Source: Bacteroidales bacterium
GTDB taxonomy: Bacteria > Bacteroidota > Bacteroidia > Bacteroidales > WCHB1-69
Direction of reading: 5' to 3'
NCBI GenBank assembly: GCA_017549765.1
Contig: JAFYNM010000036.1
Location: 1-62,708, forward strand
Length of the DNA: 62,708 nt
In this document: positions 1-62,708 of the stretch, piece after piece
How the letters are laid out: each line of letters starts with the position of its first letter
How positions within the stretch are numbered: the stretch's first letter is position 1
Made by a program: the position numbers and the translations under genes
Notes under the pieces: model-generated
Database searches by the model: none
Told to the model about the DNA's origin: nothing
The model's input: the letters and a program-made list of their open reading frames with translations, nothing else

Positions 1-2142
1 ACCAAGACGGAGAAGGACAAATCCTTGGATGTCGATATCGTTGTGATGCTGAAGGAGCAGGGCAAGCTTTTCAAGAGCGAGAAGCACACCCACAACTACC
101 CGCACTGCTGGCGCACCGATAAACCCGTGCTCTATTACCCGCTCGACTCTTGGTTCATCAAGACGACCGCATTCAAAGAGCGCATGATGGAGCTGAACAA
201 GACCATCAAGTGGAAACCTGCCGCCACCGGTTCTGGCCGTTTCGGCAACTGGCTCGAAAATCTCGTCGATTGGAACCTCTCCCGCTCCCGTTTCTGGGGC
301 GTGCCGCTTCCCATCTGGACCACCGAGGACAAGAAAGAGCAAATCTGCATCGGTTCCATCGAGCAGTTGATGGCCGAAATCGATAAGGCTATCAAGGCTG
401 GTTTCATGACCGAGAATCCGTATAAGAACTTCAAAGTCAATGATATGTCGCAGGAGAACTACGACAACAACATTGACCTCCATAAACCTTACGTCGATAC
501 CATCGTGCTGGTCTCTCCGACGGGTCAGAAAATGTACCGCGAGAGCGACCTCATCGACGTGTGGTTCGACTCCGGCTCTATGCCGTACAGCCAGCTGCAC
601 TACCCTTTCGAGAACAAGGAGTTCTTCAAAACCAACTTCCCCGCCGACTTCATCGCAGAGGGCGTCGATCAGACCCGCGGTTGGTTCTTCACGTTGCACG
701 CCATCGCCACGATGCTGTTCGACAGTGTGGCATTCAAGTCTGTGATTTCCAATGGTTTGGTGCTTGACAAGAACGGCAACAAGATGTCGAAACGTTTGGG
801 CAACGCCGTGGATCCGTTCGAGATTATCCACAAGTACGGTCCGGACGCCACGCGCTGGTACATGATTACCAACGCCTCCCCGTGGGACAACCTCAAGTTC
901 GACGAGGCGGGTATCGGCGAGGTGCAGCGCAAGTTCTTCGGCACGCTGTACAACACCTACAACTTCTTCGCCATGTACGCCAACATCGACGGATTCACGT
1001 ACAAAGAGGCGGAGATTCCGTTCGAGAAGAGACCCGAGATTGACCGCTGGATTCTCTCCGAACTGAACACTTTGGTGAAACATTGTCAGGAGAACTATGC
1101 CGACTACGAGCCGACCAAGGTGGGCCGTGAGATTCAGGACTTTGTGGATGCTTACCTCAGCAACTGGTACGTGCGTCTCTGTCGCCGCCGTTTCTGGAAG
1201 GGCGAGTACAGCGAGGACAAGATTTCCGCTTACCAGACGCTCTATACCTGCATGGAGACCATCGCGAAGATTGCATCGCCCATCGCGCCGTTCTTCATGG
1301 ACAAGCTCTACCAAGACCTCAACACCATCACTGGCAAAGAACCGTTCGAATCTGTCCATTTGGCTAATTATCCTGAGGTACACGAAGATCTGATTGATAA
1401 GGAGTTGGAAGAGCGCATGCAGCTCGCACAGCAAATCTCCTCCATGGTGCTTTCCTTGAGAAAGAAGACCAACCTGAAGGTTCGTCAGCCGCTGGCTAAG
1501 ATTATGATTCCCGTGTTGGACGACCATTTCAAACAGCAGATTTCGTTGGTGCAGGATCTGATTCTGCACGAGGTCAACGTCAAGGAGTTGGTGTTCGTCA
1601 GCAACGAGGACGGCGTCTTCGTGAAGCGTATCAAACCCGATTTCAAGAAGTTGGGACCGAAATACGGCAAGATCATGAAGCTGGTGGCCGCCAAGATCAC
1701 CGGTTTCTCGCAGGCCGAAATCGCACAGCTGGAGAAAGAGGGTGTCATGAACTTCGAAATCGAAGGCCAGCCTGTGGAGATCACCGTCGATGACGTGGAG
1801 ATCCAGGCGCAGGACATCCCCGGCTGGGTGGTGGCCAACTTCGACGCGCTGACCGTCGCTTTGGACATCGAGGTAACCGACGAGCTTAAGAACGAGGGTT
1901 ACGCCCGCGAGTTCGTGAAGTTGGTGCAGACCTACCGCAAGGAGAACAACTTCGAGGTGCTGGACAAGATCGCCATCACCGTGGAGAACCACGAGGTGAT
2001 CACGCCCGCGCTGAAAGCCTTCGAATCACACATCTGCAACGAGACGTTGTGTACCTCACTGACCATCGCCGACAAGGTGGAGAACGGTGTGGAGATGGAG
2101 ATGGACGATGTGAAGGTGAAGGTGCGGATTGAGAAACAGTAA
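1..2142 (+). CDS. ileS: Isoleucyl-tRNA synthetase (C-terminal part, 5' truncated by window)
   Basis: Class I aminoacyl-tRNA synthetase that charges tRNA-Ile in the cytoplasm. The frame is open from base 1, so the N-terminal part, with the HIGH motif and start of the editing domain, lies upstream of the window. Visible are the catalytic-domain stretch GVDQTRGWFFTLH, the KMSKR loop (bases 781-795), the anticodon-binding helical domain (YLSNWYVRLCRRRFW) and the C-terminal region rich in Glu and Val. The frame is uninterrupted to a TAA stop. The next gene is 137 bases away and has its own promoter-like sequence, so this looks like the 3' end of its transcript. Family assignment is very secure; only the 5' end is unknown. 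Confidence 0.97.
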   Translation, partial: TKTEKDKSLDVDIVVMLKEQGKLFKSEKHTHNYPHCWRTDKPVLYYPLDSWFIKTTAFKERMMELNKTIKWKPAATGSGRFGNWLENLVDWNLSRSRFWGVPLPIWTTEDKKEQICIGSIEQLMAEIDKAIKAGFMTENPYKNFKVNDMSQENYDNNIDLHKPYVDTIVLVSPTGQKMYRESDLIDVWFDSGSMPYSQLHYPFENKEFFKTNFPADFIAEGVDQTRGWFFTLHAIATMLFDSVAFKSVISNGLVLDKNGNKMSKRLGNAVDPFEIIHKYGPDATRWYMITNASPWDNLKFDEAGIGEVQRKFFGTLYNTYNFFAMYANIDGFTYKEAEIPFEKRPEIDRWILSELNTLVKHCQENYADYEPTKVGREIQDFVDAYLSNWYVRLCRRRFWKGEYSEDKISAYQTLYTCMETIAKIASPIAPFFMDKLYQDLNTITGKEPFESVHLANYPEVHEDLIDKELEERMQLAQQISSMVLSLRKKTNLKVRQPLAKIMIPVLDDHFKQQISLVQDLILHEVNVKELVFVSNEDGVFVKRIKPDFKKLGPKYGKIMKLVAAKITGFSQAEIAQLEKEGVMNFEIEGQPVEITVDDVEIQAQDIPGWVVANFDALTVALDIEVTDELKNEGYAREFVKLVQTYRKENNFEVLDKIAITVENHEVITPALKAFESHICNETLCTSLTIADKVENGVEMEMDDVKVKVRIEKQ

Positions 2143-2257
2143 TGGGATAACACCGACCACAAAAATTCAGGAAGCGGCACGCAAAACCTAATGCAAGGAG
2201 AAAGCGAATCGCGTCCTGATTTTTTATGGTCATAAGATATTTGTTTTAGGATTTTTG

Positions 2258-2265
2258 TATTTTTG
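2258..2265 (+). promoter_or_regulatory. Bacteroidota -7 element upstream of 2280 gene
   Basis: TATTTTTG matches the Bacteroidota -7 consensus TAnnTTTG. It would give a leader of under 10 bases before the ATG at 2280. No well-spaced -33 TTTG is seen. Confidence 0.45.
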
Positions 2266-2279
2266 CAGTCAAAAAGGAT

Positions 2280-3053
2280 ATGAAGTGCATTCAAGACATA
2301 TATGATGCAATTGAGAATGGAGGCTTCAATGCATCGGCACTTCATCTTATTGATGAATTTGTAAACGATATAGAAAATGGATCAACAGACCTTCCTCGAT
2401 TTAATCAACAAGAGCATTCAGGACTCTGTAAGGCAGGTTCGGCTCTTATTGGGGCGTCCATCATCGCAAGCTACGCTGCAAGAAGCCTTACAGCAGGTAG
2501 CCATGCTGGAGGCAGCCAAAATGTCCCAAGCAGCTGGGAAATAGACGAGTTGCAAGAACAGCTCATAGAAGAATGGGCGAGAGCTGCCAAGTTATGGGTA
2601 GAGTCTTCTGACAGCATAGTAAGCAAAGGATTTGGCCCTATGATAGCCCAAGGTGCTGAAGCCAAAGTGTATTATAGGGATGGTTCTCCCGCAGTGCTTA
2701 AGGAACGAGCTTCCATTTATTCAACAACACAAAAGGCACTTGACGCAATTGTCCTTCATAATTATCTTTTTCCCGAAACGGCCATGCATGTTATAGGGTT
2801 CACTCGCGACGCAGACGGTCTATTTCGAGTCATCCTAATACAACCGTATGTTCGCTGTAAACGTCTTGCAACAAAGGAAGAAATTGATGAACTTGCAGCA
2901 GAAAAGGGGTTCCGCGACAATTGGTCAGGACAGGGCGTGAACTATATCTCCGATCGTTTAGTGTTAGAGGATATGCATCCCGCCAACGTGTTTATCGACG
3001 AAGTTAGCTCACGGGCCATTTGTATTGACTGTATTGTCAAATTCGTGAAATAA
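2280..3053 (+). CDS. Kinase-like polyvalent-protein domain (Kinase-PolyVal type)
   Basis: A 257-residue soluble protein. The C-terminal two thirds resemble the Ser/Thr/Tyr-kinase-like domain found in phage and conjugative-element 'polyvalent' proteins: a Gly-containing segment AQGAEAKVYY, a candidate ATP-binding Lys in VLKER, and LEDMHPANVFID, which looks like the D-x-H-x-x-N catalytic loop of APH-like kinases, followed by an Asp in ICIDCIVKF that could be the metal-binding Asp. The N-terminal ~85 residues are not recognised. In polyvalent proteins this domain is one module of a long chain delivered with mobile DNA; here it stands alone between ileS and a lipoprotein gene, with no integrase or mobilisation gene nearby. 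The ATG at 2280 follows an A/G-rich stretch and a -7-like box. The kinase fold assignment is by motif only; activity and substrate are unknown. Confidence 0.7.
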   Translation: MKCIQDIYDAIENGGFNASALHLIDEFVNDIENGSTDLPRFNQQEHSGLCKAGSALIGASIIASYAARSLTAGSHAGGSQNVPSSWEIDELQEQLIEEWARAAKLWVESSDSIVSKGFGPMIAQGAEAKVYYRDGSPAVLKERASIYSTTQKALDAIVLHNYLFPETAMHVIGFTRDADGLFRVILIQPYVRCKRLATKEEIDELAAEKGFRDNWSGQGVNYISDRLVLEDMHPANVFIDEVSSRAICIDCIVKFVK

Positions 3054-3105
3054 ACCATACGTGCCCCAAACATTGAGGAATCGGAATAGGAACGGAACTA
3101 CAAAT

Positions 3106-3504
3106 TTAGAAAATTACAATAAAATAAACCATTTTACCACCCTTTTCGTCGTAGAATAGCTGTTTGTGAGCATTATTTTGGCTGTCCTCTATATAAAAGC
3201 CAGTAGTTTGTTTGATAAAAGGATATAACTCACTATTTGCATAATGGTGTTCAACATATTCGCTTTCGTAATGTTGACCTTTTTTGCTCATAATATTAGC
3301 AATATAGAGAGAATCCATCACCTTAAATGTTTCAATCTTGCATCCGTCGCCTCCAAACATCCATTGCTCTTGTTTTTCGATGTATTTGATTTTTCCTCTG
3401 AGTTTTACGCCTAACATATCCTCTACTTCTTCGATAGGAGTAACATAATTGCACGAAACAAAAAGAGTGAGAAAAGAGGCGCAAACTATAAAAACTTTCT
3501 TCAT
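3106..3504 (-). CDS. Hypothetical lipoprotein
   Basis: A 132-residue protein beginning MKKVFIVCASFLTLFVSC: a short hydrophobic signal followed by a lipobox (FVSC), so it is predicted to be lipidated at Cys18 and held at the envelope. The mature part is polar, with no recognised domain; it contains EQWMFGGDGCKIETF and ends in a hydrophobic GKMVYFIVIF. It is convergent with the kinase-like gene, 52 bases away. Function unknown. Confidence 0.75.
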   Translation of the reverse strand: MKKVFIVCASFLTLFVSCNYVTPIEEVEDMLGVKLRGKIKYIEKQEQWMFGGDGCKIETFKVMDSLYIANIMSKKGQHYESEYVEHHYANSELYPFIKQTTGFYIEDSQNNAHKQLFYDEKGGKMVYFIVIF

Positions 3505-3658
3505 ATTTCTTGTAAATATCTGACTACCATTTTTTCGTTGCCGCCGACCTTAGTGCGAAGTCCTTCAAACACCATAATGGCTAAACAAAGCGGCAAAAAT
3601 AATCATTTTTAGATTGTTTTGAGTTCTCGTGGTGCAGGGCATGTAAACACGCAATTTT

Positions 3659-3727
3659 AATAACCCCATACTAAGCAACGCAGTTGCGCTGATGAGGGGT
3701 TATTAGGATAGCGTGCCTCTGGCACGC
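3659..3727. repeat. Tandem hairpins (two adjacent inverted repeats)
   Basis: First inverted repeat: AATAACCCC (3659-3667) pairs with GGGGTTATT (3696-3704), with a nested GCAAC/GTTGC hairpin at 3675-3687. Second: GCGTGCC (3711-3717), a TCT loop, GGCACGC (3721-3727). They sit in the 264-base gap 3505-3768 between two minus-strand genes, 42 bases past the stop at 3769, so they may end that transcript. There is no clear T-tract, so they may instead be a dispersed repeat. Confidence 0.6.
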
Positions 3728-3768
3728 GAAGTCAACGGCCCAATTACTTCAATGAAATTTTTCTTAGC

Positions 3769-4740
3769 TCATTCGTCAGCATACTCATACTCGTATGTGG
3801 TCTTTTGCACCGTACCCAACGACTGGTCGCGAAGGAAGAAGGAAAAGATTCTTTCCACACAATTTCCATATTGGTCATATAGTGTTTCATAAATGGAAGA
3901 CCAATAGTCTCCTTCTTTGTTGTAGGTTTTCATTCGAATCAGCTGATTCAGATTATTGTATTCATAAAAATTTTCATCCGTTTCGGCGTGGTTGAAGTAA
4001 GATTGAGATTTGACCAATTTGCCCTCATCATCATAAAAATATAAGTCCTGACGGAGGTTATCCATACCTCCCCAAAGGGCATAGTAACTTGTTTTTTCCG
4101 TGATATTGCCTTCAACGTCATATTTTATCCGCTCAACTCTTTCGGTATCTCCGTCTGGCATAGTTACCTTTTCAACACAATGATTCATGGAGTCGTATTG
4201 AAAAAAATGTTGATATATCGTATAGCCGAGATCTTCATCGCCAATTCCAGGGATGTACTCTCGATGGGTACACCTGCCTTTCTCATCGTAGTAATGATGC
4301 CAAGAGGGTTTAGGTTTCCCATTGTTGCGAGTGTAGATGCAATAGCTGTAATTCCCGTTGCCGTCGTAAACGAAATCCTGCCGGAAGGAGCTATCCGAAC
4401 TGAAACGGGCTGAAAGTCTGTTCAGGGAGTCGTACTGGTAATATTCAACGACAGTGTCTTTGTCTTCAAAAGCACCCCAACCAATCATGGTTTCAGTGGT
4501 GAGACGGCCAGCCAAGTCAAATTTCAGGATTGTTTTCGATTGTTGACGAAAGGTGCTGTCATCCTTTATTTTGAGAAACGAGGTGATAGTAACGGTTTTC
4601 ACAGGACCCGTCATATTCCAATCCGCCAGTGTGTTTTCTTTCATTTCGCCTTCGTATATGCTAATTGGGCTCTGTGCGCGAATGGAGGTACAAATGCACA
4701 ACACCACGACAAACATGATCAAAAAGGGTGGTTTCGTCAT
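3769..4740 (-). CDS. Secreted YD/RHS-repeat-like protein
   Basis: About 323 residues from the ATG at 4740. An upstream in-frame TTG at 4764 is rejected because it lies inside the -7 promoter box. The N terminus MTKPPFLIMFVVVLCICTSIRAQ is a typical signal peptide. The mature protein has repeated motifs such as YQYDSLNRLSARFSSD, FVYDGNGNYSY, YYDEKGRCTHREY, FQYDSMNHCVEK, IKYDVEGNITEK, FYDDEGKLVKS and EYNNLNQLIRMKTYNKEGD, which are the Tyr-Asp-x-x-Gly/Asn units of YD (RHS-type) repeats. Such repeats form beta-strand coils in surface or secreted proteins. There is no toxin tail or RHS core, so this is a short repeat-only protein, probably envelope-associated. Partner unknown. Confidence 0.75.
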   Translation of the reverse strand: MTKPPFLIMFVVVLCICTSIRAQSPISIYEGEMKENTLADWNMTGPVKTVTITSFLKIKDDSTFRQQSKTILKFDLAGRLTTETMIGWGAFEDKDTVVEYYQYDSLNRLSARFSSDSSFRQDFVYDGNGNYSYCIYTRNNGKPKPSWHHYYDEKGRCTHREYIPGIGDEDLGYTIYQHFFQYDSMNHCVEKVTMPDGDTERVERIKYDVEGNITEKTSYYALWGGMDNLRQDLYFYDDEGKLVKSQSYFNHAETDENFYEYNNLNQLIRMKTYNKEGDYWSSIYETLYDQYGNCVERIFSFFLRDQSLGTVQKTTYEYEYADE

Positions 4741-4761
4741 AGTTCGTTTTGTAAATCGGTG

Positions 4762-4769
4762 CAAAAATA
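4762..4769 (-). promoter_or_regulatory. -7 element of the YD-repeat gene
   Basis: Minus-strand TATTTTTG fits TAnnTTTG and lies 21 bases before the ATG at 4740. It overlaps an in-frame TTG, which therefore cannot be the start. Confidence 0.55.
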
Positions 4770-4865
4770 CTATTTTTTCATGAATTATCGGCTCAAATTG
4801 AGCTGATAATCTGTGTTATTTGTGGAATTTTGAGCTGATAGTTCATTGGACAAAAAACATTCCCT

Positions 4866-6275
4866 TTAATCTTTTAGGCACCGGACGGAGGCGCGGCGAC
4901 CTTTGGCGGTGACAGCTTGGTAAAAATCCTCACCATCGTAGTCCACACCGTAGTAATAGGCTACATCGGTGTAGTTTTCATATTCGGTGGAGGACCAGAA
5001 ATGCGCATAATAGCCTACATCGTTATACCCATAAACCATCAAGGTTCCTACAGGAACGGCTCCGAAACCTGTGGCGTTGTTGGGATAATCACTCTGGTTG
5101 CCTGGACCACAATCCCCACTGAAGTTCCCCCACCATGACGTGCTGGCCAGTGCCTTGGCTGTGTAGTTTGAGTTGCCACTGCAGGCATATTCAGGCTGAG
5201 AGGCCACATAATCTTTCAGAGCCATCCACTCCGCGTCGCTCGGCAAATGCCAGCCGTTGGGACATACACCCTGCACCCCACTCGGAATGGCGCTGCTGGA
5301 GGTTGTCTCGCGCATCGCAGCAGCCCAGTTGTAGAGGTATCCTCGTTCCACCCACGGGATATAGGAGGTGCTGTCATCATAATAGTTCGGATCGGAGGTG
5401 GTATAGGAGCCCAGAGGAATTGGGGTGCCATCCGCGAACATAGTCGTCCGCAGGTTCTCTTTCATCCAGCACTGGCTGCCTATCAGCACAGTGTTATAGA
5501 CATTGCCTTCCACATCCGTCACCGTAGGAACTCCCGGGCATGGCTGGGTATTGGCAAAGGAAAGGGCGATCGTCTGTGAAGCGTCCTGTGTCTGTATCGT
5601 ATGACTGCTCTCCACCTCCTCACCATTCTGCATGGCAAACCCCACGTATTCCATCTGGTCACCGGGTTCGAAGGGGTTGTCGGTGGAACCGCGGAAGGCA
5701 CGTTTAGGTTGAGGTGTTTGGGTTTGGGTTTGAGACGCCATGTATGGCGTCTCTACAATGTTGGTGAATGTAATATTGCCTTCTCCTCCGTTTCCCTGGT
5801 TCACCATCTTCACTGAGACGCTCTGGCCGTTCTGCCGGGCGGTCAGGAAATAGAGGCCAGGGGCAGAGAGGGTGACGCACATTTGGTAAAGGCCTGGTTG
5901 TTCGGGCGAATAATGATTCGCCCCTACAATGCGCCCGGTAATATCGTTAACATTCACTGTCACGTCGCCGGGTTCGGCCACCTGCAGGTTTACGATGGTG
6001 GTGCCGTCGAAGGGGTTAGGGGTGTTTTGCGATATCTGAAGAGAGGCCCTGCATGGCATCTCTACATCTTGGATGCCCGTGGCGCTCAACACCAGCACTG
6101 TGTCGGGCCATGGCAGCGTCTCTTGCCAGCCCTTGGTAAGGTTGCTGACGACCACGCGGCTCAGGGGGACATACTGGTTGGCAAAGCGTCCAGTGAACGT
6201 CAGCGTCATCGGCTGCGCGGATAAAGACACCACCGAAAGGCAGCATAGCAGCATCGTGGCAATAACTTTTTTCAT
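4866..6275 (-). CDS. FISUMP-domain surface protein with internal T9SS-tail-like module and three in-frame palindromes
   Basis: A 469-residue protein with signal peptide MKKVIATMLLCCLSVVSLSAQ. Residues ~83-165 (TPNPFDGTTIVNLQV, DVTVNVNDITGRIV, GLYFLTARQNGQSVSVKMV) look like the Ig-like fold of T9SS type A sorting domains, but are placed in the middle rather than at the end. Residues ~255-469 (DVEGNVYNTVLIGSQCWMKENL, GYLYNWAAAM, CPNGWHLPSDAEW, FWSSTEYE, ASVRCLKD) are a FISUMP domain (Fibrobacter succinogenes major paralogous family), a lectin-like fold known from many secreted Bacteroidota proteins. Three dispersed palindromes lie inside the gene and encode VEMPCRAS (71-78), VGANHYSP (117-124) and VETPYMAS (174-181). 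Likely exported to the surface; ligand unknown. Confidence 0.85.
   Translation of the reverse strand: MKKVIATMLLCCLSVVSLSAQPMTLTFTGRFANQYVPLSRVVVSNLTKGWQETLPWPDTVLVLSATGIQDVEMPCRASLQISQNTPNPFDGTTIVNLQVAEPGDVTVNVNDITGRIVGANHYSPEQPGLYQMCVTLSAPGLYFLTARQNGQSVSVKMVNQGNGGEGNITFTNIVETPYMASQTQTQTPQPKRAFRGSTDNPFEPGDQMEYVGFAMQNGEEVESSHTIQTQDASQTIALSFANTQPCPGVPTVTDVEGNVYNTVLIGSQCWMKENLRTTMFADGTPIPLGSYTTSDPNYYDDSTSYIPWVERGYLYNWAAAMRETTSSSAIPSGVQGVCPNGWHLPSDAEWMALKDYVASQPEYACSGNSNYTAKALASTSWWGNFSGDCGPGNQSDYPNNATGFGAVPVGTLMVYGYNDVGYYAHFWSSTEYENYTDVAYYYGVDYDGEDFYQAVTAKGRRASVRCLKD
5732..5756 (-). repeat. Dispersed palindrome, copy A (coding)
   Basis: Arms GAGACGCCAT (5732-5741) and ATGGCGTCTC (5744-5753) with a 2-base centre, ending CTAC on the plus strand. 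On the coding strand it reads GTAGAGACG... and encodes VETPYMAS in frame. Same family as copies at 5904, 6041, 39777 and 44525. Confidence 0.85.
5904..5927 (-). repeat. Dispersed palindrome, copy B (coding, GGGCG variant)
   Basis: Arms GGGCGAAT (5904-5911) and ATTCGCCC (5916-5923) with a 4-base loop, ending CTAC. On the coding strand it begins GTAGGGGCG and encodes VGANHYSP, in the same frame relative to GTA as copies A and C. Confidence 0.8.
6041..6065 (-). repeat. Dispersed palindrome, copy C (coding, imperfect)
   Basis: Imperfect inverted repeat with two mismatched pairs (6041-6062), ending CTAC. The coding strand begins GTAGAGATG and encodes VEMPCRAS, again with GTA as the first codon. 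Confidence 0.7.
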
Positions 6276-6314
6276 AACGAATTGAATGTTTGATTACGTT
6301 TGATTTTTCCGTGG

Positions 6315-6322
6315 CAAAGGTA
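6315..6322 (-). promoter_or_regulatory. -7 element of the FISUMP gene
   Basis: Minus-strand TACCTTTG, an exact TAnnTTTG match, 39 bases before the ATG at 6275. Confidence 0.55.
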
Positions 6323-6394
6323 TAATATTTTTCATTCGTATGTGGATGCCATGACAAAATCATGTCATTCCCAAGCCGCAACGGAATTTTTTTG

Positions 6395-6402
6395 TATTTT
6401 TG
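6395..6402 (+). promoter_or_regulatory. -7 element of parE
   Basis: TATTTTTG, an exact TAnnTTTG match, 29 bases before the ATG at 6432. It is divergent from the FISUMP promoter at 6315-6322. Confidence 0.55.
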
Positions 6403-6431
6403 CGCACCTTTGTAAAAACCATTAACCATCT

Positions 6432-8267
6432 ATGTCAGAATACAAAGACGACAACATTATTACCCTGAATTGGTACGAACATATCCGGACGAGACCGGGC
6501 ATGTACATCGGCAAGAAGGGCGACGGTTCCTCCCATGACGACGGCATCTATGTGCTCCTCAAGGAGGTGATGGACAATGCCATCGACGAGTTCATGAACG
6601 GCTACGGCAAGACTATCGACATCACTATTAAGGAGAAAAGGGTGACGGTGCGCGACTACGGGCGCGGCATCCCCTTGAACAAGGTAGTCGATTGCTACTC
6701 CAAGATGAACACGGGCCGTAACTTCAAGGGCGACTTTGCCTCCATCGGCATGAACGGTGTGGGTGTGAAAGCCGTGAACGCTCTCTCCACCCACATGCTC
6801 GTACAGAGTGTGCGCGACGGGCAGATGAAAAGAGCCGAATTCTCCGCCGGTCTGCTGACCAAAGAGTATCCCATTGAGGCAACCAACGAGAAGAATGGCA
6901 CGATGGCCTCATTTCTTCCCGACGACACCATCTTCGAGAATTATGAATGGTACACCGAATACATCGAGAACCTCCTCTGGAACTATGTCTATCTGAACCG
7001 AGGCCTCACCATCAACTTCAACGGCAAACGTCTGTACTCCAAGAACGGACTGCTGGACCTCCTCAACAAGAAGGTGGGCGAGAGCAAGTTATATGAGCCC
7101 ATCTACTTGCGGGACGACAACTTCGAGTTCACGATGGTTCACACCAACCGCAAATATGGCGAGGAGTACTACACCTTCGTCAACAGCCAATACACCGAGC
7201 ATGGCGGCACCCATCAGCAGGCCATGCGCGAGGCTATTGTCAAGACCTTCCGCGACTTCTTCAAGAAGAACTTCGAGCCGGGGGATGTGCGCAACTCCGT
7301 CGTCGCCAACATGTCCATCAAAGTCAAGGATCCCATCTTCGACTCCCAGACCAAGACCAAGTTAGGTTCCGAGCACATGGAGCCCGGCGGGCAGACTATC
7401 CGCAACTATGTCAACGATATGATCGGGCGGCTGTTGGACAACTACCTGCACCAGCATCTGGATGTGGCGGATGTCATCTTGAAGAAGATCCAGGAGGCCG
7501 AAAAAGAGCGTGTGGCCATTGCCAATCTGAAAAAGCAGACCAAGGAGATCCAGAAGCAAGTCAGCCTGCACAACAGCAAGCTGCGTGACTGCCGTTATCA
7601 CTTCAACACCAACGATGCCCGCGGTCTCGAGACGATGATCTTCATCACGGAGGGCGACTCGGCATCCGGTTCCATCACACAGTCGCGCGACGCCAACACG
7701 CAGGCGGTGTTCAGCCTCATGGGCAAGCCTGCCAACGTCATCAAGACCAAGAGTGCCATCTACAACAACGAGGAGTTAAGTCTGCTGCAGGCCGCCCTCA
7801 ACCTGGAAGACGGCATCGATGGTCTGCGCTACAACAACATCGTCATCGCCACCGATGCCGATGTGGATGGTATGCACATCCGTCTCCTGTTGCTCGCCTT
7901 CTTCCTGAAGCTCTTCCCCGACGTGGTCCGTTCCGGACATGTCTATGTCCTCCAGACCCCCTTGTTCCGTGTCCGTAACAAGAAAGAGACCATCTACTGT
8001 TATTCGGAAGAAGAGAAAGTCAATGCCATCCGGAAACTCGGCAACAAGCCCGAGATCACCCGTTTCAAAGGTCTGGGCGAGATCGACCCCAAGGAGTTCA
8101 AAGGCTTCATCGGCAAATCCATCCGCCTGGAACCCGTGGTGCTGAACCCTAATAGCAACATCGACGACATCATCGACTTCTACATGGGCTTGAACACCCA
8201 AGAACGTCAGAACTTCATCATGGAGAACCTCCGTGAAGAGGTGGACAATTTCTCGGAAGAATCATAA
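6432..8267 (+). CDS. parE: DNA topoisomerase IV subunit B (type IIA topoisomerase ATPase subunit)
   Basis: ATPase subunit of a type IIA topoisomerase, which with ParC decatenates daughter chromosomes. In its 611 residues are the GHKL ATPase start (RPGMYIGKKGDGSSHDD, EVMDNAIDEFMNG, DYGRGIPL, GMNGVGVKAVNALS), a transducer domain, and the Toprim domain with FITEGDSASGSI and the acidic DADVDGMHIR motif; the C terminus has RFKGLGEIDP. Length is typical of Bacteroidota ParE and shorter than GyrB, which favours topo IV. parC is not adjacent, although the two are often neighbours. The start codon sits 29 bases after a strong -7 box. The following lipoprotein gene is only 18 bases downstream, so they are probably co-transcribed. 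Confidence 0.92.
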   Translation: MSEYKDDNIITLNWYEHIRTRPGMYIGKKGDGSSHDDGIYVLLKEVMDNAIDEFMNGYGKTIDITIKEKRVTVRDYGRGIPLNKVVDCYSKMNTGRNFKGDFASIGMNGVGVKAVNALSTHMLVQSVRDGQMKRAEFSAGLLTKEYPIEATNEKNGTMASFLPDDTIFENYEWYTEYIENLLWNYVYLNRGLTINFNGKRLYSKNGLLDLLNKKVGESKLYEPIYLRDDNFEFTMVHTNRKYGEEYYTFVNSQYTEHGGTHQQAMREAIVKTFRDFFKKNFEPGDVRNSVVANMSIKVKDPIFDSQTKTKLGSEHMEPGGQTIRNYVNDMIGRLLDNYLHQHLDVADVILKKIQEAEKERVAIANLKKQTKEIQKQVSLHNSKLRDCRYHFNTNDARGLETMIFITEGDSASGSITQSRDANTQAVFSLMGKPANVIKTKSAIYNNEELSLLQAALNLEDGIDGLRYNNIVIATDADVDGMHIRLLLLAFFLKLFPDVVRSGHVYVLQTPLFRVRNKKETIYCYSEEEKVNAIRKLGNKPEITRFKGLGEIDPKEFKGFIGKSIRLEPVVLNPNSNIDDIIDFYMGLNTQERQNFIMENLREEVDNFSEES

Positions 8268-8285
8268 CCAATACATCCCAAACCT

Positions 8286-9263
8286 ATGCGAGCAAAAACT
8301 GTTTATCTGCTGCTTTTCAGCCTGCTCCTTTGGACAACCGGCTGTCACAACAAGCATCGCAACGACTCTGTCACAGACGAGAACTTCGACTATCCCGTGG
8401 GGTTGATTACTGACACCATCAGCACCTCCATATCCGACGAGGAGACCCTCTACACCATGGAGGAGTTGCTTTTGGAGAACTTCCTCCGTCAGAGCAACCA
8501 ATATCAAGGACAGAAAGTGACCATGAGGACTCCTCTCCCCGAAGAGTGGGGCGTCTTGATGGTAGAACGTCTTCCCGAGGGCAGGGAGTTGATGTTGGTG
8601 CAGTCGAAAAACCGAGAGTGGAAATACCTGTTGGTCACCTCCGGTTTCGGCACTCAGCGCATCCTGGACCTCATGCCGGTGGCTGTCAACTTGGCCAACC
8701 AAAACGGTGATGTGTTGGAAACGGAGAAATGGAGTACCTACCGTCAGCCTGACGGCGCCTTCCGCATCATCAAGAACTACGACTGGACCCACTCCGTGAC
8801 GGGGGCCACCCGACAGCAGGTGTTGGAGAACCCTGAGAAATACCATCGTCAGCATACCTATACAGAGCAATATATCATCAACGATATGGGACACTTTGAA
8901 GCGGTGGAAATCGACACACTACCTGACTACAAAGCGGTGGTCTTCTTCTACAACATCAATGAAAAGCCCGAGATGTGGGATGAATACATGGAGATGCTGG
9001 AATCCTATTGTGAGGAGAACAACATCCTGTATGAAGAGGTATATCAAGAGTACAACCGAGTGATCCTGCACAATTACGACATGAGTTTCTCCATAGAGGT
9101 GGACATCACCCCCTACACGGAATCGCTCACCCAAGGACTTGTTCTGATGGGCCATGGTCTGGAGCCCAAAACCATCCCCTTCGGCAATTTTGAGTTCATG
9201 CAGATGGTGATCAACCGGTACTTCCATTTGGACACACCCACTGTCACACATTCCACCTTATGA
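8286..9263 (+). CDS. Hypothetical lipoprotein upstream of tilS
   Basis: A 325-residue protein with an N-terminal signal MRAKTVYLLLFSLLLWTTGC ending in a lipobox (TTGC), so it is predicted to be lipidated at Cys20. The mature part is acidic and mixed alpha/beta, with segments such as MRTPLPEEWGVLMVERLPEG and YIINDMGHFEAVEIDTLPDY; no domain is recognised. The gene lies between parE (18 bases upstream) and tilS, whose ATG overlaps this gene's TGA (ATGA at 9260-9263), a sign of translational coupling. Function unknown. Confidence 0.8.
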   Translation: MRAKTVYLLLFSLLLWTTGCHNKHRNDSVTDENFDYPVGLITDTISTSISDEETLYTMEELLLENFLRQSNQYQGQKVTMRTPLPEEWGVLMVERLPEGRELMLVQSKNREWKYLLVTSGFGTQRILDLMPVAVNLANQNGDVLETEKWSTYRQPDGAFRIIKNYDWTHSVTGATRQQVLENPEKYHRQHTYTEQYIINDMGHFEAVEIDTLPDYKAVVFFYNINEKPEMWDEYMEMLESYCEENNILYEEVYQEYNRVILHNYDMSFSIEVDITPYTESLTQGLVLMGHGLEPKTIPFGNFEFMQMVINRYFHLDTPTVTHSTL

Positions 9264-10591
9264 TTGTCCGTTTCCAGCAACAGATGACTCGGCTGACCGG
9301 CAACCCTGCAGCGTATCGTTACCTGCTGGCCGTCAGTGGTGGCGCCGACTCCATGGTGATGGCCGATCTGTTTCTGGAGACAGGCTATGACTTTGCCATT
9401 GCGCACTGCAATTTCCATCTGCGGGGCGAGGACTCCAACCGTGATATGCGCTTTGTACAGCAATGGGCGGAAGGACACCATGTTGTCTGCTATGTGCAGG
9501 AGTTCAACACGCTGGGGGAGAAAGAGCAAACGGGCGAGTCGGTGGAGATGGCAGCCCGACGACTGCGCTATGAGTGGTTTGAAGAGGTCGGTCAGGACTA
9601 TGACTATATCGTGACGGCCCACCATGCCAACGACGATGCGGAAACCATACTCCTGAACATGGTCCGCGGTACCGGGCTGAAAGGGTTGACAGGCATTCCC
9701 GCCATCAACGGCCACATCATCCGCCCCCTCCTCACCTTCTCTTCCGAGGAAATCCACGCTTATGCCACCGACCACCATCTTGACTTTGTCACCGACTGCA
9801 CCAATGCCGACGAGCGCATCAAGCGCAACAAGATCCGGCACTCCGTCCTGCCGACGCTGCAAACGTTGAACCCCAACCTCATACAGACCATGACGCACAA
9901 CAAGGAGATCTGGCAGCAGCAGTATGCACTGTATCAATGTGCCGTACAGGAGCTGAAGAAGAAAGCTGTCTCGGAGTATGACGACGGAATCGCCATCAAG
10001 AGATCCATAATCGACGGGCATCCTTACAGCGAAGTCCTGCTCTACGAGATTTTGCGTCCGCTTCATTTCTCTGAAGCTGATGTCAAGGCGATGCTGCAGG
10101 CCCAGCAGACGGGCAAGATCTTCCTGGCACCGGAGCACACGCTCGTCGTGAACCGAGACGAGTATCTGGTATTCCCCACCCTACCTCCTTCTGATGAGCC
10201 TCTCGTCTTGCACAACCTTGACGAGCTGCGCTCCCTATTCAATGTGACACAGACGGCAAACAATGGGGATATCACCAGCATAAAGCGGAAAGACGCACTC
10301 TTCATTGCTCCCGACAAGCTGACATTCCCCGTCACGGTACGTCACTGGCAACATGGCGACTACTTCTATCCGCTCGGCGGGAAAGGCAAGCGCAAACTCA
10401 GCGACTTCTTCAATGATCAGAAAATCAGTAGATTGGAAAAACAGAGAATGCTCCTTTTCTGCATTGGCGAAGACATCGCCTGGGTCGTGGGTCACCGCAG
10501 TGACGAACGATTCAAAGTATTACCCACCGACACCGAATATCTTATCATAACTACACCCACTAATCCCCAACCAACAACAAACAACTGTTAA
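9260..10591 (+). CDS. tilS: tRNA(Ile)-lysidine synthase
   Basis: Modifies C34 of the CAU-anticodon tRNA-Ile to lysidine using ATP and lysine, which switches the tRNA to read AUA. The PP-loop SGGADS occurs at residues 26-31, followed by HCNFHLRGEDSNRDMRFV, the conserved ESVEMAARRLRYEWF and TAHHANDDAETILLNMVRGTGL, and a RNKIRHSVLP motif. The C-terminal part (residues ~270-440, with RHWQHGDYFYPLGGKGKRKLSDFFND) is the TilS C-terminal domain. Length, 443 residues, is normal. It is translationally coupled to the lipoprotein gene by a 4-base overlap. Its stop codon is the first unit of a TAACTGA heptamer array. Confidence 0.95.
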   Translation: MIVRFQQQMTRLTGNPAAYRYLLAVSGGADSMVMADLFLETGYDFAIAHCNFHLRGEDSNRDMRFVQQWAEGHHVVCYVQEFNTLGEKEQTGESVEMAARRLRYEWFEEVGQDYDYIVTAHHANDDAETILLNMVRGTGLKGLTGIPAINGHIIRPLLTFSSEEIHAYATDHHLDFVTDCTNADERIKRNKIRHSVLPTLQTLNPNLIQTMTHNKEIWQQQYALYQCAVQELKKKAVSEYDDGIAIKRSIIDGHPYSEVLLYEILRPLHFSEADVKAMLQAQQTGKIFLAPEHTLVVNRDEYLVFPTLPPSDEPLVLHNLDELRSLFNVTQTANNGDITSIKRKDALFIAPDKLTFPVTVRHWQHGDYFYPLGGKGKRKLSDFFNDQKISRLEKQRMLLFCIGEDIAWVVGHRSDERFKVLPTDTEYLIITTPTNPQPTTNNC

Positions 10592-10618
10592 CTGATAACT
10601 GATAACTGACAACTAACT
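10589..10618 (+). repeat. Heptamer array 1 (TAACTGA units), starting at the tilS stop
   Basis: The stop codon of tilS is the first TAA of TAACTGA TAACTGA TAACTGA CAACTAA CT, which runs exactly to the next ATG (10619). Because the unit is 7 bases, TAA/TGA stops fall in all three frames. Confidence 0.85.
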
Positions 10619-11131
10619 ATGTCTTTTCCCACCAACCTCCAGCCACCGGTCATCAAGCCACAGAGAACCTTCATTTTATGGTTTATGGGTATCTGTTCCA
10701 TGTTGGATGCTGTATTCAGTGTCTGCAGTTACCTGATCTTCATGATGAAGCCTGAAGCGGCCGCCGTCATATTGAAATCCAACGCATCGCTGCTGGGTGC
10801 CACGCCAGAGCAGATCACCACGCTGACAGACGCCATGGCGGCCATCACGCAGCCGCAGTTTCTGATGCTGATAGGGGTGGAATGCCTGATGTTTGCCGGA
10901 GCGTTGCTAATGCTCTGGAAACTCAACCAGATTGGATTTCATCTTTACACTATAGGGCAGCTGCTGAATATCTGCATCCTGAACTTTGTCATCGGCGGCA
11001 GCATGGCGATGAACTTCGAGAGCATCATCACGGTGGTCTTCCTGATCATCATCTACGCCATGCAGTTGCGATATATGAAGCGGTTGGAGGATACTGAGGA
11101 GTCGCCGCAGGATGACCATGTGGCGGAATAA
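10619..11131 (+). CDS. Hypothetical four-helix membrane protein
   Basis: A 170-residue protein with about four hydrophobic helices (residues ~20-42, 80-100, 105-125 and 127-148). The segment between helices one and two (MKPEAAAVILKSNASLLGATPEQITTLTDAM) is probably outside the membrane. The C-terminal tail is strongly acidic (EDTEESPQDDHVAE). It has a small-integral-membrane-protein appearance with no family I can name. It follows tilS across a heptamer array, so it may be the last gene of the parE-lipoprotein-tilS unit. Confidence 0.7.
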   Translation: MSFPTNLQPPVIKPQRTFILWFMGICSMLDAVFSVCSYLIFMMKPEAAAVILKSNASLLGATPEQITTLTDAMAAITQPQFLMLIGVECLMFAGALLMLWKLNQIGFHLYTIGQLLNICILNFVIGGSMAMNFESIITVVFLIIIYAMQLRYMKRLEDTEESPQDDHVAE

Positions 11132-11144
11132 CGACAAAAAATGC

Positions 11145-11152
11145 TATTTTTG
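11145..11152 (+). promoter_or_regulatory. -7 element of sufS
   Basis: TATTTTTG, an exact TAnnTTTG match, 8 bases before the ATG at 11161, implying a very short leader or near-leaderless transcript. Confidence 0.5.
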
Positions 11153-11160
11153 CGCTGATT

Positions 11161-12363
11161 ATGAACCGAGAAGATTTTCCCATATTGACACAGCAGGTCT
11201 ACAACCGGCCTTTGGTATATCTGGACAATGCGGCCACCACGCAGAAGCCGCAGGTAATCATCGACGCGTTGCGCGACTATTACGAGACCATCAACAGCAA
11301 CATCCATCGCGGGGTGCACTATCTGAGTCAGCTGGCCACCAACGAGTTCGAACTCGCGCGCAAATGCGTGCAGCAGTTTATTCATGCGGCCCACGACTAC
11401 GAGATCATCTTCACACGCGGGGCTACAGAGTCCATCAACCTGGTGGCGGCATCCTTCGGCAGGACATACATCCACGAGGGTGACGAGATCATCATCTCCG
11501 AGATGGAGCACCACTCCAACATCGTGCCGTGGCAGTTTCTCTGCGAAGACCGTGGCGCGATTTTGAAGGTCATACCCTTCCAAGAAGAGGGCGTGCTGGA
11601 CATGGAGGCCTATGCGGGATTATTCAGCGACAAAACCAAGATCGTGGCGGTGACGCACGTCTCCAACACCTTGGGAACCATCAACGACATAGCTAAGATT
11701 GTCCGCATCGCACATGAGCATGGGGTGCCCGTGATGGTGGACGGTGCCCAGGCCGTGGCACACGAGCCCGTGGATGTGCAGGCTTTGGACTGCGACTTCT
11801 ACTGTTTCTCCGGCCACAAGATGTACGCCCCCATGGGCGTGGGCGTGATGTACGGCAAAGAACGGTGGCTCAACGAGATGAAGCCCTACCAAGGCGGCGG
11901 CGAGATGATTAGCACGGTAACCTTCGAGAAGACCACCTACAACGACCTGCCCTTCAAGTTCGAGGCGGGGACGCCGGCGGTAGGTGACGTCATCGGTCTC
12001 CGCAAAGCCATTGAATATATGCAAGGCATCGGGGTAGAGAAGATCCGCGACTATGAGGCCGACCTGCTCCGTTACGGCATGGGAGCCTTGTCGCAGATAG
12101 AGGGCATCCGTTTCGTCGGCACCGCCCCGCACAAAGCGGCAGTCATCTCGTTTTTGCTCGGCACCGCGCACCCTTATGATGTGGGCGTTTTGCTAGACCA
12201 TCAGGGCGTGGCGGTGCGCACGGGTCATCACTGCACGCAACCCATCATGAACCATTACGGCATTCCCGGCACCGTGCGTGCCTCCTTTGCGCTCTACAGC
12301 ACCCATGAGGAGATTGACCGGCTGGTGGAAGCTTTACGGAAAGCTCAATCTATGTTGTTATAA
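11161..12363 (+). CDS. sufS: SufS-type cysteine desulfurase
   Basis: PLP enzyme that takes sulfur from cysteine as a persulfide for Fe-S cluster assembly. In 400 residues it shows the group II features: YLDNAATTQKPQ, NIHRGVHYLS, FTRGATESINLVA, EMEHHSNIVPWQ, the PLP lysine in CFSGHKMYAPMG (Lys220) and the active-site Cys358 in RTGHHCTQPIM. Length and residue positions fit SufS rather than IscS. In many Bacteroidota sufS ends a sufBCDS operon; here it is about 12.6 kb from sufC-sufD and has its own promoter box. The SDR gene follows after 9 bases, suggesting co-transcription. No sufE or sufU is visible nearby. Confidence 0.95.
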   Translation: MNREDFPILTQQVYNRPLVYLDNAATTQKPQVIIDALRDYYETINSNIHRGVHYLSQLATNEFELARKCVQQFIHAAHDYEIIFTRGATESINLVAASFGRTYIHEGDEIIISEMEHHSNIVPWQFLCEDRGAILKVIPFQEEGVLDMEAYAGLFSDKTKIVAVTHVSNTLGTINDIAKIVRIAHEHGVPVMVDGAQAVAHEPVDVQALDCDFYCFSGHKMYAPMGVGVMYGKERWLNEMKPYQGGGEMISTVTFEKTTYNDLPFKFEAGTPAVGDVIGLRKAIEYMQGIGVEKIRDYEADLLRYGMGALSQIEGIRFVGTAPHKAAVISFLLGTAHPYDVGVLLDHQGVAVRTGHHCTQPIMNHYGIPGTVRASFALYSTHEEIDRLVEALRKAQSMLL

Positions 12364-12372
12364 TTCAAGACT

Positions 12373-13143
12373 ATGAGTTACGCACTAATTACTGGCGGCA
12401 GTTCCGGCATCGGGCTGGCCTACGCGGAGGAGTTGGCCTCCCGCAGCTACGACATCTTCATCGTCAGCAACCGCGACGACCTCAATATACAGGCTCAGGA
12501 GCAGATCCTTGAGCACCATCCCGGCACGACCGTGCGCACCTTGATGATGGACCTCGCCACCCAAGATGCGGCTCATAAGCTCTTCGACTATTGCCATGAG
12601 CAACAACTCGACATTGAGGTTCTGGTCAACAATGCCGGCATGTTCTACTTCGGCGCGGCTGTGGAGAAGCCCGTGACCCTCTCCGAGAAGATGATGACCT
12701 TGCACGTACACTCGCCAGTGACCCTCTCGCTCCTCTTCGGCAAGGAGATGAAGACGCGCGGCCATGGATACATCCTCAACGCCAGCTCCATCACCGCCTT
12801 CATGAAATTCCCCACCATTGCCGTCTATGAGAGCACCAAGACAGCGCTGATGTCGTTCAGCTATGCCCTCGCCTCCGAGCTAAAGCACCACGGGGTCAAC
12901 GTATGCTGCGTCTGCCCCGGCGCAGTCGATACCGACCTCTACAACCTGCCCGTCAAGACACGCCGTTTACTTTGCCGCCTAGGGTTGATGTTGAGACCAC
13001 ATCAGGTGGCCAAGAAGGGGGTGAATGCCTTGTTCAGAGGCTGGAAACGTAGAATACCCGGCGTATGGAGCCGCATCTTTGTGGCACTAAGCATCATCGC
13101 CCCCGACTGGATCGTGGACATCATCAAAAAGAAGTTTGTGTAA
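12373..13143 (+). CDS. Short-chain dehydrogenase/reductase
   Basis: A 256-residue classical SDR with an N-terminal Rossmann fold. Visible motifs are the nucleotide-binding TGGSSGIGLAYAEEL (residues ~7-21), NNAGMFYFG (the NNAG motif), the catalytic Ser in LNASSITAF and YESTK (YxxxK) about 13 residues later, then CPGAVDTDL. The C-terminal tail RIPGVWSRIFVALSIIAPDWIVDII is hydrophobic and may touch the membrane, as in SDRs acting on lipids or sterols. Substrate cannot be inferred. It follows sufS by 9 bases and is convergent with truB (8 bases). Confidence 0.88.
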   Translation: MSYALITGGSSGIGLAYAEELASRSYDIFIVSNRDDLNIQAQEQILEHHPGTTVRTLMMDLATQDAAHKLFDYCHEQQLDIEVLVNNAGMFYFGAAVEKPVTLSEKMMTLHVHSPVTLSLLFGKEMKTRGHGYILNASSITAFMKFPTIAVYESTKTALMSFSYALASELKHHGVNVCCVCPGAVDTDLYNLPVKTRRLLCRLGLMLRPHQVAKKGVNALFRGWKRRIPGVWSRIFVALSIIAPDWIVDIIKKKFV

Positions 13144-13151
13144 TACGGAAT

Positions 13152-13901
13152 CTACTCCGTCTCTTTCTTGTTGTCAGGGCGCTCGCCCGATGACAGAATG
13201 ATAGGCTTTATGGCCTCCTCCACCCGGTAATCGCCGATTCGGGTGCGCCGCAGGGCTGTCAGATGGGCTCCCGACTGCAAAGCGGCACCGAAATCACGGG
13301 CGACGGAGCGAATATAGGTGCCTTTGGAACAGCGGATACGGAAGTCTATCTCCGGCAGTTCAAAACGCGTCAATTCAAATTCATAGATGGTGATGGACTT
13401 GGTCTCCAGCTGAGCCTCCTGTCCTTTGCGGGCCAGGATGTAGGCTCTATGACCATTGCATCTGACCGCCGAGAAGAGGGGCGGGGCCTGTTCCAGGGGA
13501 CCCGTCATGCTATGGGCCACCGCTTCTGCCATCTCACGGGTAATATGCTCGTAAGGCATCATGGCATCTACCGGATGTTCCAAGTCGAAACTAGGGGTAG
13601 TGGCGCCCATCCGAAAGGTACCGGTATATTCTTTGGTCTGTTGCTGGATCTGGTCTATCTGCTTCGTCTTCTTGCCAATACAGATAATAAGCAGTCCTGT
13701 GGCCAGCGGGTCCAGAGTGCCGGCATGGCCGACCTTCACTCTCCGGTTGGCTTTGCGCTGGACGATACCGCGCACCTTGCCCACGATGTCGAAGGAGGTA
13801 CAGCGGATGGGCTTGTCAACGAGGAGCACATCCTCCTCGATGTTGACCTCCAACTCGGGCAACTGGAACACTGTTGAATGGACGGTGGGGTTTTTCAGCA
13901 T
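13152..13901 (-). CDS. truB: tRNA pseudouridine(55) synthase
   Basis: Makes pseudouridine 55 in the T loop of most tRNAs. The best start is the ATG at 13901 (249 residues), giving a 7-base overlap with uppP; a longer reading adds 14 residues encoded by the end of uppP and is not convincing. Motifs: LLVDKPIRCTSFDIVGKVRG, then the catalytic GHAGTLDPLATGLLIICIGK with Asp64, and CSKGTYIRSVARDFGAAL. Last gene of the ftsX-DUF3098-uppP-truB operon, a block conserved in Bacteroidota. Confidence 0.94.
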   Translation of the reverse strand: MLKNPTVHSTVFQLPELEVNIEEDVLLVDKPIRCTSFDIVGKVRGIVQRKANRRVKVGHAGTLDPLATGLLIICIGKKTKQIDQIQQQTKEYTGTFRMGATTPSFDLEHPVDAMMPYEHITREMAEAVAHSMTGPLEQAPPLFSAVRCNGHRAYILARKGQEAQLETKSITIYEFELTRFELPEIDFRIRCSKGTYIRSVARDFGAALQSGAHLTALRRTRIGDYRVEEAIKPIILSSGERPDNKKETE

Positions 13902-14692
13902 ACTATTCCAAAGATGATAGCGACAATACCTATTACAGCGCAATAGATGGCGAACCAGGCGAGATTAGCCTTTTTCACGATGTTGATCATAAAACGACAG
14001 GCCAGCACTCCGCACACATAGGCAGAGAAGAAGCCGCAGAGGATAGCGGGTAGCGACAGGCCGCTCTGGGCAAAGGAGAAATCGCCTCCGACGAGGTCTA
14101 GGAAAGCCTCTCCCAGGATGGGAATGATGACCATCAGGAAGGAGAACTGGGCCACTTCCTCTTTGCGGACACCACTCAGAAGACCCGTTGCGATGGTAGA
14201 GCCGGAGCGTGAGAGTCCGGGGAGCACCGCCACTGCCTGGGCGCAGCCGATAAGGAAGGCCCGGCCGAAAGTGAGCGGTTTGTTCTCTTTGAAACGGACA
14301 AATCGGGTGAGGGCCAACAGGAGAGCCGTGACGAGCAGCATACAGCCGACCAGCACCAGTCCCTCTCCGAAGATAGCCTCCACCTGGTCTTTGAAGAAGA
14401 CACCCACGATGAGCACGGGAATCATGGAGAAGAGGATCTTGCAGATATATTGGGTCTCCTCATTCCACTCAAACTTGAAAAACTTAGCCAGCAGCTGGAC
14501 AATCTCCTTCCAGAAGACCGTCAGGGTGCTCAGCACGGTGGCGGCATGCACCAGCACTTCGAAGGTGACATTCTCGTCCACCCCCACGCCCAAGATTTCA
14601 CGGCCGATGATCAAATGGCCGCTACTGCTCACTGGCAGGAACTCCGTGAATCCCTGCACAATCCCTAATATCAGGGCTTGCAACCAAGTCAT
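13895..14692 (-). CDS. uppP: Undecaprenyl-diphosphatase
   Basis: Integral membrane phosphatase (BacA/UppP family) that recycles undecaprenyl pyrophosphate to the monophosphate lipid carrier used for peptidoglycan and polysaccharide synthesis; raised levels are linked to bacitracin tolerance. In 265 residues it has the signature GIVQGFTEFLPVSSSGHLII near the N terminus with the conserved glutamate and histidine, and the second motif PGLSRSGSTIATGLL. About eight hydrophobic helices. It starts 2 bases after the DUF3098 gene stop and its end overlaps truB by 7 bases. Confidence 0.95.
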   Translation of the reverse strand: MTWLQALILGIVQGFTEFLPVSSSGHLIIGREILGVGVDENVTFEVLVHAATVLSTLTVFWKEIVQLLAKFFKFEWNEETQYICKILFSMIPVLIVGVFFKDQVEAIFGEGLVLVGCMLLVTALLLALTRFVRFKENKPLTFGRAFLIGCAQAVAVLPGLSRSGSTIATGLLSGVRKEEVAQFSFLMVIIPILGEAFLDLVGGDFSFAQSGLSLPAILCGFFSAYVCGVLACRFMINIVKKANLAWFAIYCAVIGIVAIIFGIVC

Positions 14693-14694
14693 GA

Positions 14695-14967
14695 CTAAGC
14701 CTCCGGTTCAGATTCTTTCCGACGGGGATGCCACATGATCGCGACCCCTTCCACTACGATACCCAGGAACATGAGGATCGGGGAAATTGTCAATCGACGG
14801 GTGTTGAAGATCTCCCCATTAAAAGTGTTGGGGTCTTCAACCATGCCGCCTCGAAGCAGGATATAACCCAACAGCAACAGGACGAGGCCCACTGCCATCA
14901 GGATATAGTTAATGGTTCTGAAGAGAGGCGTTTTGTTCTCTTTTATCTCTTTATTTTCAGATTTCAT
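14695..14967 (-). CDS. DUF3098 family small membrane protein
   Basis: A 90-residue protein with two transmembrane helices (residues ~18-39 and 62-82) and charged ends, matching the DUF3098 family found almost only in Bacteroidota between ftsX and uppP. The extramembrane segment GGMVEDPNTFNGEIFNTRRLTISP is the most conserved part by eye. Its position between a divisome protein and a lipid-carrier phosphatase suggests a role in cell-wall growth, but none is established. It follows ftsX by 24 bases. Confidence 0.88.
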   Translation of the reverse strand: MKSENKEIKENKTPLFRTINYILMAVGLVLLLLGYILLRGGMVEDPNTFNGEIFNTRRLTISPILMFLGIVVEGVAIMWHPRRKESEPEA

Positions 14968-14991
14968 AGGATAATGAACTTAAAAAATCAA

Positions 14992-15876
14992 TTACAAGTA
15001 TAAACGTTCGTCTTTAATACGGATATAGCGATTCACCGACATGGAAGAGATGAAGATGGAGAAGAGGATGCTGAACAGCAGGATGCCGCCCAAAATAATG
15101 GCGATAGGCACCATCTGGGTGAAATCCACCAAGTCGGGGACGGCCTTTTGACCAAAGTAGAGCACGAGTGCCACCAATATGACAGCGATGATGCCACCCC
15201 AGACACCCTGTACAAAGCCTTTCATCACAAAAGGCCGACGCACGAAGCGAGGAGTGGCGCCCACCAGCAGCATGCTCTTGATATTGAATCGCTGCGCATA
15301 GATGTTAAGTCTGATACAATTGGCAATCAACAACATGGAGATGATCATGAAGACTGCACAGATGCCCAGAATAATCCATTGTATCTTGCGGAAATTGTCA
15401 CTCATAGACTTGACAATGATATCGGGATAGTCCACATCCTGAACCAGTTCATTGCGTTTGAGTTCTTTGGAGATCTTGGTCAGCGAGTCGGTGTTGGCAT
15501 AGTTCGGTGCCACGCTGAGCATGATGGAGGCGTTGAGCGGGTTGGGGATGATGTCCGTATAGTTATATCCGAGGATACGCTTGGCGATGTTGGTGTTTTC
15601 CTCTTTGGAAGAGACGCGTGACGAAGTAATATAGGGTTTCAACTTCAGTTGTTGTTCCAGCGCATTGATGTCGGCCTCTTTCACATCTCTGTAGAACAGC
15701 ACCTCCAGTTCAATGTTTTGCGAGAGATTCTGGATATAGCGCGTGGAGAAGAAAGCGAAGAAGACGAGTGTGCCAATGAAAAACATCGTCAGCGCAATGC
15801 TCATAATGGATCCAAAGGTTGACAGTCTGAGTCGCGCTTTGGTGATTCTATCAATGGTGTCGGGATACTTTGCCAT
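14992..15876 (-). CDS. ftsX: Cell division permease FtsX
   Basis: Inner-membrane subunit of the FtsEX complex, which couples ATP use by FtsE to periplasmic peptidoglycan hydrolase activation at the septum. Its 294 residues have the FtsX layout: a cytoplasmic N terminus, one helix (residues ~22-45), a large periplasmic domain, then three helices including WIILGICAVFMIISMLLIANCIRLNIYAQR. First gene of the ftsX-DUF3098-uppP-truB operon. ftsE is not in the window, as is common in this phylum. Transcribed from a TACCTTTG box that is divergent from the ABC exporter promoter. Confidence 0.92.
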   Translation of the reverse strand: MAKYPDTIDRITKARLRLSTFGSIMSIALTMFFIGTLVFFAFFSTRYIQNLSQNIELEVLFYRDVKEADINALEQQLKLKPYITSSRVSSKEENTNIAKRILGYNYTDIIPNPLNASIMLSVAPNYANTDSLTKISKELKRNELVQDVDYPDIIVKSMSDNFRKIQWIILGICAVFMIISMLLIANCIRLNIYAQRFNIKSMLLVGATPRFVRRPFVMKGFVQGVWGGIIAVILVALVLYFGQKAVPDLVDFTQMVPIAIILGGILLFSILFSIFISSMSVNRYIRIKDERLYL

Positions 15877-15894
15877 ATTGAATTTTTAACGCGG

Positions 15895-15902
15895 CAAAGG
15901 TA
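15895..15902 (-). promoter_or_regulatory. -7 element of ftsX
   Basis: Minus-strand TACCTTTG, an exact TAnnTTTG match, 18 bases before the ftsX ATG. It lies only 12 bases from the divergent plus-strand box at 15915-15922. Confidence 0.6.
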
Positions 15903-15914
15903 CACTATTTTTCG

Positions 15915-15922
15915 TAATTTTG
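15915..15922 (+). promoter_or_regulatory. -7 element of the ABC exporter gene
   Basis: TAATTTTG, an exact TAnnTTTG match. It contains an in-frame TTG (15920) that is therefore not the start; the ATG at 15938 is. Confidence 0.6.
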
Positions 15923-15937
15923 CACCGTTTTTTTACA

Positions 15938-17788
15938 ATGAAACTTTTAAAGCGATTATTACGATATCTATCGGGGTACAAGGGCCTTATCATGCTTGTG
16001 GTGGTGGCGAATCTCCTCTATGCGCTCTTCTCGATATTCACCCTTTCGATGGTGGTCCCTTTTCTATCCGTCTTGTTCGACCAGGTGAACGTCGTGACGA
16101 CGCGTCCCTCCTTTGCGCTCACTTCCCGATTCTTCATCGACACCTTCTACTACTACATGGGGCAGGTCATCGCTTCCTATGGTCCCTACTCCGCCTTGAT
16201 CTACATCGCCGTGGTCATGATCGTGCTCTCGCTGTTGTCGAACCTGTGCCGCTATATGAGCTTTTACTGGTTGGCACCTATCCGGGCAGGCATTCTGCAG
16301 GACCTCCGCCATGACCTCTATGACCGCATTCTGATATTGCCCCTCTCTTTTTACGGCAAATATAAAAAGGGGGACATCCTAAGTCGCATGGGCTCCGACG
16401 TGCTGGAGGTGGAATGGTCTATTTTCTCCTCCCTGCAGGCGCTGTGCCGCGACCCTTTCCTGATCATTATCTTTTTGATCACCTTGTTCTCCATCAGCGT
16501 GAAGCTGACCTTGATAGCTTTGGTGATACTGCCCATCATCGGCGTATTATTGGGCATCATCGGCACCAAGATATCCTCCTCTTCTCTGAAACTGCAGCAG
16601 TTGCTGGGGAGCATCAGTTCTCTCTTTGAGGAGGCCGTGGGTGGCTTGCGTGTCCTTCAAGGCTATAATGCCGAGCGCTATGCCGAGGAGAAATTCGCCA
16701 AGCAGAACAATCGTTTTTATCAACTGCACAAGAAGATCTTTCGCATCAATGAGTTAGGATCGCCGCTCATTGAGTTTCTGTGCATCGTGGCCATCCTGCT
16801 GATCTCGGTCCTGGCCTTGTGGTTAATTCCCTCACTGATGTTGCGCACCAGCGCCCTGTTCATGCTCTACTTTGTGGTATTCGCGCGGATGATCGCACCT
16901 GCCAAGTCGTTAGTGACCACCTATTATACGATGCAGAAAGGGCTTACTGCCGCACAACGCATCTATGAGGTCATCGATGCGGAAGAGGAGATCGTAGAAT
17001 GCGAGCATCCTTTGTCGATCCATACCTTGGAGAAAGAGATCTGCTTTCAGGATGTCTCCTTCTCCTATCATCCCGTCAGAGATGTGTCGCAATGCGAGGT
17101 GCTACGGCATCTGAACCTGACTATCCGGAAGGGGGAGACGGTAGCCATCGTCGGCCCGTCCGGCGCGGGCAAGTCCACCCTGACAAACCTGCTGTCGCGC
17201 TTCTACAATCTCATTTATGGAGAGATCCTCATCGACGGGGTGCCCAGTGAACGTTATTCCATCCGGGATCTTCGGGCGCTCTTCGGGACCGTCTCTCAGG
17301 ATGTGATCCTCTTCAACGACACGGTATATCACAACATCGTGATGGGGATGCCGGATGTGACGCGGGAGCAGGTGGAGGCTGTGGCCAAGCTGGCCCAGGC
17401 CCACGACTTCATCATGGAGATGGAGAATGGTTACGACACGGTGTTGGGCGACCGGGGCATGCGGCTCTCGGGAGGCCAGCGCCAGCGAATCAGCATCGCG
17501 CGCACCCTGCTGCGCAACCCTCAGGTGCTCATCTTGGACGAGGCTACCTCCGCGCTCGACAATGAATCGGAATATCTCTTCCAGGAAGCCCTGGCGCCCA
17601 TCCTGAAAGACAGGACCGCCATCATTATCGCCCACCGGCTGAGCACCATCCGACTGGCTGACACCATCTGTTTCCTGCAAAACGGAACCATCGCGGAACA
17701 AGGGTCCCACGAGGAGTTGATGGCCATGCAAGGCCCCTACTATCGGTTCTATACCGCCCAACGCGAAGGGGTTAACGCGGAATCTTGA
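15938..17788 (+). CDS. MsbA-like ABC exporter (fused permease-ATPase)
   Basis: A 616-residue half-transporter that acts as a homodimer in the inner membrane. Residues ~1-320 form six transmembrane helices; the C-terminal ATPase has Walker A VGPSGAGKSTL, a Q-loop (GTVSQDVILFND), the signature LSGGQRQRISIAR, Walker B VLILDEATSAL and the H-loop IIAHRLSTI. The architecture matches lipid A/MsbA-type or peptide/lipid exporters; substrate is not determined, and MsbA-like lipid flipping is inferred from architecture and the envelope-gene context. The last 17 bases overlap the convergent lytic transglycosylase gene, an unusually tight tail-to-tail overlap. Confidence 0.9.
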   Translation: MKLLKRLLRYLSGYKGLIMLVVVANLLYALFSIFTLSMVVPFLSVLFDQVNVVTTRPSFALTSRFFIDTFYYYMGQVIASYGPYSALIYIAVVMIVLSLLSNLCRYMSFYWLAPIRAGILQDLRHDLYDRILILPLSFYGKYKKGDILSRMGSDVLEVEWSIFSSLQALCRDPFLIIIFLITLFSISVKLTLIALVILPIIGVLLGIIGTKISSSSLKLQQLLGSISSLFEEAVGGLRVLQGYNAERYAEEKFAKQNNRFYQLHKKIFRINELGSPLIEFLCIVAILLISVLALWLIPSLMLRTSALFMLYFVVFARMIAPAKSLVTTYYTMQKGLTAAQRIYEVIDAEEEIVECEHPLSIHTLEKEICFQDVSFSYHPVRDVSQCEVLRHLNLTIRKGETVAIVGPSGAGKSTLTNLLSRFYNLIYGEILIDGVPSERYSIRDLRALFGTVSQDVILFNDTVYHNIVMGMPDVTREQVEAVAKLAQAHDFIMEMENGYDTVLGDRGMRLSGGQRQRISIARTLLRNPQVLILDEATSALDNESEYLFQEALAPILKDRTAIIIAHRLSTIRLADTICFLQNGTIAEQGSHEELMAMQGPYYRFYTAQREGVNAES

Positions 17789-19370
17789 TCTTCTGCCCCA
17801 CCTGAATGGAGTTTACATTGGTGATCTTATTGTATTTGGCTATCTCCGTAGCCGTTTTGCCGTACTTGCGCCCTATGGAGGAGAGGGTGTCGCCCTTTTT
17901 GATGACATAGGTGATATATCCGCCCGTAGGCTGAGGCTTGGGGGCAGGCTGACTCACGGTGTCGGATGGCTGGGCCACCACCGGGGTCCCGGCTGCAACG
18001 GCACTGCTGTCCGTCACCGTCGTGGCAGTACTATCAACCGCGGGAGCAGGCGTGGGCGCCGGCTTCACAATGGTGGTGCCCTTCTTGACCAGCAACTTCT
18101 GCCCTACGCGCAGGTTGGTGCTCCGCAGGTGGTTCAAAGACTTGATATTGTTAACCGTAGTGTGATATTTGGCTGCTATCTTGGACAGTGTCTCACCCTT
18201 TTTGACGGTGTGGTATTTGTTCGGCGTCACCTGCACGATCTCGCCATTGGCATTAGGAGTGGCATTGTTGAGGTTCTTGGTCGGGTTGAAGTACTCGTCG
18301 TAGTGATACTTCTCAATGGTATCCTGCAACGCGATGAAACGGATGAGATCGTGTGGCTTCAGGCGCAGCGGGAAGGCCTGGTTGTTGAAAGCCGGGATGA
18401 TGGACTTCTTATACTGCGGGTTGAGCGAGACAATCTCGTCCTTGTCGATATTCAAGACATTGGCAATCTGATCGAAGTGGATCTCCTTGCGCACCATGAC
18501 GGTATCCACGTTGAGCGGCAGCGTGATGGAGGCTGGCTCGATGCCATAGAGGTTATGGTAGGTCATCATGTAGAGGGCTCCGATGTAGGCAGGGAAATAG
18601 TTCTGCGTCTCACGGGGCAGATAGGGGGAGACACCCCAGAAGTCGGTCTTTCCGCCGGAGCGTTGGATAGCCTTGCGCACATTGCCCGCACCACAGTTGT
18701 AGGCGGAGATGGCCAGGCCCCAGTCGTGGAAGATATTGTAGAGGTCGCGGAGATGTCTCGCCGCCGCATCCGTGGCCTTGTAGGGATCCCGACGGTCGTC
18801 CACATACGTGTTGACCTCCAAGCCGTACAGCTTGCCAGTCCCGTACATGAACTGCCAGATACCCGTGGCGCCGGCAGGAGACACCGCCAGCGGGTTCAAG
18901 GCCGACTCTATGATGGTGATATATACCAGCTCCTCCGGCACATCATACTTGTCAAAGATCTCCTTCATCCAAGGATAGTAGTACTGCGCCAAGCCCAGCA
19001 TGACGGAGGAAGAACGCTTCCGCTGAACAGAATAGAGCTCGATGAAACGCTTCACCCGGTCGTTGTATGCCAACGGCACCGCAGTGACAATCTTGGACAG
19101 ACGCTTGAAAATCAGAGAATCGTTATTGTCATACACCGTCGTGTCATCGCGGAGCTTGGAAAGCACCGACTGGCCGGAAAGCAGCTCTTTCTGGATATAC
19201 CAAACCGACAACAGGGAGTCCATGATCCGCACCTCCTCGTTTACCACCTCATAAAGGCCGACCGTGTCTTCCGGATCAGATGCCGGAACGCTGACTATTG
19301 TATTCTGTGCCCATGATGGGGTGAGAATGATCCATAACAATACTAAACAAAACCAATATCTTAATTTCAT
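17772..19370 (-). CDS. Lytic transglycosylase with LysM domains (MltD-like)
   Basis: Cleaves peptidoglycan glycan strands, producing 1,6-anhydromuropeptides. Signal peptide MKLRYWFCLVLLWIILTPSWAQ from the ATG at 19370 (ATGs at 19388 and 19379 are possible). The SLT domain has the catalytic Glu in ITIIESALNPLAVSPAGA and then TGIWQFM, AARHLRDLY and ISAYNCGAGNVRKAI. Two LysM peptidoglycan-binding repeats follow (YHTVKKGETLSKIAAKYHTT and YVIKKGDTLSSIGRKYGK), separated by a Pro/Ala/Thr-rich linker. Layout matches membrane-associated MltD, though there is no lipobox. It follows the MORN-like gene by 34 bases. Its 3' end overlaps the ABC exporter by 17 bases. Confidence 0.93.
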   Translation of the reverse strand: MKLRYWFCLVLLWIILTPSWAQNTIVSVPASDPEDTVGLYEVVNEEVRIMDSLLSVWYIQKELLSGQSVLSKLRDDTTVYDNNDSLIFKRLSKIVTAVPLAYNDRVKRFIELYSVQRKRSSSVMLGLAQYYYPWMKEIFDKYDVPEELVYITIIESALNPLAVSPAGATGIWQFMYGTGKLYGLEVNTYVDDRRDPYKATDAAARHLRDLYNIFHDWGLAISAYNCGAGNVRKAIQRSGGKTDFWGVSPYLPRETQNYFPAYIGALYMMTYHNLYGIEPASITLPLNVDTVMVRKEIHFDQIANVLNIDKDEIVSLNPQYKKSIIPAFNNQAFPLRLKPHDLIRFIALQDTIEKYHYDEYFNPTKNLNNATPNANGEIVQVTPNKYHTVKKGETLSKIAAKYHTTVNNIKSLNHLRSTNLRVGQKLLVKKGTTIVKPAPTPAPAVDSTATTVTDSSAVAAGTPVVAQPSDTVSQPAPKPQPTGGYITYVIKKGDTLSSIGRKYGKTATEIAKYNKITNVNSIQVGQKIKIPR

Positions 19371-19404
19371 ACTTCCCATTAAAATCATTAAAACCTCAAA
19401 TCCT

Positions 19405-20931
19405 CTATTTTATTGTATAATCGTTCCATTTTAATTCTCTTCCGTCTTTGTAAATGGTGGTCAAGGTGGTCTGTCCTTCATCGTTGTACTGCGTCCAGAG
19501 ACCATCCTGAAGTCCTTTGTTGTACTTGCCTACTGTCTTGACGAGGCCATTAGGCCAGTAGGCCACATATTTGCCGTCCCGGACATCCTGGTCATAGCGA
19601 ATCTCGTAGGCGGTATGGTCTTTGTCGAAAGTCGTGATCCATAGACCCTCCTTCTTGCCGCCGTCGTATTTGCCTGTCTCCACGGAGGTGCCGTTGCGAT
19701 AGGTCCAGACGCCCTCTTCATAGCCAGCCACATAATTGCCTTGCACTATCGGTTCTCCCTCCTCGTCATATTCCACATAATAGCCGTCGAGGTCGCCGTC
19801 TTCATAATGGGCCGCCATCAACGTGTCGCCAGTCGGGTAGAACCAGATCCAATCACCGTCTTTATGTCCTTTATTGGTGTAGCTGCCTTCGATCTCAACA
19901 GTCTGGTCGATGAAGTAGAACTTCCAGGCGCCCACGGGCTTGGAGTCTTTGTATTTGCCTTTGGAGCGCAACTCGCCCGTCGGGTAATACTCCTTCCAGA
20001 GGCCCTGGCGCAGACCGTTCTCGTCGGTGATGCCCTCGAAGCGCATCCAGCCATTGACATATACATAGCCATTGATGATCTTTCCCGTCGTGTCATAGTC
20101 GCGGCGGATGCCATCGGGGATGTTTTTGTAGTAGGTGGCCTCCATGGCTATCATTCCGTTGGGGTGCAAGGCGACGCGCTTGTCCAGCTGTTTCGTCTCC
20201 TTGGCGTCGGCCACGAGTATGTCGTGGTCATATTTCTCCACATAGAGGAAATCCCCGGCCCGGTCATAGTATTTGAAGAAGCCGTGCTTTTTGTCATTCA
20301 GATAGGAACCCTCCATGTGGATATTGCCATTCTCCCAAAAGAGTTTCCAGTTGCCCTGTTTCAGGCCGAGTTTGTCGGTCCTGTTGATGCGCTCGCGGCG
20401 GCTCTGCACTCCACGGTAATAGTTGGTGACGGCAATCACCAGACCGGTAGTGTCCATCTCCTTGGCCAGCCCGTGCGGTTGTCCGTTCTCGTATGGCACT
20501 CTCTTGATCAGCCGATGATGTCTGTCATAGGTGAGCACCTCCCCCACGATGGTGTCGGCACGCCACTGGGAAACAGTGTACTCCGCATCATTATACACAA
20601 TCTGCTCGCCATCTTTGCGACCATCACGGTAATAGATCGTCATGGTCTTCTTGCCGTCGTCAGCGTAGAAGGTCCAGAGACTGTCGAGCAGGAAGTTGCG
20701 GCGGTTACCCTCCGAGATCAGCACACCGGCAGTATTATAGGAACGCCACCAGCCCTCGGGCTTGCCGTTGACCAAGGTGCCCTCGCTGGACTTTTCTCCA
20801 GTAGGGTAATAAAAGATGACATGACCGTTGGAAGGCACCGTGTCTTGGGCCTTGACCACGATAAAACAGCAAACCAGCCCCAAGGCCAGTCCTATCCTCA
20901 TGATTCTATGTCGCATAGCGGTCTGTTGCAT
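19405..20931 (-). CDS. MORN-like repeat (YwqK-type) secreted protein
   Basis: A 508-residue protein with an N-terminal signal (IGLALGLVCCFIVVKAQ) and many ~22-residue repeats of the MORN_2 type, each built around G-x-W/K-x-x-Y: GWWRSYNTAGVLISEGN, SLWTFYADDGKKTMTIYYRDG, GNWKLFWENGNIHMEGSY, GFFKYYDRAGDFLY, GLWKEYYPTGELRSKGKY, DGDWIWFYPTGDTLMAAHY, GVWTYRNGTSVETGKYDGG and GLWTQYNDEGQTTL. Such repeats form extended beta-hairpin solenoids; YwqK family members are often annotated as antitoxin-like, but no toxin is adjacent. The start could also be the ATG at 20916. It lies just upstream of the lytic transglycosylase in the same direction, so a link to envelope assembly is possible but unproven. Confidence 0.82.
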   Translation of the reverse strand: MQQTAMRHRIMRIGLALGLVCCFIVVKAQDTVPSNGHVIFYYPTGEKSSEGTLVNGKPEGWWRSYNTAGVLISEGNRRNFLLDSLWTFYADDGKKTMTIYYRDGRKDGEQIVYNDAEYTVSQWRADTIVGEVLTYDRHHRLIKRVPYENGQPHGLAKEMDTTGLVIAVTNYYRGVQSRRERINRTDKLGLKQGNWKLFWENGNIHMEGSYLNDKKHGFFKYYDRAGDFLYVEKYDHDILVADAKETKQLDKRVALHPNGMIAMEATYYKNIPDGIRRDYDTTGKIINGYVYVNGWMRFEGITDENGLRQGLWKEYYPTGELRSKGKYKDSKPVGAWKFYFIDQTVEIEGSYTNKGHKDGDWIWFYPTGDTLMAAHYEDGDLDGYYVEYDEEGEPIVQGNYVAGYEEGVWTYRNGTSVETGKYDGGKKEGLWITTFDKDHTAYEIRYDQDVRDGKYVAYWPNGLVKTVGKYNKGLQDGLWTQYNDEGQTTLTTIYKDGRELKWNDYTIK

Positions 20932-20955
20932 CCTTTCTTCTCTCTAAAGAGGCGG

Positions 20956-20963
20956 CAAATATA
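20956..20963 (-). promoter_or_regulatory. -7 element of the MORN-like gene
   Basis: Minus-strand TATATTTG, an exact TAnnTTTG match, 24 bases before the ATG at 20931. Confidence 0.5.
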
Positions 20964-20995
20964 CCATTTTTCTTTGAGACTGCCGTAGCCGGGCA

Positions 20996-21034
20996 AACAA
21001 AAAGCGCCACAGCACGTGTGGTGCCATGGCGCTA
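20996..21034 (-). terminator. Rho-independent terminator of the 21057 lipoprotein gene
   Basis: AGCGCCA (21003-21009) pairs with TGGCGCT (21027-21033), with an inner GCAC/GTGC pair. On the minus strand it is followed by TTTTTGTTTG. It lies 22 bases past the lipoprotein gene stop. Confidence 0.8.
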
Positions 21035-21056
21035 CAGGACTGTTTCAGCGCACTCC

Positions 21057-21506
21057 TTACTTCGATCCGTTGAACTCGATAATCTTAATGTACGAGTTCA
21101 GCAAGTCGTTGAGCAGTGCAACCTTGTATTGGATGATCAAGTTCAGGTTGTTGCCGTCCACATTGGCAATCACTTCGATATTCTGGATCTGCTCAGAAGC
21201 CGTATCGATATAGTTGCTGGCTCCGGCGATGGACTGCAAGATGGTGGTCATATACTCCACATTGTTGCTGTTAGCCTTGTAAACACCAGGCATGTAATAA
21301 TCGAGCGGCAGGCAAGCATAGAGCAGGAGACCATTGGTTGACAACGGGTTCTGCGTCAGTCTCACACTACCATTGCTGGTTTTGTTACTGGAGATAAACT
21401 TGAACGTACCGGTGTATTTACCGGCATAGGGAGCTGCTTCATTGTTGGTACAAGCGGCAAAACCCACAATCATGAGCACGATAAGGGGAAATAATAATTT
21501 TTTCAT
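21057..21506 (-). CDS. Hypothetical lipoprotein
   Basis: About 149 residues from the ATG at 21506, which gives the signal MKKLLFPLIVLMIVGFAAC with lipobox FAAC; an upstream in-frame ATG at 21539 would add 11 residues before the signal and lies next to the -7 box, so it is disfavoured. The mature part begins TNNEAAPYAGKYTGTFKF, rich in beta-strand-type residues, as in calycin-like or DUF4923-type envelope lipoproteins, but I cannot name the family. Flanked by a promoter box and a clear terminator, so it is a monocistronic unit. Confidence 0.75.
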   Translation of the reverse strand: MKKLLFPLIVLMIVGFAACTNNEAAPYAGKYTGTFKFISSNKTSNGSVRLTQNPLSTNGLLLYACLPLDYYMPGVYKANSNNVEYMTTILQSIAGASNYIDTASEQIQNIEVIANVDGNNLNLIIQYKVALLNDLLNSYIKIIEFNGSK

Positions 21507-21543
21507 TGCAGTATAATTTTGATCGATTTGAAATTTCAAGCGG

Positions 21544-21551
21544 CAAAGATA
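21544..21551 (-). promoter_or_regulatory. -7 element of the 21057 lipoprotein gene
   Basis: Minus-strand TATCTTTG, an exact TAnnTTTG match, 37 bases before the chosen ATG (21506). Confidence 0.5.
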
Positions 21552-21593
21552 AATAATTTTAATATTGCTGACACTCCTGTTAAAAAAAAACTC

Positions 21594-24500
21594 CTATATC
21601 ATCGGTACCCGTCTGACCTTGTAAGGATCCAGAAAGATCAGATAGCCCTCCACATCCTGATATCCCATCTCGCGAATCATCTGGCAATAGGAGCGTACCT
21701 GATCGTCATAGTCGTCAGGATTGTCACTTCCGGTCTTGTAGTCGAACACGCGCACCTGCTCGCCCAGGAAGGCCACCCTGTCGGGCCGCCGCTCATCCCC
21801 GTCAGCAGAGAGTATCGGAGTCTCGTTATGCACCTTCGCTGCGGGACCGAAGAAAGGACGGATCTCCTCATCTGCCAATATGTGTCGGAACAAATCCGTC
21901 ACCGTAGGACGGATCTCCTCGGGAATTTCTGACGACACTTTCTCGATGGCTGCCTCGTCTTGTGGAAAAGCAAGCATCCGAGCCAGGCAGTCGTGAACCC
22001 GGGTGCCTTCGGCACGTGCATCATCGCTCTGCTTAGGATACACCGGCCGCATCCCCCGCACCGTGAAGTCGGAGATGGTCAACGGAGGCAGACCTATGCT
22101 CTGAACCTCGGACCCACCATTGTCTTCTTCCTTTTTCGTATGATGTTCATCTCCACAACAGTAAACATTGGGGATGTGGGCATGTGGCTTGAAATGAGAC
22201 GACCGCAAAACGAACTGTTGCAAAAAGGCAAAATAGTCCACCTTCGCGTCCGTTTCATTGGGTTTATTGCTGGTCTTCTCTTCTTTGAACTTCGACACGA
22301 TGTATAGCATGTCGCGGGGGCGCGTGTGGGCAACATAGTAGGTGTTCAGCTCATCCTCGACTCTCTTGAGGTCCCGCGACTGACATTCCGTCTCAAAATC
22401 GGTGTTGGCAAAAGCCTTCTTGTAACCCGACAGGTAGGCGACCCGTTCCCCGTTGGCGTCCGTATTGTCATAGGTCCAGAATTCGACAGGATGCTCTCTG
22501 GGAGCTTTGGGGACATAGATGACCACGGGACGCTCCAAGCCTTTGGAGGTATGGATGGTCATCAAAGAGATGGCGTCTTTTCCATCTGCTGCCTGCACAT
22601 CCGGTATGGACCCTTGCATGATGAGAAAATCCCAATGTTCGAGAAAACTCTTAACATCGTCTTTCCTTTTGGAGAGATAGTCCAGCACAAAATCGAGGAA
22701 TTCGTGCACAAAGAGGCTGGGCTTCTGGTCCAGTTTATACAACCGGATGATCTCGGGCACCATCACATAGAGTGACTCCTCGCGCCACACCTCCACGGGC
22801 AGTTCGCAAGCCAGCCTCTCCCGCAATATATGCTTGAAGACATCCGGGCCTTGGGTCAAAGAGAGCAGGTTCTCAGAAAGGATGTCAGGCCATGAATGGA
22901 CTTGGGACAGTGCATAGAGGACTGTGGCCTGGGCTATCTGGTTGTCGGGATTATCCAGCAATGCCAAGGTGTTGACAATGGCCATCACTTCGGGCGCATC
23001 TTTCAGGCTCAGCGATTTCTTGGTCTTGGCCGGCAGCCCTATCTCTATCAGCAGTTGAGCCATCGCTTCCAGATCGTCGTTCGCTCTGGCCAGGATCATG
23101 ATGTCTCCGCAGTCATAGCCGCGGCTCAACGCATCCCGCAAGGCATAAAGGACCTCTTTGTTCCGCGCATCCACCTGGTCGCTGTCATTCCGCAGATAAT
23201 CATCCAACACCGCATGGACTCCTGTCAAAGGCGGCTCCACGAGACCTTGACGAGGTTTTTTGTCTTCATAGAAAAACACCTGCACCAAGCCCTCTCGAGA
23301 CTTCATAGCCTTTTGCTCTATGTCGGCATACAGATCGCTGCAGCCAACAGCCTTCGCATATTCTGTGAAAAACTGATTGTTGAACCCCACCACAGACTTC
23401 AGGGTACGGAAGTTTCTATTCAGCGGGACATTCTCCATCCTATCTTCGGAAAGATTGACAAAGCCATGGCCATGATCATTCTGGGTTTTGAAATCGGAAA
23501 GATCCCGTAAGATTTGGGCATCGCCGTTACGCCAACGGTAAATGGCCTGTTTGACATCCCCAAAGAGGAACACGTCGCCGTCCGAGGAGATGGCGTTGTT
23601 CTCTATCAAGGGCTTCAGGTTATGCCATTGCATCTTGGAGGTGTCCTGAAACTCATCCAGGAAGAAATAATGAAAACCGTTTTTCTCGTAGATGGCGGGA
23701 GGGTCGGCATGGGGATCCCGGGCCAACTCGCGGTGGAGTATGATATTGGATTCTGCCAAGAAGAAAAGCCCCCGCAAGGCCTTGAGCTCTTCCATCTTTT
23801 GCTGAATATCAAAAATAATCAGCAGCTTGTCGGCAAAGAGCACCAGCAGACGGGTGTTGAAATATTTCTTGGCGTTCTGGTCCAGCCATTCTTTAATCTC
23901 ACCAGCCTCCTTTTCAATAATCTTTTCAGAGGTCTCGCCGATAGAACCTTTCTGATTCAAGTATTTCTTATCCAACAAACGGGTCAGGCAACTCTGGGTA
24001 GCGTCATATTCTTCCAGCAGGTTAAGGGGGTTGTTCTTCCATTTCACCACCCGATTATAGGTGTTCTTATGATAGTCGGTGGCTTTATCCAAGGCATTCA
24101 CCATGTTTTGAAAGCGGTCCTTCATGGTGGTTCTAAGGGTCTGACGGACATTGGCCAAATAACGCCGCCACTCCAAGATCTGTTTCTCGAAAGCTCCCTT
24201 GTCCATGTGTTGGAGTGCCTCCAAATAGTCATAATTCTCCTCCATCTTCCCATAAAGGAGTTTCAGTGTGGAGAGAAGAAATGTGTTCACATCTGTCTTC
24301 CCGGTATCTTCCATCTCATTGTTCAGACCCGACACCACCAGCTGGGAGAAATCGTCCTCTTTTTTCAGGTTGTCCACCACCTGTTCAACCACCTGGGCAT
24401 AGAACTCATTCAAGTCAATCTCCACGGTATAGTTCAGGTCCAGTCCGAGACGCAGGGCGGAAGCACGGATGACACTCTGATAGAAGCTGTCGATAGTGGT

Positions 24501-24887
24501 TACCGAGAAGCGGTCGTAGTCGTACAGGATAGCCTGAAGCTGTCTTTGGGCTGCTTCCTGCATGATCCGGCGTATCTCCATGTCAGACAAATCTTTGTCC
24601 TGGAAGATCTTCTGCACCAATGTTTGATAATAACCCTGATAATTTGGCAGTGGACTGGCGGGATCTGTGAAAGCAATCTCCTTCAGCACCTCCATGATAC
24701 GGGTTTTCATCTCGGCGGCGGCATTATTGGTGAAGGTCATCGCCAGAATCTTCTGATATATTTCCCGAGATGAATGGGCTTGCTGGTTATGACTGTCGCA
24801 GAGATTCCGGAAACAGAGTGTCAGATAATTGACTACCAGACTGAAAGTCTTTCCAGAACCAGCTGATGCAGAATAGGTTTTAAACAT
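21594..24887 (-). CDS. UvrD/Rep-family helicase-nuclease (AddA/RecB-like)
   Basis: A 1097-residue ATP-dependent DNA end-processing enzyme. Helicase motif I is at the very N terminus (YSASAGSGKTFSL), then motif Ia (AMTFTNNAAAEMKTRI), motif II (FHYFFLDEFQDTSKMQW), motif III (LFGDVKQAIYRWRNGD) and motifs V/VI (LMTIHTSKGLERPVVIY, YVAHTRPRDMLYIV). The C-terminal region (GEQVRVFDYKTGS... SYCQMIREMGY) is a PD-(D/E)xK nuclease domain, as in AddA/RecB. The expected AddB-like partner is not adjacent. Probable role: double-strand break resection for recombination. Divergent from sufC. Confidence 0.9.
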   Translation of the reverse strand: MFKTYSASAGSGKTFSLVVNYLTLCFRNLCDSHNQQAHSSREIYQKILAMTFTNNAAAEMKTRIMEVLKEIAFTDPASPLPNYQGYYQTLVQKIFQDKDLSDMEIRRIMQEAAQRQLQAILYDYDRFSVTTIDSFYQSVIRASALRLGLDLNYTVEIDLNEFYAQVVEQVVDNLKKEDDFSQLVVSGLNNEMEDTGKTDVNTFLLSTLKLLYGKMEENYDYLEALQHMDKGAFEKQILEWRRYLANVRQTLRTTMKDRFQNMVNALDKATDYHKNTYNRVVKWKNNPLNLLEEYDATQSCLTRLLDKKYLNQKGSIGETSEKIIEKEAGEIKEWLDQNAKKYFNTRLLVLFADKLLIIFDIQQKMEELKALRGLFFLAESNIILHRELARDPHADPPAIYEKNGFHYFFLDEFQDTSKMQWHNLKPLIENNAISSDGDVFLFGDVKQAIYRWRNGDAQILRDLSDFKTQNDHGHGFVNLSEDRMENVPLNRNFRTLKSVVGFNNQFFTEYAKAVGCSDLYADIEQKAMKSREGLVQVFFYEDKKPRQGLVEPPLTGVHAVLDDYLRNDSDQVDARNKEVLYALRDALSRGYDCGDIMILARANDDLEAMAQLLIEIGLPAKTKKSLSLKDAPEVMAIVNTLALLDNPDNQIAQATVLYALSQVHSWPDILSENLLSLTQGPDVFKHILRERLACELPVEVWREESLYVMVPEIIRLYKLDQKPSLFVHEFLDFVLDYLSKRKDDVKSFLEHWDFLIMQGSIPDVQAADGKDAISLMTIHTSKGLERPVVIYVPKAPREHPVEFWTYDNTDANGERVAYLSGYKKAFANTDFETECQSRDLKRVEDELNTYYVAHTRPRDMLYIVSKFKEEKTSNKPNETDAKVDYFAFLQQFVLRSSHFKPHAHIPNVYCCGDEHHTKKEEDNGGSEVQSIGLPPLTISDFTVRGMRPVYPKQSDDARAEGTRVHDCLARMLAFPQDEAAIEKVSSEIPEEIRPTVTDLFRHILADEEIRPFFGPAAKVHNETPILSADGDERRPDRVAFLGEQVRVFDYKTGSDNPDDYDDQVRSYCQMIREMGYQDVEGYLIFLDPYKVRRVPMI

Positions 24888-24911
24888 AAGAGGACATTAA
24901 TTTTGAGAGAG

Positions 24912-24919
24912 CAAAAATA
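24912..24919 (-). promoter_or_regulatory. -7 element of the AddA-like gene
   Basis: Minus-strand TATTTTTG, an exact TAnnTTTG match, 24 bases before the ATG at 24887; divergent from the sufC box at 24954-24961. Confidence 0.55.
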
Positions 24920-24953
24920 ACCTTTTCCCCTAAAAACGGCAACCATTTTTTTG

Positions 24954-24961
24954 TACTTTTG
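24954..24961 (+). promoter_or_regulatory. -7 element of the sufC operon
   Basis: TACTTTTG, an exact TAnnTTTG match, 27 bases before the sufC ATG. Confidence 0.55.
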
Positions 24962-24988
24962 CCGTTTCTTAAATAGAACGATATAATT

Positions 24989-25747
24989 ATGCTGAAGATA
25001 GAAAATCTACATGTCTCCATCAAAGGAAGGGAGATCTTGAAAGGTGTTGATTTACAGATCAATGCTGGTGAAGTTCACGCCATTATGGGACCTAACGGGA
25101 CGGGCAAGAGCACGTTGGCGTCCGTCATTGCCGGCAAGGAGGGCTATGAGGTCACGGAAGGCCGGATCTATTATAAAGGCAAGGATCTGCTGAGCCTTTC
25201 CATTGAGGACCGTGCCCGCGAGGGTATCTTCATCGGTTTCCAGTATCCTGTGGAGATCCCGGGTGTGAGCATCGCCAACTTCATGCGCACGGCCTTGAAC
25301 GAGATCCGCGAGTATCGCGGTCTGGACCCGCTCAACGGTGCCCAGTTCCTGCGACTGATGAATGAGAAGCAGAAGGTGGTCGAGCTGACCGACAAGTTGA
25401 GCAACCGCTCTGTCAACGAAGGGTTCTCCGGCGGCGAGAAGAAGCGTAACGAGATCTTCCAGATGGCCATGCTGGAGCCAACCTTGTCGATCCTGGACGA
25501 GACAGACTCCGGACTGGACATCGACGCCCTGCGCATCGTGGCCAACGGTGTCAACCACCTCAAGACGAAGGATAACGCCACCATCGTCATCACCCACTAC
25601 CAGCGTCTGCTCGACTACATCGTGCCCGACGTGGTGCATGTCTTGTTTGACGGCAAGATTGTCAAGAGCGGCACCAAAGAGTTGGCTTTGGAACTCGAGA
25701 AGCGCGGCTACGACTGGATCAAGGAAGAGTATGAAACTGCAAAATAG
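24989..25747 (+). CDS. sufC: Fe-S cluster assembly ATPase SufC
   Basis: ABC-type ATPase of the SufBCD scaffold that builds Fe-S clusters in the cytoplasm. In 252 residues: Walker A GPNGTGKSTL, the SufC-type signature FSGGEKKRNEIFQ, Walker B with LSILDETDSGLDIDAL, and the H-loop ITHYQRLLDYI. The signature FSGGEKKR and the DETDSGLD segment are diagnostic of SufC rather than of other ABC proteins. First gene of sufC-sufD-rlmH-M20. sufB is not upstream, where the divergent helicase gene sits instead. Confidence 0.97.
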   Translation: MLKIENLHVSIKGREILKGVDLQINAGEVHAIMGPNGTGKSTLASVIAGKEGYEVTEGRIYYKGKDLLSLSIEDRAREGIFIGFQYPVEIPGVSIANFMRTALNEIREYRGLDPLNGAQFLRLMNEKQKVVELTDKLSNRSVNEGFSGGEKKRNEIFQMAMLEPTLSILDETDSGLDIDALRIVANGVNHLKTKDNATIVITHYQRLLDYIVPDVVHVLFDGKIVKSGTKELALELEKRGYDWIKEEYETAK

Positions 25748-25753
25748 AGGCTG

Positions 25754-26992
25754 ATGAAATCTAACACATCCTATCTTCAAAAGCTGTCGCAGTTCCAGCT
25801 CCAGGCGCAACCGGACGTATATCGTCCCTTCGAGGAGGTCTTCAAATGCCAGATCTGGAATCTGGACACCACCACCCTGCCGATGCTCAACGGCTGGTAC
25901 ATGCACGACCAACAGCCGCTTACCCGGCTGGACAACGGAGTCGTCTTCGGCAGTCTGCGTGCCGCCAAGGACGCCTTCCCCGACATTGTCGAAAAATGCC
26001 ATCACGCCTTCAGCGAGACCGAGAAGGACGAGCTCACCATGCTGAACGAGTCGCAATATACCGACGGCGTCTTCATCTACGTCCCCGACGAGGTGAAGGT
26101 TGCCAACCCCTTCCAGATCATCTCCATCGTCAACAGTCAGGATGACTTGCTGGTGCAAAACCGCCACGTCATCTTCTTGGGCAAGGGTGCCGAGATGTCG
26201 CTCATCCAGTGCGACGACTCCGTCAGATACGGTCACACCTTCCTCAACATCGTGACGGAGGTCTTCATGTCGGAACGCGCCCAGATGCACTATTACAAGA
26301 CGGAGAACAAAGAGAAGGAGTCGGAGTTGTACAACCACCTCTACGTTCATCAGCAGGGTTATACACATTTTCACTCCAACACCGTCACCTTCAATGCGGG
26401 CTACATCCGCAACAGCATTGTCGTCAACTTGAGCGAGCCCTTCGCGGACGCCCAGCTCTACGGACTCTATCTGGTAGACAAGAGTCAGCAGTGCGACAAC
26501 CACATCAAGATACACCATCTCACCACCGACTGTACCAGCAAGCAACTCTATAAGGGCATCTTAGACGATGAGGCCATCGCGGGATTCCACGGACACATCA
26601 TCGTGCATCCCAACGCACAGCGCACGGCCGCCTTCCAGACCAACCGCAACATCCTGCTGACCGACAAGGCCAAAGTCAACACCACGCCATTTTTGGAGAT
26701 CTATGCCGACGATGTGCAGTGCAGCCATGGCGCCACCACCGGCCAGCTGGACGACGAAGCGCTCTTCTACTTGCGCTCCCGGGGCATCAGCGCGCATAAC
26801 GCCCGCAAGCTGCTCATGTTCGCCTTCGCCAACGAGATCATCAACTATGTGGAGATAGAAGCCCTACAAGACCGTCTCGGCGACATGGTCCAGCGCCGCC
26901 TCAACGGCGAGCTCACCATCTGCGACCAATGCATGCTCTCCGATGCCGACAATCGAGACTTTGTCTTCCCGATAGATCCATCCAAAATCTAA
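25754..26992 (+). CDS. sufD: Fe-S cluster assembly protein SufD
   Basis: Partner of SufB and SufC in the Fe-S scaffold complex. A 412-residue protein whose C-terminal half has the right-handed beta-helix features of the SufBD family: HHLTTDCTSKQLYKGILDDEAIAGFHGHIIVHPNAQRTAAFQTNRNILL and ADDVQCSHGATTGQLDDEALFYLRSRGIS, with the conserved Cys and His of the CSHGATTG motif, then FANEIINYV. It begins 6 bases after sufC, so they are co-transcribed. Confidence 0.95.
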   Translation: MKSNTSYLQKLSQFQLQAQPDVYRPFEEVFKCQIWNLDTTTLPMLNGWYMHDQQPLTRLDNGVVFGSLRAAKDAFPDIVEKCHHAFSETEKDELTMLNESQYTDGVFIYVPDEVKVANPFQIISIVNSQDDLLVQNRHVIFLGKGAEMSLIQCDDSVRYGHTFLNIVTEVFMSERAQMHYYKTENKEKESELYNHLYVHQQGYTHFHSNTVTFNAGYIRNSIVVNLSEPFADAQLYGLYLVDKSQQCDNHIKIHHLTTDCTSKQLYKGILDDEAIAGFHGHIIVHPNAQRTAAFQTNRNILLTDKAKVNTTPFLEIYADDVQCSHGATTGQLDDEALFYLRSRGISAHNARKLLMFAFANEIINYVEIEALQDRLGDMVQRRLNGELTICDQCMLSDADNRDFVFPIDPSKI

Positions 26993-26997
26993 ACATT

Positions 26998-27468
26998 ATG
27001 AAAATCAAGTTGATATGGATCGGAAAGCCTGATGGGGATCTCTTCGACAAGGCCATCCAGGAGTATGCCCAGAAGATCCGTTTCTACATCCCCTACGAGA
27101 TGGTCGCCATCCCCTATCTGAAAAACACCAAGGCCATGTCGCAAGAGGAGCAGCGCAAGAGGGAGGGCGAGCTGATCCTCAAGAAGTTGGATGCATCTGA
27201 CTACGTGGTGCTGCTAGATGAACGGGGCAAGGAGTTCACCTCCCAAGGATTTGCACGATACATAGAATCTCACATGGTCAGTGGCGTCAAGACGTTGAGC
27301 TTCGTGATTGGCGGGGCCTATGGCTTCTCGGGAGACGTCTATGCGCGGGGGAACGCCAAGATCGCCTTGTCGCAGCTCACTTTCCCCCACATCATGACCC
27401 GTGTCATCTTCAACGAACAGCTATACCGGGCTTTCACCATCTTGAAAGGGGAGCCCTATCATCACTGA
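26998..27468 (+). CDS. rlmH: 23S rRNA (pseudouridine1915-N3)-methyltransferase
   Basis: SPOUT-class methyltransferase that adds a methyl group to pseudouridine 1915 in helix 69 of 23S rRNA on assembled 70S ribosomes. The ATG at 26998 (5 bases after sufD) gives 156 residues, the usual RlmH length. The N-terminal MKIKLIWIGKPDGDLFDKAIQEYAQKI and the trefoil-knot SAM site LDERGKEFTSQGFARYIE, SFVIGGAYGFS and SQLTFPHIMTRVIFNEQLYRAF are all present. Placing it inside a suf operon is unusual. Confidence 0.95.
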   Translation: MKIKLIWIGKPDGDLFDKAIQEYAQKIRFYIPYEMVAIPYLKNTKAMSQEEQRKREGELILKKLDASDYVVLLDERGKEFTSQGFARYIESHMVSGVKTLSFVIGGAYGFSGDVYARGNAKIALSQLTFPHIMTRVIFNEQLYRAFTILKGEPYHH

Positions 27469-27479
27469 AATCCAGCATT

Positions 27480-28613
27480 ATGAACCTCGAACAGATTCGT
27501 CACGACCTGCACCGCATGGCGGAGCCCTCCAACCGGGAGGCCCGCACCAGAGCCTACATTGAGGAGGTGCTGACGACGTTAAGTCCCACCCGAATACACA
27601 CCATAGAGGGTACCCATCATCTGGTGGCCGAGTACGACTTTGGCGACGGTCCTGTGACGCTGGTGCGGGGCGACTTTGATGCGGTACGGGTCGATGAGAC
27701 GCTGGCGTTGCCATACCATTCCGACACCCCCGGTGTCTCGCACAAGTGCGGCCACGATGGCCATACTACCATCCTGCTGGGACTTGCGGAGCGCCTGATG
27801 CGGCAGCCGCTGTCCGAGGGTAAGGTGCTACTTTTCTTCCAAGGGGCAGAGGAGACCGGCGAAGGGGCGGCACAGCTGCTCGCCTCCGGCTTTCTGGACC
27901 ACCACAAGCCTGACCGGGTCTTCGCCCTGCACAACATCCCCGGCATCCCATTGGGCACCGTCATCTGCCGCCCCGGCAGCTTCACCTGCTCCGTCGTCAG
28001 CTGCGATATCGAGTTGCACGGCAAGACCTCCCACGCCGCCGAGCCGCTGAAGGCCCTGTCGCCCTACCCTGCCGCCAAGACGCTGACCGACGAGATCCTC
28101 TCTTTGTGCCAACACGACATGTTGCGCGACGACTACCGTATCGCCACCCTCATCGAGTTCCGTGTGGGAGAGCCCGCCTACGGCGTCACGGCCGGACACG
28201 CCGTCCTGCGCTTCACTATCCGCGCCAAGAACGACGCCCTGCTGCAAGAGACCAAAGCAGCCATCGAAGAGCTTGCCGCCTCCTTGGCACAACGTGACGG
28301 CCTCCAGCATCTGGTGACCTGGAAAGAGTACTTCGCCGCCTCCAACAACCACCCCGACATCGTCGGACAACTGCAGGAAGTGTGCACCAAACTCCACTAT
28401 CCCTATGTGACGAAGGAGACCCCTTTCTCCTGGGGCGAAGATTTCGGCCTGCTGACCCAACACTTCCCCGGCGCACTTTTCGGACTTGGCTCCGGCGAGC
28501 AACAACCTCCCCTCCATCACCCCGACTTCGACTTCCCCGATGCACTTATCCCCAAAGGCATTGATCTTTTCTACCAACTCATCACCGAGCATCATCTGCC
28601 ACATCAGGTATGA
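27480..28613 (+). CDS. M20-family amidohydrolase (N-acyl amino acid amidohydrolase type)
   Basis: Zn-dependent hydrolase of the M20D type that removes acyl groups from amino acids or small peptides. A 377-residue protein with SHKCGHDGHTTILLGLAERL (metal-binding Cys-x-His and HDGH), FFQGAEETGEGAAQLL, ALHNIPG and a dimerisation domain starting VVSCDIELHGKTSHAAEPL, and a final TPFSWGEDFG...GEQQPPLHHPDFDFPD metal site. It is cytoplasmic, with no signal peptide. It begins 11 bases after rlmH and closes the sufCD-rlmH-M20 group. Confidence 0.88.
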   Translation: MNLEQIRHDLHRMAEPSNREARTRAYIEEVLTTLSPTRIHTIEGTHHLVAEYDFGDGPVTLVRGDFDAVRVDETLALPYHSDTPGVSHKCGHDGHTTILLGLAERLMRQPLSEGKVLLFFQGAEETGEGAAQLLASGFLDHHKPDRVFALHNIPGIPLGTVICRPGSFTCSVVSCDIELHGKTSHAAEPLKALSPYPAAKTLTDEILSLCQHDMLRDDYRIATLIEFRVGEPAYGVTAGHAVLRFTIRAKNDALLQETKAAIEELAASLAQRDGLQHLVTWKEYFAASNNHPDIVGQLQEVCTKLHYPYVTKETPFSWGEDFGLLTQHFPGALFGLGSGEQQPPLHHPDFDFPDALIPKGIDLFYQLITEHHLPHQV

Positions 28614-28628
28614 ATTGAATAAAAAACG

Positions 28629-28636
28629 TATTTTTG
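28629..28636 (+). promoter_or_regulatory. -7 element of lgt
   Basis: TATTTTTG, an exact TAnnTTTG match, 22 bases before the lgt ATG. Confidence 0.5.
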
Positions 28637-28658
28637 CACTTCGTAAAAAATTGACACA

Positions 28659-29549
28659 ATGAACCATCTCCTATATCATCTATTGGGCACTGTCACCTGG
28701 ACGGTCAATCCCGTTGCCTTGCATCTTGGATCTTTTGAAGTACGCTGGTACGGCATTTTCCTCGCCACTGGCTTCCTCTTGGCATATTATACGCTGCAAC
28801 GCATCTTCAAGACAGAGCATCTGTCGCAGACACTCTTGGACAAGATCTCCTTCTGGACTATCCTTTGGACCATCGTCGGTCTTCGTTTAGGGCATTTCCT
28901 CTTCTATGAGCCTTCGATGTTCATCACCGATCCGTTGGAGATTATCCTGCCTATTCATGACGGCAAATTTGTGGGTTATCAGGGTTTGGCCAGCCATGGC
29001 GGCGTCATTGCCATCATCTGTTTCCTCATATACTACTGTTGGCGGCACAAGATCAACTTTTTGTGGATTTTAGACCGTTTGGCCGTTGCGGTGCCCATCG
29101 CGGCCGGACTCGTGCGCTGCGGCAACCTGATGAACCATGAGATTGTGGGCAAAATCACCGATGTACCTTGGGCTTTCGACTTCACCCTTGGCGGTTTCGG
29201 CATTGCGGGAACCTTCCGCCATCCCGCCCAGCTCTACGAGGCCATCGTCTATCTGACACTTTTCACCTGTCTGGCCATCTATTATTTCAAGTTCGCCAAA
29301 GGGAAAGTGGCCGCGGGCCGTACCTCCGGCATCACCCTGACCGTCATCTTCGTGGCCCGCTTCCTCATTGAGTTTTTCAAGGAGGTGCAGGTGGAAAACG
29401 AGGTAGGTCACATGTTGAACAACGGCCAATGGCTCAGCATCCCCTTCATCATCATAGGCGTGGGCCTGCTCATCTACTCCTTCGTAAAGACCTACTACCC
29501 CACCTGTCCTTATCCGGAGGAGCCCGCTGAACAGAAAACTGCCAAATAG
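28659..29549 (+). CDS. lgt: Prolipoprotein diacylglyceryl transferase
   Basis: Transfers diacylglycerol from phosphatidylglycerol to the lipobox Cys of prelipoproteins in the inner membrane, the first step in making the lipoproteins predicted elsewhere in this window. A 296-residue multi-span membrane protein with VRWYGIFLATGFLLAYY at the N terminus, GYQGLASHGGVIAI, and the signature AGLVRCGNLMNHEIVGKITD...W. It is followed 15 bases later by the metallophosphoesterase gene in the same direction. Confidence 0.95.
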   Translation: MNHLLYHLLGTVTWTVNPVALHLGSFEVRWYGIFLATGFLLAYYTLQRIFKTEHLSQTLLDKISFWTILWTIVGLRLGHFLFYEPSMFITDPLEIILPIHDGKFVGYQGLASHGGVIAIICFLIYYCWRHKINFLWILDRLAVAVPIAAGLVRCGNLMNHEIVGKITDVPWAFDFTLGGFGIAGTFRHPAQLYEAIVYLTLFTCLAIYYFKFAKGKVAAGRTSGITLTVIFVARFLIEFFKEVQVENEVGHMLNNGQWLSIPFIIIGVGLLIYSFVKTYYPTCPYPEEPAEQKTAK

Positions 29550-29564
29550 CCCAGACACCCCGCC

Positions 29565-30704
29565 ATGTTACGTTTTTTCCTGACCGCATTTTTCGCCTGC
29601 TGGCTTTGCGCTGATCTCTACCTCTGGTTTTCCTTTGTACGCCACGCCGCACTCATCTGGAAGATGCTCTATTGGCTTCCCATGTTGGCTTTCGTGGTGA
29701 TGATGATCGTGACCTTTACCGGCAGCCGCATCTCCTTGAACGCATGGCTGCCCCTGTTAATCTTCTTTCTGCTGCAGATAGTCGTCACCATCTTGTCTCT
29801 GATAGGCAGACTGGTGGGACTTGCATGGCATCCCGCCTTTCCAATCTTCAATGTGATAGGATTAACATTCGCGCTTTTCGCTTTCATCATCGTTGGGTAT
29901 GGTATGCTGGTCGGCTTTCATGATTTGCGGGTGCGACAGGTGAACATCACAGTCCCCGGTCTGCCGGATGCTTTTGAGGGGTATCAGATAGCCCATCTGT
30001 CGGATTTGCATGTGGGCACCCATGGCAAAAAGACCAAGTTCATCACACAGGTAGTGGCAGAGGTGAATGATGCCCATCCTGACCTGATTGTCTTTACAGG
30101 CGACTTAGTGAACATACATCCTGAAGAGCTGACGCCCTACAGAGAGGTTCTCTCCTCACTCCAGACCCCAGACGGTGTCATCTCCGTATTGGGAAACCAC
30201 GACTACTGTATGTATGGCTACCGTGATGAGCGGGATTGGCGGCAGGCGACAGAACAAGTGGCGGCGCAGGAGCGCTCTTTCGGGTGGACATTGCTGCGCA
30301 ACGACCATTGTTTCATACATCGAGGGGATGATTCTATCGCCGTGGCAGGAGTGGAGTACTGCGGAGGCATGAATGTGAATTCCTTTGTGGACCTCCCCGC
30401 AGCCATCCAGGGTATCTCCGACAGCACCTTCACTCTCTTGTTGGACCACAACCCTGCCCACTGGAAGATGGAGGTAGTTCCTAACACGCATATTCCGCTG
30501 ACCCTGGCCGGGCACACCCATGCGGCACAGATCAAGCTTTTCGGCTGGTCGCCGGCACAGTGGATGTTCAAGGAGTGGAGCGGCCTCTATCAAGAGGATG
30601 GCCAGCAGTTGTACGTCAGCGAGGGCACAGGCGGCACCATTGCCTTCCGCTTTGGCACCAAACCGGAAATCGTCATGATCACTTTACATTCTGCTAAACG
30701 CTAG
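29565..30704 (+). CDS. Membrane-anchored metallophosphoesterase
   Basis: A 379-residue calcineurin-like phosphoesterase. The N-terminal ~115 residues form four hydrophobic helices; the catalytic domain then shows the five metal-site motifs in order: IAHLSDLHVGTHG (D-x-H), VFTGDLVNI (GD), LGNHDYCM (GNHD), LLLDHNPAHW and LAGHTHAAQIK (GHTH). Such enzymes, YkuE-like or related, can act on lipid-linked substrates; the substrate here is unknown. Likely the second gene of an lgt transcript. It is convergent with the cyclo-ligase gene, separated by only 1 base between the two stops. Confidence 0.88.
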   Translation: MLRFFLTAFFACWLCADLYLWFSFVRHAALIWKMLYWLPMLAFVVMMIVTFTGSRISLNAWLPLLIFFLLQIVVTILSLIGRLVGLAWHPAFPIFNVIGLTFALFAFIIVGYGMLVGFHDLRVRQVNITVPGLPDAFEGYQIAHLSDLHVGTHGKKTKFITQVVAEVNDAHPDLIVFTGDLVNIHPEELTPYREVLSSLQTPDGVISVLGNHDYCMYGYRDERDWRQATEQVAAQERSFGWTLLRNDHCFIHRGDDSIAVAGVEYCGGMNVNSFVDLPAAIQGISDSTFTLLLDHNPAHWKMEVVPNTHIPLTLAGHTHAAQIKLFGWSPAQWMFKEWSGLYQEDGQQLYVSEGTGGTIAFRFGTKPEIVMITLHSAKR

Positions 30705-30705
30705 T

Positions 30706-31230
30706 TCAAACCGTCAGCACATCACCAACGAGCTTGTCGTGCGGCTCCACAGGAATCTTCTCCACATATTGGAAATCAAAGCAGAGGCCGATGGTCGGCA
30801 CATCCGGATACTGTGCCAGGAAACGGTCGTAGTAGCCCTTGCCGCGTCCCAGCCGATGACCGTGGGGATCGAAGGCCATGCCCGGCACCACGATCAGATC
30901 GAGAGGACCCTGGTAAGGACCACCCGTGGGTTCCAAGATGTCGTACTCCCCCACCCTCATCATATCATCGGGCGTCAACAGTACCGGCACGATATCGTCA
31001 CCCACCACCGTAGGCAGAATGATCTGCTTGTACTGGCACCACTCCTTCACAAAGTCAAGTGTCTGCACCTCGTCGGGCAGCGAGGCGTATAGCATCACCC
31101 GCTGCGCCTTGACAAAGGATGGATGGGCCGCCAGCTTCTGCATGATGCGGATAGACTGCTGCGCCAACTCCTGCGACGTGCGCAGCTTCTTCTGCTGCCG
31201 AATGTATTGTCGTAGTTCTTTCTTGTTCAT
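30706..31230 (-). CDS. 5-formyltetrahydrofolate cyclo-ligase
   Basis: Converts 5-formyl-THF to 5,10-methenyl-THF with ATP, returning folate to the one-carbon pool. A 174-residue protein with N-terminal MNKKELRQYIRQQKKLRTSQE, the phosphate-binding region with VPGMAFDPHGHRLGRGKGYYDRFLAQY (diagnostic GRGKGYYDRFL) and a final TIGLCFDFQYVEKIPVEPHD. Normal length for the family. Preceded on its strand by heptamer array 2, which fills much of the gap from the dipeptidase gene. Confidence 0.94.
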   Translation of the reverse strand: MNKKELRQYIRQQKKLRTSQELAQQSIRIMQKLAAHPSFVKAQRVMLYASLPDEVQTLDFVKEWCQYKQIILPTVVGDDIVPVLLTPDDMMRVGEYDILEPTGGPYQGPLDLIVVPGMAFDPHGHRLGRGKGYYDRFLAQYPDVPTIGLCFDFQYVEKIPVEPHDKLVGDVLTV

Positions 31231-31275
31231 TAGTGTAGTGATTTGCTATTGGCTGTTGGCTTTAGAGAAACCATC

Positions 31276-31352
31276 AACTTCTAATTCCTAACTTCTAATT
31301 CGTAACTTGTAACTCCTAACTGACAACTGACAACTGACAACTGACAACTCCC
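31276..31352 (-). repeat. Heptamer array 2 (eleven AAYTNNN units), ending at the C69 stop
   Basis: On the plus strand the units are AACTTCT AATTCCT, AACTTCT AATTCGT, AACTTGT AACTCCT, then AACTGAC four times and AACTCCC. That is eleven 7-base units (77 bases) that end exactly at the stop codon (31353) of the C69 dipeptidase. On the coding (minus) strand TAG stops occur in all three frames. Confidence 0.88.
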
Positions 31353-32954
31353 TTAAAATCCTGTCCAGAACATCTCCCAGAACTTATGCTCCATCTCCTG
31401 CCAGGTCTGGCGGGTGGCGCCAGCGAAGTCGGAAGTATATTGGTTCAGCATCTTCACCGCTTCTTCTTTCTTGCCATCCTTCAACAGTTGGGCTGCCTGT
31501 TTCTCCATGTCTGGCAACTCCTTAAAGGCCTTCTCCTCATAGCGGAGGATGTTGTCATAGACCGTCTTCTTGGTCAGGCCCCATCTGATCTGGGCCAGCT
31601 TGTTGGCCTTGCGATAGTGCCAGAGCACGGCGTTCTCGTTATAGCCGAAGTGTCCGCACACGTTAAATCCGGCAGGCAGGGCAGTCTCTCCGGCATAGAT
31701 GGGGATGCGGGGGCTCTGGCCAGGGTTCTCAAGGGAGAACCAGCAGAGACCGCCGATCTCGTCGGGCAGCCAGCTGCGGCACTGGATGATGAAGGAGTAG
31801 GAGCACCACGACATCGCCACGCCGCGGTAGAAGGTCACCGCACCGGGCTTGAGCATGTTGTACATGGCGCGCTCGCTGCCATCCATCCACGGGTTGGCGT
31901 TGGGGCACACGACAGTGTCGACCACAATCTCGCCATCCATGCGACGCTTGCGGGGATAGAGCAGGTTTTGCGTCTGGTCGAGTTCGGGACAGCCTTCGTA
32001 GTTGGCACGGAAGAGCTCCATGACGCGCTGCGGCGACACCTTCTCATCCGGCTTGATGGAGAAGGGCAGCTCATCGGCATCGAGGGAGAAGTGTTGCGAC
32101 GGGGCCAGTTGCGTGAAGATGTACCACTCGCGCTCCTTGAAATTCTTGTTACCGGAATAGGATGACGGGAAGGCCTTCCACCACACGAAGTCGCCCTTGC
32201 CATCCCAGAGACCATACTTCTTGGCCACCTTCTCGATATTGTCGGAGCACATGAAGTAGTCTTTGTTCTTGCGGTCGAGTTTGCCGATGCGGGCCACGTT
32301 GCAACTCACGGCCACCTCGTCGTCGGGCACACGCTGGGCAGCCCAGATGCCACCGAGTTTGTCAGGGCCTTCGCCGAGGATCTCCATCTGCCACACCTCT
32401 TTCTTGTCGGCAATGGTGATGCACTCGCCCCCGTCGCCATAGCCGTACTGGGCTATCAGTTCACCGATGAGCCTGATGGCATCGCGGGCGTTGTCGCAAC
32501 GCTGCAGGGCTATGCGCTGCAGTTCTTCGATGAGGAACATGCCTTTCTCATTCATCAGGGTGTCTGGACCAGAGAAGGTGCTCTCGCCCATGGCCAGCTG
32601 CTTCTCGTTCATGCAGGGATAGGCCGTGTTCATGTAGGCGTAGGTGTGGGGTGCCTCGGGGATCTCGCCCGCCAAGGTCACATTCTCCATGCTGTTGGGC
32701 GTGCTGGTATGCATCGTGCCCTTATAGACCTTGTGCATGGTGCCTGGAGCGTGGTCGGCGGCAGGCTCCATTTTCACCCAAGTGCGGTATTTGCTGTCGC
32801 ACGTGTGCGAGGTTATCACAGAACCATCCGTGGAGGCCTTGCAGCCCACCATGATGGAGGTGCAGTTGGCACCCACCAGCTCGGTCTCCTGAGCGTAAGA
32901 CCATACAAACATCAAAGCACCTATCAAGGTGCAGACAAAAGCTCTTATCTTCAT
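31353..32954 (-). CDS. C69-family dipeptidase (secreted)
   Basis: Ntn-hydrolase that splits dipeptides, matching the PepD/C69 family. Signal peptide MKIRAFVCTLIGALMFVWSYAQ, then ELVGANCTSIMVGCKASTDG: Cys31 is the likely N-terminal nucleophile once the leader is processed. Further conserved segments are SVITSHTCDSKYRTWV, DARDAIRLIGELIAQYGYGDGGECITIADKKEVWQMEI and YMCSDNIEKVAKKYG-type sequence. Family length is typical (533 residues). It starts 4 bases after the flippase gene, so the pair is probably one transcript. The role in external peptide use fits the C25 and M16 proteases nearby. Confidence 0.9.
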   Translation of the reverse strand: MKIRAFVCTLIGALMFVWSYAQETELVGANCTSIMVGCKASTDGSVITSHTCDSKYRTWVKMEPAADHAPGTMHKVYKGTMHTSTPNSMENVTLAGEIPEAPHTYAYMNTAYPCMNEKQLAMGESTFSGPDTLMNEKGMFLIEELQRIALQRCDNARDAIRLIGELIAQYGYGDGGECITIADKKEVWQMEILGEGPDKLGGIWAAQRVPDDEVAVSCNVARIGKLDRKNKDYFMCSDNIEKVAKKYGLWDGKGDFVWWKAFPSSYSGNKNFKEREWYIFTQLAPSQHFSLDADELPFSIKPDEKVSPQRVMELFRANYEGCPELDQTQNLLYPRKRRMDGEIVVDTVVCPNANPWMDGSERAMYNMLKPGAVTFYRGVAMSWCSYSFIIQCRSWLPDEIGGLCWFSLENPGQSPRIPIYAGETALPAGFNVCGHFGYNENAVLWHYRKANKLAQIRWGLTKKTVYDNILRYEEKAFKELPDMEKQAAQLLKDGKKEEAVKMLNQYTSDFAGATRQTWQEMEHKFWEMFWTGF

Positions 32955-32958
32955 ATTG

Positions 32959-34497
32959 TTATGTTTTAGAATCTAAAAAAAACACCTTCCCCCACGCCTT
33001 CTTCAACAGCCTGTTCACATCATCGGAGATATGCCAATAATAAACCACTATGGTGGCGACTACCAGCCATACCAGCGAGCGAATCACACCCTCGGCAATC
33101 TGGCCTACCAAACTGAGGTCGGAGATCTGGACCAGTGAGGCGATGAGGTGCTTTCTGACCAGATAATCGGCTACGAACAAGGCGACACCTATCGCCAAGA
33201 CCTTCAGATGCTGGACACTCAGGAACGTAATGTCGAGTTTCCACTTGGTCATGGCTAACAACAGCAGGTAATAGAAGAGATAGGCCAAGAGCGTGGAAAG
33301 GGCGGCTCCTTCGATGCCCATCTTGGGGATCAAGAACAGGTTGAGCAGAATGGCCGAGGTGGTCAGGATGACCGTGAAAAGCAAGGAGAAGTAGTAATAG
33401 CGGGAATATGACAGCGCGTTGTTGCTGATGCTCAAGGCGGAGTTGGAGAGTCGCGCCAGACCCAGGATGAAGACCACCCACTTGCCCGCAGCATACTCTT
33501 CGCCATTGGGCAAGATATTAAATAGCAAGTCGATATTGATCCAGATAAAGAAAAAGATGAGGGTGCTGGACAATAGCAGATGCAAAGTCACGGAGCGGCA
33601 CAGGGTGGTGGCCTTCTCCATGTCGTTGTTCTTGATGGCCTCCGCCAGATTGGGTTGCGCGATGGCGTTCAGCGAACGGTTGGGAATCTCAATCACCGTG
33701 GCAATATAGTTGGCGATGGCAAAGACACCCGTAAACGACAACCCCAGCTTGGCACTCACAAAGAAGGTGTTCAGCAGCGGCGTCACGCTGCCCGCGATGG
33801 CCGCCAAGATCAAAAAGGAGGTGTAGAAAAGGAAATCTTTCACCAAGGGCTTGGTCAAGAATTTGAAGTCCGGCTTCAAAGAGATCTTCCCCAAGGTGAA
33901 GAGATAGATCAGGTCGATGATCACCGCCGCCAGATAGGTAAGGCAGAAGCCCACCACCAATCCGTCAAGGGTGATGTGATGGGTGCCGTACAGGATGTAG
34001 ATGACAAGCAGCGCGACACGCACGCCTACCTCACGCACCAACTTAGGCACCACGATACGCATCAGCACGTTGCAGTTGGTCTCGAACACCGACTGGTACA
34101 ACATGAAGAGCGACATCGGGATGACGAACTTGAAGTACTGCACAAAAAGCGGCGACTTGTCGGCATAAACGTTCAGGATGGGCTGCTTGAAGATGGTGAG
34201 CACCAGCAGGAAAAGGAGAAAACCGACCAGGGGCACCACCAGCGTCCAAAAGAAGAAGCCGTGATTTTTGGACTCTTCATCCTTGAAATAGGGGAAGAAG
34301 CGGATGATGGAAGAGGTGGTGCCCAACTGCGCGAAGCTGGAGAAGAGCACGGCGGCGTCTACCATGATACGGGTAAGACCAACCACCTCTGAGGTGAGGT
34401 AGTGGGTGATGACAAAGAAGGTCGTGATGAAACCCACCGCAATGCCCACGGCGTTCACCAGCGTTCCTTTGATGCTCTGTTTGATGATGACACCCAT
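32959..34497 (-). CDS. Polysaccharide/lipid flippase (MATE/Wzx-like)
   Basis: A ~512-residue membrane protein with about twelve to fourteen hydrophobic helices, built like oligosaccharide flippases (polysaccharide_synt/Wzx). The ATG at 34497 is chosen: it gives MGVIIKQSIKGTLVNAVGIA, a typical first helix, and the upstream in-frame reading (MKKVIRWNNLFCYF...) passes through the promoter box. Typical features are the amphipathic first helix and the FASIVSLG-type central region FFSAKLGLSFTGVFAIANYIATVIEI. It may move lipid-linked sugars across the inner membrane, but the substrate is not shown. No glycosyltransferases are adjacent. Downstream by 4 bases is the dipeptidase gene. Confidence 0.82.
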   Translation of the reverse strand: MGVIIKQSIKGTLVNAVGIAVGFITTFFVITHYLTSEVVGLTRIMVDAAVLFSSFAQLGTTSSIIRFFPYFKDEESKNHGFFFWTLVVPLVGFLLFLLVLTIFKQPILNVYADKSPLFVQYFKFVIPMSLFMLYQSVFETNCNVLMRIVVPKLVREVGVRVALLVIYILYGTHHITLDGLVVGFCLTYLAAVIIDLIYLFTLGKISLKPDFKFLTKPLVKDFLFYTSFLILAAIAGSVTPLLNTFFVSAKLGLSFTGVFAIANYIATVIEIPNRSLNAIAQPNLAEAIKNNDMEKATTLCRSVTLHLLLSSTLIFFFIWINIDLLFNILPNGEEYAAGKWVVFILGLARLSNSALSISNNALSYSRYYYFSLLFTVILTTSAILLNLFLIPKMGIEGAALSTLLAYLFYYLLLLAMTKWKLDITFLSVQHLKVLAIGVALFVADYLVRKHLIASLVQISDLSLVGQIAEGVIRSLVWLVVATIVVYYWHISDDVNRLLKKAWGKVFFLDSKT

Positions 34498-34516
34498 ATC
34501 AACGAAATAACGGTTG

Positions 34517-34524
34517 CAAAAATA
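34517..34524 (-). promoter_or_regulatory. -7 element of the flippase gene
   Basis: Minus-strand TATTTTTG, an exact TAnnTTTG match, 19 bases before the ATG at 34497. Confidence 0.55.
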
Positions 34525-34527
34525 ACA

Positions 34528-34557
34528 AAAAAGGTTATTCCATCGAATAACCTTTTT
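34528..34557 (-). terminator. Rho-independent terminator of the M16 protease gene
   Basis: GGTTATTC (34533-34540), CATC loop, GAATAACC (34545-34552), flanked by five A and five T. It lies 19 bases past the M16 stop and 4 bases before the flippase promoter box, insulating the two units. Confidence 0.88.
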
Positions 34558-34575
34558 CAATATAGCTTATCTGTC

Positions 34576-37485
34576 TTAGTCTGTGATGATATCTTTATAT
34601 TTAACCTTCACCACCTTGCCGATTTTCTTGAGTTCCTTGGTATCAAAACGGCGGGCGTCACCGGCGATGGTCACCACCAACGGACGCTTGCCGATGTTGG
34701 TCTGATGGAATTTCCGCACATCATCCATGGTCATCCTCTTCAAAGCATCCAAAATCTTGGGACGAGGATCCTGAGAGTAACCCATCTCTTCCCAAATGCG
34801 CACACGATCGGGCATCTGTCGGAAAGAGATATATGCGGCTTCCTGCTGGCGAATAGCAGCGGTCTTGGCCATCTCGAACTTCTCCGGACGTTGGGGGAAG
34901 GTCAGCAGCAACTCACTCATCGCATCCACGCCCTCATTGGTCTTGTCGGCCTGCGTGCCCAGATATCCCATCGTGTAACCCGGTGCCTTGGTGCGTTCAT
35001 CATAGCTATAAGCACCGTAAGCAGAGTATCCGAGAGAGCGCAACTCTCTGATATCCTGAAAGATTACGCTTGCCACACTGCCACCCATATACTCGTTGTA
35101 CAGCATTTTCTGCGCTATGGAATAATCCTGAAGAGGAGAACCATTGATCAGAAAATAGATGTTACTCTGCATGAAACGAGGATTGCTGGCGAGGAAGACC
35201 CTTGGTTCAGAATAGCGTATCTGCTCACGGACTGGCTTCTTCATTCCAGTTCCCTTCTCATTCAACTGGAAGTTGCTCCTCAGAAGTTCTGTCACCTCAT
35301 CCATAGGCGTGCGCCCGACATAAGTAACGCAACCCGGGCTCATGAGAACATACGCAAAAGAAGACAACAAGCTTATTCCAGACACTTTCTTGATATTCTG
35401 AATAGACGGACGTTTCAGGTACGGGGAATTCTTTCCATAAAGAGCATAATAATAAAGAGCCGAGCCCCATGTCTCTGCATCCGAATGATTCATCTGTGCC
35501 TCAGAAGAACGCTTTTCCACAATCAGGTCCAGATATTTTTCATCATTGGCTGGCTCATACAGCTTCTTACCGCATAGATGCAACACCTTTTCCAAGGAAC
35601 TGTCAAATCCGGAAATGGTGATATAAGTCTCTCTGTCAGAAACCGTAATATCCATCTCAGCCCCTAACTTCTGAAGCTCAAGCTGGAATTGGGTGCCACT
35701 GAGCGGTCCTGTTCCTTGATAGGAAAGGTAGTCTGTTGCCACGGGGAGCAGCGGATCCTGCAATTGTCCATATTGGAAAATCAATTGAAGGGTGAAGATG
35801 TCATTGTAAGGATTCTCCTTGTAATACAACGGGAAGGCAGGATTAATGGAGGACCTTTGCACATCCACGTCAAAATCCACTTGCTGGCACTTGATTTCCT
35901 CGACCGGCATGGACTCAATCTTCTGGGCAAAAGGTGAGGATAACTCCGCATTTTTCGTCACAATGGGTTTCCAAGAGGGTTTCTCCAACCGCTTGATGTC
36001 TTTTTGTCCGACCGTTGAACGGAAGGAGAGATAATCCTGACCGAAGACCTTGTTCGCTCTTTCAATCAAATCATCTTTAGTAAGTGATCGGAGCAGTTTC
36101 TCCCGCTCAAAATAGACGTTAGGGTCGAAGTTGTTGGAAGCGATATCAATCATCGTATAGAACTTGCTGGTCAACGATTCCATGCTCTCGTAATAGTCGC
36201 GCAGGCATTCCATCTTGACGGCCTCAAAGAGCTCGTCGCTAAAATCACCCTTACGCAGGCGGTCAATAGCGTTGAGCACCTGTTTCTCGGCATCCTCGTG
36301 TGACTGTCCACTCAGTTTAGGAACATAGAACAGGGTGTACAATCCGTGCTCCAGCATAGCATAGTTGAATGCACCGGCCTCCATCAACTTGTTCTCCTGC
36401 GTCAATTCGTCAAGAAGACCCGTATTAGCCTCGTTGTTCAAAAGGCCGCTCATGATGTCGAGATAGAAAGCCTCCGGATCCCCGCTGCCGACCGTCTGGA
36501 ATGCCAGGATGCCCATGTTGACGGGCGTCTCGGCTACCGTGACAGTCTTGACACCTTTAAAAGGAGCCACCGGTTTCCCCATTCTTTTGACAGGAGCTGC
36601 AACCAGTTTCTGGGTCTGGAGACCGCGTTCTTCTAACAGGTTCTCATTGTGCATCTTCCCCATCGTGCTTTCCAAAAGCGGCATAATCTCATTGCTCCTA
36701 AAATCACCCACCAAAATCAAGGTCATATTGTAGGGATGATAATATCTGGCGAAAAATGACTTCATGGCAGAGGTCTGGGGGTTCTTCAGATGCTCCTGAT
36801 AGCCGATGACCGGACGTGCGTAGGGATGGTCTCCGTATGCCGCCGCGATAGCATCCTCAAAAAAGACACTGGTGGGCTGGTCGGAATACATATTGAACTC
36901 CTCATATACAGCCTCCAACTCCGACTGGAAGAGACGGAACACTGGTTTGCGGAAGCGCTCTGCATATACGGTCAGCCATTTCTCCAGCTGATTGGAAGGA
37001 AACATGTTGTGATAGCAGGTCACATCGTTGGAGGTGAATGCGTTGACCCCGGTGCCACCCATCTTGCTCAAGATCACGTCCACCTCGTTGGGGATGGCGT
37101 ATTGCGCAGCACGGGCACTCACATCATTGAGTTTCTTCACGATCTCCTGACGAGAGGAAGGGTTCTCTTCCTTGTGCAAAGCATCATACAAACGATCGAT
37201 CTCATCCAACAACGGCTTCTCCGCTGCCCAGTCGGTGGTACCGATCTGGTCTGTTCCCTTGAACATGAGATGCTCCAGATAATGGGCCATACCAGTATTG
37301 TCGGCGGGGTCGTTCTTGCTGCCCACATGCACCAGCACCGCCCCGTAGATGGAGGGCTGTTGGTGATCTTCGCACAGCATCACCTGCATGCCGTTTTTCA
37401 ACGTATAGGTTTCAATCTTCATCGGTTGGGCAAAGAGGCACACAGCCGCGATGCACAACACCAACAGAAGCAAATATCTTTTCAT
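34576..37485 (-). CDS. M16-family (pitrilysin/insulinase) metalloprotease
   Basis: A 969-residue secreted Zn protease from the ATG at 37485 (an in-frame ATG at 37494 is 9 bases earlier). Signal MKRYLLLLVLCIAAVCLFAQ. The first domain has the inverted Zn motif HYLEH at residues 68-72 with the downstream ligand in the EAVYEEF segment, LVHVGSKNDPADNTGMAHYL, and NAFTSNDVTCYHNMFPSNQL. The protein has four M16 repeats in two halves; the second half has lost the HxxEH. It follows pgk with a 50-base gap. A longer reading that would add 98 Cys/His-rich residues is a shadow of pgk. Confidence 0.9.
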   Translation of the reverse strand: MKRYLLLLVLCIAAVCLFAQPMKIETYTLKNGMQVMLCEDHQQPSIYGAVLVHVGSKNDPADNTGMAHYLEHLMFKGTDQIGTTDWAAEKPLLDEIDRLYDALHKEENPSSRQEIVKKLNDVSARAAQYAIPNEVDVILSKMGGTGVNAFTSNDVTCYHNMFPSNQLEKWLTVYAERFRKPVFRLFQSELEAVYEEFNMYSDQPTSVFFEDAIAAAYGDHPYARPVIGYQEHLKNPQTSAMKSFFARYYHPYNMTLILVGDFRSNEIMPLLESTMGKMHNENLLEERGLQTQKLVAAPVKRMGKPVAPFKGVKTVTVAETPVNMGILAFQTVGSGDPEAFYLDIMSGLLNNEANTGLLDELTQENKLMEAGAFNYAMLEHGLYTLFYVPKLSGQSHEDAEKQVLNAIDRLRKGDFSDELFEAVKMECLRDYYESMESLTSKFYTMIDIASNNFDPNVYFEREKLLRSLTKDDLIERANKVFGQDYLSFRSTVGQKDIKRLEKPSWKPIVTKNAELSSPFAQKIESMPVEEIKCQQVDFDVDVQRSSINPAFPLYYKENPYNDIFTLQLIFQYGQLQDPLLPVATDYLSYQGTGPLSGTQFQLELQKLGAEMDITVSDRETYITISGFDSSLEKVLHLCGKKLYEPANDEKYLDLIVEKRSSEAQMNHSDAETWGSALYYYALYGKNSPYLKRPSIQNIKKVSGISLLSSFAYVLMSPGCVTYVGRTPMDEVTELLRSNFQLNEKGTGMKKPVREQIRYSEPRVFLASNPRFMQSNIYFLINGSPLQDYSIAQKMLYNEYMGGSVASVIFQDIRELRSLGYSAYGAYSYDERTKAPGYTMGYLGTQADKTNEGVDAMSELLLTFPQRPEKFEMAKTAAIRQQEAAYISFRQMPDRVRIWEEMGYSQDPRPKILDALKRMTMDDVRKFHQTNIGKRPLVVTIAGDARRFDTKELKKIGKVVKVKYKDIITD

Positions 37486-37535
37486 AATTGCCATAATCCA
37501 AGTTGTATTTAGAATTAAAATATGTCCAGAATGGA

Positions 37536-38735
37536 TTACTCCATCTCGTTCAGTGCAGCCACACCCGGAAGCACTTTGCCTTCCAGATACTCCAACATGG
37601 CGCCACCGCCGGTGCTGATATAGGAAACATAATCGGCCAAGTTGTACTTGTTGATGGCCGCGATGGAGTCGCCACCGCCGATGACAGAGTAAGCACCCGT
37701 CAATGTGGCAGCAGCCACACTGATGGCAACAGATTTGGTGCCCTGGCTGAACTTCTCCAACTCGAATACGCCCACCGGACCATTCCAAAGGATGGTGTCG
37801 GAGTTCTTCAAGACTTGGGCGATGTTACGTTGGGTTTTGGGACCTATGTCAAGACCTTCCCATCCGTCGGGAATATTATTGTCTTCCGGAATCAACACGT
37901 TGGCATCGTCACCGAATTTGTCACCGCAGATGCTGTCAACACGACAGTAGAAGTTGGTGCCCGCAGAGGCATTCACCTTATCCAAGATCTCCTTGGCCAC
38001 TGGCAACATATCGGGCTCGTACAGAGAATTACCGATCTTCAAGCCCATGGCGGCCAGGAAGGTATAGCTGAGACCACCACCCACAATCAAGTTATCCACC
38101 TTCGGCAACAGGTTGTTGAGGATGTTGATCTTGGTGGACACTTTGGAACCGCCGATAATGGCCGTGAACGGTCTGTCGGGCTCGTTCAACACCTTCTCGA
38201 GGCTCATCACCTCCTCATACATCAGATAGCCGGCGAAGGCCTTGCCGGGGAAGCAACGGGCCACCGTGGCGGTGGAGGCGTGCTCGCGGTGCGCCGTGCC
38301 AAAGGCGTCGTTCACATAGACATCGCCGAGACGGGCAATCTGCTTGGCGAACTCCACATCGCCCTTTTCCTCTTCGGCGTGAAAACGAAGGTTCTCCAGC
38401 AACACGATGTCGCCGGGCTTCATGGCAGCGCAAATCTGGGCGGCCTCTTCAGAGAGCACGTCGCCGGCAAACTGCACCGGACGACCCAGCACTTCGGATG
38501 CTGTGGCTACGATGTGACGCAAGGAGAACTTGTCGTTGACCTCGCCCTTGGGACGACCCAGGTGCGACATCAGGATGATGGCACCGCCATCGTCTATTAT
38601 TTTGCCGATAGTCTTGCGGGTACGCACGATACGCGTGATGTCCGTAACCTCAAAATTCTCATTCAACGGGACGTTATAGTCCACACGAAGTAATACTTTC
38701 TGACCTGAAAAATTAAAAGCGTCAATTGATTTCAT
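37536..38735 (-). CDS. pgk: Phosphoglycerate kinase
   Basis: Glycolytic enzyme transferring phosphate from 1,3-bisphosphoglycerate to ADP. The ATG at 38735 gives 399 residues. Conserved segments: LLRVDYNVPLNENFEVTDITRI (family signature), SHLGRPKGE, VLLENLRFHAEEEK, VNDAFGTAHREHAST, IIGGSKVSTKINI, VGGGLSYTF and the C-terminal nucleotide-binding VIGGGDSIAAI and YISTGGGAMLEYLEG. Normal length. Followed by the M16 gene on the same strand. Confidence 0.98.
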   Translation of the reverse strand: MKSIDAFNFSGQKVLLRVDYNVPLNENFEVTDITRIVRTRKTIGKIIDDGGAIILMSHLGRPKGEVNDKFSLRHIVATASEVLGRPVQFAGDVLSEEAAQICAAMKPGDIVLLENLRFHAEEEKGDVEFAKQIARLGDVYVNDAFGTAHREHASTATVARCFPGKAFAGYLMYEEVMSLEKVLNEPDRPFTAIIGGSKVSTKINILNNLLPKVDNLIVGGGLSYTFLAAMGLKIGNSLYEPDMLPVAKEILDKVNASAGTNFYCRVDSICGDKFGDDANVLIPEDNNIPDGWEGLDIGPKTQRNIAQVLKNSDTILWNGPVGVFELEKFSQGTKSVAISVAAATLTGAYSVIGGGDSIAAINKYNLADYVSYISTGGGAMLEYLEGKVLPGVAALNEME

Positions 38736-38783
38736 TGTGAGATATGATTTATAATTAATAATTAGAAACAAATATTAAGGCTG

Positions 38784-38791
38784 CAAAATTA
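38784..38791 (-). promoter_or_regulatory. -7 element of pgk
   Basis: Minus-strand TAATTTTG, an exact TAnnTTTG match, 48 bases before the pgk ATG. Confidence 0.5.
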
Positions 38792-38888
38792 CACAAAATA
38801 TCCTTACTATGCATTGTCAGCATAAAGTAAGATTATCTGGGCAAGAAGAAAAAATAATCCTACACCATTTCCGAATGAAAAATAATAG

Positions 38889-38896
38889 TATCTTTG
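38889..38896 (+). promoter_or_regulatory. -7 element of the Bro-N pseudogene
   Basis: TATCTTTG, an exact TAnnTTTG match, 38 bases before the start at 38935, so the promoter seems preserved. Confidence 0.5.
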
Positions 38897-38934
38897 CCGC
38901 AAAACAAATTATGAGCTGATACTTATAACAAACT

Positions 38935-39780
38935 ATGACTCAAAAACAAGCATTGCAAATCTTCGATAAAAAAAGAATCCGCACCGCATGGGACGACGAA
39001 TCGGAAAAATGGTATTTCTCTGTGGTTGATGTGGTGGAGGCACTTACCGACAGCACTAACCCGAGAAGTTATTGGAAAGTATTGAAACATCGGCTAATCA
39101 AAGAAGGAAATGAGTTGGTTACAAATTGTAACTAGCTGAAACTATTAGCTTCCGATGGAAAAAAATACAACACCGATGTAGCTGACACAGAGCAACTTCT
39201 TCGAATAATCCAGTCCATACCTTCACATAAAGCGGAACCATTCAAGCAATGGATGGCGCAAGTGGCGAGTCAACGCATTGACCAGATGCAAGATCCAGAA
39301 CTTTCCATCAACCAAGCGATTGTTGATTACCAACGACTTGGATATTCGGAAGCCTAGATAAACCAGCGAATCAAATCCATAGAAGTGCGCAAACATTTGA
39401 CAGACGAATGGAAACGGGCCGGCGTGGAAGAGGGGCAACAATTCGCATCCTTAACGGATATTATTTACAGACAATGGAGTGGGTTTTCTGCTAAAGAATA
39501 CAAACGCTTCAAAGGACTGAAAAAGGAGAATCTCCGCGACAATATGACCGACCTCGAAATAGCTGTTAATATGTTGGCCGAAGCCACTACCACGGAACTT
39601 TCAAAGCAAGAAAATCCTAATGGGTTTACAGAAAGTGCAGGCATCGCGAATCGTGGAGGAAAAGCAGCTCGTGGCGCGCGCAAAGTGATTGAGAAGGAAC
39701 TCGGACATTCTATTGTGTCCTCGCAAAATGCCAAAAGCCTTACAAAAGGCAAAAGGACTATATCATTGCCTGAAAAGTAG
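38935..39780 (+). pseudogene. Bro-N / DinD-like protein interrupted by two TAG codons
   Basis: One frame runs from the ATG at 38935 to 39780 but has TAG at 39133-39135 and 39355-39357. The N-terminal piece (KKRIRTAWDDESEKWYFSVVDVVEALTDS) is a Bro-N domain; the middle (LLRIIQSIPSHKAEPFKQWMAQVASQRIDQM) and C-terminal parts (RKHLTDEWKRAGVEEGQQFASLTDII) match the DNA-damage-inducible DinD-like relatives. Reading through gives an otherwise intact ~280-residue protein. From the family pattern as I recall it, the first TAG replaces Gln (CAG to TAG) and the second a Trp (TGG to TAG), which argues for ordinary decay rather than recoding. The final stop TAG (39778-39780) lies inside a dispersed palindrome, so the original end may be changed too. 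Confidence 0.8.
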
Positions 39781-39805
39781 AGACGCCATTCAATACGTCT
39801 CTATC
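39777..39805. repeat. Dispersed palindrome, copy D (intergenic, supplies a stop codon)
   Basis: Arms GTAGAGACG (39777-39785) and CGTCTCTAT (39796-39804) with a 10-base centre. The TAG of GTAGAGACG is the stop of the Bro-N reading frame. Same family as copies in the FISUMP gene and at 44525. Confidence 0.8.
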
Positions 39806-39887
39806 TAAAATGTCGGCAGGTCTTTAAGTCAGCCGAGGTTGGTAAGGAGATGACTACTCCTGTGTGATTCAACCTGTGTAACCATTA

Positions 39888-40682
39888 TCACACCGCCACG
39901 TCCGCCTTTATGTGCGGGTGCGGATCGTAATTCTCCAGTTGGAAGTCCTCGTACTGGAACGAGAAGAGTTCGTGGACCTCGGGGTTGATGCGCATGGTGG
40001 GCAGGGGGCGGGGTTCGCGCGTGAGCTGTAGCTTGGCCTGCTCCAAGTGGTTGGTGTAGAGGTGCGCATCGCCCAACGTGTGGATGAACTCCTTGGGCTT
40101 GAGGTCGCAGACCTGCGCCACCATCATCAGCAACAAGGCATAAGAAGCGATGTTGAAGGGCACGCCAAGGAAGACATCCGCGCTACGCTGGTAGAGCTGG
40201 CAGGAGATCTCGCCGTTGCAAACGTAGAACTGGAACAGCGCATGACACGGCGGCAAGGCCATCTGCTCAATCTCTCCTACATTCCAGGCACAGACCATCA
40301 AACGGCGCGAGTCAGGGTTGTGCTTGATCTGGTCAATCAGCTGCGCCATCTGGTCGATAGTGTGACCATCGGGAGCGGTCCACGAGCGCCACTGCTTGCC
40401 ATAGACAGGGCCCAAGTCGCCGTTCTCATCCGCCCACTCGTCCCAAATAGTGACCTTGTGGTCGTTGAGATAGCCGATGTTGGTGTCGCCCTGCAAGAAC
40501 CACAGGAGCTCGTAGATGATGGAGCGCAGATGCAGCTTCTTGGTCGTCAACAAGGGGAAGCCCTGCGACAGGTCAAAGCGCATCTGATAGCCGAAGATGC
40601 TCTTCGTACCCGTGCCGGTGCGGTCGCCTTTGAAGTTACCTTCCTCTAATATGGTGCGTAAAAGTTGCTGATATTGATACAT
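39888..40682 (-). CDS. thyA: Thymidylate synthase
   Basis: Methylates dUMP to dTMP with methylene-THF. The 264-residue length and landmarks match E. coli Thy[12 protein letters not shown] near the N terminus, the active-site Cys146 in [12 protein letters not shown], then [20 protein letters not shown] and [13 protein letters not shown]-type sequence ([15 protein letters not shown]). Last gene of the lysS-mrp-thyA group, separated from mrp by heptamer array 3. Its folate use links it to the cyclo-ligase at 30.7 kb. Confidence 0.97.
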
Positions 40683-40686
40683 AAAG

Positions 40687-40721
40687 AGTTATCAGTTGTC
40701 AGTTGTCAGTTGTCAGTTTAG
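40687..40721 (-). repeat. Heptamer array 3 (AGTTGTC units), between mrp stop and thyA start
   Basis: Plus-strand units AGTTATC, AGTTGTC three times, AGTTTAG: five 7-base units that fill the gap exactly from the mrp stop (40722) to 4 bases before the thyA ATG. On the coding strand TAA/TGA stops occur in all three frames. Confidence 0.87.
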
Positions 40722-41549
40722 TTATCGACTCTCCAGGCCTTCGAGCATATCCACCACTTTGTCGAGATAGTTGACCTCCGCCTTCTCGATCTCTCCCTTG
40801 TCGCATAACGTTGCCAAATGGGGATCCATCGGCATCTCGGCCAAGAGATCGATGTCGAACTCGCGGCCCACCTCGGCGGTATGACTCTCGCCAAAGATTC
40901 GGATCTTTTCGCCGCAGTGCGGACAGACGGCGTAGCTGTAGTTCTCCACCAAGCCCAAGACGGGGATATTCATCATGTCGGCCATATTGACAGCCTTGGA
41001 GACGATGAGGGAGACGAGGTCTTGCGGGGAGGTCACCATGATGATGCCATCGACGGCGACACTCTGGAAGACAGTCAAGGGCACATCGCCCGTGCCGGGA
41101 GGCATGTCCACCAAGAGGAAATCGATATTTTCCCAGATCACATCAGTCCAGAACTGCTTGACCATGCCGGCGACCAGTGGACCGCGCCACACCACGGGCG
41201 TCTTCTCGTCGTGGGTGAGCAGGTTGGCGGACACTACCTGGATGCCTGTCTCTGTCTTGGCCGGGATCACGCCGTCCTCGTTGCCGCTCAGGAGCGTGTG
41301 CAGGTTGAACATTTTAGGTATGGAAGGCCCCGTGATGTCGGCGTCCAATATGCCTACATGATAGCCTTTTCGCTGGAGCTGGACAGCCAGCAGGGAGGTG
41401 ACGGAACTCTTGCCCACGCCGCCCTTTCCGCTGACGATACCGATCACCTTGCGGATGGAACTTCTTTGATTCGGTTGTTCGCGAAGATCTTGTACGGAAC
41501 AATTGCCTTTCTGGGCGCAACTGCCACAGTCATGATTACATTCTGCCAT
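40722..41549 (-). CDS. Mrp/NBP35-type P-loop Fe-S carrier protein
   Basis: A 275-residue ATPase of the Mrp/ApbC/NBP35 family, which holds and transfers Fe-S clusters. The deviant Walker A SGKGGVGKSS is at residues 40-49, the switch regions have DADITGPSIPKMF and LLVDMPPGTGDVPLT, and a C-terminal CPHC pair (YAVCPHCGEKIRIFGES) is the bridging-cluster site at the dimer interface. The N terminus has C4, C8, C11 and C17; C8-x2-C11-x5-C17 resembles the N-terminal cluster motif of eukaryotic-type NBP35 (C-x2-C-x5-C), which Mrp proteins usually lack. Second gene of lysS-mrp-thyA; fits with the suf genes in this window. Confidence 0.9.
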   Translation of the reverse strand: MAECNHDCGSCAQKGNCSVQDLREQPNQRSSIRKVIGIVSGKGGVGKSSVTSLLAVQLQRKGYHVGILDADITGPSIPKMFNLHTLLSGNEDGVIPAKTETGIQVVSANLLTHDEKTPVVWRGPLVAGMVKQFWTDVIWENIDFLLVDMPPGTGDVPLTVFQSVAVDGIIMVTSPQDLVSLIVSKAVNMADMMNIPVLGLVENYSYAVCPHCGEKIRIFGESHTAEVGREFDIDLLAEMPMDPHLATLCDKGEIEKAEVNYLDKVVDMLEGLESR

Positions 41550-41570
41550 ATTCGTAGTATACTTTTGCTT

Positions 41571-41645
41571 TTAGTCGTTAGTCTTTAGCCGTTAGCCATT
41601 GGCTTTCAACCTCTTAATTACTTAACTTCTTAGTTTCTTAACTCT
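41571..41645 (-). repeat. Mixed heptamer/octamer array 4, between lysS stop and mrp start
   Basis: Plus strand: TTAGTCG TTAGTCT, TTAGCCG TTAGCCA, TTGGCTT, then the octamers TCAACCTC TTAATTAC, TTAACTTC TTAGTTTC and TTAACTCT, up to the TTA stop of lysS at 41646. The unit changes from 7 to 8 bases partway. On the coding strand TAA/TGA recurs at each unit, covering all three frames. A short non-repetitive stretch (41550-41570) precedes the mrp ATG. Confidence 0.8.
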
Positions 41646-43361
41646 TTAACACCCTTGCCATGCCTTGATGGTCTCCAACGTGGCGGCGGGCACCTCTAAT
41701 TTCAGCTTCTTTCTAAGTCCACCGAGATCGTTGAGCAGCTTGTTGGGGTTGGCCTCTTTGAGTTGCTCTACCGTCAGGATGTTCAGCTTCTTGAGGGCAG
41801 GCAGCCAGGCAGCGTCGATGCCCAAGGCGAGGAAGTCCTCATCGTTGGCCACCGGAGCTTTCTTCTCAGGACGCATCTGCGGGAAGAAGAGCACATCCTG
41901 GATGGAAGGAGAGTTGGTCATGATCATGGCCAGACGGTCGATGCCGATGCCCAGACCGGCGGTCGGGGGCATACCGATCTCCAAGGAGCGGAGGAAGTCC
42001 TCATCCAACACCATGGACTCCGTGTCACCACGCTTACCCAGTTCCAGCTGGTCTTCGAAGCGCTTGCGCTGATCGATGGGATCGTTGAGCTCGGAATAGG
42101 CGTTGCAGATCTCCTTGCCGTTGCACATGGCCTCAAAACGCTCGGTGAGGCCCGGTTTGCTGCGGTGCTTCTTCGTCAGCGGGGACATCTCGATAGGATA
42201 GTCGTAGATGAAGGTCGGCTGGATGAGCTTCGACTCGCAAGTCTCGCCAAAGATCTCATCAATCAACTTACCCTTGCCCATGGTCTCGTCCACCTTGACG
42301 CCCTGCGTCTGGGCGAAAGCGGCCAGCTGGGCCTCGTCCATCTCGGAGATGTCGGTGCCGGTGAAGTGCTCGATGGCCTCGAACATGGTGTAACGCTTCC
42401 AGGGGCGCTTGAAGTCGATGACATTCTCGCCTACCTGCACCTTCGTGGTGCCGTGCAGCGCCAACGCGATGCGCTCCACCATCTCCTCCACAGTGTTCAT
42501 CATCCATTCGTAGTCCTTGTACGGCACATAAAGCTCCATCTGGGTGAACTCGGGATTGTGGAAACGGTCCATGCCCTCGTTGCGGAAGTCCTTGGAGAAC
42601 TCATACACGCCGTTGAAGCCACCCACAATGAGCTTCTTCAGATAGAGCTCGTCGGCGATACGCAGATAGAGCGTCATGTCCAACGTGTTGTGATGCGTCT
42701 TGAAAGGACGGGCGGCAGCACCACCATAGAGCGGTTGCAGGATGGGGGTCTCCACCTCCAAATAGCCCTTCTCATTCAAATAGTTACGCATGGTGTTGAC
42801 CAACAGCGTGCGCTTGATGAAGGTGTCTTTGATATGCGGGTTGACAATCAAGTCGATATAGCGTTGACGATAGCGTTGCTCGGGATCCTGAAAAGCATCA
42901 TAGACCACACCGTCTTTCTCTTTCACGATAGGCAGCGGGCACACCGACTTGCAGAGAATCGTGAACTCCTTCACATGGATGCTCGTCTCGCCCGTCTGAG
43001 TAGTGAATACAAATCCCTTGACACCAATGATGTCACCGATGTCAAGTTTCTTGAAGACGCTGTTGTACATGGTCTTGTCCTCGCCCGGACAGATCTCGTC
43101 GCGTTTGGCGTAGATCTGGATCTTGCCCACCGCGTCTTGGATGACGTAAAAGGAGACGGCGCCCATGATGCGCTGGCTCATGATACGACCGGCAATGCTG
43201 ACCTCCTGGAAGAGGCTATTGTCTTGAGGATACTTCTCCAAGATCTCCTGGGTGGTGGCATTCACTTCGTATTCAGCTGCAGGATAGGGATCTATGCCCA
43301 ATTGCAACAAATCGTCTAATTTCTTTCTTCGGATAATTTCTTGTTCGGATAACTCTGGCAT
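41646..43361 (-). CDS. lysS: Lysyl-tRNA synthetase (class II) with C-terminal extension
   Basis: Charges tRNA-Lys. The ATG at 43361 gives 571 residues. An N-terminal OB-fold anticodon-binding domain ([20 protein letters not shown]...) is followed by the class II core with motif 2 ([20 protein letters not shown]) and motif 3 ([12 protein letters not shown]). The last ~70 residues, after MRPEKKAP, are an extra helical segment ([22 protein letters not shown]...[12 protein letters not shown]) beyond the ~505-residue E. coli enzyme; it looks like a helix-hairpin-helix domain and is, as I recall, common in Bacteroidota LysRS. First gene of lysS-mrp-thyA. Confidence 0.96.
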
Positions 43362-43381
43362 GATGTAGATTTTTAAGGGTG

Positions 43382-43389
43382 CAAAGATA
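43382..43389 (-). promoter_or_regulatory. -7 element of lysS
   Basis: Minus-strand TATCTTTG, an exact TAnnTTTG match, 20 bases before the lysS ATG. Confidence 0.55.
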
Positions 43390-43468
43390 ATAAAAATCTG
43401 CACACCCTCAGCATTCTCCCACCTGCCAGTCAGGTTCAGAAAAGAATCTGATTTTTTTGAAAAAAATG

Positions 43469-43497
43469 TTGGACATATTAAAAAAAATGTATTTTTG
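43469..43497 (+). promoter_or_regulatory. Promoter of the SPFH gene (-33 TTG and -7 TATTTTTG)
   Basis: TATTTTTG (43490-43497) matches TAnnTTTG and a TTG lies at 43469-43471 with an 18-base spacer, close to the known Bacteroidota -33/-7 layout. It is one of the better complete promoters in the window. Confidence 0.6.
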
Positions 43498-43548
43498 CAG
43501 TGATATTAAAATGATATTATTTTAATCACATAAAAAAACTATAAAGTT

Positions 43549-44520
43549 ATGGAAACCAAAGAATTTACAAAAAAACTGTCGGCAGGAAACAATGGTTTTC
43601 TGCACCTTTTCATCAACTTGGGGTTGCTGGCCCTTTTCATTTGGGTCGTGGTGGCATTAGGCAAAATGGACTGCATACTGGATGCTAACGGAGAGCCCAC
43701 AGCGTGGCTTCTATTGCCTATCCTCACAGGTATCATCCTCTTTTTCATCTATCTGCTCCATTTGATAGGGTTTATTATCGTACAGCCCAACGAGTCGCGG
43801 GTACTCACCTTCTTCGGCAAATACTCCGGCACGGTCAAAGAGAACGGCTTCTTCTGGATCAACCCCTTTTATGGCAAGGAGAAACTTTCGTTGCGTGCCA
43901 AGAACATGGATGTGGAACCCATCAAGGTAAACGACAAAAACGGAAACCCCATCATGATCGGGTTGGTGCTGGTGTGGAAGATCAGCGACACTTACAAAGC
44001 TTGCTTTGAGGTAGATTCTGACGTCCGCAGCACCATCACGGAGAACTCCATGAAGTCGGTCAAGAGTTTCGACTCTTTCGTGCGGGTGCAGAGTGACGCC
44101 GCGTTGCGCAAGGTGGCAGGCATGTATGCCTACGACAATATGGATCGTGACGACAACCAGATCACGTTGCGATCGGGTGGCGAGGAAATCAACGATCGCC
44201 TGGAAGAGGAGTTGCGCAAGCACTTGGAGATTGCCGGTATCGAAGTGGTGGAGGCCCGCATCAACTACCTGGCCTACGCCGCGGAGATTGCCAGTGTGAT
44301 GTTGCGCCGCCAGCAGGCCGACGCCATCATCTCCGCCCGCGAGAAGATCGTGGAGGGAGCCGTCAGCATGGTGGATCTCGCCCTGAAGAAGCTCTCCGAC
44401 GACAAGATTGTGGAGCTGGACGAGGAGCGCAAGGCGGCCATGGTCTCCAACCTCCTCGTGGTGCTCTGCGCCGACGAGTCCGCCTCTCCCGTCATCAACA
44501 CGGGCACACTGTATCAATAA
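43549..44520 (+). CDS. SPFH/Band 7 domain membrane protein
   Basis: A 323-residue stomatin/prohibitin-like protein. Two N-terminal transmembrane helices (residues ~18-38 and 50-78) are followed by the SPFH domain starting FIIVQPNESRVLTFFGKYSGTV, then a C-terminal coiled helix (YLAYAAEIASVMLRRQQADAIISAREKIVEGAVSMVDLALKKL). Such proteins form oligomeric rings that organise membrane microdomains or associate with proteases. The following Arc-like gene is 47 bases downstream, across palindrome copy E, so the two may share a transcript. Confidence 0.88.
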   Translation: METKEFTKKLSAGNNGFLHLFINLGLLALFIWVVVALGKMDCILDANGEPTAWLLLPILTGIILFFIYLLHLIGFIIVQPNESRVLTFFGKYSGTVKENGFFWINPFYGKEKLSLRAKNMDVEPIKVNDKNGNPIMIGLVLVWKISDTYKACFEVDSDVRSTITENSMKSVKSFDSFVRVQSDAALRKVAGMYAYDNMDRDDNQITLRSGGEEINDRLEEELRKHLEIAGIEVVEARINYLAYAAEIASVMLRRQQADAIISAREKIVEGAVSMVDLALKKLSDDKIVELDEERKAAMVSNLLVVLCADESASPVINTGTLYQ

Positions 44521-44524
44521 AACT

Positions 44525-44552
44525 GTAGAGACGTTCCATGGAACGTCTCTAC
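44525..44552. repeat. Dispersed palindrome, copy E (perfect 28-base form)
   Basis: A perfect palindrome: arm GTAGAGACGTTCCA (44525-44538) and its exact complement (44539-44552). It falls 4 bases after the SPFH stop and 15 bases before the Arc-like ATG. It contains an ATG in frame with the Arc-like gene, but that reading would add ten residues from the repeat and a better ATG follows at 44568. Confidence 0.88.
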
Positions 44553-44567
44553 ATAAACCCAAAATCT

Positions 44568-44756
44568 ATGAAAAAGAACTTCGCCTTACGAGTCGATTCT
44601 GAAGTCTTCGAAGCACTGGAGCGATGGGCTGCCGATGAGTTCCGCAGTGTCAATGGTCAGATCGAGTGGATTCTGGCGACCTCTTTGAAGAAAGCGGGCC
44701 GGACGCCCAAGAAGAAGATGGAAAAAACGGCTGATGAAGACGCGCAACAAACCTGA
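44568..44756 (+). CDS. Arc-family ribbon-helix-helix DNA-binding protein
   Basis: A 62-residue protein from the ATG at 44568 (MKKNFALRVDSEVFEALERW). The beta-strand NFALRVDSEVF followed by helices EALERWAADEFRSVNGQIEWILATSL fits the Arc/MetJ ribbon-helix-helix fold, with NGQIEWIL as the typical second helix, and a basic C-terminal tail (KKAGRTPKKKMEKT). Likely a small dimeric DNA-binding regulator. An upstream in-frame ATG at 44538 is inside a repeat and is disfavoured. Paired with an SPFH gene; no toxin gene is visible next to it. Confidence 0.85.
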   Translation: MKKNFALRVDSEVFEALERWAADEFRSVNGQIEWILATSLKKAGRTPKKKMEKTADEDAQQT

Positions 44757-44797
44757 CCTCCCAAACCTACGATCTATATTTCTTGAACCTTAAAAAA

Positions 44798-44831
44798 CAA
44801 GAGCGGGCGCCCATTCGGGTGCCCGCTCTTG
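44798..44831. terminator. Bidirectional terminator between Arc-like and T9SS genes
   Basis: A 15-base stem: CAAGAGCGGGCGCCC (44798-44812), ATTC loop, GGGTGCCCGCTCTTG (44817-44831), with one G-T pair. An A-run on the left gives a U-tract for the minus-strand gene. It lies between convergent genes ending at 44756 and 44860. Confidence 0.88.
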
Positions 44832-44859
44832 ATGTTGATTATAAGGTTATCTTCTAAAA

Positions 44860-46149
44860 TTATTTCACAACAACTTTAGAGGTATAAACTTTGCCATTTT
44901 GGGAAACCTTCAACATGTAAACACCGGCCTTGAGGCTGGAGACGTTGATGGAAGCGCTGTTCACAGCAGTCTCGCTGTAAACTTGCTGACCAACGAGGTT
45001 GAAGAGTTGTACGGTAGCGGCCTCGTTGCCAGCCAGCGTAACGGTAAGGTTGCTGGAAGCAGGGTTCGGATAAACCGTGATGTTCTCTTTCTCCATATCT
45101 TCAACATTCACATTGGAGCAGTCGTTGCAAGTTACGTGGAAAGCGATCTGAGGACGCAAGTTGGCGGTATAAACCGCACCGGCATCGTAAGCGCCGTAGC
45201 AGAATGCGTTAGAGTTGTACAAGCTGTAGTCATCCAACAACATACCATGGTTGAGGTCGTTCATCAACTCATCAGAACCATAGGTGGTATAGGCAGCACG
45301 AGGATCCTTGTAGCAAATCACGCGGAAGCTGCTGATGTCTTCGGTAATGACAGAGGAAGTGGTTCTGGCAACACCAGGAACGAAGGAATAAGCAAGGGCG
45401 TTCACTTTACCCGTAATGTTATTCAAACCAGCGGGAGCCGGGAATGTCCAGATGTAGAAATAAGAATCCGGAGCCTCATCCTCAGCGGTGAGCAGAATGG
45501 TGTCCAACACGATAGTAGCGTAGTTGAAGGTAACGCTCGGTTTCAAAGAAGAAACATTGGCGGCAGAGTGAGTAGCCTCGTTGTAAGGTACATAATACAT
45601 TTTGAAAGCAGGGTTGCCGCTGCTGCTCAAGCTGGCGACAGACTCGTCATCCATGTTGATGACGTAAGAAATGATCAGCGTATCAACTGCGGTAGCAGCC
45701 ATGTTGGTACCACGCACATAGTAAACAGCTAATTGAACAGAGTCAATGCTATAGGAGCTGCTCGTGGCGATAACCGGAATTTGCTCGCCTTGGCCAGCCA
45801 TTTCCTCATAGAAAGCCACCCAGTCACCATAGGTGAAATCATGAACATGACCCATACCGAAGAACTGAACAGGACTGTTGCCATCGGAATAAGGATAAAC
45901 ACCGATGGAGTCACACATGGTAGGAGGAGCAAAATATTCGAGTTCCTCACCCCAATAGTTCTCCAGATCTTCAGCATAGCTGAACCAGAAAGAAGTGGCA
46001 TCTTTGGCACCGTTGTGAGCTTTCATCTCAGGATTGCCGATTTTGACTGTCATACCGTCATCTTTGATAGCTCTCTTAGTAGGAGCAACCTGGGCAAAAC
46101 CCATGGAAACGATCAAAACAGCTGTTAAAAGTGTAAAAAGCTTTTTCAT
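44860..46149 (-). CDS. Secreted protein with T9SS type A sorting domain
   Basis: A 429-residue protein with signal MKKLFTLLTAVLIVSMGFAQ and a C-terminal type IX secretion sorting domain: ENITVYPNPASSNLTVTL, VQLFNLVGQQVYSETAV, INVSSLKAGVYMLKVSQNGKVYTSKVVVK. The middle (residues ~25-345) is beta-rich with many Tyr/Asp/Ser and no recognised catalytic motif; it includes the short Cys pair NDCSNVNVED before the tail. It is probably moved across the outer membrane and anchored to the surface. Convergent with the Arc-like gene; divergent from the C25 protease. Confidence 0.9.
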   Translation of the reverse strand: MKKLFTLLTAVLIVSMGFAQVAPTKRAIKDDGMTVKIGNPEMKAHNGAKDATSFWFSYAEDLENYWGEELEYFAPPTMCDSIGVYPYSDGNSPVQFFGMGHVHDFTYGDWVAFYEEMAGQGEQIPVIATSSSYSIDSVQLAVYYVRGTNMAATAVDTLIISYVINMDDESVASLSSSGNPAFKMYYVPYNEATHSAANVSSLKPSVTFNYATIVLDTILLTAEDEAPDSYFYIWTFPAPAGLNNITGKVNALAYSFVPGVARTTSSVITEDISSFRVICYKDPRAAYTTYGSDELMNDLNHGMLLDDYSLYNSNAFCYGAYDAGAVYTANLRPQIAFHVTCNDCSNVNVEDMEKENITVYPNPASSNLTVTLAGNEAATVQLFNLVGQQVYSETAVNSASINVSSLKAGVYMLKVSQNGKVYTSKVVVK

Positions 46150-46489
46150 TGTGTTTTTGAATTTTGTGAATAATTTATTGAATTTTTTAAACGTTATTTG
46201 TCACTATATTTCAAGCCCGCAAATATACTATTTTTTTTAAGATGCATTGAAAAAAAATCTTAATATCCAACCTTTTAATTTCCAATTGCTTGCAAATCTT
46301 CCAGCGGCCTTTGCGAAATGCAAAACGAACAAAAAAAAACGGCTTTGCGGAATCATCCGAAATTTTCGTTGACAACACTATCTGTCAGTAATGGGTAAAA
46401 AAAAACAAGTTAAAGACTTATATTCGAGAAAAAGTGTATTTTCGCACTTCTTTTTTTAACATAGTATATAACGATAATATCACTCCCAC
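46150..46489. other. Divergent 340-base promoter region of two T9SS genes
   Basis: A gene-free, A/T-rich stretch. It holds the minus-strand TATATTTG box (46220-46227) for the 46149 gene and a weaker plus-strand TATTTTCG (46437-46444) for the C25 protease. No convincing RNA gene or terminator is seen. The region GCGGCCTTTGCG... AACGGCTTTGCGG (about 46305-46350) holds similar short words but no clean hairpin. Confidence 0.5.
46220..46227 (-). promoter_or_regulatory. -7 element of the 44860-46149 T9SS gene
   Basis: Minus-strand TATATTTG, an exact TAnnTTTG match, 70 bases before the ATG at 46149. Confidence 0.45.
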
Positions 46490-49400
46490 ATGAAAAAGAT
46501 TTGGACCTTGGCATTCATTATTTTTCTAATCAATGCATTATCCGCCCAAACCCCACAATTCACCATTTTGAGTTCCAACCAACAGGAAGCCGTTGTCAAA
46601 GTTTCTTTTCCCGACTATGACGGAGAACTCATTTGCGATCAAAACATCTGTCAGCAACGGCTGCGGATGCCTGGTGCTTATCCGATACTGAATGCGGGTG
46701 ATCCGGAGCTGTTGGAAACAGCGGTCTCCCTCATCATCCCGGAAAACAGCCATCCTACTGTGGAGGTGCTCTCCTCTCAATCCCATATAGAAGAGAATGT
46801 CAACCTTGTACCTTCCAAAGGACGTCTTCTGCGGAATGTGGATCCTGCCACTGTCCCGTTTGTCAGGAGCATGTCCTACCAGATTGACAAGATGCTGTAC
46901 GAAGACACGGTGGTGGTGGGAGAGCCCTATCAGCTGCGCGACTACCATGGTGTCGCTCTGCAGTTCTTCCCCTTTGCCTACAACCCGGTGCAACGCGAAT
47001 TGAAAGTCTATTCCGAGATGACGGTACGGGTGAAGTTCAACAGTACAGGCAACATACCTCAGGTCCACAAGGTGGCAAGCGCTTTCCATGAAATCTACCA
47101 AGATCATTTTCTCAACTATAATCAGGTGAAGTCCACCCCTTTGGAGGAGTACGGCGAGATTCTGATCCTGGCTCCCGACAATTTCTGCGATGCCATGCAG
47201 CCCTACGCTGAGTGGAAGATCAAGAACGGTTACCCTACCGAGATCGTGCCGCTATCTGTCGCCGGCAGCACCAGTTCCGCGATCAAGAGCTACATCACCT
47301 CCTACTACAACTCCCACAATCTGGCCTATGTGGTCATCGTGGGAGACAACCAGCAGTTCCCGACCATCAGCGCAGGCGGCAATGTGAGCGACAACTACTA
47401 TGTAGAAGTGGCAGGCAATGACAAGTATCCGGATGTCATTCTGGGCAAGATTTCTGCAGAAACGGTCGCGCAGGTGACCACGCAGGTCAACAAGTTCATC
47501 CAGTATGAACGCAATCCCGTCGTGACCTCCCACTTTCCCAAATTCGTCGGCATTGCCTCCAACCAAGGTCCTGGGGACAACAACGAATATGACTATCAAC
47601 ATATCCGCAACATTGACAACACGCTCCAATCATACACTTACACCTCCGGTTATGAGTTCTTTGAGGGCAGCCAAGGCGGTTTAGATGCTTCTGGCGACCC
47701 TACCGCGGCAATGGTCAGCAATGCGCTCAACTCCGGTGCGGGCATCATCAACTATACGGGTCACGGAGATGTGACCATGTGGGTCTCCTCCAACTTCACC
47801 AACTCGCATGTCAACAACCTGACCAACGACAACATGCTGCCTTTCATCTTCTCGGTAGCCTGTGTCAACGGTTCCTATTCCGGAACCACCTGCTTTGCGG
47901 AGGCTTGGCTTCGCGCCACCCATAACGGCCAGCCTTCCGGCGCTGTGGGCACGTTGATGTCCACCATCAACCAACCCTGGAACTCCCCCATGTGCGCACA
48001 AGACCACATGATTCAGATTCTCACCAGCACCTCCACCTCCGTCAGCCAGAAACGCACCTTCGGCGGCATTGCCTTCAACGGCCTCATCAAGATGCTGGAT
48101 GACTACAACGACTATGAGGTGACCCGTACTTGGATTCTCTTCGGCGATCCCGCCCTGATGGTCCGCACGACTGTGCCCCAGACCCTGACCGTCAACTACG
48201 ACAACCTGATACCGCTGGGGACAACGTCCGTGGACTTCACCTGCCCGGTGGAAGGCGCCCGCATCACCTTGACCAGCCATAACGAGATCCTCGCCACCGG
48301 ACTGGTCAGCAACGGCAGCCTCTCTCTCAACATCCCGTCATCCCTCACCCCCAACGACTCCATTATCATGCTGGCAGCCGCACCCAACTACCTCCCGACA
48401 GAAGGAGTCATCCAACTCTTCGTGCAGAACGGCCCATACATCCTCTGCAAGGACATTTCCTTCTCCGATAACGGTAACAACAATGGAGAGGCAGACTATG
48501 GAGAGACCGTCGCTGCCAATGCCACCTTCAGCAATGTAGGCAACGAGTCCGCACAGAATATCTCCGTGACGGTCACCTCCAACGACCCCTATCTCACCAT
48601 CCTGAATGGTTCTCACAACATCAGCTCTATGGCCGCCAATGCCACGGAAATACGCAACAACACCTTCTCTTTCCGCGTGGCCTCCAATGTGCCCGCCTTC
48701 CACAACGCCAACGTACACATGGTGATCCATTTCGGAGACAAGAGCGTTGAGAAAGACTTCGTCATCCCACTTCATGCCCCACAACTCAACATCTTGGAGA
48801 ACATCACCATCAACGACGCTTCCTTAGGCAATGGCAACCATCGCCTTGACTTCGGCGAGCACTCTCATATCTCCCTTGAGGTGATGAATACCGGCAACGG
48901 CACAGCCGGCGAGGGCACCCTCTATCTCAACAGCACCGATGGCAAGCTCACCGTGTACAGACTCCCAAACGACATACCCTCACTCTCTGCGAACCAGAGT
49001 CATTCATCGATCTACCGTATCAAGGTTAATCCTTCTGTGACGCAATCCTGCGTGGCAGAGCTGAGAGCCCTTTATCGGGTGGGTGATTATGAGGTGGAAC
49101 GCATGATGTACGTCAAGATCGGCATCGTGACGGAAGACTGGGAGAGCGGTGACTTCTCCTCTTTCTCCTGGAACCCAGGCGGCAACAACAACTGGACTCT
49201 CACCACGCAGAATCCATACGAAGGAACGTATGCCGTCCGCTCGGCAACCATCGGCAACAACGCCTCCAGCACCCTCTCCATCAGCTGGGAATGCTCCACA
49301 GCCGACACGATCTCCTTCTACTATTGGGTATCTTCCGAAGAGGGATACGACAAGCTGAGCTTCAAGATCGACAACTCCGAAAAGGGCAGCTGGAGCGGCA

Positions 49401-49813
49401 ATATCGGCTGGACCCGCGCCGCTTTCCCGGTGAGCGCCGGTCATCACACCTTCTCCTGGACCTACTCCAAAGACCAATATATGACTGCAGGCAGCGATAT
49501 GGCCAAGATCGACTACGTCGTCTTCCCGCCCTCCAACAATCCGACCAGTGTGGAAGAGTTCGTCAGCACCACCTCTGTGACGGTCATGCCGAACCCCACC
49601 ACCGACAATATCCGCATCGTCCTGCAGGAGGATGCCAATATCGGCAGTTTACACTATGAACTTTACGACCTGTCCGGCAGAATGCTGCAGCAAGACATGT
49701 TGAACGACTACAGCACGACCATCTCGTTGAACCACTACGCCAACGGCATGTACTTCCTCGTCGTCCGAGACGCCCAGCAGGTAATCCATAACACAAAGGT
49801 CATCAAGCAGTAA
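46490..49813 (+). CDS. Gingipain-like C25 cysteine protease, T9SS-secreted
   Basis: A 1107-residue secreted protease. Signal MKKIWTLAFIIFLINALSAQ. A propeptide-like N-terminal region is followed by the C25 catalytic domain: EWKIKNGYPTEIVPLSV, YVVIVGDNQQFPT, YPDVILGKISAET, the catalytic His425 in NYTGHGDVTMW and Cys458 in SVACVNGSY. The His-Cys spacing of 33 residues equals that in gingipain RgpB (His211-Cys244). C-terminal to it are Ig-like domains, then a T9SS type A tail (TSVTVMPNPTTDNIRIVL, YELYDLSGRMLQQ, YANGMYFLVVRDAQQVIHNTKVIKQ). Its stop overlaps surE by 1 base. Substrate specificity (Arg or Lys) cannot be read from sequence alone. Confidence 0.93.
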   Translation: MKKIWTLAFIIFLINALSAQTPQFTILSSNQQEAVVKVSFPDYDGELICDQNICQQRLRMPGAYPILNAGDPELLETAVSLIIPENSHPTVEVLSSQSHIEENVNLVPSKGRLLRNVDPATVPFVRSMSYQIDKMLYEDTVVVGEPYQLRDYHGVALQFFPFAYNPVQRELKVYSEMTVRVKFNSTGNIPQVHKVASAFHEIYQDHFLNYNQVKSTPLEEYGEILILAPDNFCDAMQPYAEWKIKNGYPTEIVPLSVAGSTSSAIKSYITSYYNSHNLAYVVIVGDNQQFPTISAGGNVSDNYYVEVAGNDKYPDVILGKISAETVAQVTTQVNKFIQYERNPVVTSHFPKFVGIASNQGPGDNNEYDYQHIRNIDNTLQSYTYTSGYEFFEGSQGGLDASGDPTAAMVSNALNSGAGIINYTGHGDVTMWVSSNFTNSHVNNLTNDNMLPFIFSVACVNGSYSGTTCFAEAWLRATHNGQPSGAVGTLMSTINQPWNSPMCAQDHMIQILTSTSTSVSQKRTFGGIAFNGLIKMLDDYNDYEVTRTWILFGDPALMVRTTVPQTLTVNYDNLIPLGTTSVDFTCPVEGARITLTSHNEILATGLVSNGSLSLNIPSSLTPNDSIIMLAAAPNYLPTEGVIQLFVQNGPYILCKDISFSDNGNNNGEADYGETVAANATFSNVGNESAQNISVTVTSNDPYLTILNGSHNISSMAANATEIRNNTFSFRVASNVPAFHNANVHMVIHFGDKSVEKDFVIPLHAPQLNILENITINDASLGNGNHRLDFGEHSHISLEVMNTGNGTAGEGTLYLNSTDGKLTVYRLPNDIPSLSANQSHSSIYRIKVNPSVTQSCVAELRALYRVGDYEVERMMYVKIGIVTEDWESGDFSSFSWNPGGNNNWTLTTQNPYEGTYAVRSATIGNNASSTLSISWECSTADTISFYYWVSSEEGYDKLSFKIDNSEKGSWSGNIGWTRAAFPVSAGHHTFSWTYSKDQYMTAGSDMAKIDYVVFPPSNNPTSVEEFVSTTSVTVMPNPTTDNIRIVLQEDANIGSLHYELYDLSGRMLQQDMLNDYSTTISLNHYANGMYFLVVRDAQQVIHNTKVIKQ

Positions 49814-50586
49814 TGGCACACAAGCCCCTCATATTGATAGTCAATGACGATGGCTACGAGGCCACCGGTCTGGAAGCCATGGTCGAGATTGCCAAAGAGT
49901 TTGGCGAGGTGACTGTAGTGGTCCCCGACAAGACGCGGTCGGCCATGAGCCATGCCATCACCATGAATGAGCCGTTGCATGTACGGCAATACAGACAGGA
50001 GGAGGGTGTGACCTACTGGCGCACCAACGGCACCCCGGTGGACTGTGTCAAGATAGGCCAGCGCGTCGTGTTGCGCGACCGCCAGATCGACCTCATCCTC
50101 TCGGGCATCAACCACGGCTCCAACTCCTCCGTCAGCGTGCTCTACTCCGGCACCATCGGCGCCGCCATCGAGGCCTCCTTCTCCCACCCCGCCGTGGGCT
50201 TGTCCCTTCTGGACTACTCTCCCAACGCAGACTTCACCGCCGCTGTCCACTTTGGCAAAATCATCGTCGGAGAAGTCCTGAAACACGGCCTTCCCCCTCA
50301 TACCTGCCTGAATGTCAACTTCCCCAACGTGCCCATCGAAGAGATCAAGGGCATCCGCGTGACAAGACAGACCGACGGCTACTGGTATCAAGACTTGGAG
50401 GAACGGGTGGACCCACACGGACGCAAGTACTACTGGCTTACCGGACATCTTGTCAACACCGACCCCCACGAGGACACCTGCGAATGGGCCTTGGCTCACA
50501 ACTACATCTCCATTCAGCCCGTCCAATACGACATGACCGCACATCAACACATCAATGCATTAAAATATTTGGAAAATGTTCAATAA
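49813..50586 (+). CDS. surE: 5'/3'-nucleotidase SurE
   Basis: Metal-dependent phosphatase acting on nucleoside monophosphates and linked to stress survival. A 257-residue protein with the metal-binding Asp pair in LILIVNDDGYEATGLEAM, the family stretch APDKTRSAMSHAITM-like VVPDKTRSAMSHAITM, SGINHGSNSSVSVLYSGTIGAAIEA and NVNFPNVP. Its ATG uses the last base of the C25 protease stop (TAATG). It overlaps the next small gene by 11 bases. Confidence 0.95.
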   Translation: MAHKPLILIVNDDGYEATGLEAMVEIAKEFGEVTVVVPDKTRSAMSHAITMNEPLHVRQYRQEEGVTYWRTNGTPVDCVKIGQRVVLRDRQIDLILSGINHGSNSSVSVLYSGTIGAAIEASFSHPAVGLSLLDYSPNADFTAAVHFGKIIVGEVLKHGLPPHTCLNVNFPNVPIEEIKGIRVTRQTDGYWYQDLEERVDPHGRKYYWLTGHLVNTDPHEDTCEWALAHNYISIQPVQYDMTAHQHINALKYLENVQ

Positions 50587-50887
50587 ACTTAGAAAAGACT
50601 CTTACGTGATTGGCATCCTGCTTGGCGTGCTCGTCCCCGCCATCTGCTTTGGCCTTCTGTACGGCATCCTGATGCTGCTTGTTCACTTCAAACCCGACAT
50701 GCTTGTCAACAACCCCAACCTGATGAGGACCATCCTTCCCAAATTCGTGCTCATCGGCATCATCCCCTCGGTATTGCTGCTTCGCTATTACCTGCTGAAG
50801 CTGAAATACGACAAGACAGGGCGCGGCATCCTGATCGCCACTTTTGTTATCGCCATCGTGTTCGCCATCCTGCATTTCACCTTATAA
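50576..50887 (+). CDS. Hypothetical small membrane protein after surE
   Basis: A 103-residue protein with about three transmembrane helices (residues ~11-35, 55-67, 84-102) and a basic linker between the second and third (LLRYYLLKLKYDKTGRG). The ATG overlaps the surE end by 11 bases, indicating tight coupling, and a terminator follows 18 bases after the stop. Family not recognised; Bacteroidota often have a small membrane protein at this position. Function unknown. Confidence 0.75.
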   Translation: MFNKLRKDSYVIGILLGVLVPAICFGLLYGILMLLVHFKPDMLVNNPNLMRTILPKFVLIGIIPSVLLLRYYLLKLKYDKTGRGILIATFVIAIVFAILHFTL

Positions 50888-50905
50888 CAATAAAAACCAT
50901 GACAT

Positions 50906-50935
50906 AAAAAAAGCCCGTTTTAAAACGGGCTTTTT
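50906..50935. terminator. Bidirectional terminator between surE operon and yicC
   Basis: GCCCGTTTTAAAACGGGC (50913-50930) is a perfect palindrome flanked by seven A on the left and five T on the right, so it can stop transcription from both directions. It sits between the convergent genes ending at 50887 and 50938. Confidence 0.9.
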
Positions 50936-50937
50936 GC

Positions 50938-51810
50938 TTATAGGATATTGGCTAATTGCTCTTTCATCTTCTCCAACTCATCTTTCATCCTCACCACTAT
51001 CTGCTGAATTTGAAAGTCATTGGATTTGGAACCGAGCGTGTTGATCTCTCGACCGCACTCCTGCACGATGAAAGCGAGTTTCTTGCCATTCGCATTGGCA
51101 TCTCGCATCGTTTCCAAAAAATAGTCACAGTGTTTGCGCAAACGGACCTTCTCTTCCGTGATATCCAATTTTTCGATATAGTAGAAAAGTTCCTGCTCAA
51201 ACCGATTGGGATCGTATTGGGCTTTCAGGTTCATCTCTTCCAGCCCTTTTTCGAATTTGGCACGAAGCGTCACCATGCGATTCTCCTCCAAAGGCGTCAC
51301 CTCTTCAATCATATCGCGAATCATGCAGATGCGTTTTTCAAAGTCACGGGCCAAAATCTCGCCTTCCTGGGCGCGGAAATCGTCCACCATGGCACAGGCA
51401 TCAGCGACAGCTGCCGACAGCTTTTGCCATTGCTCTTCCGTCAGATCCTCCTGCACGGATGTCACCACGTCGGGCATCCGCAATACATGCAGAAAAATGT
51501 CGCTTTCCACCGGGTTGCCAATCTCTTTGGAGAGGTTGCTCAATACAGCATAATAGGATTTCGCGAGTTCGGTATTAATGGTGACATCCTCGGGTGTATT
51601 CTTCTCGAAAGAGATATTCACATCCACCTTCCCTCGCTCCAGCATTTTGGAAATCAACGCTCTGATCTCAATCTCCTTGCTTCGGAAGAGCGGAGCAATA
51701 CGGGTATTCATATCCATCTGCTTGCTGTTCAGCGTACGAATCTCAACATTCACCGCCTTACCTTCGAGGTCTATCGTGGTGCGGCCAAAACCGGTCATGG
51801 ATTTTATCAT
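50938..51810 (-). CDS. yicC: YicC-family endoribonuclease-like protein
   Basis: A 290-residue protein of the YicC/DUF1732 family, members of which have been shown to be RNases. Typical N terminus MIKSMTGFGRTTIDLEGKAVNVEIRTLNSKQMDMNTRI and C terminus GKKLAFIVQECGREINTLGSKSNDFQIQQIVVRMKDELEKMKEQLANI (the ECGREINTLGSK motif is diagnostic). Middle region is helical. Transcribed from a TATTTTTG box 20 bases before the ATG. The convergent terminator follows. Confidence 0.94.
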   Translation of the reverse strand: MIKSMTGFGRTTIDLEGKAVNVEIRTLNSKQMDMNTRIAPLFRSKEIEIRALISKMLERGKVDVNISFEKNTPEDVTINTELAKSYYAVLSNLSKEIGNPVESDIFLHVLRMPDVVTSVQEDLTEEQWQKLSAAVADACAMVDDFRAQEGEILARDFEKRICMIRDMIEEVTPLEENRMVTLRAKFEKGLEEMNLKAQYDPNRFEQELFYYIEKLDITEEKVRLRKHCDYFLETMRDANANGKKLAFIVQECGREINTLGSKSNDFQIQQIVVRMKDELEKMKEQLANIL

Positions 51811-51830
51811 AGCAATTCGTTTTTAGGGCG

Positions 51831-51838
51831 CAAAAATA
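51831..51838 (-). promoter_or_regulatory. -7 element of yicC
   Basis: Minus-strand TATTTTTG, an exact TAnnTTTG match, 20 bases before the yicC ATG. Confidence 0.55.
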
Positions 51839-51846
51839 CAAAAATA

Positions 51847-51872
51847 AAGGGCAGACTATACAGCCTGCCCTT
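51847..51872 (-). terminator. Hairpin ending the beta-propeller T9SS gene
   Basis: AAGGGCAG (51847-51854) pairs with CTGCCCTT (51865-51872) across a 10-base loop, 21 bases past the stop at 51894; on the minus strand it is followed by TATTTTTGTATTTTTG. It lies directly before the yicC promoter. Confidence 0.7.
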
Positions 51873-51893
51873 AAAGAAGTCTTGAAGCACAAA

Positions 51894-53888
51894 TTACTTC
51901 ACAACCAGTTTCTGGGTGGTAGTACCTTGAGCCGTCTTAACAGACACCATGTAAACACCAGCATTGAGGTTGCTGATATTCACATTGAGGTGATTGCTGC
52001 CTTCCATCACGTTGACAGTCTCAGCATAGATGCACTGACCCATGAGGTTGTAGATGGAGAGGGTAGCATTGTTCGTCTCCTTGGAGGAGAATGCAATGTT
52101 AACCATATTCTCAGCAGGGTTCGGATAGAGGGTCATCTCGGTCAGCGTGTTGTTCACAATGGAAGTCGGGTCGATGCATTGTCCTGCATAGACATCAGAG
52201 ATTCTGTTGTAAACACCGATGGAGTCCACGTTAACCTGCATGTAATAAATAGTTGACATCTGTCCGGCAACGGCGGCATCATTCTCTTTGATCTCATTAC
52301 CAGCATAATAATCCCATTGCCATGTCATATTGAGTTTGTTGTTCACCACTTTGGGGGCAACACTCGGGAAGACGTTCTCGCCATCAATCCAGAGGCAATC
52401 TTGATAGGTATCCATGGTATAGTTAGCCCAGTCGTCAATATAGAAGCAGTCTTTGTTGTAGGAGAGCCAAGAGGTGTTTCCAACGCCCTCGCCCCAAGTA
52501 GCGCCACCATCAGTGGATTTGGCGGCAAAGATACCACGATAATAAGCTTCTGCATTGACATCCACGAAAGGATAATCCAACGTAGAGGCATAGATCATAT
52601 ACACATTGTTGCCATCCACCACCAATTGCGGCATGGAGGTCGTGCTGACACCGTAGGACGGGAAATTGCCGCTGTTCATATACCAAACGGTATCGTCGCC
52701 ATCGAGGTCGAGTTTTTGGAACACTTTGTAACCGGCAGCAACCAAGGTGTCGGGATCCAAAGTGTTGCGATTGGCCGTGATCGTCGGCATGGACTCATTC
52801 CAATACAGGAGGCCGTCAACGCCCGGGAAGTAGGAGTAGGAACCGTCACCCAACACATCGTTGAGAACGCGGGTAAGACCGAAAGCCACATGGGCAGTAC
52901 CGGTGGCTGACAAGGCGACATTGCAGGAACCGTCAGCTACATACGGGGTATCCAGAACTTCCGTTGCGGCTTCGGTATAACCATCAGCGATAGGAGAATC
53001 CACGATGGTCGTCTTGGTGAAGGTCACACCATTGTCGGTGCTCTTCCACAAGAACACGTCGTTCCAGGAGTCAGCCACGAGGATAGCCACATAGTTGCCA
53101 TTGGCAGCGATAGAGTAAGAATCGCCGCTAAACTGGCCAACTTGAGCAGGAGTCACATCACCCACTACGCGAGGAGCCTCCCAAGCAACTGTGTTGGCGG
53201 AAGGATCATACGTACCGCGGATGTAAACCAAGCAGATATGAATGCCTTGATAGAGATAGCCGGGATCAGACTCGGTACAGGCAATCAAGTGGATGGTGTT
53301 GCCATTGGTCACCATCTGGGGCCACAAGAGGCAAGTGCTGCTTGCAGAACCCGTGGAGGAAGTGGGGCCATAGAGGCTGGTAATTGTCCAGTCGCCCGTG
53401 CCCTTTTGAGGACGCACACCGACGAACAAAGCGTCAGAGCCATTGTGAGAGGCAAAGATCTCGCCATTGCCGATAGGAGCCAATGTAGCCCAGCCGGATC
53501 TTCCACTCTCCAATCTGGCGGTAGAGGAGGCATCGTTGATCCAGGAGGTGCCGTCAAAATAGTTATAACCAGTACCACGAGACATGGCGCCAGGTCCACA
53601 GGTGGTCCAAGTGGCGGAGACAGTACCATCAGGCCAAGAAATCATTCTCGGGGCCATGGAACCATTGGTTTGCAAATCGTAATAGGTGGAACCGATGCTG
53701 TTACCATTGCCTAACATGGATCTGAAGTTAGCAGGGACAGCGGTGTACTCGGAACCTTTTAAAATCTGAGGATGCGTAACCGCAATCTTGGCGGCATCCT
53801 GTTTGGTCATTCTCTGCATAGGGGCGTTTTGAGCCATCAGGCCGCCGACGAAGAGAACTGCGACTAAAGCAAGTAAAAATTTTTTCAT
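51894..53888 (-). CDS. Secreted beta-propeller (Asp-box) protein with T9SS tail
   Basis: A 664-residue protein from the ATG at 53888. Signal MKKFLLALVAVLFVGGLMAQ; then a beta-propeller-like body with Asp-box (BNR) motifs WKSTDNGVTFTKT and AKSTDGGATWGEG, as in sialidase-like folds, and many aromatic residues. The C-terminal T9SS domain is EMTLYPNPAENMVNIAFS, LSIYNLMGQCIYAETV and LNVNISNLNAGVYMVSVKTAQGTTTQKLVVK. No sialidase active-site arginine triad could be assigned, so it may be a binding or structural protein. It begins 43 bases after the exbD terminator; no promoter box was found between them. Confidence 0.88.
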   Translation of the reverse strand: MKKFLLALVAVLFVGGLMAQNAPMQRMTKQDAAKIAVTHPQILKGSEYTAVPANFRSMLGNGNSIGSTYYDLQTNGSMAPRMISWPDGTVSATWTTCGPGAMSRGTGYNYFDGTSWINDASSTARLESGRSGWATLAPIGNGEIFASHNGSDALFVGVRPQKGTGDWTITSLYGPTSSTGSASSTCLLWPQMVTNGNTIHLIACTESDPGYLYQGIHICLVYIRGTYDPSANTVAWEAPRVVGDVTPAQVGQFSGDSYSIAANGNYVAILVADSWNDVFLWKSTDNGVTFTKTTIVDSPIADGYTEAATEVLDTPYVADGSCNVALSATGTAHVAFGLTRVLNDVLGDGSYSYFPGVDGLLYWNESMPTITANRNTLDPDTLVAAGYKVFQKLDLDGDDTVWYMNSGNFPSYGVSTTSMPQLVVDGNNVYMIYASTLDYPFVDVNAEAYYRGIFAAKSTDGGATWGEGVGNTSWLSYNKDCFYIDDWANYTMDTYQDCLWIDGENVFPSVAPKVVNNKLNMTWQWDYYAGNEIKENDAAVAGQMSTIYYMQVNVDSIGVYNRISDVYAGQCIDPTSIVNNTLTEMTLYPNPAENMVNIAFSSKETNNATLSIYNLMGQCIYAETVNVMEGSNHLNVNISNLNAGVYMVSVKTAQGTTTQKLVVK

Positions 53889-53930
53889 AATGCGGGTATT
53901 TTTAATTAATGAATAGTATTGTTTAAAAAA

Positions 53931-53963
53931 AGGTTCGCAAAATCCATTCGGTTTTGCGAACCT
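53931..53963 (-). terminator. Terminator of the exbB-exbD operon
   Basis: AGGTTCGCAAAA (53931-53942) pairs with TTTTGCGAACCT (53952-53963), a 12-base stem with 9-base loop, followed on the minus strand by a T-run. It lies 20 bases past the second exbD stop. Confidence 0.88.
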
Positions 53964-53982
53964 TAGGAAAATCATGAGCGTA

Positions 53983-54465
53983 TTATTTTTCGCGTTTGCT
54001 GGCGGTGTAGTTGATTTTCAAAGCATTGTTTTTGCGCAGCTCATTCTTGATGGTGTTGACATAACGCATCTGCACGTCTTTGTCAACTTTCAAAGAGAAT
54101 GTCAACTTGTTACGGTCTTCAGCATCGCGAGACTCCTTTTCGGAACCGATGAAGTTCTGCACCTCCGTGACCAGCTCTTCAGCTTTGATAGTCTGGTCGT
54201 TCAACTGCACAGAGACCTCGCCGGGAGGAAGGGTGTTCTCATTTTTACTGATGGGAGCGCCGATGTAGATATTGGCAACGAGGGATTTCTTCTCCAGCTT
54301 TTGAATCTCCGTGGCTTTCGGCGGGGTGAAGTGCACCTTCAGGGAGGCTTCACGCATCGTGGTGATCACCATAAAGAAGAACAAAAACATGAAGATGATA
54401 TCAGACATAGAACCCATATTCAGTTCCGGCGTCTCCTTCTTATCGTTCGATTTAAATCTGGACAT
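53983..54465 (-). CDS. exbD: ExbD/TolR-family biopolymer transport protein (second copy)
   Basis: A 160-residue single-span inner-membrane protein: cytoplasmic N terminus MSRFKSNDKKETPELNMGSMSDIIFMFLFFFMV, with the proton-pathway Asp in the SDIIFMF helix start, then a periplasmic domain. Works with ExbB as the proton-driven motor for TonB-dependent outer-membrane import. Last gene of exbB-hypothetical-exbD-exbD. Differs enough from the first copy to suggest a hetero-dimer or separate role. Confidence 0.92.
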   Translation of the reverse strand: MSRFKSNDKKETPELNMGSMSDIIFMFLFFFMVITTMREASLKVHFTPPKATEIQKLEKKSLVANIYIGAPISKNENTLPPGEVSVQLNDQTIKAEELVTEVQNFIGSEKESRDAEDRNKLTFSLKVDKDVQMRYVNTIKNELRKNNALKINYTASKREK

Positions 54466-54485
54466 AATCTTTCAAATTAATTGGT

Positions 54486-55076
54486 TTATTGGGCTGCACC
54501 GTTCGTACCATAATCCATAGGCGGAGCCTCGGAGATACTCATGGGGATAGCCGTGGAAACGGATTTTTGTGCAGCGGAATCCAATACGCTGAACTTCTTG
54601 CCAAAGTACTGTAATGCAGCCTCGTCACGCAATTCATTGACAGCGCGTTGCAGTTCGTTCTGCACCTGAACATACATGTCGTAACTGGTGCCCTGGTCAT
54701 TTCTCAGAGAAACCACACCTTTGGAAACAGCAAAGTCACCGATACCTTCAATGAGTTTGTTCTGTTTCTCAGGAAGCTCGTCCGAGTTGGTCGGATTAGC
54801 GAAGAACTCCTTGGCCTTATCCTTCAACTCAGATATCATGATAATCTCACCATTACAGGAGATCTGGTCCAGGTAGTTCACCTCGACATTCAAAACATTT
54901 CTTCTCTTGACATCGATAATCTGCTCTTGGGAGTCATCCGTCTTTGGAGGGGGCAGCTTACGCGGAATACCTTGCTCCGTATTGATGGAAGAGGTCAACA
55001 GAAAGAAGGTCAACAGCAGAAATGAAATATCTGACATTGCGCCTGTATTTAATCCTGGCGTTTTTCTCTTGCTCAT
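54486..55076 (-). CDS. exbD: ExbD/TolR-family biopolymer transport protein (first copy)
   Basis: A 196-residue ExbD with N terminus MSKRKTPGLNTGAMSDISFLLLTFFLLTSSI: the conserved Asp in the SDISFLLL membrane helix is the presumed proton carrier. The periplasmic part is longer than in the second copy and ends MDYGTNGAAQ. It begins 1 base after the 316-residue protein gene. Two ExbD genes in tandem are typical of Bacteroidota TonB energisation operons. Confidence 0.92.
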   Translation of the reverse strand: MSKRKTPGLNTGAMSDISFLLLTFFLLTSSINTEQGIPRKLPPPKTDDSQEQIIDVKRRNVLNVEVNYLDQISCNGEIIMISELKDKAKEFFANPTNSDELPEKQNKLIEGIGDFAVSKGVVSLRNDQGTSYDMYVQVQNELQRAVNELRDEAALQYFGKKFSVLDSAAQKSVSTAIPMSISEAPPMDYGTNGAAQ

Positions 55077-55077
55077 T

Positions 55078-56028
55078 TTAATTTCTGTTTTTAATAGCGT
55101 TCATAATAGCGGTGACCACGATGGACAAGATGGCAGCAAAGAGCACCACATAGAGCGTGAAGCAGGCAGCGTTCACCATCTTGAAACTGGAAGCGGTCAT
55201 ACCCTTCTTCAAGGCAACAGGCGTCAGAGTGGAAGAGCCGATCAGATAACCGATCAGCACGACAACGGCTAACAACGCCAACACCACCAAAATCTTGTAG
55301 GAAGAACGGAAATTCTTGACGATCTTGATCAAAGCGAAGGCCAGCAGCAACATCACCGTAACGATAGCCAGGAGATAGGCCATGATGATGAAGACATTCT
55401 GCAGCGTGGCACTCTTTCTGAAACCGGTCAAGTCCTTCTGCAAAGCCTCCAGTTCGGTGGCTTTCTTATTGGCGGAAGGAGTCTCTGCAATGTTGTTTGC
55501 AGTGGAAACCAGAGAGTTGGCGGCTTTCAGATAGTTACGCTCAACCAAAAAGTTTTGTTTGATCACGTCATATTCAGACTCCAGATTGCGGATATAACCT
55601 TCCAGATCCTTGAGGTTGTTCACATTGGCAAAGCCTTGGATATAATCATCTTTTTTGTCGCATTTTGCAAAAAGACTGGCAGCATGCTCACCAAATTTGG
55701 CCTTATAATCTGCCAACATCTCTTCAGAGGTTATTCTCTTCAACTCAGAGAGATAGGTATAGAGGATATCTTTCTGCAGTTGTGCATCTTTCAACTCAGT
55801 ATTGGCATTTTGGATTTTCTCGGAATAGGAGCTAACCCAAGCGGAGAGATTCTCAGGGGTTGCAGCTAGAAGCTCATCCACCATTTGCGGATTCTGAGCT
55901 TCTACTTGGCGAACTTGGACAAATTGGTCTTTCTTGTCATTGTCGAATCTGAAAGAAAAAACCAGTGCTAACAAGCAAACCAAGATGGCTACTGCAAATA
56001 TAATGATTCTTAAAATTTTATTAGACAT
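55078..56028 (-). CDS. Hypothetical helical membrane protein in the exb operon
   Basis: A 316-residue protein with an N-terminal helix (residues ~5-25), a long, mostly helical periplasmic-type region with Lys/Glu and many heptad-like segments (~30-210), and three C-terminal hydrophobic helices (FIIMAYLLAIVTVMLLLAFALI, VVLALLAVVVLIGYLIGS, FTLYVVLFAAILSIVVTAIM). Family not recognised. It lies between exbB and the first exbD, with a 56-base gap to exbB and 1 base to exbD, so it is probably a lineage-specific part of the energy-transducing complex. Function inferred from position only. Confidence 0.8.
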   Translation of the reverse strand: MSNKILRIIIFAVAILVCLLALVFSFRFDNDKKDQFVQVRQVEAQNPQMVDELLAATPENLSAWVSSYSEKIQNANTELKDAQLQKDILYTYLSELKRITSEEMLADYKAKFGEHAASLFAKCDKKDDYIQGFANVNNLKDLEGYIRNLESEYDVIKQNFLVERNYLKAANSLVSTANNIAETPSANKKATELEALQKDLTGFRKSATLQNVFIIMAYLLAIVTVMLLLAFALIKIVKNFRSSYKILVVLALLAVVVLIGYLIGSSTLTPVALKKGMTASSFKMVNAACFTLYVVLFAAILSIVVTAIMNAIKNRN

Positions 56029-56084
56029 CAGAGTAGCTTTATAAAGTTAACTTAATTATTGTATATATAATAAAGATGTATGGA

Positions 56085-56894
56085 TTACTTGTTCTTGACT
56101 AAGATATCCATGAAGGAGATGGTAGCATCTTCCATATCGTTCACGATGCTGTCGATCTTGGTAAGCAGATAGTTGTAGAACACTTGGAGAATCATGGCGG
56201 AGATCAAACCGAACACGGTAGTCAACAAAGCGGTTTTCATACCACCAGCCACAATCGTCGGGGAGATATCACCTGCGCGCTCGATGTCATCGAATGCCTG
56301 TACCATACCGATCACAGTACCCAAGAATCCCAAGGAAGGAGAAAGAGCGATGAACAAGCTGATCCAGGTCATATTGGTTTCGAGGTTGGCCATCTGGACA
56401 CCACCATAGGAGGTGAGGGCTTTCTCTACGGAGTCAAGACCTTCATCATAACGGTCGAGACCTTGATAGAAGACAGCGGCCAAGGGGCCTTTGGTGTCGC
56501 GGCAGACTTCTTTGGCTTTCTCAATACCACCAGTCTTGATAGCGTCTTCCACCTTGTTCAACAGCTTTTTGGAGTTCACTGAAGAGAGGTTGAGGTAGAA
56601 AATACGCTCAATGACGAAAGCAAGACCTAAAATCAAACAGATGAGCACCGGGGTCATCCACACGGCACCACCTTGGATGAATTTGTCTTTCAAGACATAG
56701 TGCAATCCGTGATTTTCAGCCTCATCCGGATCAGAAGTCAGCTCAGCGGGAGCAACCTCCTGGGTGGCTTGGGTGGAATCCACCGTCTGCTCTGTGGTTT
56801 TGTCGGCTTTTTGGGAATCTTGAGCAAATGCGTTGTTTGCAATACCGAAGGTTAAGAAACCGAAAACGGCAAGTAAGGCGATTAGCTTTTTCAT
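56085..56894 (-). CDS. exbB: ExbB/MotA/TolQ-family proton channel
   Basis: A 269-residue inner-membrane protein that forms the pentameric channel around ExbD. It has an N-terminal signal-like segment MKKLIALLAVFGFLTFGIANNAFA, then a Gln/Glu-rich linker, a first helix (~78-96) and the conserved TolQ/ExbB C-terminal core: ALSPSLGFLGTVIGMVQAFDDIERAGDISPTIVAGGMKTALLTTVFGLISAMILQVFYNYL. First gene of exbB-316aa-exbD-exbD. The leader upstream carries a tRNA-like relic. Confidence 0.95.
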   Translation of the reverse strand: MKKLIALLAVFGFLTFGIANNAFAQDSQKADKTTEQTVDSTQATQEVAPAELTSDPDEAENHGLHYVLKDKFIQGGAVWMTPVLICLILGLAFVIERIFYLNLSSVNSKKLLNKVEDAIKTGGIEKAKEVCRDTKGPLAAVFYQGLDRYDEGLDSVEKALTSYGGVQMANLETNMTWISLFIALSPSLGFLGTVIGMVQAFDDIERAGDISPTIVAGGMKTALLTTVFGLISAMILQVFYNYLLTKIDSIVNDMEDATISFMDILVKNK

Positions 56895-56970
56895 AATGAC
56901 TTTAAGGTTTAATTTTTAAAATAACTTTTTAATTTATAATATCTTAATTTGAATTTCTCCATTTATTCTC

Positions 56971-57057
56971 GGAAAGGTTGGCATCCGGTCCAGGGAAACG
57001 CTTTCAACGCTCACAGGCTCTACAGGCACGCATCTTCGACCACTCAGCCATCTTTCC
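56971..57057 (-). pseudogene. Degenerate class II tRNA-like element (Ser/Tyr type)
   Basis: On the minus strand a 5' arm GGAAAG can pair with 3' CTTTCC; GCTGAGTGGTCGAAG matches the D-arm region of class II tRNAs; CTGTAGA is a possible anticodon loop with GTA; and AGCGTT-GAA-AGCGTT can form a 6-bp (with wobbles) long variable arm. The T arm is broken: the loop reads ACCGGAT instead of TTCGAAT and its stem does not pair, and the anticodon stem has a mismatch. So it is a tRNA pseudogene or tRNA-mimicking leader, not a working tRNA. It lies 76 bases before the exbB ATG, downstream of a possible -7 box. Confidence 0.5.
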
Positions 57058-57169
57058 TAATTAAGGCGGTAAAAGTACAATTTTTTTTGAGATAATCCAT
57101 ATCTTTTACAACATATTTTTTTCTAAAAAAAATTTTGATTTTTTATGATAGACACATTAAAAAAATTCA

Positions 57170-57177
57170 TACTTTTG
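57170..57177 (+). promoter_or_regulatory. -7 element of the 57237 lipoprotein gene
   Basis: TACTTTTG, an exact TAnnTTTG match, 59 bases before the ATG at 57237. Confidence 0.5.
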
Positions 57178-57236
57178 CAGTCTATTAAAATCGAATTTTT
57201 TATCAACTTATTATTCACATTAAATTCAACAAAAAA

Positions 57237-57755
57237 ATGAAAAAATTATTCAGTGTACTGGCTGTTGCAGCCATGGTTGTTTTCACGTTAACCTCTTGCG
57301 AAAAACCGGAACCTACGAAGGCTGACTACCTCTGCCAAGACAAAGGTTGGGTTTTATCTGCAGCTACTTCTACTCCCGCTTATGACTTAAGCGATGGTAC
57401 GCACATCACCGACCTGATGACCGAAGGTTATCTGTACGCTTACGAGTTGGACGACATCATCACTTTCAACGCCAACGGCACGATGTCTATCAAACCGGGT
57501 GCCAACATTGATCCTGTATTCGGTTATCAACAAGAGGTTGGTTCCACTTGGGCTTTCAACGCCGACACCACCGTGCTTTACTTCCAAATCCCGTTCTTCT
57601 ACAACGAGGATGGCACCTCTTTCGATGCTGAACTCGAGAACGCCAAGATTCTCTACATCAACGAGAATGAAATGAAGTTGGCTTACACCTTCAACGATGA
57701 TCTGGGCGCAAAGGGTGAATACACCTTCTACTTGACCTACGTTCCCGCCAAGTAA
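57237..57755 (+). CDS. Hypothetical lipoprotein
   Basis: A 172-residue protein with signal MKKLFSVLAVAAMVVFTLTSC and lipobox LTSC, so it is probably lipidated at Cys21. The mature part starts EKPEPTKADYLCQDKGW and has repeated beta-type segments (LDDIITFNANGTMSIKPG, GSTWAFNADTTVLYFQIP) like the lipocalin-like DUFs of Bacteroidota surface lipoproteins; the exact family is not recognised. It is followed by another lipoprotein gene after 35 bases. Confidence 0.78.
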   Translation: MKKLFSVLAVAAMVVFTLTSCEKPEPTKADYLCQDKGWVLSAATSTPAYDLSDGTHITDLMTEGYLYAYELDDIITFNANGTMSIKPGANIDPVFGYQQEVGSTWAFNADTTVLYFQIPFFYNEDGTSFDAELENAKILYINENEMKLAYTFNDDLGAKGEYTFYLTYVPAK

Positions 57756-57790
57756 TTCCGACAATCTTTAAACCCTAAAATTTTATTACA

Positions 57791-58108
57791 ATGAAAAAAT
57801 TATTCTTAGCATTATTATGCGCTGGCTTGTTCTTCGCTTGTGGTAACAAGAAAACTGCTGAAGAACTCGCAGTTGACACCGCTGCAACTGTTGCAGAAGA
57901 AGTTATTGACGAACCTGTCGCTGAGCCCGTTGCTGAGGCTGAAGTAGCTGAAGCTCCTGCTCAACAACAACAAGCAAAACCCGCTGCAAAACCGAAACCT
58001 ACGGTTCAACAACACGCTCAGCAAGCTGCCGAGAACGTAGCTAACGCTGCTATTGATCAGGCTGAGAGCAATGCTACTCAAGCTGTTCAATCTAAAAAAA
58101 GAAGATAA
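57791..58108 (+). CDS. Ala/Gln-rich small lipoprotein
   Basis: A 105-residue protein with signal MKKLFLALLCAGLFFAC (lipobox FFAC) and a low-complexity mature part rich in Ala, Glu, Pro and Gln (PVAEPVAEAEVAEAPAQQQQ, KPAAKPKPTVQQHAQQAAEN), ending in basic KSKKRR-like VQSKKRR. It looks like an extended linker or periplasm-spanning spacer anchored to the membrane. Function unknown. A terminator follows. Confidence 0.72.
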   Translation: MKKLFLALLCAGLFFACGNKKTAEELAVDTAATVAEEVIDEPVAEPVAEAEVAEAPAQQQQAKPAAKPKPTVQQHAQQAAENVANAAIDQAESNATQAVQSKKRR

Positions 58109-58123
58109 TTTTTTATCTTGCAC

Positions 58124-58158
58124 AAAAAGGGGATCATTCAATGGTCCCCCTTTTTTTT
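58124..58158 (+). terminator. Rho-independent terminator after the two lipoproteins
   Basis: GGGGATCAT (58129-58137) pairs with ATGGTCCCC (58141-58149) across a TCA loop, with flanking A-run and a T-tract of eight (58151-58158). Confidence 0.85.
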
Positions 58159-58202
58159 GTCCTTAACATTTCTCACTTCTTTCTTTATTGAAGAGAAATT
58201 TG

Positions 58203-58210
58203 TACCTTTG
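58203..58210 (+). promoter_or_regulatory. -7 element of the aminotransferase gene
   Basis: TACCTTTG, an exact TAnnTTTG match, 49 bases before the ATG at 58260. Confidence 0.55.
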
Positions 58211-58259
58211 CAGCCGTTTTTAAACGACAAGTATAACATATAAACACTACTGATATTTT

Positions 58260-59570
58260 ATGAAGAACACTCCTATTCCCGCAGAGATTGTGGAAAAAGC
58301 TGTCGCCGAAAGCGGCATCAGCAGCGTGGGCAAAGCCTCCATCCGCGAGGTAAAACGTTTGATTAACGACATTGAAAAGGCATCCGGCAAAGAGTTTGTG
58401 CGCATGGAGATGGGCATCCCCGGACTCCCGCCGTGCCATGTGGGCGTGGAAGCGCAGATCGAAGCCCTGAAGCAGGGTGTCGCCGCCATCTACCCCGACA
58501 TCGAAGGCATCCCTTCCCTGAAAAAGGAGGCCGCACGCTTTGTCAAGAACTTCATCGATCTAGACGTTGATCCCGAGAACTGCATCCCGACGGTCGGCTC
58601 CATGATGGGCGGCATGGCTGGCTTCATGACCTTCGTGCGCTGCCGCAAAGAGCGCGACACCACCCTCTTCATCGACCCCGGCTTCCCCGTACAGAAACAA
58701 CAGCACCGCGTCATGGGCCTCAAATACGAGACCTTCGACGTGTATGAGCACCGCGGACCGAAGCTGAGAGCCAAGTTGGAAAGCTACCTCGAGAAGGGCA
58801 ACATCCACACCATCATGTACTCCAACCCCAACAACCCGTCCTGGATCTGCTTCACCGAGGACGAGCTGCAAATCATCGGCGATGTGGCCAACAAATACGA
58901 TGTGTTCGTCTTCGAAGACCTCGCCTACTTCGGCATGGACTTCCGCCAGAACATCTCCGCACCGGGCATCCCGCCTTATCAGCCCAGTGTCGGCAAATAC
59001 ACCGACAACTACGCCCTGCTGATCTCCGGCTCCAAGGCCTTCAGCTACGCCGGCGAGCGTATCGCGTTGATGATCATGTCCAAGAAACTCTACAACCGGG
59101 AGTTTGACGATCTGGAGCCCTACTTCAAGATGAAGAAGCTAGGCCGCGCCATCATCTACGGCACCGTCTATGCCATCAGTTCCGGTGTTGCGCACTCCGC
59201 ACAATACGCCATGGCCGCCATCCTCAAAGGCTGCAACGACGGCACCTACAACTACATAGAAGACGTGAGAGAATATGGGGAAAAGGCCGCCATCATGAAG
59301 AAATTGTTCTTGGACAACGGCTTTGAGATCGTCTATGACAAGGACGGCGACAAACCTCTGGCCGACGGCTTCTACTTCACGGTCGCCTATCCCGGCATGA
59401 CCAGCGAGGAGTTGCTGCACGAGTTCCTGTATTACGGCATCAGCGCCATCTCGTTGACCACCTGCGGCAGCGACCGCAACGAGGGCTTGCGCGCCTGCGT
59501 CTCCCTGACCCCGCGCAAACAGTTCCCGATCTTGGAAGAACGGTTGAAGTTGTTCAAAGCTAACCACTAA
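58260..59570 (+). CDS. Class I/II pyridoxal-phosphate aminotransferase
   Basis: A 436-residue PLP enzyme of the aspartate-aminotransferase fold. Conserved parts: GIPGLPPCHVGVEAQIEALKQG, the PLP-phosphate and cofactor contact YSNPNNPSWICFTEDEL, VFEDLAYFGMDFR, and the Schiff-base Lys259 in ISGSKAFSYAGERIALM; a C-terminal FYYGISAISLTTCGSDRNEGLRACVS carries the substrate-carboxylate Arg. This subfamily is common in Bacteroidota, but the amino donor is not clear from sequence. Followed by heptamer array 5 and a terminator. Confidence 0.9.
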   Translation: MKNTPIPAEIVEKAVAESGISSVGKASIREVKRLINDIEKASGKEFVRMEMGIPGLPPCHVGVEAQIEALKQGVAAIYPDIEGIPSLKKEAARFVKNFIDLDVDPENCIPTVGSMMGGMAGFMTFVRCRKERDTTLFIDPGFPVQKQQHRVMGLKYETFDVYEHRGPKLRAKLESYLEKGNIHTIMYSNPNNPSWICFTEDELQIIGDVANKYDVFVFEDLAYFGMDFRQNISAPGIPPYQPSVGKYTDNYALLISGSKAFSYAGERIALMIMSKKLYNREFDDLEPYFKMKKLGRAIIYGTVYAISSGVAHSAQYAMAAILKGCNDGTYNYIEDVREYGEKAAIMKKLFLDNGFEIVYDKDGDKPLADGFYFTVAYPGMTSEELLHEFLYYGISAISLTTCGSDRNEGLRACVSLTPRKQFPILEERLKLFKANH

Positions 59571-59573
59571 TTC

Positions 59574-59608
59574 AGTTTAAAGTTAAGAGTTAAAAGTTAA
59601 TAGTTATG
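59574..59608 (+). repeat. Heptamer array 5 (AGTTNNN units), just after the aminotransferase stop
   Basis: AGTTTAA AGTTAAG, AGTTAAA AGTTAAT, AGTTATG: five 7-base units, starting 3 bases after the stop codon and running into the terminator. TAA/TAG stops occur in all three frames. Confidence 0.82.
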
Positions 59609-59637
59609 GGGGACTCGAAAGGGTTCCCCATTTTTTT
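59607..59637 (+). terminator. Rho-independent terminator of the aminotransferase gene
   Basis: TGGGGGACTC (59607-59616), GAAA loop, GGGTTCCCCA (59621-59630), then seven T. The stem has two G-T pairs and a GNRA tetraloop. Confidence 0.88.
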
Positions 59638-59640
59638 GTC

Positions 59641-59707
59641 CGCGTATCGCTCGGATCTACACATATATTTCTTCACAAGTAAAAAACCGCGCAGATACGC
59701 GTGATCC
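59641..59707. repeat. Interrupted inverted repeat with CGCG words
   Basis: CGCGTATC (59641-59648) is the complement of GATACGCG (59694-59701), and GGATC (59653-59657) of GATCC (59703-59707). The spacing is about 45 bases. The words resemble the CGCGGAT-type dispersed repeats of several bacterial genomes. It lies between the terminator and the next promoter. Confidence 0.55.
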
Positions 59708-59726
59708 GCGGAGATAAGAAATTTTG

Positions 59727-59734
59727 TACCTTTG
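59727..59734 (+). promoter_or_regulatory. -7 element of the 59756 gene
   Basis: TACCTTTG, an exact TAnnTTTG match, 21 bases before the ATG at 59756. Confidence 0.55.
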
Positions 59735-59755
59735 CACTTTCAAAATAACATCATT

Positions 59756-59965
59756 ATGGCCGGTCTTAAAGATTTATTTCATTCTCGCGCTTACCATGTA
59801 TTCATGAAGAAACTGATGATTTATGCGCTGATTGTCTTAGTGTTAGGAATTGTATTTTGGGTGTGCAAATTGCCTGGCGGCAGCGTCATGACCATCGTCG
59901 GGGGCGGCATCCTCATTTTTTGGGCGCTGTTTTTCCTTTTGGGGAAAATTGTGGGAGGGAATTAA
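59756..59965 (+). CDS. Small two-helix membrane protein (GldL-like hairpin)
   Basis: A 69-residue protein: basic start MAGLKDLFHSRAYHVFMKK, helix one (LMIYALIVLVLGIVFWVC), the turn KLPGGSVM, and helix two (TIVGGGILIFWALFFLLG). The K/HW-P-GGS-M turn between two helices resembles the N-terminal hairpin of GldL, the T9SS motor stator protein, but the rest of GldL is missing, so this is a mini relative rather than GldL. The start at 59756 follows a strong -7 box. The link to T9SS is a weak resemblance only. Confidence 0.6.
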   Translation: MAGLKDLFHSRAYHVFMKKLMIYALIVLVLGIVFWVCKLPGGSVMTIVGGGILIFWALFFLLGKIVGGN

Positions 59966-59993
59966 GCGTTAAGAATTAAAAGTTAAGAGTTGT
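59966..59993 (+). repeat. Heptamer array 6 (GNRTTAA-like units), between 59965 stop and nspC
   Basis: After the TAA stop: GCGTTAA GAATTAA, AAGTTAA GAGTTGT, then AT and the nspC ATG (59996). Four 7-base units fill the gap to within 2 bases of the start and give TAA in all three frames. Confidence 0.82.
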
Positions 59994-59995
59994 AT

Positions 59996-61150
59996 ATGAA
60001 GGATTTTGATGCTTTTCCGTCGCCGTGCTATATCCTTTCTGAGGAGGCCTTGTTGGCGAACCTGCAGTTGCTGAATCTGGTGGAGCAGGAGGCCAATGTC
60101 TCCATCATCTGCGCGCTGAAGGGCATGTCGTTCTGGCGTTCCTTCCCGCTGATCAAGCAATATCTGGCTGGCGCCACCGCGTCTTCGCTCAACGAGGCGC
60201 GTCTCATCTCGGAGGAGATGTGCTGCGACGCACACACCTACGCGCCCGTCTATCTGGAGCAGGAGTTCCCTCAGCTCCTCATCTACAGCAGTCACCTGAC
60301 ATTCAACTCGTTAAGTCAGTGGGACAAATACAAGGAAGTGGCGCTTCGCAGTCCCAAGAAGGTCAGCTTCGGCTTGCGCGTGAACCCGGAATATTCGGAG
60401 ATCGAGACCGACCTCTACAACCCTGCGCTACCGGGCTCACGGCTTGGCATCTTAGCGGAGGATATGCCGGACACGTTGCCGGAGGGCATCGAGGGGCTGC
60501 ACTTCCATGTGCTCTGTGAGAACGACAGCTACGCATTAGAACACTGTTTGGAGGCATTTGAACAGCGCTTCGCCCCGCTGATCCGTCAGTGCAAATGGGT
60601 CAACTTCGGCGGCGGGCACCACATCACCCGCGCCGACTACAACATACCGCACCTCATCCAGTTGCTGAAAGACTTCCGCAGCCGCTACCCCAATCTCGAG
60701 GAGGTCATCCTGGAGCCGGGCGAGGCCGTGGGCTGGCAGACAGGCGTGCTCACCTCCACGGTGGAGGACATCGTGGTGAACAAGGGCATCCAAATCGCGA
60801 TGCTCAATGTCTCCTTCGCCTGTCACATGCCCGACTGTCTGGAGATGCCCTACAAGCCGACTGTTTTAGGGGCGCACGAACCTGCCGAAGGCGACAAGCA
60901 CGTCTATCGCCTCGGTGGATGTTCCTGTTTGGCCGGCGACTACATCGGCATGGGCGACTTCGCCTTCGACGAGCCGCTGGAAGTCGGCGACCGCATCGTT
61001 TTTGACGACATGATCCACTATACGATGGTCAAGACCACCTTCTTCAACGGGGTAGCGCATCCGGCCATAGGCATGATCCATCTGGACGGAGAGTTCGAAT
61101 TGCTCTCACAGCCAGGCGACTACGCCTCCTACAAAGCCAAGCTTGGATAA
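59996..61150 (+). CDS. nspC: Carboxynorspermidine decarboxylase
   Basis: PLP fold-type III decarboxylase that makes norspermidine or spermidine from the carboxy-intermediate in the alternative polyamine pathway. The ATG at 59996 gives 384 residues; a TTG at 59990 is the only earlier candidate. The PLP lysine region SPCYILSEEALLANLQL...ICALKGMSFW, HFHVLCENDSYALE, NFGGGHHITRADYN, LEPGEAVGW and the C-terminal GGCSCLAGDYIGMGDFAF, the Cys-x-D active-site motif supplied by the partner subunit, all fit NspC. The usual partner (carboxynorspermidine dehydrogenase, Lys1) is not visible in the window. Confidence 0.93.
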   Translation: MKDFDAFPSPCYILSEEALLANLQLLNLVEQEANVSIICALKGMSFWRSFPLIKQYLAGATASSLNEARLISEEMCCDAHTYAPVYLEQEFPQLLIYSSHLTFNSLSQWDKYKEVALRSPKKVSFGLRVNPEYSEIETDLYNPALPGSRLGILAEDMPDTLPEGIEGLHFHVLCENDSYALEHCLEAFEQRFAPLIRQCKWVNFGGGHHITRADYNIPHLIQLLKDFRSRYPNLEEVILEPGEAVGWQTGVLTSTVEDIVVNKGIQIAMLNVSFACHMPDCLEMPYKPTVLGAHEPAEGDKHVYRLGGCSCLAGDYIGMGDFAFDEPLEVGDRIVFDDMIHYTMVKTTFFNGVAHPAIGMIHLDGEFELLSQPGDYASYKAKLG

Positions 61151-61554
61151 TGGGATACACACTTCGACAACGGACCAAGGAAGGCAAGGAGGAGATCTTT
61201 GACCCTGCCCGTCGCAGGTGGGTAGCCTTGACGCCAGAGGAACGGGTGCGACAGATCTTTCTGTTGTTTCTGCTCAACGAAAAGAAAATCCCCATTTCCC
61301 ATATCTCCATAGAGAAGGCCATCAATGTCAACGGCATGACACAGCGTTACGACCTGGTAGTCTTCGACCAGGAGGGCAAGCCCTGGATGGTGGTAGAGTG
61401 CAAGGCGCCGCATGTCAAGTTGACGCAGGAGGTGGTGGCGCAGGCCGGGCGCTACAACAAGGTCTTGAGGGCGCCGATATTGGGTGTCACCAATGGGGTA
61501 GAGAATATCTTCTTCATGATAGACTACGAGACGGAGGAGATCACCCTTCTATAA
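61150..61554 (+). CDS. HsdR N-terminal domain protein (PD-(D/E)xK fold, stand-alone)
   Basis: A 134-residue protein whose ATG uses the last base of the nspC stop. DLVVFDQEGKPWMVVECKAPHVKLTQEVVAQAGRYNKVLRAPILGVTNG has the D-x(9-14)-E-x-K pattern of PD-(D/E)xK nucleases and matches the HSDR_N domain of type I restriction R subunits. No helicase domain, HsdM or HsdS is present. Lone HSDR_N proteins are widespread in Bacteroidota and their role is unclear; a defence function should not be assumed. Translationally coupled to nspC. Confidence 0.85.
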   Translation: MGYTLRQRTKEGKEEIFDPARRRWVALTPEERVRQIFLLFLLNEKKIPISHISIEKAINVNGMTQRYDLVVFDQEGKPWMVVECKAPHVKLTQEVVAQAGRYNKVLRAPILGVTNGVENIFFMIDYETEEITLL

Positions 61555-61636
61555 CAAACAAGACCAGTAAACCATTTTCTCTATAATCTTGATACTTTTT
61601 TATACCTAAAAACCTCTGTTGATACAAATTATTTTG

Positions 61637-61644
61637 TACCTTTG
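61637..61644 (+). promoter_or_regulatory. -7 element of the KilA-N gene
   Basis: TACCTTTG, an exact TAnnTTTG match, 25 bases before the ATG at 61670. Confidence 0.55.
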
Positions 61645-61669
61645 CGCGCTTTTTGGAAAAGACCGAAAA

Positions 61670-62488
61670 ATGAAAAAAGTGCAAGAAATAAATGTCAAGG
61701 ACACCGTCATCCGTACGATGAAGGTGGGCGATGCGGACTATATCTGCATCACTGACATTGCACGACAAAAGAATCCCTTGGAGCCTAAGGATGTGGTGAA
61801 AAACTGGATGCGACTGAAAAACACCATCGAATACCTTGGGGTGTGGGAGATGCTCAACAATCCTGATTTTAAAGGGGTCGAATTCGACCCCCTTTTGAGG
61901 CAGGCTGGGAGTAACGCTTTCACCCTGAACCCTATGCGATGGATTGAATTGACGAATGCCATAGGTCTTGTAACCAAAAATGGCCGGGGCGGTGGCACAT
62001 ACGCCCAACGGGATATTGCTTTTAAGTTTGCCAGTTGGGTTTCGGTTGAGTTCGAGTTGTATCTCATTAAAGAATTTCAACGGTTAAAGGAAGAAGAACA
62101 GAAATCCCTGGGATGGTCCGTCAAACGCGAATTGTCCAAAATAAATTATCATATTCATACTGATGCAGTAAAAGCCAACCTTATACCCGATGAGGTTGAC
62201 TCATACCATAGTTCTCTCATCTATGCAGAAGAAGCGGATATTCTCAATGTAGCACTATTCGGAATGACAACCAAAGAGTGGCGCGAAGCCAATTCTGACA
62301 AAAAAGGCAATATGCGCGATTACGCTACTGTTAATCAGTTGATTTGTTTATCAAATTTGGAAAATATTAATGCGGTATTTCTCAACGAAGGAATGTCACA
62401 ACAAGACAGATTACATAAACTTAATGCAATAGCCATTCAGCAGATGACCGTATTGGAAGGTGTTGGGAATAGGAAAATGCTGAAATAA
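61670..62488 (+). CDS. KilA-N domain protein
   Basis: A 272-residue protein from the ATG at 61670 (an in-frame TTG at 61619 lies before the promoter box). The N-terminal domain (DADYICITDIARQKNPLEPKDVVKNWMRLKNTIEYLGVWEMLNNPDFK... NAFTLNPMRWIELTNAIGLV) is KilA-N, a DNA-binding module of phages and DNA viruses; the following AQRDIAFKFASWVSVEFELYLIKEFQRL segment is its classic continuation. The C-terminal half is helical and not recognised. In bacteria such genes are phage-derived or accessory. A/T content is higher than in its neighbours, consistent with acquisition. No phage structural genes are near. Confidence 0.85.
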   Translation: MKKVQEINVKDTVIRTMKVGDADYICITDIARQKNPLEPKDVVKNWMRLKNTIEYLGVWEMLNNPDFKGVEFDPLLRQAGSNAFTLNPMRWIELTNAIGLVTKNGRGGGTYAQRDIAFKFASWVSVEFELYLIKEFQRLKEEEQKSLGWSVKRELSKINYHIHTDAVKANLIPDEVDSYHSSLIYAEEADILNVALFGMTTKEWREANSDKKGNMRDYATVNQLICLSNLENINAVFLNEGMSQQDRLHKLNAIAIQQMTVLEGVGNRKMLK

Positions 62489-62539
62489 TGAATAATAGAT
62501 GCAAAACACTTAATAAAAACAATAAATAAAAATCAATAA

Positions 62540-62708
<169 letters not shown>

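Follow-up and report, generated by a model that had tools for sequence, protein, structure and literature searches.

Repeats as small as the palindrome described here are usually regarded as extragenic. Very small mobile repeats were reportedly found in Nostoc by Elhai et al. in 2008; cyanobacteria also hold our palindrome. The GTAG REP super-family (Di Nocera, De Gregorio and Rocco 2013, PMC3733652), in the portion of that paper drawn on here, shares with our element the form of a short GTAG-headed palindrome and its occurrence in many copies, mostly extragenic with some in open reading frames (ORFs). The same portion reports different REPs at about the same recB site in two Xanthomonas species and names Bacteroidetes only as hosts of CGTC repeats. 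RAYT-REP systems likewise have GTAG-headed hairpins of similar size, and the excerpted account places RAYT genes always between two inverted REPs (Nunvar et al. 2010, PMC2817692). Palindromic elements of Rickettsia lie in frame within unrelated genes, as our element does, according to the passages cited (PMC10969869, PMC3733652). For Bacteroidota, the available text of a further paper gives REP counts for genomes and does not contain the word 'intragenic' (PMC12306157). In the open-licence literature and the few subscription journals covered, neither the in-frame occurrence of GTAG palindromes in Bacteroidales nor an exchange of cores at fixed sites was the subject of any paper found.

Like the GTAG REPs, our element is a palindrome within 20-40 nt (28 nt), is present in many copies, has a GTAG end and is mostly extragenic. 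The GTAG tag of that super-family is described as unpaired, whereas in perfect copies here GTAG pairs with a terminal CTAC, and its RAYT genes are said to have GTAG repeats or long inverted repeats on either side (both in the portion used of PMC3733652), whereas no such link was found here. The Y1 transposase genes examined are unflanked, unlike the RAYT genes of Nunvar et al., and neither a flanked RAYT gene nor a transposase of the Y..NP class was seen in the loci examined. Rickettsia elements are about 150 bp long (PMC10969869, as excerpted) and those of R. conorii end in CGTC (PMC3733652, as excerpted), in contrast to the 28-nt unit and GTAG ends found here; core turnover at fixed sites further sets our palindrome against them. 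It acts like the Rickettsia elements without kinship to them, and the likeness drawn by an earlier, sequence-only reading of this DNA was a fair one. According to our analysis, this REP-like palindrome is real and widespread, and its life inside genes is unusual, marked by shared sites, a favoured frame, arms apparently kept as DNA (in GH97 and AroA) and core turnover. A single repeat family contributes peptides to T9SS sorting domains, to a GH97 glycosidase and to an EPSP synthase, and where Bacteroidales proteins show variable VETxxxxTSLQ or VGAxxxxSPLQ stretches, these can stem from dispersed DNA repeats. How REP-like palindromes copy themselves and remain self-complementary without an obvious transposase becomes a testable question.

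Palindromes of the FISUMP gene and their family

The window, meaning the whole stretch of 62,708 nt that was analysed, carries on its reverse strand a gene for a protein of 469 aa (4866..6275) with a T9SS sorting-like domain and a C-terminal FISUMP domain (residues 257-469 in a domain search). The T9SS type A sorting-like domain (residues 85-158; 5802..6023, reverse strand) was recognized by Pfam Por_Secre_tail (E 1.6e-5, 25.5 bits, below the cut-off of 27) and by NCBIfam (E 3.8e-7, 30 bits, above the cut-off of 23). As the sequence-only reading had proposed, three palindromes lie on the coding strand of this gene, all beginning on a GTA valine codon and giving the 8-residue peptides VEMPCRAS, VGANHYSP and VETPYMAS; none of the three is intact, and the extent of decay differs among them. 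Element 1 (GTAGAGATGCCATGCAGGGCCTCTC; 6038..6065, reverse strand, first base 6065 on the coding strand, GTA codon V71) is decayed, with three mismatches among 18 arm letters, and encodes residues 71-80 (VEMPCRASLQ) of the linker preceding the sorting domain. Element 2 (GTAGGGGCGAATCATTATTCGCCC; 5900..5927, reverse strand, first base 5927, GTA codon V117) lies within the sorting domain, encodes residues 117-126 (VGANHYSPEQ) and ends in GAAC in place of CTAC; its GTA is the valine of the sorting-domain GRxV, which is invariant across a 10-row FISUMP alignment. Element 3 (GTAGAGACGCCATACATGGCGTCTC; 5729..5756, reverse strand, first base 5756, GTA codon V174) encodes VETPYMASQ from residue 174 on, C-terminal to the sorting domain, and ends in AAA in place of TAC.

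The same reading had placed two related palindromes outside genes, and both were found, one imperfect and one perfect. Element 4 (39777..39804, forward strand) lies between ORFs, has one arm mismatch and has lost the palindrome of its core, while element 5 (44525..44552, no strand assigned) is the perfect 28-nt palindrome GTAGAGACG-TTCCATGGAA-CGTCTCTAC, starting 4 nt past the stop codon of the forward-strand ORF 43549-44520. The palindrome pattern gave no match in 100 shuffled versions of the window, and no Rfam RNA family matched the window at the gathering threshold.

The intact form, GTAG(A/G)G(A/G)CG-N10-CG(T/C)C(T/C)CTAC, is a full 28-nt palindrome with 9-nt arms and a 10-nt core. Its commonest flanks are a T before and an A after (30 nt including both), with the T directly 5' of the element in 64% of intergenic and 64% of genic flanks. 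In the own genome of the window, 24 places differ from the 28-mer by no more than one letter, against none for the reversed control. At this threshold the 28-mer was present in 44 of the 60 genomes searched, own genome included, and in 9 of 25 genera, with all 36 genomes searched of the genus (own included) positive at 6 to 309 copies each; the reversed 28-mer gave 0 or 1 per genome over the 60 genomes. A scan of named genomes with a DNA pattern of GRxV plus palindrome returned at least 118 stretches. Among the 80 matches listed were many Bacteroidales bins, several of them named for samples of rumen or other animal gut, together with Planctomycetes, Chloroflexi, Nitrospinota, Acidobacteria, Fibrobacterota, Omnitrophota, Gemmatimonadales, Cyanobacteria (Anabaena, Nostoc, Phormidium) and one archaeal bin; outside Bacteroidales, many copies among the matches listed fall outside ORFs. 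The palindrome was also present in 109 stretches of viral contigs. The family is widespread, and the rumen Bacteroidales genus studied is one rich host among others. On one viral contig (L505, 3208-3643), a single ORF of 564 aa contains an array of the palindrome that repeats every 42 nt along most of its extent.

When the arms were the sole filter, 161 GAGACG-type copies in loci of the genus yielded 91 perfect palindromic cores and 54 cores with exactly one mismatched pair. The perfect cores use 16 half-cores out of 1024 possible, which are common across the genus. Among 97 intergenic gaps classed by the orientation of the neighbouring genes, 51 were co-directional, 33 convergent and 13 divergent.

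Reading frames and host proteins

Reading frames were tabulated for elements of the own genome and of sampled parts of four relatives (80 stretches amounting to 293, 284, 349 and 309 kb, 21 of which had been picked through an earlier FISUMP or GRxV match), with ORFs called mechanically. The 158 elements classed comprised 69 intergenic copies, 41 across an ORF end and 48 intragenic ones; the element is mostly extragenic in the sense that 110 copies do not lie inside an ORF, the own genome being the exception with 17 of 27 inside. Since the element is symmetric, only three frames are possible, and one of them always hits TAG. The intragenic copies were distributed as 41 in the GTA frame, seven in the other open frame (xGT AGA GAC) and none in the TAG frame, far from the even spread over three frames that would have spoken against a favoured frame. 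In the own genome the ratio was 17:0, drawn from seven gene families with some near-duplicates at contig ends, and 18:0 under looser margins. With neither the own genome nor the match-picked stretches it was 11:5, four of the five lying in ORFs judged doubtful, and by gene family (n=20) 13 used the GTA frame only, four the other only and three both. Counted by gene family the bias is modest; the own genome shows it clearly, the relatives less strongly and in part doubtfully. The earlier proposal that the element tolerates or selects for this frame is right in that the preference is real, while part of the bias requires no special selection because one of the three frames always meets TAG. Outside these counts, the one-mismatch copy C10:413 is in the GTA frame and the one-mismatch copy C18:8442 failed the element test. 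The viral contigs examined gave 24 intragenic copies in the GTA frame, 14 in the other and one in the TAG frame, of 108 elements (mechanical ORFs). The other-frame site was judged real in AroA and in the AcrB-family pump. TAG recoding in AroA was considered because four matches were flagged '1 TAG', and was rejected: the stop closes the match in L538, L541 and L543, and none is present in L539.

Ten host proteins were scanned with Pfam. They include an EcoRI-type methylase with the element C-terminal to the matched region, an AlkZ-like protein, an M28 peptidase in which we read the element as following right after a signal-peptide-like start, GH53 and GH97 proteins, the AcrB-family pump and the EPSP synthase; three of the ten have a T9SS sorting domain. 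Twelve of the 41 GTA-frame copies stand at most eight residues after G(R/K/Q)x(V/M), and GRxV followed by the left arm was matched 40 times, in 19 of the 40 genomes of the genus (reversed control, 8). In another T9SS tail (L162, G006:C92), a tandem expansion of ATGAS stands beside the palindrome-like peptide VGTRFIASA.

Shared sites and conservation of the arms

The sequence-only reading had taken the three palindromes of the FISUMP gene for separate insertions. Homologues bear palindromes at the same sites and in the same frame, and the three copies of the window are for this reason not independent recent insertions. With a simple arm pattern, 8 of the 29 loci with homologues proved to have the left arm at one or two of the three positions; the frame never differed, the core often did, and further homologues hold decayed forms. 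The earlier reading had also proposed that orthologues with the same peptides and no palindrome would count against it. Such peptides exist in part (GTNHYLASEPG in L116, GANHYSPLQLG in L119), and they come from decayed palindromes. In the comparison with homologues that it had suggested, several of those lacking the palindrome at site 2 carry a different sequence that is equal in length or one residue shorter. In the 10-row alignment the V117 column is invariant and the L125 column nearly so.

Two other genes display the same sharing of sites. At the GH97 site (27 of 30 loci gave rows), 21 elements from 18 of the 27 covering loci have 10 different cores, and L264 has six extra residues immediately upstream of the element. 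At AroA site B, nine elements from 30 loci have eight core strings (seven ignoring strand), and orthologues lacking the element also lack its residues. At AroA site D, the flanks of G060 and G005 are identical over the stretch shown, and the palindrome of G005 is 9 nt short, in frame. Judging from these alignments, a sequence of nearly the same length seems to have been replaced in GH97 and at FISUMP site 2, and about 8-16 residues seem to have been gained in AroA; no clean pair of empty and filled sites, of the kind that would show a MITE-like target-site duplication, gave the exact inserted length. AroA of L541 (G063) and L538 (G007) have a near-identical C-terminal half and different N-terminal halves, which signals gene import between species.

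Conservation of the arms was measured as third-position identity in rows picked by their first three residues, with no palindrome filter and with the 20 codons upstream as reference. Identity in arms, upstream reference and core was 0.86, 0.54 and 0.52 in GH97 (23 rows), 0.97, 0.50 and 0.39 in AroA (10 rows), and 0.59, 0.43 and 0.45 at FISUMP site 2 (13 rows). A version filtered for elements, with downstream flanks left out owing to indels, gave arm identities of 0.92 (GH97), 0.96 (AroA) and 0.81 (FISUMP), values that are inflated because only good-armed copies entered. We rejected this version as proof since it is partly circular; the conservation persists without the filter in GH97 and AroA and is weak at FISUMP site 2. 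Over every row, with or without an element, arms and upstream reference gave 0.71 and 0.54 for GH97, 0.37 and 0.30 for AroA and 0.39 and 0.37 for FISUMP. The arm third positions of GH97 and AroA stand far above their flanks, which points to arms kept as DNA and not as peptide. The FISUMP copies are mostly decaying.

The protein need for a V..(8)..LQ motif, with the palindrome as a by-product, could account for the invariant V117, the nearly invariant L125 and the decay of FISUMP copies at synonymous sites. This reading is nevertheless hardly probable at all, as the synonymous positions of the GH97 and AroA arms are far more conserved than their flanks, and identical letters reappear in unrelated genes and in another frame.

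A GH97 tree built with the element excluded implies that cores changed 12 times or more over the 21 filled rows, which fall into seven core classes, and that the site switched between filled and empty seven times or more over 29 rows; loci L270 and L277-L279 were left out, and L260, whose core is a chimera below the palindrome threshold, was labelled 'none' and so counted as empty. Of its inner branches, 12 of 26 are well supported and 8 of 26 are open. Related GH97 genes differ at several core pairs while their arms agree. The element-free GH97 genes of L274, L269, L271 and L276, scattered on the tree, have in common an AT-rich stretch that is almost identical in all of them and reads STIQQINNIT or nearly so; this stretch may be a repeated in-frame insert in its own right. 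The C-terminal part of a further GH97 gene (L201, G026:C50) contains the in-frame, tandem-repeat-like SEFRTHNSEFIIHNSELK.

Core exchange, Y1 transposases and rival explanations

Clues to how cores change come from chimeras and remnants. In L180, CGGCG is joined to TTGCG, and in L260 half of TTTCATGAAA is joined to half of TGCCATGGCG. Strict chimeras number one among 161, L260 being added when the imperfect half CGCCA/TGCCA, a common one, is accepted; we rejected chimeras as the main route of exchange, there being just one strict case and two at most. A survey of 584 elements turned up 33 arm remnants no more than 28 nt from a complete copy (a few rows represent the same place twice). Fifteen of the 33 stand 11-15 nt and 21 stand 11-18 nt before the next copy, the centre of the palindrome being at 14. 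The remnants L161, L458, L342 and L351 have another core type than the adjoining complete copy, and L272 and L219 resemble tandem duplications ending near the palindrome centre. Chimeras, remnants and the 9-nt loss in AroA fit, and do not prove, a model in which replication stalls at the hairpin and switches template there, the arms serving for annealing. Homogenisation of cores per genome was rejected: the core at GH97 weakly matches those found elsewhere in the same genome (p = 0.03, from 12 sites and three core types), and G027 does not bear this out, holding no second exact copy of its GH97 core.

We posit, at slightly better than even confidence, a dispersed hairpin element whose arms are held as DNA and whose cores are repeatedly overwritten. 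A non-coding, self-complementary element of 28 nt (30 nt with T and A) would spread as a DNA hairpin, with the majority of copies settling between genes or at gene ends. A genic copy would survive only in the two TAG-free frames, chiefly the GTA frame, where it would add about ten residues, VETxxxxTSLQ or VGAxxxxSPLQ, to a linker or loop. An occupied site could persist for long periods, its 9-nt arms being maintained at the DNA level and its central 10 nt being overwritten again and again with a core taken from elsewhere; the likeliest routes would be template switching or a short ectopic conversion, with the arms that copies have in common as the anchor. The remaining copies would decay, as the three genic ones of the window do. 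The element and its spread, the sharing of sites and frame, the conservation of arms at synonymous positions in two genes, core turnover, the one or two chimeras and the half-plus-full remnants are observed; that the hairpin is mobile, that an enzyme moves it and that cores are exchanged through template switching is what we infer. Against template exchange, gene import as seen between G007 and G063 could move cores between lineages.

Y1 transposase genes (PF01797) gave 87 matches in 36 of 40 genus genomes. None of the 32 loci examined (of the 87, some cut by contig ends) had an element adjoining the Y1 gene, and three had a copy within about 1.5 kb; the Y1 transposase as the element's neighbour, in the own genome and in the genus, was rejected accordingly. 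All of the 28 loci with readable motifs are Y..Q (12 QK, 9 QE, 7 QA), with no Y..NP class among them. In the part of the source used, Y..Q motifs belong to classes 1.1 and 1.2, and class 1.2 is found mostly in Cyanobacteria and Bacteroidetes, generally without typical terminal structures (PMC6006769). Copy number and number of Y1 genes (E < 1e-10) are correlated across 36 genomes, with a Spearman coefficient of 0.57, or 0.40 (p = 0.008) with genome size removed, both without correction for kinship; we take this as a lead rather than a link.

A sequence-specific transposase that repeatedly reuses a preferred target in orthologues, older copies being lost, would agree with the T that precedes 64% of intergenic and of genic copies, with the element-free GH97 orthologues scattered on the tree (at least seven filled/empty changes, 29 rows) and with the rise of copy number with Y1 gene number (0.57, or 0.40 without genome size). 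We consider it unlikely, as a one-base preference is insufficient for hitting the same codon position in many orthologues, the GH97 and AroA arms are intact despite diverging flanks, and the Y1 genes examined have no flanking element. The lack of a flanking association also weighs against canonical GTAG REPs moved by RAYTs in the gamma-proteobacterial style, as do the pairing of GTAG with CTAC in perfect copies and the 28 readable Y1 proteins that are all Y..Q and none Y..NP. GTAG start, size and copy number do match, copies sit away from divergent promoters (51 co-directional, 33 convergent, 13 divergent) and intragenic REPs are already known (PMC3733652, in the portion used), yet we regard this origin as very unlikely.

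Slow drift from one old insertion per site, with template switching inside the hairpin keeping arms and core self-complementary and cores diverging pair by pair, is decidedly unlikely in our view. It would explain why 91 of 161 cores are perfect and 54 off by one pair, and template switching does homogenise inverted-repeat arms in yeast (PMC8604942, as excerpted), but the perfect cores are limited to 16 of 1024 half-cores genus-wide and related genes differ at several core pairs with their arms agreeing. Beyond the overwriting of cores that we favour, a more far-reaching possibility, to which we give a small chance, is a slot-and-cartridge arrangement in which fixed arms would mark slots in genes for exported and housekeeping proteins and the host or a single-strand Y1 nuclease of the Y..Q class would actively copy cores from slot to slot, diversifying surface peptides. 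If true, it would be a palindrome-based counterpart of diversification by gene conversion that leaves the reading frame untouched.

Two Y1 genes stand amid repeats of other kinds. In L035 (G000:C21:3000-11080, about 1900-2850), a Y1 gene of the Y..Q type is surrounded by repeats of another GTAG hairpin, GTAGCGTGCCTTC(G/A)GCACGCC, and its variants. A second Y1 gene, in L036 (G000:C29:360000-363500, about 1300-2080), lies amid GCATCTC...GAGATGC inverted repeats of a further type.
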